A program made the position numbers and the translations under genes. From a virus, in the IMG/VR virus record IMGVR_UViG_3300036863_000033, positions 1 through 20,382 of that record: 20,382 nt of DNA, one strand, 5' to 3'. Within the stretch, counting starts at the first letter, position 1; each line of letters starts with the position of its first letter. Below are positions 1 to 20,382 of this stretch, piece by piece. The notes beneath the pieces are model-generated. The model searched no databases. It had not been told where the DNA came from and was given only the letters and a program-made list of their open reading frames with translations.

Positions 1-447
1 ATCGTCGAGCACGAGTACCGCCTCATCCGCCAGGTGCTCCTCGACGTCGGTCAGGAAGACGAGAGTCTCCTCCGTCGAGTGGTCGCCGTCGTAGAAAACG
101 CACCCTATCGGTATGATTAGGGGCTGAGCTAGGTACACCTGCCACCTAGCCTTCACGAACGTCACGTTGGGGCCGAACCCATCCGGGACGTAATCGTACT
201 TGTCGCACGGATCCACGCCGATGAGCGTCTTCCCGTCGTTCCCGTGAGCAGCGGCTTCCAGAGTGCGGCCTTCGAGCGTGCCGATCTCCAGGTAGCACTC
301 CTCCTGCGGCATGGCTTGCACCAGCCGGTTCAGGAGATGCTCCACTCGGGAGCTACTGAAGCCGCGCCGTTTCGAGAGAGCCGGGAGGTAGAGCTGCGTC
401 TCCCTTCTGAGACTCTCGACGACTGCGTTCGCTCTCGACCATTCCAT
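1..447 (-). CDS. SAM-dependent methyltransferase, Methyltransf_24-like (partial, cut by left edge)
   Basis: The minus-strand frame from an ATG at 447 stays open to base 1, giving 149 residues with no stop. The start follows a strong GGGAGGT Shine-Dalgarno and lies inside the 3' end of the epimerase gene, a 95-base overlap. The protein shows a class I methyltransferase glycine motif (CYLEIGTLEGRT), a strand ending in an acidic residue (TLIGVDP), and the late motif FYDGDHSTEE followed by VLVLDD. This layout is typical of the Methyltransf_24 family, whose members methylate small molecules or sugars with S-adenosylmethionine. The acceptor cannot be read from the sequence. Its position directly after a sugar-nucleotide epimerase suggests a carbohydrate or glycan target, which is inference. 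The C-terminus lies outside the window. Confidence 0.82.
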   Translation of the reverse strand, partial: MEWSRANAVVESLRRETQLYLPALSKRRGFSSSRVEHLLNRLVQAMPQEECYLEIGTLEGRTLEAAAHGNDGKTLIGVDPCDKYDYVPDGFGPNVTFVKARWQVYLAQPLIIPIGCVFYDGDHSTEETLVFLTDVEEHLADEAVLVLDD

Positions 448-1429
448 CTATGACCTCCCAGACTCCCTTGCTGGGCTTCCAGCCGTAGACTCGCTGAAAT
501 TTCCCGTAATCCGAGATCCACCACTTGTGGTCGCCTAGCCGTGCCGGCCCGTGACTCGTCTCGAAGTCGCACCCGTGCTTGTCACGAAGGTAAGCGATCA
601 CTTCGTTGACGCTGACCGAGTTCTCGGGGCCCCCGCCCATGTTGTAGATGCCGTCTCCCCTGTTCGGGTCCTCGCAGCAGAGGAGGATCGCCTCGGCGAG
701 ATCCGCGGCATCCAGATTGTCACGCACCTGGTAGCCCTCGTGGCCGTAGATCGTATAGGGCTTCCCTTCGACGGCGCACTTGACGAGCCAGCCGAGGAAG
801 CCTTGGAGCTCGACGGGGCTCCCGTTCTTGCCCGTGAGGCACCCGCAACGGAGTGTTACAGTAGGTAACGCGAAGCAACGTCGGCACTCCTGGACCATCA
901 GATCGGCTGCCGTTTTGGAGACTCCAAAGGGCGTGTGGAGGGATTGGTCGATCGTCAGACGCTCGCTCACACCTTCGCTGTTCGGGTCGCAGACGTAGCG
1001 ATCGTTCTCGATCGTGTAGAGCCAGTTGTTCACCTGATCGCCATACACCTTGTTCGTCGAGAGGAAGACGAAGGCTGCTTTCGGAATGAGCTGCCTACAG
1101 ATGTCGAGTAGCTGCACGGTGCCCATGTAGTTGACGGCAGAGTCCTGGACGACGTGGGAGCGAGAGTAGTCGTGCGAAGGCTGCGAGGCGCAATGCACCA
1201 CGGCATCGTGGTCCCTGACCTGGTCGATCTTGTTCCGGAAGTCTTCCCGGATGATTCTGACACCGAGCTTGGACAGCTCTTGAAGCCTCCACTCGACCGA
1301 TCCCTGGTGCCCGAACCACTTGCCCCGGAAGTCCGCGTCCACACCCGTTACCTGCCAGCCCTTGCTGACGGCCAGCTCCGCCGTGGCAGAGCCGATGAGT
1401 CCCCCTACGCCCGTCACGAAGAGACGCAT
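353..1429 (-). CDS. NAD-dependent sugar-nucleotide epimerase, CDP-paratose 2-epimerase-like
   Basis: A 358-residue extended short-chain dehydrogenase/reductase. The N-terminal Rossmann motif GVGGLIG (residues 7-13) binds NAD. ASQPSHDYSR (about 81-90), STNKVYGD (124-131) and CLTGKNGSPVELQGF (about 197-211) match my recollection of the CDP-paratose/CDP-tyvelose 2-epimerase group. The usual catalytic YxxxK reads F-G-V-S-K here (168-172), so the tyrosine is replaced by phenylalanine. I recall related sequences with the same replacement, so it may be a subfamily trait and not a defect. The ATG overlaps the stop of the upstream 61-residue gene (TGATG), indicating translational coupling. The substrate is a nucleotide-linked sugar by family; which one is unknown. 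In a phage it may serve virion glycan or host-surface modification (inference). Confidence 0.88.
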   Translation of the reverse strand: MRLFVTGVGGLIGSATAELAVSKGWQVTGVDADFRGKWFGHQGSVEWRLQELSKLGVRIIREDFRNKIDQVRDHDAVVHCASQPSHDYSRSHVVQDSAVNYMGTVQLLDICRQLIPKAAFVFLSTNKVYGDQVNNWLYTIENDRYVCDPNSEGVSERLTIDQSLHTPFGVSKTAADLMVQECRRCFALPTVTLRCGCLTGKNGSPVELQGFLGWLVKCAVEGKPYTIYGHEGYQVRDNLDAADLAEAILLCCEDPNRGDGIYNMGGGPENSVSVNEVIAYLRDKHGCDFETSHGPARLGDHKWWISDYGKFQRVYGWKPSKGVWEVIDGMVESERSRRESQKGDAALPPGSLETARLQ

Positions 1430-1614
1430 CAGTCGCTCTTGGAGAAGTGCTTCTTGTGCATGGCCGCCTGGAAGGCCGAAGCCTCCGATGCGAGTTCACC
1501 CACAGTCTCCGGCCGTTTCATCCTGCGAGACCCCCTCGGCCCGTAAGGCTGCTTGAAGCCTGACTCGCTGGTGATCCTTCTCGACTCCCGTCGTCTCGCG
1601 TAGCTTCGTTCCAT
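1429..1614 (-). CDS. Small basic hypothetical protein
   Basis: A 61-residue ORF filling the space between the ATP-grasp and epimerase genes. The ATG at 1614 is preceded by AGGAGG about five bases upstream, an excellent ribosome binding site, and the stop overlaps the next start as TGATG. The N-terminal half is strongly basic (MERSYARRRESRR, then RGSRRMKRPE); the C-terminal half is helical-looking (VGELASEASAFQAAMHKKH). No signal peptide, membrane segment or known motif is visible. The ribosome binding site and tight coupling support it as a real gene. Function is not recognised; an RNA-binding or adaptor role for the downstream enzyme would be a guess. Confidence 0.7.
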   Translation of the reverse strand: MERSYARRRESRRITSESGFKQPYGPRGSRRMKRPETVGELASEASAFQAAMHKKHFSKSD

Positions 1615-1622
1615 CTTCCCTC

Positions 1623-2876
1623 CTAGAAGTCTATCCCGTAGGATCGGCCTTTCTCGATAGTCTCCATGAGCCTCGACAGAGCCGCCGCATCGTAATCGAG
1701 GCTATCGGCCTTCAGCGTCTCGGCTCTTCCTAGCACATCCACCCTGAGATCCGTCGCATCTCCGATGCCCGTCACCGCACCGACCAGCGTATCGCCATTC
1801 GGGCAGTTGTAGTCCACACCGTGTTGCCGGAAGTGGTTCTGGAGCTTCGTCCAGCGCTTAGCTTCCTTCGGAATGTCCCAGGCGAGGAAATGCTCGCGGG
1901 CGAATTCGCTGGTCAGCTGCAGCTGCGCGCTGTACTTAGCCGAGGGCTCCAAATCGATGAGCTTCCCGTTGGCCGCCGCCGTGATGAAAGCGGGCCAGTT
2001 GGAGAAGAGCTCCATGTAGGATTCGGAAGGCGGTAGACCAGCGCGGCAAGCCGGGTCGATAAAGTAGGGGATGCCTGTCTTGGTGACGCGGATCTCGAGC
2101 GACAGGAACCCCGTGTACTTCCGTTCACGGAGAATCGGGCCGAACTTCTCGCAGACCTCGACAATCGGCTTCGGGAGCTTCGCGTAGTCCTCCACCTTGC
2201 CGACGTAGCCAGCGCCCTTGTCCTCGTAGCCGTAGCTGACGGTCAATGGGAAGACTCCCCCGACGACCGCCGCGTCGATTCCCACTTCCACGGCATCGTC
2301 GATAGAGTCCTCGACGACGAACGTGCAGCTCTGCCCGCAGGGGCCGAGCTTGTCCTGGAGGCTCCTGACCTTGGACTTCGACCGGAACCAATCAAGGTGG
2401 TGCCACGTCTCGACGTCTCCCCGGTAGAGAGTGCCCTTCACCCACTTGTCTTCCGTCCGCTGCAGATCATCCGCCAGAGCGTCGATACCGACGATCCGCT
2501 TGGCTTTGACTACCGGGAGCCCCACATCTCGGATCAGCTGCCGGGTGGCCCAGCGATCGGTCTCTAGATCGGCCACGGCGGGCGTGGCGCCGAAGACGGG
2601 CTTCCCCTGCTTCTTCATCTCCCCGGCCAGGTCCGCCGTATAGACGTCCGGGAAGATGACGAGATCGGAGCGCCGAGCGGCCTCGAAGACGTCCGTCACG
2701 CGCTCGACACCACCATCGAGACCCTTCCCGATGTACGCCTGGCAGGCTTTCGGAGCCACGCCGCGGAGTCCGACGCCGTAGAGAACCCGCTTGAAGCCAC
2801 GGGCTAAAGCTTCGGCTACGTGGACGAAGAGGCCATCGTCCACCACCAGGCAGGTAAGGTCGGCGGGCGAGGGCAT
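1623..2876 (-). CDS. ATP-grasp ligase-like protein (PurD-like)
   Basis: A 417-residue protein that resembles PurD-type ATP-grasp enzymes (phosphoribosylamine-glycine ligase and relatives). The first 100 residues form a substrate-side alpha/beta domain (SDLVIFPDVY, KQGKPVFGATPA). A central ATP-grasp region follows, with KWVKGTLYRGDVET (about 144-157) resembling the lysine and RGDxET segment of the fold. YTGFLSLEIRVTKTGIPYFI (254-273) plus DPACRAG resembles the metal-binding strand-turn-strand. ATP-grasp enzymes ligate a carboxylate to an amine or thiol using ATP; the substrate here is unknown. The gene starts 7 bases after the previous stop, with GAGGG upstream. Its place between capsid genes and a sugar epimerase suggests small-molecule or glycan tailoring rather than purine synthesis (inference). 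Confidence 0.62.
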   Translation of the reverse strand: MPSPADLTCLVVDDGLFVHVAEALARGFKRVLYGVGLRGVAPKACQAYIGKGLDGGVERVTDVFEAARRSDLVIFPDVYTADLAGEMKKQGKPVFGATPAVADLETDRWATRQLIRDVGLPVVKAKRIVGIDALADDLQRTEDKWVKGTLYRGDVETWHHLDWFRSKSKVRSLQDKLGPCGQSCTFVVEDSIDDAVEVGIDAAVVGGVFPLTVSYGYEDKGAGYVGKVEDYAKLPKPIVEVCEKFGPILRERKYTGFLSLEIRVTKTGIPYFIDPACRAGLPPSESYMELFSNWPAFITAAANGKLIDLEPSAKYSAQLQLTSEFAREHFLAWDIPKEAKRWTKLQNHFRQHGVDYNCPNGDTLVGAVTGIGDATDLRVDVLGRAETLKADSLDYDAAALSRLMETIEKGRSYGIDF

Positions 2877-2885
2877 GGAGCCCTC

Positions 2886-3365
2886 TCAGGAGCGACTGAT
2901 GAGGACGCGGAACGTGGAGCCGGCGCCGCTGGCTGCTTGAAGAGCCCGTCCCAGACCGGCCGCTGCGGTAGTCGTCGTCTGAACTTGCCCGGCGGTTGTC
3001 GAGGTGCCTACCCGGTCCCCACGAGACACGGCTGAAGCGGCCGTAGCCAAGACGATCCCCTCCACGCGAACGAGGATAGGGGATCCGTTCACGATTGCGG
3101 ATACGTAATCCCACTGCATCCCCTGGACAGCACCGCTTCCGCGCGAGGCGACGACGAAGCCCGCGCCGGTCGTCGCGTTGGCCGAAGTGGTCGTCTTGTA
3201 GGAATCGTCATTCCCGGTATCCACCACCACGGCGTCTCCGGGATTCATGGCGGAGGTGGCGGTACCGACCACGCAATATCCACCCGTCTTCAGGCGCACG
3301 TAGTTACCGGGATCAGGATCGTCCCGGAGCATCGACACGTCGCCGAAGTCTGTTGCGTCTATCAT
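2886..3365 (-). CDS. DUF2190-like capsid decoration/stabilisation protein
   Basis: A 159-residue protein rich in Gly, Ala, Thr and Val, with beta-strand periodicity and few charges. The segments DFGDVSMLRDDPDPGNYV, AMNPGDAVVV, VEGIVLATAASAVSRGD and GLGRALQAASGAG follow the pattern of DUF2190-type small head proteins, in which a 'G.A...v..GD.V' motif recurs and the C-terminus reads 'G.ALEAa..G....vll'. Such proteins often lie next to the major capsid gene and decorate or cement the shell. AAGGGG precedes the ATG. The assignment rests on pattern and neighbourhood; a different small beta-rich virion protein is possible. Confidence 0.6.
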   Translation of the reverse strand: MIDATDFGDVSMLRDDPDPGNYVRLKTGGYCVVGTATSAMNPGDAVVVDTGNDDSYKTTTSANATTGAGFVVASRGSGAVQGMQWDYVSAIVNGSPILVRVEGIVLATAASAVSRGDRVGTSTTAGQVQTTTTAAAGLGRALQAASGAGSTFRVLISRS

Positions 3366-3378
3366 TGTAAGAGCCCCT

Positions 3379-3510
3379 TCAGGGTCCGATGAATTCTCGA
3401 TCGTCGGTCAAGTCGTGGCGCTGCTCGTAGTCCCGGAGCGCCTTTCGGCGCCGGTCCTCCTTCCGAAGCTCCTCCTCCTGGCTAGGCCCCGAGGGATCCG
3501 AAGGTTCCAC
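3379..3510 (-). CDS. Small charged hypothetical protein after the major capsid gene
   Basis: An ORF overlapping the 3' end of the major capsid gene and filling the gap to the DUF2190-like gene. A GTG at 3510, preceded by GGAG about seven bases upstream, gives 43 residues and a 29-base overlap. A longer version from an ATG at 3588 (69 residues) lacks a ribosome binding site and would overlap the capsid gene by 107 bases. The part beyond the capsid stop is highly charged and helical (EEELRKEDRRRKALRDYEQR). No family is recognised. The frame is +1 relative to the capsid gene, so a frameshifted capsid extension is formally possible, but I see no slippery sequence. Confidence 0.5.
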   Translation of the reverse strand: MEPSDPSGPSQEEELRKEDRRRKALRDYEQRHDLTDDREFIGP

Positions 3511-4423
3511 GGTAATCTCCGTGACCGACTGCTTGGCGGAACATCCCCGAGAGCTTGACACCTTTGGTATCGAAGTCGTCGCCGGCATCGAACATCGGGG
3601 CTTCCCGGATCCAGACGTTGATGTCGAGGTCCGCCTTCGGTGAGAGGCAGAACCACGAATCGGAGTCCGTCAGGTAGTGGAGCATCATGTGCTTCCGGGT
3701 GCCGTCGCCGAAGACGTTGATCTCGTTGTTCCCGGTGTAGGGCTTCAACTCTGATTCCACGATCTCTCGGGCCACCCATTCGAGCTGCGGCGGATGGACG
3801 ATGACTTCCAGGCGCTTCGGATCGGGCATCCCGGCCTCGTCAACCAGGAGCTCCATGAGATCGGAGGCGTTCTCGAGCGCCGTCACGGAGAGGTCGGAGT
3901 CGGTAGTCGCGCGGTTGGCCTGAGTGCCGCCGCGCTTCAAGACGTGAGCCGTCGAGAAAAGCGCCAGGGCATCGAACCCCGCAGCCGTGAGGCCCGTGCC
4001 GCCCGTCGTCGAGAAGCCTCCGTTCAGGATCCGGAAGGCTTGCACCTCCATCTGATGCATCCCGGAGCGGGCGATCAGCCGATAGATCTTGCTCATCACT
4101 CCGTAGAGCTCGTCTTCCCACATCTCGTGGGTGATGCGAGCACCGAGAGCGTAGGTGAAGGGCTGGTACCGGACGGTCCCGACCTCCTGCACCCGGTCAT
4201 ACTGGATCGTCTCGTCCTCCGGCTTCCCGATGTAGGTACCGAGGGGAGCAACTTGCAGGTCATCGAAGTAGTTCCGGCCAGCTTCGCCACCCGGATTCGG
4301 CCCGTTGATGACGTTGAAGATCTGGCGGAATTCCTTCGGCACCTGGCGGGTGGTTTCCACCGTGACCTTCCGGAGTCCCGGACGGATCAGGTTGGCGAAG
4401 TTCGGAGTTCTCATCACTGCCAT
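3482..4423 (-). CDS. Major capsid protein (Mu gpT-like, HK97 fold)
   Basis: A 313-residue protein with the features of Mu gpT-like major head subunits. These include a segment for an early domain (QIFNVINGPNPGGEAGRNYF), GARITHEMWEDELYGVM, then LFSTAHVLKRGGTQANRATT followed by L..ALENASDLM and the strand LEVIVHPPQLEWVAREI. The FSTxH...GGTxxN and 'VxPP.LE..A' patterns recur in this family. It forms the icosahedral shell. The start has a strong AGGAG site in a TAGGAGA context, as does the gene just upstream, consistent with high expression. It lies in the expected order: portal, scaffold, decoration-like protein, capsid. No head-maturation protease domain is seen in any product of the head block. 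Confidence 0.88.
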   Translation of the reverse strand: MAVMRTPNFANLIRPGLRKVTVETTRQVPKEFRQIFNVINGPNPGGEAGRNYFDDLQVAPLGTYIGKPEDETIQYDRVQEVGTVRYQPFTYALGARITHEMWEDELYGVMSKIYRLIARSGMHQMEVQAFRILNGGFSTTGGTGLTAAGFDALALFSTAHVLKRGGTQANRATTDSDLSVTALENASDLMELLVDEAGMPDPKRLEVIVHPPQLEWVAREIVESELKPYTGNNEINVFGDGTRKHMMLHYLTDSDSWFCLSPKADLDINVWIREAPMFDAGDDFDTKGVKLSGMFRQAVGHGDYRGTFGSLGA

Positions 4424-4464
4424 GGAAGTTTTCTCCTATGCGTAGTCTTGGATGGACTCCGCTA

Positions 4465-5004
4465 TCAGCTCGTTCCGAGAGAGGCCGACCAGTTCGGGAG
4501 GAACGTGAAGGTGAGCCGCACGTTCGTATCTCCGACTCCGAAGGGGCCGCTCGCCGTGTTCGGGGTTGCCGACTGGTTCTGGGCGATCTCGTAGGTGAAG
4601 ACGCGGATGTTGGCACCGCCGACCGTCGAGGCGTTCAGGAACCAGCGGAAATTCACGGTATCCCGCTGGATGGCCATCGAGGTGCCGATGTCTCCCTGGA
4701 CGAGCACGTGATCCGCCAGAGAGGACTGCAGAACGTTCCCGGCGAAGACGTTCGTCGGAATCGCCAGGTAAACGCCGATCGTGTGCGTGCCGGCTACCGT
4801 GTCGTTGTGGGCATCTTCCGCGGCCACACCGAGAATAGCTGCCGGAGTGTCCGAGGCCGGGTCCACGACGAAGCCCGCCGATAGGATAACCACCCAACCC
4901 TTCTTGAAGGTCTGCGTGGCTCCTTCGGCGAACGAGACGACGGACGGGGTGCCGCCCCCGCGCTCCTGGACCTCTAAAAATATATCCTTAGCGACTACAG
5001 CCAT
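4465..5004 (-). CDS. Putative head decoration-like or minor structural protein
   Basis: A 179-residue beta-rich, low-charge protein. The N-terminal half has short hydrophobic strands and Gly turns (SFAEGATQTFKKGWVVILS, TPAAILGVAAEDAHND), resembling small capsid-associated proteins. The C-terminal half (NIRVFTYEIAQNQS, VRLTFTFLPNW) looks like further sheet. It lies directly before the major capsid gene, and its ATG follows AGGAGACGCAA, the same strong initiation context as the capsid gene. I infer a virion role from position, composition and the expression signal; I do not recognise the family firmly. It and the DUF2190-like protein flank the capsid gene and could be paired cement proteins. 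Confidence 0.55.
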   Translation of the reverse strand: MAVVAKDIFLEVQERGGGTPSVVSFAEGATQTFKKGWVVILSAGFVVDPASDTPAAILGVAAEDAHNDTVAGTHTIGVYLAIPTNVFAGNVLQSSLADHVLVQGDIGTSMAIQRDTVNFRWFLNASTVGGANIRVFTYEIAQNQSATPNTASGPFGVGDTNVRLTFTFLPNWSASLGTS

Positions 5005-5013
5005 TTGCGTCTC

Positions 5014-5775
5014 CTATTCGGTAGCTGCGATACCTTTGCCGGATGGGCCCTCGATCGGGCTTCCAGTGGTGAGCTCGTCCCAAGTGTTGTCACGTCTTGA
5101 GCGGGTGATGCCGGGAGCCGCGTGTGGGAGGCCGGACTCGTCGCGGATGAGCTTGTTGATCTCCTCCCGCGTTCCTTCGCGCATCTGCCCGGACTGATGG
5201 GCCAGGTTGTAGAGAGAGCGGCGGCGACGGCGCTCGTAGTTCTGCATGGTCTCGGCCATGAGGACCAAGTCGCCTTGGATCCAGGTCTCCTCGTGCTTCA
5301 AGCCGCAGACGGGCTTCACGGGATCCTCGCCGGGCTTCACGATGAAGAAGCCCTTGCCTTCGTGCTCGGTCACCCGGAGCCCGTCCTTGCCTTTGCGGTT
5401 CACCCACTTGAGCCTGTAACTCTGTAGCCAGGACTTCCCCTTCGGACCGTTCGAACGGACCATGGAGCGGTCGAGCTCCCGCTCGATCACCTCGTCCGTA
5501 TCGACGCCCCGGAGAGCCGCCTCGTGCACGGCTTCCCGCTGTCCTTCGACCTTCCGATCGTACTCGTCCTTGAAGCCTTCGAGCTTCTCGAAATGCGCCG
5601 CTACGGCTTCCTCCACGACCGGGTCCGGGGGAGGAACGGCGTAGTCCACGCCGGGCTTCGGCTTGGCAGTCACCTTCGGCGTATTCTTCGATCCCTTCGG
5701 CCTCCCCATGCGTCTTGGGGGGGCGGCAGGAGGATCGGTCTGGACTTCCGGCGCCGGGGGCAGCTCGTTACTCAT
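5014..5775 (-). CDS. Hypothetical structural-cluster protein with AT-hook-like segment
   Basis: The preferred start is the ATG at 5775, which overlaps the scaffold stop as ATGA and gives 253 residues; an upstream ATG at 5802 would add nine residues but lies inside the scaffold gene. The first 60 residues are Pro-rich and disordered and contain RRMGRPKGSKN (21-31), close to an AT-hook core (GRP flanked by basic residues). The middle is acidic and helical (EEAVAAHFEKLEGFKDEYD). Residues about 130-190 look folded (WLQSYRLKWVNRKGKDGLRV, FFIVKPGEDPVKPVCGLKHE). A basic run ERRRRR follows. No enzyme motif is visible. The AT-hook-like segment hints at DNA contact, perhaps internal virion DNA, which is inference. 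Confidence 0.6.
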   Translation of the reverse strand: MSNELPPAPEVQTDPPAAPPRRMGRPKGSKNTPKVTAKPKPGVDYAVPPPDPVVEEAVAAHFEKLEGFKDEYDRKVEGQREAVHEAALRGVDTDEVIERELDRSMVRSNGPKGKSWLQSYRLKWVNRKGKDGLRVTEHEGKGFFIVKPGEDPVKPVCGLKHEETWIQGDLVLMAETMQNYERRRRRSLYNLAHQSGQMREGTREEINKLIRDESGLPHAAPGITRSRRDNTWDELTTGSPIEGPSGKGIAATE

Positions 5776-6587
5776 ATGCGTTGGCGGTTCTTGAAGCCCC
5801 ACGGATCGTTTTCGTGGAGCACCTTGTCGGTGCCGTAGTCCCCGGCGTAGTCCTCGTCCGTCATGCCGAAGCCCTGCGCCACGCGGCGCTGCTCGTCCGT
5901 CAGACGGACGCGCTGGGTAGCCGCGCGAGTGATCGGCCGGGTAGCGGTAGCTGACGATCCGATGACGGGAGACTCCCTCAGGGATGGAGGCGGACGGGAA
6001 GACGGCGCGTTTTCCAATGGGCCGCCCTGCTCGGCCTCTTCGCGCTCTGTCTCCCCGTCCGCATCGCCCTGCGAGGCCCTGGCCTCGGCTAATTCCTCGT
6101 CGAAGTGCGCCGACCGGACGTACTTGTAGACCTCGTCGTAGGCGGTAGGCTGCGCCGCGACGGCGGGATCCAGCTTATCGAGGTGCGCCTCGATCTCCGC
6201 CTGGTACTTGTCGAAGTTCTTGAGGCGCGAACCGGCCAGCTGCTTGTTGATGTTCCGCTGGTTACGAAGAACGACGGTAGCGTGCTGGGCGGAGATCTCG
6301 GCGGAGCGGCGGGTCTGCTCTTCCTGCGCTCTCTGGAGGTCTTTCCGGGAGACGATGGCGTCCGGGTCTTCTTCTTCCTGCTTCTGCGGCGGCTGGTTCT
6401 GACTCTGCTGGAGGTAGGCCGCCACCTTCTGCATGTCGTCGGCGTATTTCTTCTCGGAGGCGGCGTGCTTGGCCTCGGCATCCGCGCGGGCTTTTCGGTC
6501 TGCCTCCCGCTCCTTGGCGAGCGCTTCGCGCTCCTCCTTGGCTTTGCGGAGCTCGGCAAGTTCCGCTTCGGAAATCTCTACCGGCAA
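5772..6587 (-). CDS. Putative capsid scaffolding protein
   Basis: A 271-residue, highly charged, almost entirely helical protein. Residues 5-65 are a long Glu/Lys/Ala coiled coil (AELAELRKAKEEREALAKER). A Gln/Pro linker follows (QQSQNQPPQKQEEE), then a second helical stretch and an acidic tail. Size, charge and position between portal and major capsid genes fit a scaffolding protein that guides procapsid assembly and is then lost. The start is a TTG at 6587, because no ATG or GTG exists in frame between the upstream stop and residue 51. No good Shine-Dalgarno precedes it, and an 8-bp hairpin ends two bases before it (6590-6612), so translation may be regulated. The stop overlaps the next gene as ATGA. 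Confidence 0.68.
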   Translation of the reverse strand: MPVEISEAELAELRKAKEEREALAKEREADRKARADAEAKHAASEKKYADDMQKVAAYLQQSQNQPPQKQEEEDPDAIVSRKDLQRAQEEQTRRSAEISAQHATVVLRNQRNINKQLAGSRLKNFDKYQAEIEAHLDKLDPAVAAQPTAYDEVYKYVRSAHFDEELAEARASQGDADGETEREEAEQGGPLENAPSSRPPPSLRESPVIGSSATATRPITRAATQRVRLTDEQRRVAQGFGMTDEDYAGDYGTDKVLHENDPWGFKNRQRI

Positions 6588-6589
6588 GA

Positions 6590-6612
6590 GAAGTCTCGCA
6601 TTCTGAGACTTC
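6590..6612 (-). promoter_or_regulatory. Hairpin at the scaffold gene start
   Basis: A perfect 8-bp inverted repeat, GAAGTCTC (6605-6612 on the minus strand) and GAGACTTC (6590-6597), with a 7-base loop. It ends two bases before the TTG start at 6587. The loop contains an ATG (6599-6601) with AGGAAG seven bases upstream, opening a seven-codon ORF that ends at 6578, overlapping the scaffold start. There is no U-tract, so it is not a classical terminator. A role in translational control is inference. Confidence 0.45.
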
Positions 6613-6641
6613 CTATGCGGACTTTCCGATCAGGATGTCAA
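6613..6641 (-). promoter_or_regulatory. Possible promoter upstream of the scaffold gene
   Basis: The minus strand carries a perfect TTGACA (6636-6641) followed after 17 bases by GCATAG (6613-6618). The -35 box is ideal but the -10 is poor. It lies in a 100-base gap between the 70-residue gene and the scaffold gene, where an internal promoter boosting scaffold and capsid expression would make sense. The call is tentative. Confidence 0.3.
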
Positions 6642-6662
6642 TAGGTAGTGGATGGTCTAAGA

Positions 6663-6691
6663 CTAGTGCACAAGAAAATACTTAGCACTAG
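6663..6691. repeat. Inverted repeat spanning the stop codon of the 70-residue gene
   Basis: CTAGTGC (6663-6669) and GCACTAG (6685-6691) form a 7-bp stem with a 15-base A/T-rich loop. It covers the stop codon of the 70-residue gene. No U-tract follows on the minus strand, so this is at best a weak terminator or an RNA-processing/stability element. Confidence 0.35.
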
Positions 6692-6900
6692 CCTTCGCTC
6701 GGACCTTCGCCACGGGCCTCTCGGAGGATCTCCTGCATCTCGTTGAAGGCCGTACCGAAGGCCGCCATCATGCCTTGAGCGCGCATGATCGTGTCGTGGT
6801 CTTTGGCGGTGCCGCAGGTCGTGAGGGACTGCTGCTGGAGCTCGAGCAAGCGCCGGGAGAGCATTCCCCAGATGACGTAGTAGTCGAGCGGGCCCTTCAC
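6688..6900 (-). CDS. Small helical protein following the portal gene
   Basis: A 70-residue ORF whose GTG start at 6900 overlaps the portal stop by four bases (GTGA), a typical coupled junction. The protein is mostly helical (YYVIWGMLSRRLLELQQQSL, MMAAFGTAFNEMQEILREAR) with no known motif. The position between portal and scaffold, the length and the helicity would suit a small head-morphogenesis or connector-associated protein, but that is inference. Competing longer ORFs over this stretch in other frames have no initiation signal. Confidence 0.6.
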   Translation of the reverse strand: MKGPLDYYVIWGMLSRRLLELQQQSLTTCGTAKDHDTIMRAQGMMAAFGTAFNEMQEILREARGEGPSEG

Positions 6901-8918
6901 TGCGGGAAGCCTCCATTAGCAGCCGGAGCGGCGGGAGCGGGGCCTCCTTGTTCCGGGGCCCCGCCTGGTTCTGCGGCAGGCTGCTGTTGTGGGGGTTGCG
7001 GCTTGTTAGCCATCTGGGCGAACACTTCGCCGATGAGAACGTTATCCATGTCGAATGCGGAATAGGATTGCAGTACCTTGGAGAAAGCCTCGTCGATGGC
7101 CATGAGGGCTCTGGCGGTTGCCTGCTTGATCTCCGGCGGTGAATTCGGCTGCACGATGCCTCCAGCCATCTGGAAGACGGTGACCAAGTGCTGTGTAGCC
7201 GCCTGGTAGAGTTGCATAGTGCTCTGCTTCTCGACCTCCCTATTCACGGCCTGCGTACTCACGTTCAGCTTGATGGCCATGAAGTTTCGGAGGTTGTCCT
7301 GGATCTGGAGAAGCTCTCTCACCTTGACCGCGTCCTGCTCGTCGAGAACCTGCTCCGGGCTTCCCGTCATCTCGGGTTCGGGGAGTCCGTAGGTCTGGTA
7401 TAGCTCGGCTATCTGGTGAGCTTCCTCGCTTAGAGCCATGCGGATTTCCGAGGTGTTGAGATCGAACCGCCGGGCACCTTCCTGGAGAAGCGCCATGACG
7501 GTCGTCGCCGCGGCTCTACCAACCGGGCTCGTCATTCTTCCGTCGTTCAACTCGCTGACGCCGACCGTCCGATCCGCAAGAGCGTTCACGAACTGCTCCT
7601 CGTAGGCGGCAATTTGCGTGGGGTTGGTCGGGTGGAATTCCTTCAAGTCTTGCGTCGAGAGAGCCTTGATGACCTTCCCCTGTGCCGGGCGGATGGTATC
7701 GGGGAGGTTGCTGGCGGCGCTCCCGATGAACATCGTGATGAGGGAGAGATGCGCGGAGTCACGGCGCTGGTTGTGGATGGTGCTCGCTTCCTCTTGCAGC
7801 GGCTCGACCATCTCCGGGATGCCGATGCCGTCGAATTCACCTTCCTGCTCTACGAACCGCGTCACCACGAAGGGCCGCATCTGACTAGGGAAGGGGTTGG
7901 CCTTCAGGCGGTGTATAGTCGAGTGCTCCTCGTGCAGAAGCATGATGTACTCTTCGGGCCATCCGTCGCCGTCGAAGTCGCGCTGGAACCAGACGTTCCA
8001 GAAGGCGAGTAGCCCGAAGCGCTCGTCCAGCTGGAAGTCTCCGCCGGTTGCATCACGCCTAAGACGCCGTAGCTCCGTCTCCTCGTCTCTCACTCCCCGT
8101 AGCTCGTCCAGGTTTTCGAGATAGCCGGAGTGCTCGAGCTGCCGGGCTCGGTCCCAGGACATCCAGATCCTCTGGGCGACGAAGGGAGACGCCTGGACGT
8201 CGGAGTATCCGGTCGGGCAGATGAAGTCCTCACGGGGAACCCACTGCGGCCACGGGCCGTAGACACGGCTTGCCGGGACGGTCTGCTTGCTCTTGTCGTC
8301 GTATCGGAATTTGGTCTCGTCTCGCCAGCCGTTGTAGAGGACGGACGTCCCGAGCTTGACCGTCTCTTGGACCAGGGGCTTTACGACCTTATACTGGTTC
8401 CAGACGTTCTCGCGGCACCAGTCGAGCCAGCGCTCCATGGGTTTCACCGCCGGGGCGAACTTCCGGTTCAGCTCCGTAGCCGTCCAGTGTGGCTGGATGG
8501 CGAAGATCGACTGCATGATCCGCGCAACGATCGTGTCGCAGTAGATGCGGGAGAGCGGCACGATGATGTTGCTCGCCCCCTGCATGGGATAGGTCTTATC
8601 GAGGATCTTCGGCTGGCTCGCGTAGAGGCGCTGGTAACGGAGCCAGTCCTGCTCCTTGTTGGATCTCCCGGAGAGCTCGTCCCGGATGACGGTCGAGAAC
8701 TCGTCGCCGAGCTTCTTCAGCTCGTCGTCGGTGAACTGGACTTCGCGGGGCTTCCTCTCCGGAGCTCCCCGCTGTCCTGCGAGGCTATCAGTCGGGTCTG
8801 GATCACCTTCGTCGTCTCCGCGTGGAACGCTTGCTTCCACGTCTTCCTCGGTCATACGCTCTGCGGAGCGCTTCCCGAGGGCTATGTCCTTGGGGGAAGG
8901 AAGCTTCCGCTTCGCCAT
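6897..8918 (-). CDS. Portal protein
   Basis: A 673-residue protein in the portal position between terminase and scaffold/capsid genes. After a charged leader, the region from about 95 (WLRYQRLYASQPKILDKTYP) through GASNIIVPLSRIYCDTIVAR and LVQETVKLGTSVLYNGW matches the pattern of large podovirus/siphovirus-type portals. The middle contains the stem/wing-like segments FQRDFDGDGWPEEYIMLLHE and EGEFDGIGIPEMVEPLQEEA, a hallmark of this group. The C-terminus is helical and ends in a Pro/Gln/Ala-rich tail (QPPQQQPAAEPGG). Portals form the dodecameric ring through which terminase threads DNA. The ATG follows the upstream stop by one base (TAGCATG). The ribosome binding site is moderate (GGGAAAG). 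Confidence 0.88.
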   Translation of the reverse strand: MAKRKLPSPKDIALGKRSAERMTEEDVEASVPRGDDEGDPDPTDSLAGQRGAPERKPREVQFTDDELKKLGDEFSTVIRDELSGRSNKEQDWLRYQRLYASQPKILDKTYPMQGASNIIVPLSRIYCDTIVARIMQSIFAIQPHWTATELNRKFAPAVKPMERWLDWCRENVWNQYKVVKPLVQETVKLGTSVLYNGWRDETKFRYDDKSKQTVPASRVYGPWPQWVPREDFICPTGYSDVQASPFVAQRIWMSWDRARQLEHSGYLENLDELRGVRDEETELRRLRRDATGGDFQLDERFGLLAFWNVWFQRDFDGDGWPEEYIMLLHEEHSTIHRLKANPFPSQMRPFVVTRFVEQEGEFDGIGIPEMVEPLQEEASTIHNQRRDSAHLSLITMFIGSAASNLPDTIRPAQGKVIKALSTQDLKEFHPTNPTQIAAYEEQFVNALADRTVGVSELNDGRMTSPVGRAAATTVMALLQEGARRFDLNTSEIRMALSEEAHQIAELYQTYGLPEPEMTGSPEQVLDEQDAVKVRELLQIQDNLRNFMAIKLNVSTQAVNREVEKQSTMQLYQAATQHLVTVFQMAGGIVQPNSPPEIKQATARALMAIDEAFSKVLQSYSAFDMDNVLIGEVFAQMANKPQPPQQQPAAEPGGAPEQGGPAPAAPAANGGFPQ

Positions 8919-8919
8919 G

Positions 8920-9195
8920 CTAGCGGAGCTTTCCCTGCTGGAGGATCTGCTGGATGAGTTGCATGACGATGTCCTGGGAGCCTCCGGCTTGGTTCTGGCT
9001 CATCTGGCTCCCCTGCTGGAGCATCCTGAGAATCGTGTAGGGATCGGCCCCGAGAGACTGGAGGCCCTGTAGAGCTTGAAGGGGGTCGTAGTTTTGGAAG
9101 GAGCCTTGCGCGAGCAGACGATTCAGCCTCGGGCCTCCGAGGCCCTTCACTTCCTGGTCCCAGAGTCCTTGGAGCCGAATGTCCCGCCCGTCCAT
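8920..9195 (-). CDS. Small Gln-rich hypothetical protein between terL and portal
   Basis: A 91-residue ORF with a good AGGGAG site a few bases before its ATG. It contains a cluster of Leu and Gln (LQALQGLQSLGADPYTILRM, then QLIQQILQQGKLR) suggestive of amphipathic helices. No known domain, signal or membrane segment is visible. It ends one base before the portal start. Small genes between terL and portal are common in phages and can be head-tail or packaging accessories, but nothing in the sequence fixes a role. Confidence 0.6.
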   Translation of the reverse strand: MDGRDIRLQGLWDQEVKGLGGPRLNRLLAQGSFQNYDPLQALQGLQSLGADPYTILRMLQQGSQMSQNQAGGSQDIVMQLIQQILQQGKLR

Positions 9196-9228
9196 CGGCT
9201 CCCTTGTCTCACGAGACGGGACGAACCT

Positions 9229-10812
9229 TCAATACCCGGTCCAGTCAGACCGCGTCATCTCGGCAGCCTCCGCCTCCGCCTGATCGTCCATGCCGCCCAT
9301 ACGAAGCGTCCGGTCGCGGTCTGGGTCTCTCCTTTTGACTACGTTCCCCTGCTCGTCCACGGGATCGGGAGGGATCCAGATCTTCGGCAGGTATGCTCCC
9401 GCGTCGATGAGATCTACGGTCTTGCCGTTTGGCCAGCTGACGATCTCCTCCAAGAGGTCCGACATGGCTCTCAAGATGAAAATCCTTCCCTGGCGAAGAT
9501 ACGCTCCCCAGAAGCCCCTGATGCGCGTTCCCTTGGCGTTGGCGGAGGTATCAGTCGGGAGCTTCCCGAGACGCATCTCCGGGTAGGTCTTGAGAGCCCA
9601 GTAATAGAAGGCGATATGCCCTCCGAAGACTTCGATGGCGGCTATCGTCGGCTGCCAGGTCGTGTAGGACTGGTGGGCTTCCTCTAGCACTTGGTTGGGA
9701 TCGGAGTGCGTCGCCTTGGCTTCCAGCAAGACGATATCGAAGGGCTCGGTCGGGGTGGGGGGAGTAAGCGCAGCCACCACGTTCGCCGTTCGGGCGTCGG
9801 GGGAGTTGCGGGTTAGGCCGGCGTCTATCACCTGGAAGAGATTACAGTGGCTTAGCTTCACCTTCCTTTGGCCGTTCGGCTTCTCTAGAAAGAGCCACTG
9901 CTCCCCCTGGTGATCCTTGGCGAGTTGGTAGTAGCGAAGGAGCGTCGGATCGAGTTCGGTGACGCCCTCTCCCACGCAACGGTTCTCGTACTGCAGAGCG
10001 AAGAGCACCGGGCCTTGCTCCAAGCGGATCTGCTCTATGATCTCTTCCGGATACCGCGTAGGCCACGTCGGGTTTCCTTGCTTGTCTCGGATCTTCACCT
10101 CGTACCGGTCCACGTTGGCTACCGTCTTCTGGACGTAGTCGATCACGTCGTTCGGGCTCCAGCGCGTGCCCACGTCGTGGATCTCGCTCTTGGCGGCGTT
10201 CACCATGAGGGACCAACTTAGCTTCCGATGCTCTATCGCCTTCTCCATCACCAGTGGAGATTCTCTTGCGGCCTTGCCGACAAGATCGTCGTTCTTCTGC
10301 CGGTCGTAGTGATTGCTCGTACTCGCCCCACCCACTCCGCAAGCCTCGATCGTCGCCTCCGGCCACTTGGCCGTCCTTCGGAGCTCCAGTTGGTGAGCGT
10401 TCCACTTCACCCGCAGAGGATCCGGCACGACGTCCGAGAAGAGCCACCGATAGATCGGGCTCATCACCACGTCCTGCATGAGACCCACCCACTTCTCCGC
10501 GTTGTCCTGAATCTCGTTCGAGAGCAGCGTTCGGCTGTTCGGATCGTTCGTCGCGTACCGCAGCGTATCGGCAATCGTCCAGGTACTCGTCTTCAGAAAC
10601 CCCCGCGGCGCAAGCCCAAGCTTGAACCTCGTCGGCTTCTCTATCCACCGGCACATCCGCGCGTGCACGTCTGCGTCCAGATCGTGAAACCCACACACGA
10701 ACTTCCCAAACGCAAACGTACTCGACAGCATCACCTTCCGTATCGCCAGCCGATGCTCCTCTGAAGGCTTCGCCGCGTTCAGGGATCCGAGGATGTCGTC
10801 CACGACCCCCAT
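9229..10812 (-). CDS. terL: Terminase large subunit (packaging ATPase-nuclease)
   Basis: A 527-residue protein with the two-domain terminase plan. The ATPase has a deviant Walker A-like loop, LAPRGFLKTST (67-77), and an adenine-side strand TLLSNEIQDNAEKWVG. The probable Walker B region is HYDRQKNDDLVG (168-179); its strand is unusually hydrophilic although the two Asp are present. VGTRWSPND (214-222) is the typical coupling motif. The RNase H-like nuclease begins at VIDAGLT (328-334), with a second acidic cluster around IEVFGGH. It cuts and pumps genome concatemers into the procapsid through the portal. Start: ATG with GGAG five bases upstream. An intrinsic terminator ends right before this ribosome binding site, so expression must involve read-through. 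Confidence 0.93.
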   Translation of the reverse strand: MGVVDDILGSLNAAKPSEEHRLAIRKVMLSSTFAFGKFVCGFHDLDADVHARMCRWIEKPTRFKLGLAPRGFLKTSTWTIADTLRYATNDPNSRTLLSNEIQDNAEKWVGLMQDVVMSPIYRWLFSDVVPDPLRVKWNAHQLELRRTAKWPEATIEACGVGGASTSNHYDRQKNDDLVGKAARESPLVMEKAIEHRKLSWSLMVNAAKSEIHDVGTRWSPNDVIDYVQKTVANVDRYEVKIRDKQGNPTWPTRYPEEIIEQIRLEQGPVLFALQYENRCVGEGVTELDPTLLRYYQLAKDHQGEQWLFLEKPNGQRKVKLSHCNLFQVIDAGLTRNSPDARTANVVAALTPPTPTEPFDIVLLEAKATHSDPNQVLEEAHQSYTTWQPTIAAIEVFGGHIAFYYWALKTYPEMRLGKLPTDTSANAKGTRIRGFWGAYLRQGRIFILRAMSDLLEEIVSWPNGKTVDLIDAGAYLPKIWIPPDPVDEQGNVVKRRDPDRDRTLRMGGMDDQAEAEAAEMTRSDWTGY

Positions 10813-10820
10813 CTACTCCA

Positions 10821-10851
10821 AAATCAAAAGGGCCGGAATCTCTTCCAGCCC
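10821..10851 (-). terminator. Intrinsic terminator just upstream of terL
   Basis: On the minus strand, GGGCTGGAA and TTCCGGCCC pair over nine positions (one G-T wobble) around a GAGA tetraloop (10830-10851), followed at once by TTTTGATTT. This is a convincing Rho-independent terminator oriented toward terL. The U-tract merges with the terL ribosome binding site, leaving no room for a promoter between them. Confidence 0.75.
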
Positions 10852-11017
10852 CCTTGATAGTGGAGTGACCGCCAGTAAGCGCTAGCGGGTGCTTGCTTTC
10901 CTTACGCGAGCAAGAGGGACTTGACAAGTACCTCGAAGTATAGGAAGCGAAAATCCAGTGAAGGTGGTTCACCCAGTAAGCGACCAGCGATCGGCGGGGA
11001 AAGCCGGGAACGCGCAG

Positions 11018-11098
11018 TCACCGAAGTCCTCTCCACTCGGGATGCTTCCGCGCAAAGTCGTCTGGGACCCGAAACAGGAGAGGCTCACCTTCACCCAT
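11018..11098 (-). CDS. Possible 26-residue microprotein between terS and terL
   Basis: An ATG-started ORF on the minus strand encoding a protein-like sequence (LLFRVPDDFARKHPEWRGL) with no visible Shine-Dalgarno. It stands out from the surrounding repeat-rich DNA by a plausible amino acid mix, but at this length an open frame is easily due to chance. No family is recognised. Confidence 0.22.
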   Translation of the reverse strand: MGEGEPLLFRVPDDFARKHPEWRGLR

Positions 11099-11362
11099 AG
11101 CTAGTTAGGCTGGAACCGCCTGACCTGTCGCGTCAATCTTCCCCTAGAATCGTTAGGGGAGGGGTGAGTACCCTCCGCGCCCAGAGTCTCCGCCCACTAC
11201 GTAGGTGATAGTCATCTGACACACTGCGTCGGAGGTTAACGGTTTGTGGTGTGGATTTCTACGCACCTTTGACAGTGACGATGCACCCCCGGCCTGGGGG
11301 CTGCCCACCCACCCCTGTTCAAGGGTACCGAGGTGGTACACTCTCCACAATGAAACGCTATG

Positions 11363-11400
11363 CAATCCTTACACACACAAGCTATGGTGTGAATGGATTG
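11363..11400. repeat. Imperfect 14-bp inverted repeat
   Basis: The arms are CAATCCTTACACAC and GTGTGAATGGATTG, 12 of 14 pairs complementary, around a 10-base loop. It is the strongest dyad in the terS-terL gap that is not a terminator (no T-run on either side). It could be a protein-binding operator, a packaging-site element or an RNA hairpin; the sequence does not decide. Confidence 0.45.
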
Positions 11401-11480
11401 TAGCGAAAGGGTGAGTAGGGAATGGTTAAGGAATACGGGAGGTTAGAGAGAGAGTAGACATAACATCCGTTATGCGAAGC

Positions 11481-12008
11481 TCACTCTTGTTCGGGTGTTA
11501 CGTCTCTCGCTGTAGCGATCCTGAGGGCTTCGGTAAGCATGGAGAGTTGCTCTCCGCTGAGTGCCAGGGTGAGTCCTTGGGGAGCTTCGTTCTTCGGAGG
11601 ACCCCAGCGTTCTCGGTACCTTGGGTGGCGCTCGAGGATGAACGCCTGAGCTCTCCAGTCCTTGTACTTACCCTCTCCACCAGCGGCTAACGTCTGGGCT
11701 AGGCGAGCTTCGCATTCGTCTTGAGCTCGCGTGAGTGCGTGTGCAAAGCGAGAGTAGCGAGTATCTAACCCTTCCATCTCATCCGCGGATCCTCGTCTGA
11801 ACCAATCCCTCATGGTGTCGTAGGTGACACCGGCTTTACCTGCCGCAGCGTTGTAGGGAGCACCTGCGGCTACATCGGCGCAGATCTTGTTAGCGACCTG
11901 ATCTGTTAGAGCTCTTGGCCTACCGATGTAAGCCTGAACGCTCATTGCGCGAGCTACATCTCGAGCTATGGGCTTATCTGGGGCTGCTTCTACTGACTCG
12001 AATTCCAC
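11481..12008 (-). CDS. terS: Terminase small subunit-like DNA-binding protein
   Basis: A 175-residue protein with an N-terminal helix-turn-helix. RPRALTDQVANKICADVAAG, then PYNAAAGKAGVTYDTMRDWF (about 30-70), matches the recognition domain of many phage small terminases and related HTH proteins: a 'G....A....GV...T...W' pattern. The next part (FAHALTRAQDECEARLAQTL) is a helical oligomerisation region, followed by WRAQAFILERHPRYRERWGP, a signature also typical of small terminases. It recognises the packaging site and regulates TerL. The longest frame starts at a GTG (12008) with a poor ribosome binding site; an in-frame ATG at 11945 (MSVQAYIGRP) is an alternative, giving 154 residues. Separation from terL by 670 bases is unusual. 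Confidence 0.75.
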   Translation of the reverse strand: MEFESVEAAPDKPIARDVARAMSVQAYIGRPRALTDQVANKICADVAAGAPYNAAAGKAGVTYDTMRDWFRRGSADEMEGLDTRYSRFAHALTRAQDECEARLAQTLAAGGEGKYKDWRAQAFILERHPRYRERWGPPKNEAPQGLTLALSGEQLSMLTEALRIATARDVTPEQE

Positions 12009-12081
12009 GCTTAATTAGTTCTCACAAGTACGTGGTGGGATTCAAGTATCTCCCTGATTGCTGCTGCTTCACCTTAATCTC

Positions 12082-12111
12082 TTGACACACATGCGTCACT
12101 TAGCGTAGTCT
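12082..12111 (+). promoter_or_regulatory. Putative plus-strand promoter for the RHH operon
   Basis: A perfect TTGACA (12082-12087) with TAGTCT (12106-12111) 18 bases downstream. The -10 box is weak. Initiation six to eight bases later would fall at or next to the GTG start codon at 12119, making the mRNA leaderless. It lies in the divergent gap between terS and the plus-strand operon. Confidence 0.4.
12083..12098. promoter_or_regulatory. Imperfect palindrome overlapping a TTGACA box (possible operator)
   Basis: The 16-base sequence TGACACACATGCGTCA has six of eight complementary pairs and overlaps the -35 box of the putative plus-strand promoter. It is a candidate operator for the ribbon-helix-helix protein encoded immediately downstream, which would give autoregulation. 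This is inference from position and symmetry. Confidence 0.35.
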
Positions 12112-12118
12112 CTCATTT

Positions 12119-12289
12119 GTGAGTAACGAGACTGGATCGACGTATAGGAATCTTCAAGCGAGAGTAGATCCTGAGCTCATGCGGCGCATACACGTTATTG
12201 CTGCTGAATCAGGTTCCACTCGTTCTGACACTGTGGCCTGGCTGCTCGAGAGAGCGGTTACGGCTTACGAGAAGGAGAAGGGGAAATGA
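12119..12289 (+). CDS. Ribbon-helix-helix (CopG/ParD-like) DNA-binding protein
   Basis: A 56-residue ORF starting at GTG 12119. The sequence fits the RHH fold closely: a beta-strand YRNLQARVDPEL (9-20), helix A LMRRIHVIAAESG (20-32), the turn STRSD, and helix B TVAWLLERAVTAYEKE. RHH dimers insert the strand into the DNA major groove and commonly repress their own promoter. A shorter start at ATG 12179 would delete the DNA-contacting strand, so the GTG is preferred. It has no Shine-Dalgarno and the putative promoter ends just before it, suggesting leaderless translation. The stop overlaps the next ATG (ATGA). It is the first gene of the only plus-strand cluster and may be its regulator. Confidence 0.72.
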   Translation: MSNETGSTYRNLQARVDPELMRRIHVIAAESGSTRSDTVAWLLERAVTAYEKEKGK

Positions 12290-12738
12290 CGATCACAGTA
12301 GAATCAGGAGTGGACCACTTCGGTACGCCGTGCTTTCACGTGCTACGAAACGGTGCCCTCTGGACGTCGGTTCTGTACTTCAACATGGCGCTTTCGATTA
12401 CGCTGAGACTTGCGGAGCCGTTGAAAAAGACGATCTTACGAAAACGCGGCTACTGGTGCCCAAACACGAACCCACGCGAGGCACGCAAGGCGTGGGGAGC
12501 ATCAGGTATACCCCAACGCAAGCAAGTAGAAGCCGTCAGCGCATTGCGCGCGCGCGGTTGGGATGAGGCACTACGGCAGCTCCAAGAATGTCGGACCGTG
12601 ATTCGTGCCTATCGGTTGCTACATGACGAGGAGATCAAACGGGTAACGCGCGTTCCTGCCGAAGCCCTCCGATGCGATTGTCGTACTTGCGGGTATGCGC
12701 GTACGGCCCTCTTCGAGGCGGCCGAACGGCGCGATTGA
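12286..12738 (+). CDS. Hypothetical protein with Cys-rich C-terminus
   Basis: A 150-residue protein coupled to the RHH gene by a 4-base overlap, with a strong AAGGAG/AGGGG ribosome binding site. The first half is beta-rich (MTITVESGVDHFGTPCFHVL, WTSVLYFNMALSITLRLAE). The middle is basic and helical (KKTILRKRGYWCPNTNPREA). The C-terminus contains CDCRTCGYARTALFEA, a possible metal-binding cluster of three Cys. No family is recognised. Pairing with an RHH repressor resembles a toxin-antitoxin arrangement in layout only; no toxin fold is visible. Confidence 0.6.
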   Translation: MTITVESGVDHFGTPCFHVLRNGALWTSVLYFNMALSITLRLAEPLKKTILRKRGYWCPNTNPREARKAWGASGIPQRKQVEAVSALRARGWDEALRQLQECRTVIRAYRLLHDEEIKRVTRVPAEALRCDCRTCGYARTALFEAAERRD

Positions 12739-12741
12739 TTG

Positions 12742-12873
12742 ATGGACTCCAAGGAAATGGCCAAGAAACGCTGGGCTAAGACGGCCCCCAAAGAACGTCA
12801 AGAGACCATGCGCCGTTTGGCTTACCGTAGATGGGCGAAAAAACAGCTTCTCAAAGAGAAGGAAAGAGAATGA
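12742..12873 (+). CDS. 43-residue basic protein of the phage 'KRW' type
   Basis: A small ORF between two coupled genes, with its stop overlapping the next ATG (ATGA at 12870). The product is very basic with paired Arg-Trp motifs (EMAKKRWAKTAPKERQETMR, then RRLAYRRWAKKQ). This echoes short phage proteins with repeated 'K.RW...PEER' patterns that I have seen in many genomes; their function is unknown. The ribosome binding site is weak, so translation probably depends on coupling to the upstream gene, which ends three bases before its ATG. Confidence 0.6.
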   Translation: MDSKEMAKKRWAKTAPKERQETMRRLAYRRWAKKQLLKEKERE

Positions 12874-13166
12874 AATCCAACCTAGCCTACCTGTTCCCCG
12901 TCGAGCCTTACTTCGTCCCGAAGATCCGCACGGGGAGGGCTGCCATTGCCGATGCCACGAACCAGAGGAGGATTCCGATGCTGACTGACTCTCAAGTGAT
13001 GTTGATCAAAGAATCTCTACGAAGCCTACTCGCCACGGCTAAGCGTTTCGATCACCTCGAATACGCCAAGGGCATGGCGAAGGGCCACCAAGATGCTCTC
13101 GACCTGATCGACCAAGCCGCAGCCATGACGGCCATCATCTTGCGATCGGAGGATCTCACCACATGA
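12870..13166 (+). CDS. Hypothetical protein, alternative start at 12978
   Basis: From ATG 12870 (GGAAAGAG upstream, ATGA overlap with the previous gene) the product has 98 residues. An in-frame ATG at 12978 has an almost ideal GAGGAGGATTCCG leader and would give a 62-residue helical protein (MLTDSQVMLIKESLRSLLAT). Both could be used. The N-terminal 36 residues of the long form (NLAYLFPVEPYFVPKIRTGR) look protein-like. The C-terminal part is helical with Ala and Asp (GMAKGHQDALDLIDQAAAMT). No domain is recognised. The stop overlaps the next start (ATGA at 13163). Confidence 0.6.
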   Translation: MKSNLAYLFPVEPYFVPKIRTGRAAIADATNQRRIPMLTDSQVMLIKESLRSLLATAKRFDHLEYAKGMAKGHQDALDLIDQAAAMTAIILRSEDLTT

Positions 13167-13429
13167 AAGCTGCCCTCACCTTCGTCGTGCTGTTGCTCGC
13201 TTCCCCATGTTGGGCACAGTCGCCCACGGGACAAGTCTCCGATCTTCTCCACCAGCTGATGGTCATGCAGGGTAACCAGGAGACTCGCAACCAGGTGCTC
13301 GAGCTGGAGCTTTTAGAAAGCCTGCAGCGACGGGAGCAACCTTCCATTCCCATGCCATCGCCCTTCGAGACCGTGACGCGCTGCTTCCAGATTGCTGGAC
13401 AGGTAGTTTGCCGATCCTACGAGAGGTGA
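13163..13429 (+). CDS. Small secreted/periplasmic protein
   Basis: An 88-residue ORF with a clear Sec signal peptide: Lys at position 2, a hydrophobic core (ALTFVVLLLA), and SPCWAQ with predicted cleavage after about residue 18. The Cys at 16 does not fit a lipobox because Pro precedes it. The mature part is a helix with many Gln and Glu (VSDLLHQLMVMQGNQETRNQ, LELELLESLQRREQ), then a Pro-rich stretch and a tail with two Cys (RCFQIAGQVVCRSYER), possibly a disulfide. It could be an envelope-acting factor, for example in superinfection control or lysis. That is inference; the export signal is what the sequence shows. Confidence 0.65.
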   Translation: MKAALTFVVLLLASPCWAQSPTGQVSDLLHQLMVMQGNQETRNQVLELELLESLQRREQPSIPMPSPFETVTRCFQIAGQVVCRSYER

Positions 13430-13432
13430 CCG

Positions 13433-13666
13433 ATGCTCGACCGAGACTGCGACTTCCTGAAGCCAACCGAGCGCCCTCCGTGGGACGGCCAGCTAGAGCG
13501 CCCCATCTCCGAGCGCGACGTCTATCGGCTCTGGTGGCGAGCAGGTTACATCCGACGCGCCCCTAGGTCCCCCTTGGTCATGCGCGTCACGCCCGTTGAG
13601 CTCTCCGGGCTATTCGTCTTCGGAGTGATGCTCGGCTTCTGCCTCGGCTACTACTTCGCCCGCTGA
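13433..13666 (+). CDS. Small membrane protein with C-terminal transmembrane segment
   Basis: A 77-residue protein with GAGAGGTGACCG before its ATG, starting 3 bases after the upstream stop. Residues 1-50 are charged and Trp-rich (LERPISERDVYRLWWRAGYI). Residues about 55-75 form one hydrophobic segment (VELSGLFVFGVMLGFCLGYY) ending in Arg, so it probably sits in the inner membrane as a tail anchor. A holin-like or spanin-like role is possible given the secreted neighbour but unproven: classical holins have a different layout. Its 3' end overlaps the convergent minus-strand gene by 16 bases. Confidence 0.6.
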   Translation: MLDRDCDFLKPTERPPWDGQLERPISERDVYRLWWRAGYIRRAPRSPLVMRVTPVELSGLFVFGVMLGFCLGYYFAR

Positions 13667-14097
13667 CGGCTTACTTGCCGGTCCTCATACCCGCACGTCG
13701 GCGAAGTCTTGGCTCGTACCAACGTCTCCATGATCTCCCTGACGAACGCCTGACCTTCTTCCCTACTCACCGGCCTTGATGGCAATGCCTCTTCCCGAGC
13801 TTTAGGGGCTGCTGCAGCCGTTTTGACTTCGGGCTGAGTCTCGTAGCCACGCCAGCGCTCATTCGGCCCTAGAAAGCTCGCACACATCATTACGTACTCT
13901 GTTCCGTTTGTATGCTGCTGCTGTACAAACTTTGCATAGTTGAGGGCGGAAGCAAATAAGGCTTCTGGCTTGATGCCTTCTCGTAGCCTCGCTCGGTAGG
14001 CTTTCCAGGCTAGCTTCTTGGGATCGTCTCCGAAGCGGCGGGGGTAGATTTTCCAGAGAGATTCGAAGTCAGAAGAATACTCACTTTGTTTAGTCAT
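13651..14097 (-). CDS. Replication-protein-like (DnaT/phage O C-terminal-like) protein
   Basis: A 148-residue protein whose N-terminal half carries the pattern of the C-terminal domain seen in phage replication initiators and primosomal DnaT-like proteins: DFESLWKIYPRRFGDDPKKL with AWKAYRARLREG, then ALFASALNYAKFVQQQ and YVMMCASFLGPNERWRGYE (the usual 'F...YP.k......A..aw' followed by 'ta..fL...rW'). Here that domain stands alone, without the usual winged-helix front part. The C-terminus is less conserved. It may load helicase or bind single-stranded DNA at replication. The ATG follows GGAGG with good spacing. Confidence 0.6.
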   Translation of the reverse strand: MTKQSEYSSDFESLWKIYPRRFGDDPKKLAWKAYRARLREGIKPEALFASALNYAKFVQQQHTNGTEYVMMCASFLGPNERWRGYETQPEVKTAAAAPKAREEALPSRPVSREEGQAFVREIMETLVRAKTSPTCGYEDRQVSRQRAK

Positions 14098-14506
14098 GGC
14101 TTCGCCTCCGGACCTAGCCCCGTTCGTCCGGGGAGGTCTAACTAACTTCCCTACTTCTCGCCCTGCTCGGGCCCGTCCGGCTTCGTTCCGGTTCCTTGCG
14201 AGCGGGTCCGGTTAGGAACCCGCAAGGGTTGACCTAGCGAAGCCTGTCTTCCCCAATGAGTAATCCCACCGCTTTCGTGCCGTCCTCCGCCCCTGATGCT
14301 CCGAGCATAGACGTGGGTTTGGGTGCAGCGCTCCATCTCCCGGTGCTCACCAATGCCGGGCTCGCTGATCCCGTCGGTTTTACGACTACGGGAAAGGATC
14401 GAGGGTCGGTGACAACGAAAGGGTACTTGACTATCCCAGAGATTTCTGAGAGTCGTGACCCTGCCGTTCTCACAAAACGCCTACTGCCACAGACGAGAGT
14501 CAGTGG
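14098..14506. other. Structured region between the replication gene and the small HTH-like gene
   Basis: About 400 bases with ORFs on both strands (109 codons from 14256 plus, 79 codons from 14473 minus), neither with a ribosome binding site; the plus ORF runs through a terminator. The stretch contains CCCCG/CGGGG (14113-14128) near the replication gene's ribosome binding site and the nested dyads described separately at 14194-14227. I see no clear promoter. It could hold a non-coding RNA ending at the 14512-14543 terminator, or be purely regulatory. Confidence 0.4.
14194..14227. repeat. Nested inverted repeats (possible RNA structure)
   Basis: The outer arms CCTTGCG (14194-14200) and CGCAAGG (14221-14227) are perfectly complementary. 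An inner pair, GCGGGT (14202-14207) with ACCCGC (14218-14223), overlaps the outer right arm. The two stems are mutually exclusive, a layout compatible with an RNA switch or a protein-binding site. Function is not known. Confidence 0.35.
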
Positions 14507-14815
14507 TCAAGAGGGCTGGCCTCCGGGCTGGCCCTTTTGTTTTCCGAGCTCGCCCCCGAGCGCCGCGCTTCTCACCCACTCGTAATCGAGCCCCAGGAAC
14601 TCGCACGCATCCTTGCACGTCATGTAGCCGACGTCCCCGAAGTATAACCAGGCGATGGCTCGAGCCTTGACGTGCTTCTTGCCATGCTGAAGATCCAAGA
14701 AAGCCCCGCGCAGAAGATGCAGAATCATCTTCCTCTCCCCGATGGCCCTCTGATTCCAGGTCGAGAAGAACTGCTCGGGCCGCAGAAAAGAGAGCGAGAA
14801 AAGAGAGTCCGCCAT
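14507..14815 (-). CDS. Small phage protein with HTH-like C-terminal segment
   Basis: The longest form is 102 residues from ATG 14815, but its GGAGG touches the start codon. An in-frame ATG at 14728 has an ideal GGAGAGGAAG leader and yields 73 residues. The stretch ARAIAWLYFGDVGYMTCKDA then CEFLGLDYEWVRSAAL resembles a group of small phage proteins with the pattern 'W....d..f.f...C..LGLD...vR..l', which looks like a helix-turn-helix. A regulatory role is possible. Its 3' end encodes GQPGGQPS from DNA that on the other strand forms a strong terminator. Confidence 0.5.
   Translation of the reverse strand: MADSLFSLSFLRPEQFFSTWNQRAIGERKMILHLLRGAFLDLQHGKKHVKARAIAWLYFGDVGYMTCKDACEFLGLDYEWVRSAALGGELGKQKGQPGGQPS
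14512..14543 (+). terminator. Strong plus-strand intrinsic terminator
   Basis: The plus strand forms a 10-bp stem AGGGCTGGCC/GGGCTGGCCCT (two G-T wobbles) with a TCCG tetraloop (14512-14535), followed by TTTGTTTT. It can only stop rightward transcription and lies inside the 3' end of a minus-strand gene. The nearest candidate rightward transcript is the RHH operon, which would then run antisense across the replication gene. Confidence 0.75.
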
Positions 14816-14842
14816 ACCTCCCCCGATTCTACCACCCCGAAG

Positions 14843-15574
14843 TCAGTACACGTAGAGATCGAAGCCGGCCTTCACCGTCTGCCCCTTGTGCGTGAAGTGA
14901 AAGCCGGGGTTCAGATTGTTCGACCCCGGATGATTGATAAACGCGAAGTCTTCCAGATCACCGATTCCTCCCGGAAAGAGTAACCGCATCTTTGCCTTTC
15001 CCCGCGCTTCCATCCACTGAACAGCGACGATCGAGTTGTCAGGGTTGCGCGTCCAGGCTAGCCCGACGAAGGAGTGCAGCACAGCAAGCGGACACGGAGT
15101 GGGAATCGCGGCATAGGTTCCTCCGGTCCCGTTCACACGGCTCGAGATGCCGCATCCCCCTTGCCAGTAGTGGTCCACGCCCCCGTACTCGAATTCCTGC
15201 ATGACGTCCTTCGGAGGGTCTAGGGCGATGCCGAGCTCCTCGTAGTCCGCAGGCAAAGGCCCCACACTCACCTCGACGTGCAACATGTTCGCCGTAGTGC
15301 GGCTCGTCATAAGCGCAAAAGGAGAGCCGGGGCACTTCACAGGCGAGCCCGCGGCGAGGGTGTGTCCGTCGCTCCCAACCGATCCGACGTTCGTCGCCGG
15401 GTCGTCCGGAAACCCCGCGCAGGCTCCGACGATGTACATGGGCCCGAGATTCAGCCCGTCCTTCGTGATCCACACGACGCCCGGCTTCACGTCGAAAACG
15501 ACACCCTTTGGGTGTTGCGTTCCTGACGTACAGGAAGCGAGCAACAGCGCTGCCATCACGACTCTCGTCTTCAT
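14843..15574 (-). CDS. Phage-encoded lipoprotein of unknown function
   Basis: The start chosen is ATG 15574, which overlaps the stop of the zinc-finger microgene as ATGA; a GTG four codons upstream is less likely. The product has 243 residues with a type II signal peptide: MKTR, hydrophobic core VVMAALLL, lipobox LASC with the lipidated Cys at 15. The +2 residue is Thr, so outer-membrane sorting is expected under the Gram-negative Lol rule. The mature part is beta-rich (GVVFDVKPGVVWITKDGLNL, MLHVEVSVGPLPADYEELGI) with several Cys (VGACAG, VKCPGS, GGCGIS). I do not recognise the fold. Phage lipoproteins can block superinfection or alter the host surface; this is context-based inference. Confidence 0.65.
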   Translation of the reverse strand: MKTRVVMAALLLASCTSGTQHPKGVVFDVKPGVVWITKDGLNLGPMYIVGACAGFPDDPATNVGSVGSDGHTLAAGSPVKCPGSPFALMTSRTTANMLHVEVSVGPLPADYEELGIALDPPKDVMQEFEYGGVDHYWQGGCGISSRVNGTGGTYAAIPTPCPLAVLHSFVGLAWTRNPDNSIVAVQWMEARGKAKMRLLFPGGIGDLEDFAFINHPGSNNLNPGFHFTHKGQTVKAGFDLYVY

Positions 15575-15678
15575 CGCTTCTCGCACCCCTCCTCATGCCT
15601 CTTGCACGCGGGCAGCCCCCAGAAGACGGCTCCGCACTGAGAGCAGGCGTACATGCCACCGATGAGCGGGTTAGGCAT
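15571..15678 (-). CDS. 35-residue single C2HC zinc-finger microprotein
   Basis: A minus-strand ORF from ATG 15678 to TGA 15571, joined to the lipoprotein start by ATGA. The protein MYACSQCGAVFWGL (9-22) continues to CKRHEEGC. It has the classical finger spacing: Tyr10-x-Cys12-x2-Cys15-x3-Phe19-x5-(Cys25)-x2-His28-x3-Cys32. In canonical fingers the position of Cys25 is a hydrophobic residue. Such a finger could bind DNA, RNA or protein. The start has no Shine-Dalgarno of its own and overlaps the preceding 13-codon ORF, so it would rely on coupling. The motif makes a chance ORF unlikely. Confidence 0.62.
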   Translation of the reverse strand: MPNPLIGGMYACSQCGAVFWGLPACKRHEEGCEKR

Positions 15679-15712
15679 GAGCTAAAGCGGGAATGGGTGT
15701 TACCAAATCCAT
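15671..15712 (-). CDS. Possible 13-residue coupling ORF
   Basis: ATG 15712 overlaps the preceding stop (TGATG) and the ORF ends at TAA 15671, just inside the zinc-finger ORF (ATGCCTAA). The product (MDLVTPIPALAHA) is too short to judge. It may only carry ribosomes from one gene to the next. Confidence 0.3.
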   Translation of the reverse strand: MDLVTPIPALAHA

Positions 15713-15804
15713 CACTCGTTCACCTGAGGTCGGTGCAGACACTCCTCGATGTCGCGGTCGATCACCGCCGGCAAAGTAGACGCTGTCTCGGTTAAGATCG
15801 TCAT
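15712..15804 (-). CDS. 30-residue hypothetical microprotein
   Basis: ATG 15804 overlaps the stop of the coiled-coil gene (CGATGA). The product (TILTETASTLPAVIDRDIEE, then CLHRPQVNE) has a plausible mix with an acidic helix. The exact ATGA junction at the start and TGATG at the end favour a translated ORF, but with 30 codons and no recognised motif the call stays tentative. Confidence 0.42.
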   Translation of the reverse strand: MTILTETASTLPAVIDRDIEECLHRPQVNE

Positions 15805-16379
15805 CGGTTTCTCGCGAACTCGATCACGCGACCTAGATAGTCGCGCGCCGTGTCGTAATTCCTCTCCCTCAGATGGTTCTCGGCGAGGCGTGCCTGCCCA
15901 TCGATCGTAAGTATCCTGTTCCGCAGCTCCGCGACCTCGCCCCTCAACGCGGCGGCCTCCTTGAACAGCTCCAAAGCTTCTTGTTTATACTCGTTGCGCT
16001 CGCGCTCGGCGGCTTCGGCGCGCTCACTGGCGGAATCGTAGGTGACGATCATCGCGTCTCGTTCGTTCCGCGCCTCGTCGCGCTCCTTGGTGACGGCGGC
16101 GAGTTGGTTTTGCAGAGTCAATGCAGCGTCTGCGTTTTGGTTCGCACTCGAATACATCGACTCAGCGGTACTGCGCGAAGCGCGAAGTTGTAGTTGCACC
16201 TCGGCGATCTCCTCGTTCGCGGCAAGCAAGGCGCGGGCAACGGCATCCGCAACGATGCGCTTGACAACAGCCCTATGCGCTGCTGGACACCGGGCCTTAT
16301 GAGGTTCACCGAAGCATCCAATACACGGCAAAGCCAACGCGATGCTCTGAAGCGTCTCGGCGTCGATCTTAGATGCCAT
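15801..16379 (-). CDS. Coiled-coil protein with N-terminal Cys/His cluster
   Basis: Start at ATG 16379, overlapping the methyltransferase stop by one base (TGATG); 192 residues. Near the N-terminus CIGCFGEPHKARCPAAH has Cys and His spaced like a small zinc-binding knuckle (C-x2-C-x5-H-x3-C-x3-H). From about residue 50 to 150 the protein is a long coiled coil (QNQLAAVTKERDEARNERDA, ASERAEAAERERNEYKQEAL). The C-terminus is a short helical tail with Arg. A structural or adaptor role is likely; the function is not recognised. A second protein of similar design (coiled coil plus Cys/His cluster, in the reverse order) follows the other methyltransferase gene at 17813-18181. Confidence 0.62.
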   Translation of the reverse strand: MASKIDAETLQSIALALPCIGCFGEPHKARCPAAHRAVVKRIVADAVARALLAANEEIAEVQLQLRASRSTAESMYSSANQNADAALTLQNQLAAVTKERDEARNERDAMIVTYDSASERAEAAERERNEYKQEALELFKEAAALRGEVAELRNRILTIDGQARLAENHLRERNYDTARDYLGRVIEFARNR

Positions 16380-17371
16380 CACTTTGCGTTCACCTCCGCG
16401 AACAGCGGCGCGTCGTTGCGGATACGCCGCTTCGCCATCTCGGCATATTCCGGGTTGAGCTCGAATCCGATGAAGTGGCGGGCGAGCCGATCGGCTACGA
16501 GGCCGGTCGTGCCGGCGCCGGCGAACGGATCGAGCACAGTCCCTCCTCGAGGAGAGCCCGCGAGGATGCAGCGGCGCGCGAGCTCGGTCGGCATCGTTGC
16601 AAAGTGAGCCTCAGGAAATGGTTCGGTCGAGATCGGCCAGACGGACCGAGCGTTACGAAAGTCCGTTGGGAACGAGATCGAGCCGGCCGCTTGCGACCCA
16701 CCTCCGTTCACTCCGTCGCCACGGGCAGGCTCTACCGAGCGATGCTTCGTCGCGCGCCGCGTGGATCCTTGACCGTAGGGTGAAGCGATCGACTGCGGGC
16801 TATTCGGGCCATTCGGCCAAGCGCAGGGCTCCTTGATCGCGTCCGCGTCGAAGTAGTAGCGCTCGCTCTTGGCGAGCATGAAGACGTACTCGTGAGCCTT
16901 CGTCGGCCGATCCGTGACGCTCTCGGGCATCGGGTTCGGCTTCGACCAGATAATGTCCGAGCGCAGCCACCAGCCCGCTGCTTGCAGCGCAAAGGCGACG
17001 CGCCAAGGGATGCCGACCAGATCCTTCGGCTTCAGACCTGGAGGCGTCTTCGGGCGCGGCATGTCGTTCTGAATGTCCTGGCTCTTGTTCTCGCTGGCCC
17101 CGGAGCGGTAGGTCGCACGATCGCCGGAAGCGTAGGAGTCGCCCAGGTTCAGCCAGAGCGTTCCGCTCGCGCGCAGCACGCGACGCAGCCGGTGGAAAAC
17201 CTCGACTAGCTTCTCGACGTACAGCTCGGGTGTCTCCTCGAGGCCGAGCTGCCCCTCGACGCCGTAGTCCCGTAGGCCCCAGTATGGCGGGCTGGTGACG
17301 ATGCAGTTCACCGACTCGCTCGGTAGCTGTCCCTGAAGTTCCAGGGCGTCGCCTTGCATGATCGTCACCAT
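16379..17371 (-). CDS. DNA methyltransferase, beta-class with SPPY (N4-cytosine/N6-adenine type)
   Basis: A 330-residue protein with the permuted order of beta-class DNA methyltransferases. The catalytic motif IV TSPPYWGLRDYG lies near the N-terminus (26-37), and the SAM-binding motif I LDPFAGAGTTG lies near the C-terminus (about 280-290), followed by HFIGFELNPEYAEMAKRRI. SPPY favours N4-methylcytosine, but SPPY enzymes acting on adenine are also known. The region between contains the target-recognition part (about 100-240). No restriction endonuclease gene with a matching context is adjacent, so it is probably an orphan phage enzyme for evading host restriction. The start overlaps the stop of the 151-residue gene by 7 bases. 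The C-terminal VNAK matches the other methyltransferase. Confidence 0.9.
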   Translation of the reverse strand: MVTIMQGDALELQGQLPSESVNCIVTSPPYWGLRDYGVEGQLGLEETPELYVEKLVEVFHRLRRVLRASGTLWLNLGDSYASGDRATYRSGASENKSQDIQNDMPRPKTPPGLKPKDLVGIPWRVAFALQAAGWWLRSDIIWSKPNPMPESVTDRPTKAHEYVFMLAKSERYYFDADAIKEPCAWPNGPNSPQSIASPYGQGSTRRATKHRSVEPARGDGVNGGGSQAAGSISFPTDFRNARSVWPISTEPFPEAHFATMPTELARRCILAGSPRGGTVLDPFAGAGTTGLVADRLARHFIGFELNPEYAEMAKRRIRNDAPLFAEVNAK

Positions 17372-17820
17372 GTGATCGTGAAGGGCTCGGCCGGACTCGA
17401 ACCGGCATCCAGCGGGTTAGAAATCCGCGGTCTCTCCTGTTGATGTACGAGCCCACGTTTCGAAGCGCGGCGGTCGGACTCCCGATTCTCCACCGACCCC
17501 TTGCACACATCGAACAGGTACTCGGCCTCTGCGGACGTGGAGAGCAGCCACAGCTCCTCTCCGCGCGACGTGGGCAGCGGCCGAAAGAGCAGACCGTAGT
17601 GCTCTGCCGCTTCCATCACGACGTCGTTGAGCCAAGAGTGTGCCTCGGCGCTCGGTCGGAACATCGCGCCGTGGCAGGCTCCGAGATAGATTTTCTCGGC
17701 CTCGCCGTAGACGAACCCGGCAGCGAATAGACGTTCCTCTGCTGGCGTCGTCGCGTATCGCTTCAAGGCCGCAAGGTAGAGCGGTCCACAAGTGGGCTTG
17801 CTCCCCCTCGGATTAGACAT
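17365..17820 (-). CDS. Hypothetical protein with a tRNA gene embedded in its 3' end
   Basis: A 151-residue ORF. Residues 1-120 look like a folded protein (GPLYLAALKRYATTPAEERL, FVYGEAEKIYLGACHGAMFR, EELWLLSTSAEAEYLFDVCK) with no recognised family. From residue 123 the frame runs through the whole tRNA-like sequence on the same strand, giving RGLVHQQERPRISNPLDAG and SSPAEPFTITW, a typical translated-tRNA product, and stops just after the next gene's ATG. The start overlaps the upstream stop by 8 bases. Either the tRNA was inserted and extended the frame, or the protein really ends in this tail. If the tRNA is processed out, the mRNA is cut at its 3' end. Confidence 0.55.
   Translation of the reverse strand: MSNPRGSKPTCGPLYLAALKRYATTPAEERLFAAGFVYGEAEKIYLGACHGAMFRPSAEAHSWLNDVVMEAAEHYGLLFRPLPTSRGEELWLLSTSAEAEYLFDVCKGSVENRESDRRASKRGLVHQQERPRISNPLDAGSSPAEPFTITW
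17383..17454 (-). tRNA. tRNA-Arg(UCU)-like gene
   Basis: A 72-base sequence with a perfect 7-bp acceptor stem (GGGCTCG/CGAGCCC), T8/A9, a D loop AACAGGA with the GG pair, and a perfect T arm (GCCGG TTCGAGT CCGGC). The anticodon loop TTTCTAA gives anticodon TCT (arginine, AGA codons). The anticodon stem has four pairs with an A-C mismatch next to the loop. The D stem has only two good pairs, and the discriminator position is T. No CCA is encoded. It may be a functional phage tRNA or a decayed one. AGA is rare in GC-rich hosts, which would make it useful. Confidence 0.68.
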
Positions 17821-18181
17821 CGGTTTCCGTTTCGTCGGAAAGAAAGCAGCCTGCGCGATGGATCACTGGATGCGGACATTCGCAGCCAAGGGCACGGCTC
17901 GCGATCATGATGGCGTGGCCGTAGAGCTTTGTATCAAGCCCCCGCACCTCTGCCTCGCCACGGGCGACTCGCGCCAGTGCCTTTTCGAGCTTCGTCGCCC
18001 GCGCTCGCTCGACTTCGATCTGATCGCTCAGGTGAGCGTGCGCGGCCATTTCGTCTTGATACAGCGTCGAGGTCTCGCCGTACTTCTCTCGAAGCGCGAC
18101 GACCTCAACGACGAGCTGACGAACGATCGGATTGACGTGGACTTTCAACTGCTCCAGGTCTGCGGCACTAAAACTCGTCAT
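17813..18181 (-). CDS. Coiled-coil protein with C-terminal Cys/His cluster
   Basis: Start at ATG 18181, which has GAGGTGGGAG directly upstream; a GTG at 18205 overlapping the methyltransferase stop is the longer alternative. The product has 122 residues: an N-terminal helix (SAADLEQLKVHVNPIVRQLV), a coiled coil (EKYGETSTLYQDEMAAHAHL, EVERARATKLEKALARVA), and a C-terminal CECPHPVIHRAGC that could bind a metal. It resembles in plan the coiled-coil protein after the other methyltransferase, but with the Cys/His cluster at the opposite end. No family is recognised. Confidence 0.6.
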   Translation of the reverse strand: MTSFSAADLEQLKVHVNPIVRQLVVEVVALREKYGETSTLYQDEMAAHAHLSDQIEVERARATKLEKALARVARGEAEVRGLDTKLYGHAIMIASRALGCECPHPVIHRAGCFLSDETETDV

Positions 18182-18201
18182 GCTCCCACCTCGTTCCGCG
18201 A

Positions 18202-18933
18202 TCACTTTGCGTTGACTCCCATGAAGGGCAGAACTTCCTGGCCGAGTCGCTTCGCGGCGATCTCGCAGTAGGCTTCGGAGATTTCGACACCGACCGCTCG
18301 GCGACCGAGGTTCTTTGCCGCCACGAGGGTCGAGCCTGAGCCAGCGAAGGGGTCAAGTACGAGATCGCCGGGCTTCGAGAACAACCCGACCAGTTCGCGC
18401 ATGAGCCGCTGCGGCTTCGTGGTCGGGTGGGGGGCTGGCCCGGCTCCGTCGTTCTTCGTGTGAATGAAGACGCCGTGACGCCCGCCACCGTTCCACTCCG
18501 ACCTGCCCGACGAATGGGCAGCGACGATGCTCTCGTAGCCCATTCCGGGACGGTCGCCGCTGTACTGCGGCATTCCGTCGGGCTTCACCCAGACGCAGGT
18601 CCGTTTGTAAGTGAGGCCGGCTCTCTCTAGGACTTCACGCCACCGCATTGCGGCTTCGACTTGGCAAAAGACCAAGACCCAACCGCTGACGGCCACTGAG
18701 AGCCCCGCTGCGACATCCTGCCGTATGTCCTCCGTTAGCGGCGAGAACGGGAGCGCTTCGACGGCCATAACGCCGCCCTCTCGCTTGACGCGCCGCTGCA
18801 ACGTATGGGCTTCCGCCTCATAGGGGGGGTCGGTGAGGGCGAGGTCAGCCATGCCCCCCCCCAGCGCTGGAAGAACCTCTCGGCAGTCGCCGTGGTAGAT
18901 CGTGACCCCCGCATGCTCGTAGTAGGGTTTCAT
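18202..18933 (-). CDS. DNA methyltransferase, beta-class with DPPY (N6-adenine type)
   Basis: The start chosen is ATG 18933, giving 243 residues that begin MKPYYEHAGVTIYHGDCREV, the usual beginning for this family, and overlapping a 30-codon ORF by ATGA. An ATG at 19047 would add 38 residues with no family match. Motif IV DPPY is at 35-38 (LALTDPPYEA), and the SAM motif LDPFAGSGST is at about 193-202 with RRAVGVEISEAYCEIAAKRL after it, the permuted beta-class order. DPPY suggests N6-methyladenine, though N4-cytosine is not excluded. HPTTKPQRLMRELVGLFSKP is the typical stretch before motif I. It is the second methyltransferase in this operon. Confidence 0.9.
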   Translation of the reverse strand: MKPYYEHAGVTIYHGDCREVLPALGGGMADLALTDPPYEAEAHTLQRRVKREGGVMAVEALPFSPLTEDIRQDVAAGLSVAVSGWVLVFCQVEAAMRWREVLERAGLTYKRTCVWVKPDGMPQYSGDRPGMGYESIVAAHSSGRSEWNGGGRHGVFIHTKNDGAGPAPHPTTKPQRLMRELVGLFSKPGDLVLDPFAGSGSTLVAAKNLGRRAVGVEISEAYCEIAAKRLGQEVLPFMGVNAK

Positions 18934-19022
18934 CTGGTTTGTGCGACCGGTGAAGGGCGGCAGCCGGTCGCGTTCATCGCCGCCCCGATGCTCCAACGAG
19001 TAATGGGTAGGCCGATACTCAT
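18930..19022 (-). CDS. 30-residue ORF between endonuclease and methyltransferase
   Basis: ATG 19022 overlaps the endonuclease stop (ATGA), and its own TGA overlaps the methyltransferase ATG in the same way. The product (MSIGLPITRWSIGAAMNATG, then CRPSPVAQTR) has no recognised motif. The exact ATGA at both ends is the main support. The alternative is that this stretch is read in another frame as an N-terminal extension of the methyltransferase. Confidence 0.42.
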   Translation of the reverse strand: MSIGLPITRWSIGAAMNATGCRPSPVAQTR

Positions 19023-19348
19023 TCGTGATTCTCCAAGACTCGGGCAATCTGCTTGATCGCTTCTCCGCTCTCCACCTGCTCCGGCAAAAAGCGTAGCACG
19101 CGCCAACCCATCTCGACGGCCCGATTGTATTTCTCCAGATCGGCGCGGTATCCTGCGCCTCTGCTGTGTCGGCCGGGGACGCGCGCGAAAACTCCGCCTT
19201 CGATCTCCACGGCTAGTTTCTCGGCGAGAAACGATACGTCAAAGCGCCAGCGTCTCGGTGGTGCAAACCTATACTCGTATTCCGGCACCGGCAGGCGCTT
19301 GGCCTTGAGTTGTATCGTCAGGAGCCATGTCGCGTTAGTGGTTTTCAC
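19019..19348 (-). CDS. Small endonuclease, DUF559/PD-(D/E)XK-like
   Basis: A 109-residue protein starting at GTG 19348, overlapping the preceding stop as GTGA. The stretch YRFAPPRRWRFDVSFLAEKL, then AVEIEGGVF, matches a common phage endonuclease family: the Asp in FDVSF and the ExE (EIE) form the PD-(D/E)XK-like active site. The next part GRHSRGAGYRADLEKYNRAV and MGWRVLRFLPEQVE is the conserved 'GRH.RG.GY..D..K.N....GWRVLR' signature. It probably nicks or cuts DNA in replication, recombination or packaging. Length is normal for the family and the active-site residues appear intact. Confidence 0.82.
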   Translation of the reverse strand: MKTTNATWLLTIQLKAKRLPVPEYEYRFAPPRRWRFDVSFLAEKLAVEIEGGVFARVPGRHSRGAGYRADLEKYNRAVEMGWRVLRFLPEQVESGEAIKQIARVLENHE

Positions 19349-20100
19349 TTGGCAAGCTTACCGAGCTCCGCCGAGAGATCGTATGACTCCCGGAAGAGCA
19401 GAAATTGCCGCTTGGCCGCTTCCAGGTGCGACCAGTAGTGATGACTGAACGATACGGGATCGTCAGGCTTCGCCTGCTTGGAAAACCTACAGAGATGAAA
19501 GCCCCCCTCGATCGGGCGGTCGGGGTAGTTCTCCTCCCATAGAATCGCGTAGCCCGCGAGCTGCACGAGGTAATCCCCATAGATGGCGTTGGATGTCTTC
19601 CAGTCGAGAAGCGATAGCTTCCCCTGAATTGCCATGGCGTCCAGTGTGCCCCCGAAGCGGTGCTTCTCGCTGACAAGCGCCTTCTCGGTCTCCACCACCT
19701 CGAGCTTCGACCCCTTGGCCCACTCCTCGAACGCCTCGAAAGCCGGCCGAGCTCGCTCCAAGGTCTCGGCTGAGTAGAGGCTCGCATCGAATGGCTTACT
19801 GTGGATCCTGCACTCCACCTGTTCGTGGCAGCACGTCCCGGCGTCTCCCGCTTTGTCCCGTGCCGCCTTGTAATCGAACGTGTCGTCGGGGAGGGAGAGG
19901 AAGCTCGCGACCTCTCCATTGAATGACTCGCCGGCCTGCCAGCGCTTGAGAAGCGCCCGAGCCTGCATGAGCGGCTCGTAAGCCAAGTTCCACGACCACC
20001 ACATCATCGGATCCGCGGCCTTCCACTTGCCAACGATCGTCGTGTTGGAAGGGACGCGCTTTCCGTCGCGAGTTCTATAGCCTCCGGGTTGAGTCGGCAT
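19345..20100 (-). CDS. PD-(D/E)XK nuclease, RecB/Cas4-like phage exonuclease
   Basis: A 251-residue nuclease. The RecB-type active site is visible: a His in CCHEQVECR (92), FGGTLDAM with Asp154, LLDWKTS (165-171; Asp166, Lys168), and the QLAGY motif (180-184). Phage nucleases of this kind process DNA ends in recombination with an annealase, or act in replication; Cas4-type proteins also have this core but normally carry four Cys for a cluster, not seen here. The ATG overlaps the upstream stop as TAATG; no strong Shine-Dalgarno is present. It precedes the DUF559-like endonuclease, so two nucleases are coupled. No annealing protein is seen in the window. Confidence 0.82.
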   Translation of the reverse strand: MPTQPGGYRTRDGKRVPSNTTIVGKWKAADPMMWWSWNLAYEPLMQARALLKRWQAGESFNGEVASFLSLPDDTFDYKAARDKAGDAGTCCHEQVECRIHSKPFDASLYSAETLERARPAFEAFEEWAKGSKLEVVETEKALVSEKHRFGGTLDAMAIQGKLSLLDWKTSNAIYGDYLVQLAGYAILWEENYPDRPIEGGFHLCRFSKQAKPDDPVSFSHHYWSHLEAAKRQFLLFRESYDLSAELGKLAK

Positions 20101-20382
20101 TAAACAATCCCCTTCGCGTCGATCATCGCGTCGAGCAGTTCGAGAGCACTCGCCTGAAGCGCGATCTTCGTAGGTTCGAGCTTCTTGGTGGCGGCGGCCC
20201 AGGCGGCGGCCCTGGCGGTGTCCTTGGCGGCGGCCCAGGCGGCGGCCCAGGCGGCGGCCCCGGCGGCGTCCCCGGCGGCGGCCCAGGCGGCGGCCCAGGC
20301 GGCGGCCCCGGCGGCGTCCCCGGCGGGGGCCCAGGCGGCGGCCCAGGCGGCGTCCCCGGCGGCGGCCCAGGCGGCGTCCCCG
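20100..20382 (-). CDS. Ala/Trp tandem-repeat phage protein (partial, cut by right edge)
   Basis: The frame is open from the right edge to TAA 20100, at least 93 residues. Residues near the edge are 16 four-residue repeats of WAAA/GDAA/GAAA type (DNA 20190-20381). The unique C-terminus (TKKLEPTKIALQASALELLD, AMIDAKGIV) is helical. I recall similar phage proteins with variable numbers of 'AAW.AAR' repeats and a short C-terminal helix; their function is unknown. Trp or Gly every four residues would place a stripe along a helix. The start lies outside the window, so the total repeat number is not known. The stop overlaps the nuclease start (TAATG). Confidence 0.72.
   Translation of the reverse strand, partial: GDAAWAAAGDAAWAAAWAPAGDAAGAAAWAAAWAAAGDAAGAAAWAAAWAAAKDTARAAAWAAATKKLEPTKIALQASALELLDAMIDAKGIV
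20190..20381. repeat. 16-copy 12-bp tandem repeat
   Basis: Reading the minus strand, units of 12 bases (consensus TGGGCCGCCGCC, with GGGGACGCCGCC and GGGGCCGCCGCC variants) run in perfect register with codons. Two successive 48-base blocks with the order GDAA-GAAA-WAAA-WAAA are identical, a sign of recent slippage or unequal recombination. The array continues to the window edge, so the copy number is a minimum. Confidence 0.9.

Follow-up and report, generated by a model that had tools for sequence, protein, structure and literature searches.

A hairpin directly in front of a phage terL gene may combine an intrinsic terminator with an occluded ribosome binding site

In phage lambda, a terminator is located ahead of the late genes. 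Lambda Q represents a precedent for antitermination (PMC7171158, excerpt), and the P7 protein of phage Xp10 is reported to make RNA polymerase bypass intrinsic terminators which likewise precede late genes (PMC6624301, excerpt). In the leader of Bacillus subtilis tlrB (yxjB), a terminator is described together with a hairpin in which the Shine-Dalgarno sequence is sequestered once transcription has read through, and a leader peptide in combination with an antibiotic-stalled ribosome relieves both (PMC6851288, excerpt). In phage T4, the excerpted account in PMC3014915 describes a helix that hides the ribosome binding site of the late gene e (lysozyme) in transcripts started upstream. Genes soc, 49 and I-TevI have such locks as well, and the late promoters of gene e, which lie in the region of the 5' arm, yield RNA without the 5' part.

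The window, i.e. the whole stretch of 20,382 nucleotides analyzed here (virus record IMGVR_UViG_3300036863_000033), contains a late operon that runs leftward from terS across a 668-nt interval to terL and on to the portal and capsid genes (Table 1). Profile matches agree with the initial annotation in placing the head genes downstream of a terminator-like hairpin: portal (phrog_1216) and capsid (phrog_4523, Phage_capsid_4) follow on the strand of terL. The interval between terS and terL contains open frames, and no leader peptide or trigger was recognized. The start of terL may alternatively be GTG 10803, since the N-terminus would then align without gaps to that of relative L001, as judged by eye. 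Divergent from terS, a ribbon-helix-helix gene (PF01402, 12119–12286, plus strand) encodes a candidate regulator of the promoter region shared with terS. In our own scan, the window's strongest terminator-like hairpin (-20.8) lies on the plus strand at 14511–14536, where a minus-strand open frame ends, and may terminate the rightward genes starting at 12119.

Table 1. Position of the features in and around the terS-terL interval.
Feature	Position	Strand	Basis or remark
terL, terminase large subunit	9229..10812	minus	phrog_38, E 8.5e-40; start ATG 10812 or GTG 10803
terS-terL interval, 668 nt	10813..11480	minus	without recognized gene; variable cargo region in relatives
Lower stem, 3' arm, UGGAGU, includes terL GGAG Shine-Dalgarno	10815..10820	minus	unpaired probability 0.009
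Interrupted U-tract UUUUGAUUUU	10820..10829	minus	direct reading
Upper hairpin, 16 bp, GAGA loop; core terminator stem 10851-10830	10823..10858	minus	sequence, folding, scan
Lower stem, 5' arm, ACUCCA	10861..10866	minus	pair probabilities 0.95-1.00, six fold contexts
47-nt block, shared with L003 at 84%	11034..11080	minus	L003 4013-4060
Rigid element CCCCCAG-N35-AAATCCAC-N11-TTAAC	11235..11300	minus	directly after terS; possible packaging site
terS, terminase small subunit	11481..12008	minus	phrog_4102, E 2.8e-16

Directly in front of terL, a GC-rich core stem of 9 bp (10851–10843 with 10838–10830, including one U-G pair) is capped by a GAGA loop (10842–10839). On the minus strand, this stem is followed by UUUUGAUUUU (10829–10820), GGAG (10819–10816) and the ATG at 10812, which gives the arrangement of an intrinsic terminator, a GC-rich hairpin and then a U-rich tract in transcription sense, the tract being broken by GA. 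Stem, loop and U-tract had been noted in the initial annotation; direct reading bears them out, and so does RNA folding, in which the full 16-bp upper stem (10858–10823) reaches -25.4 kcal/mol with a z-score of -4.33, a stability equalled by none of 200 shuffles. In our own scan, this is the best combination of hairpin and T-tract on the minus strand of the window (-17.8). None of 100 dinucleotide shuffles of the whole strand attained this value (best, -16.3), and the plus-strand hairpin at 14511–14536 is the sole other site below -10 kcal/mol. Moreover, the 150-nt window with the hairpin shows the lowest folding z-score (-5.97) of 141 minus-strand windows. By direct reading, the signal points toward terL only, with no T-tract on the other side. 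The d'Aubenton-Carafa score is +21.9 for the core stem and turns negative when calculated for the longer stems. The U-tract is not only interrupted but also partly paired within the longer stem, and because this extended stem takes up the T-tract, the hairpin was absent from the list of a first, simple terminator scan. The hairpin is situated about 620 nt past the terS stop in a stretch without recognized gene; for a measured E. coli terminator, full efficiency is reported to be reached with distance from the gene (PMC4824070, excerpt).

The pairing does not end with the upper hairpin. After a break of 2 nt on each side, the stem continues with ACUCCA (10866–10861) opposite UGGAGU (10820–10815), and the GGAG in this second arm is likely the Shine-Dalgarno sequence of terL. 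All six pairs are predicted with probabilities of 0.95–1.00 in six fold contexts ranging from 71 to 981 nt, and together they contribute about 10 kcal/mol (-24.9 to -35.3). Of the start-site hexamers compared (30 rows, two of which are terL), the Shine-Dalgarno hexamer at terL is the least accessible, with an unpaired probability of 0.01, and the terL start region adopts the most stable fold, -51.3 vs. values between -15.5 and -37.6 at the other genes. The Shine-Dalgarno sequence is paired in the predicted fold of transcripts started upstream, as in T4 gene e. The spacing between GGAG and ATG 10812 is just 3 nt; with GTG 10803 as the start, the nominal hexamer is 0.30 unpaired. When the 16-nt upstream flank was replaced, equal occlusion arose in 5 of 600 shuffled flanks and in 3 of 600 flanks taken from elsewhere on the strand, an event of about 1% in a single test which, being chosen after the fold was seen, is suggestive rather than proof. 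The occlusion had been overlooked in the initial annotation, whose hairpin is real but whose extents need correction: the pairing reaches from 10868 to 10812 and takes in the Shine-Dalgarno sequence, and the start codon is possibly GTG 10803. The occlusion gives reason to suspect control of translation as much as control of transcription.

Since the lower stem holds the Shine-Dalgarno sequence of terL, one hairpin could both stop transcripts and lock the translation of those that read through. The preferred reading, to which we give somewhat less than an even chance, is therefore a composite gate in which a terminator and a built-in translation lock hold TerL low in transcripts started upstream. 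Transcripts from terS or the 668-nt interval would reach the terminator and mostly stop at 10829–10820. In RNA that reads through, the lower stem would be completed and ACUCCA would pair with the Shine-Dalgarno sequence, leaving terL poorly translated. Since the stop at the U-tract precedes full synthesis of the Shine-Dalgarno sequence, the two effects would act sequentially, with little TerL from upstream-started RNA as the net outcome. Head genes farther downstream would depend on read-through or have their own promoters; if there were no other promoters, a transcription stop ahead of the entire head operon would come at a high cost. The sequence and the predicted fold both lie beyond chance, the lower stem being fuller than with shuffled or foreign flanks and stable in all contexts; from these we infer that transcription terminates here in the cell, that translation is locked and that the purpose would be low or delayed TerL.

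A stronger version, which we regard as doubtful, sees in the nested hairpin a double lock on the packaging motor: the upper part would end transcription, the lower part would block translation of terL in escaped RNA, and TerL would be held until a late trigger opens both. Candidate triggers are a new start site, an antiterminator or an RNA remodeller, and packaging would then begin only once capsids are ready.

By analogy, tlrB and T4 gene e may serve as precedents for both halves of the composite gate. The tlrB leader likewise joins a terminator to a hairpin sequestering the Shine-Dalgarno sequence, but as far as the excerpt describes it, both are relieved there by the leader peptide and the stalled ribosome, and at terL one nested hairpin would serve both roles. 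The likeness to gene e lies in the hidden ribosome site of a late phage gene; a terminator tract, in contrast, is found at terL and is absent from the excerpted T4 description.

The T4 precedent also points to a different reading, in which late mRNA is initiated within the 5' arm from a late promoter and lacks the terminator and the lock or carries them in weakened form. In agreement with such a switch, RNAs predicted to start at 10862, 10858 or 10852 leave the ribosome site 0.69–0.86 unpaired, although starts at 10842 and 10838 keep it closed (0.15 and 0.38 unpaired). Gene e, however, has late promoters in this region, whereas at terL none was found: with a consensus that may not be that of the host, the minus strand gave no sigma-70-like site, whether as a promoter for unlocked mRNA around the 5' arm or as a Q-type late promoter with binding element and sigma-dependent pause, and by eye none stands at the right distance. 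We consider this switch quite unlikely. The earlier statement that no promoter fits, while correct for the space between hairpin and start codon, was nevertheless too strict, because a start in the 5' arm would avoid both locks and free the ribosome site.

Relatives with at least 49% identity in TerL were found in IMG/VR only. The main relatives are 49–64% identical, a scan of GTDB genomes gave none at 49% or more, and named phages match at 32% identity or less only. L008, L011, L018, L019 and L022 were left out as repeats of the L009 phage, and L013, L014, L020, L023–L025, L027 and L029–L031 as repeats of other used records; L015 and L026 (26–28% identity) were excluded from the terminator scan. 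The terS-terL interval ranges in length between 668 nt (window) and 2558 nt (L021); in L021 it encodes a ribbon-helix-helix protein. In L010, inspection by eye shows an HNH-like pattern in an open frame that has no Pfam match; nuclease genes close to terminase genes are a known trend (PMC10448857, excerpt). Within the interval of the seven relative loci scanned, strong terminator-like hairpins in sense direction occur in L002, L003, L009 and L021, a weak one in L001 and none in L010 and L012. However, none of these hairpins abuts terL, the hairpin sequence of the window was found in the window itself and in none of the eight other records, and the nominal terL hexamer is 0.19–0.67 unpaired in all seven relatives. 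The absence of both hairpin and occlusion from the relatives argues against the composite gate.

The recurrence of sense-strand hairpins in the same interval (4 of 7 loci) is also what a plain boundary between transcription units would produce, in which the terminator would close off the terS transcript, leaky read-through would suffice for terL, and the ribosome site would be paired by accident. A small antisense gene comes after the hairpin in L002, L003 and L009, as would suit such a boundary, and for phage LUZ100, stepwise read-through of successive terminators is reported (PMC10134795, excerpt). Accident, on the other hand, sits poorly with a lower stem that the flank test makes uncommon by chance (about 1%), and we rate this explanation as unlikely, if not strongly so. 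A small hydrophobic protein of 69 codons is encoded antisense between terS and terL in L002 (4623–4832), L003 (4349–4558) and L009 (3192–3401), each on the minus strand; the L003 and L009 copies have no PHROG match, and that of L003 shows a weak match to DUF5657 below the cut-off.

The initial annotation had suggested antitermination of the head operon, with terL expression needing read-through or an antitermination factor. A good predicted terminator and head genes behind it are indeed present, and the order of leader, terminator and late genes fits such control and resembles lambda and Xp10. An antitermination factor would not be obligatory, given that terL could equally be expressed through some read-through or from a start within the hairpin's 5' arm. 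Unlike in lambda, no Q homologue was detected by the two informative family searches (PF06530, 0 of 7 records; PF03589, 0 of 8; positive controls detected), neither in the window, as already noted in the annotation, nor in the relatives, and NusG (PF02357) was likewise matched in 0 of 8 records. These records are incomplete or of uncertain completeness (20 kb in the case of the window), and a factor may be encoded elsewhere. Two further searches are uninformative: PF06323, another Q family, matched 0 of 9 records and 0 of 14 positive controls, and the single-subunit RNA polymerase family PF00940 matched 0 of 7 records with a positive control that matched nowhere. Furthermore, relatives do not keep a terminator at this position. 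Antitermination is therefore to be treated as a possibility and not as a conclusion, and control of the head operon by a phage-encoded antitermination factor of the lambda Q or Xp10 P7 kind appears very unlikely.

The 668-nt interval as a whole folds with a z-score of -4.16 (20 shuffles), and a 47-nt block within it is 84% identical in L003, as might be seen if the interval were a structured non-coding RNA with the hairpin as its 3' end. This is highly improbable, since inner 150-nt windows from 10876 to 11325 fold at chance level (z -1.02 to +0.28), Rfam gave no match at gathering score and none in the shared block, and the block is confined to two records and missing from L002, which is close to L003. 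A large structured RNA was accordingly rejected. The block itself connects two otherwise distant phages, and pattern scans gave no further true occurrence: L016 matches half of the block only, in a record without TerS or TerL match, and in L017 the pattern lies within an open frame, by eye. A shared zinc-ribbon gene was dismissed as well; an L003 open frame shows two C-x2-C motifs by eye, but single-base gaps occur in the alignment with the window. Similarly, an attenuator with a distant antiterminator was discarded, as the 8-nt complement of the 5' arm at 11115 is equalled in length in 109 of 1000 shuffles.

Directly after terS, a second element is more widely shared. In all seven records compared (the window, L001, L002, L003, L009, L010 and L021), a CCCCCAG or CCCCCAC box is followed about 61–62 nt on by TTAAC or TTGA, and in four of them AAATCC (AAATCCRC) stands between the boxes at a near-fixed place, spacings being counted by eye. 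The element is single-copy, and a leave-one-out profile, whose columns and one-base gap were chosen with all rows in view, ranks the site first in 7 of 7 records. L012 was kept outside this profile because its TerS is unmatched; its CCCCCAG, at 2109, is more widely spaced, as judged by eye. A pattern match in L028, a record with other genes and without a terminase match at 1e-3, is due to chance. The single copy, the near-fixed spacing and the location beside terS suggest a candidate packaging (cos/pac) site, in which case the hairpin would sit between the packaging site and terL.

In the open-access literature, no report was found of an element like the hairpin ahead of a terminase gene. A terminator between terS and terL appears to recur in this group, and the abutting, locking form has so far one occurrence among the sequences compared. 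If real, the composite gate would be a compact means of keeping a terminase low or late. Of the two, the element following terS, which may denote the packaging site in this group of phages, is perhaps the more promising lead.
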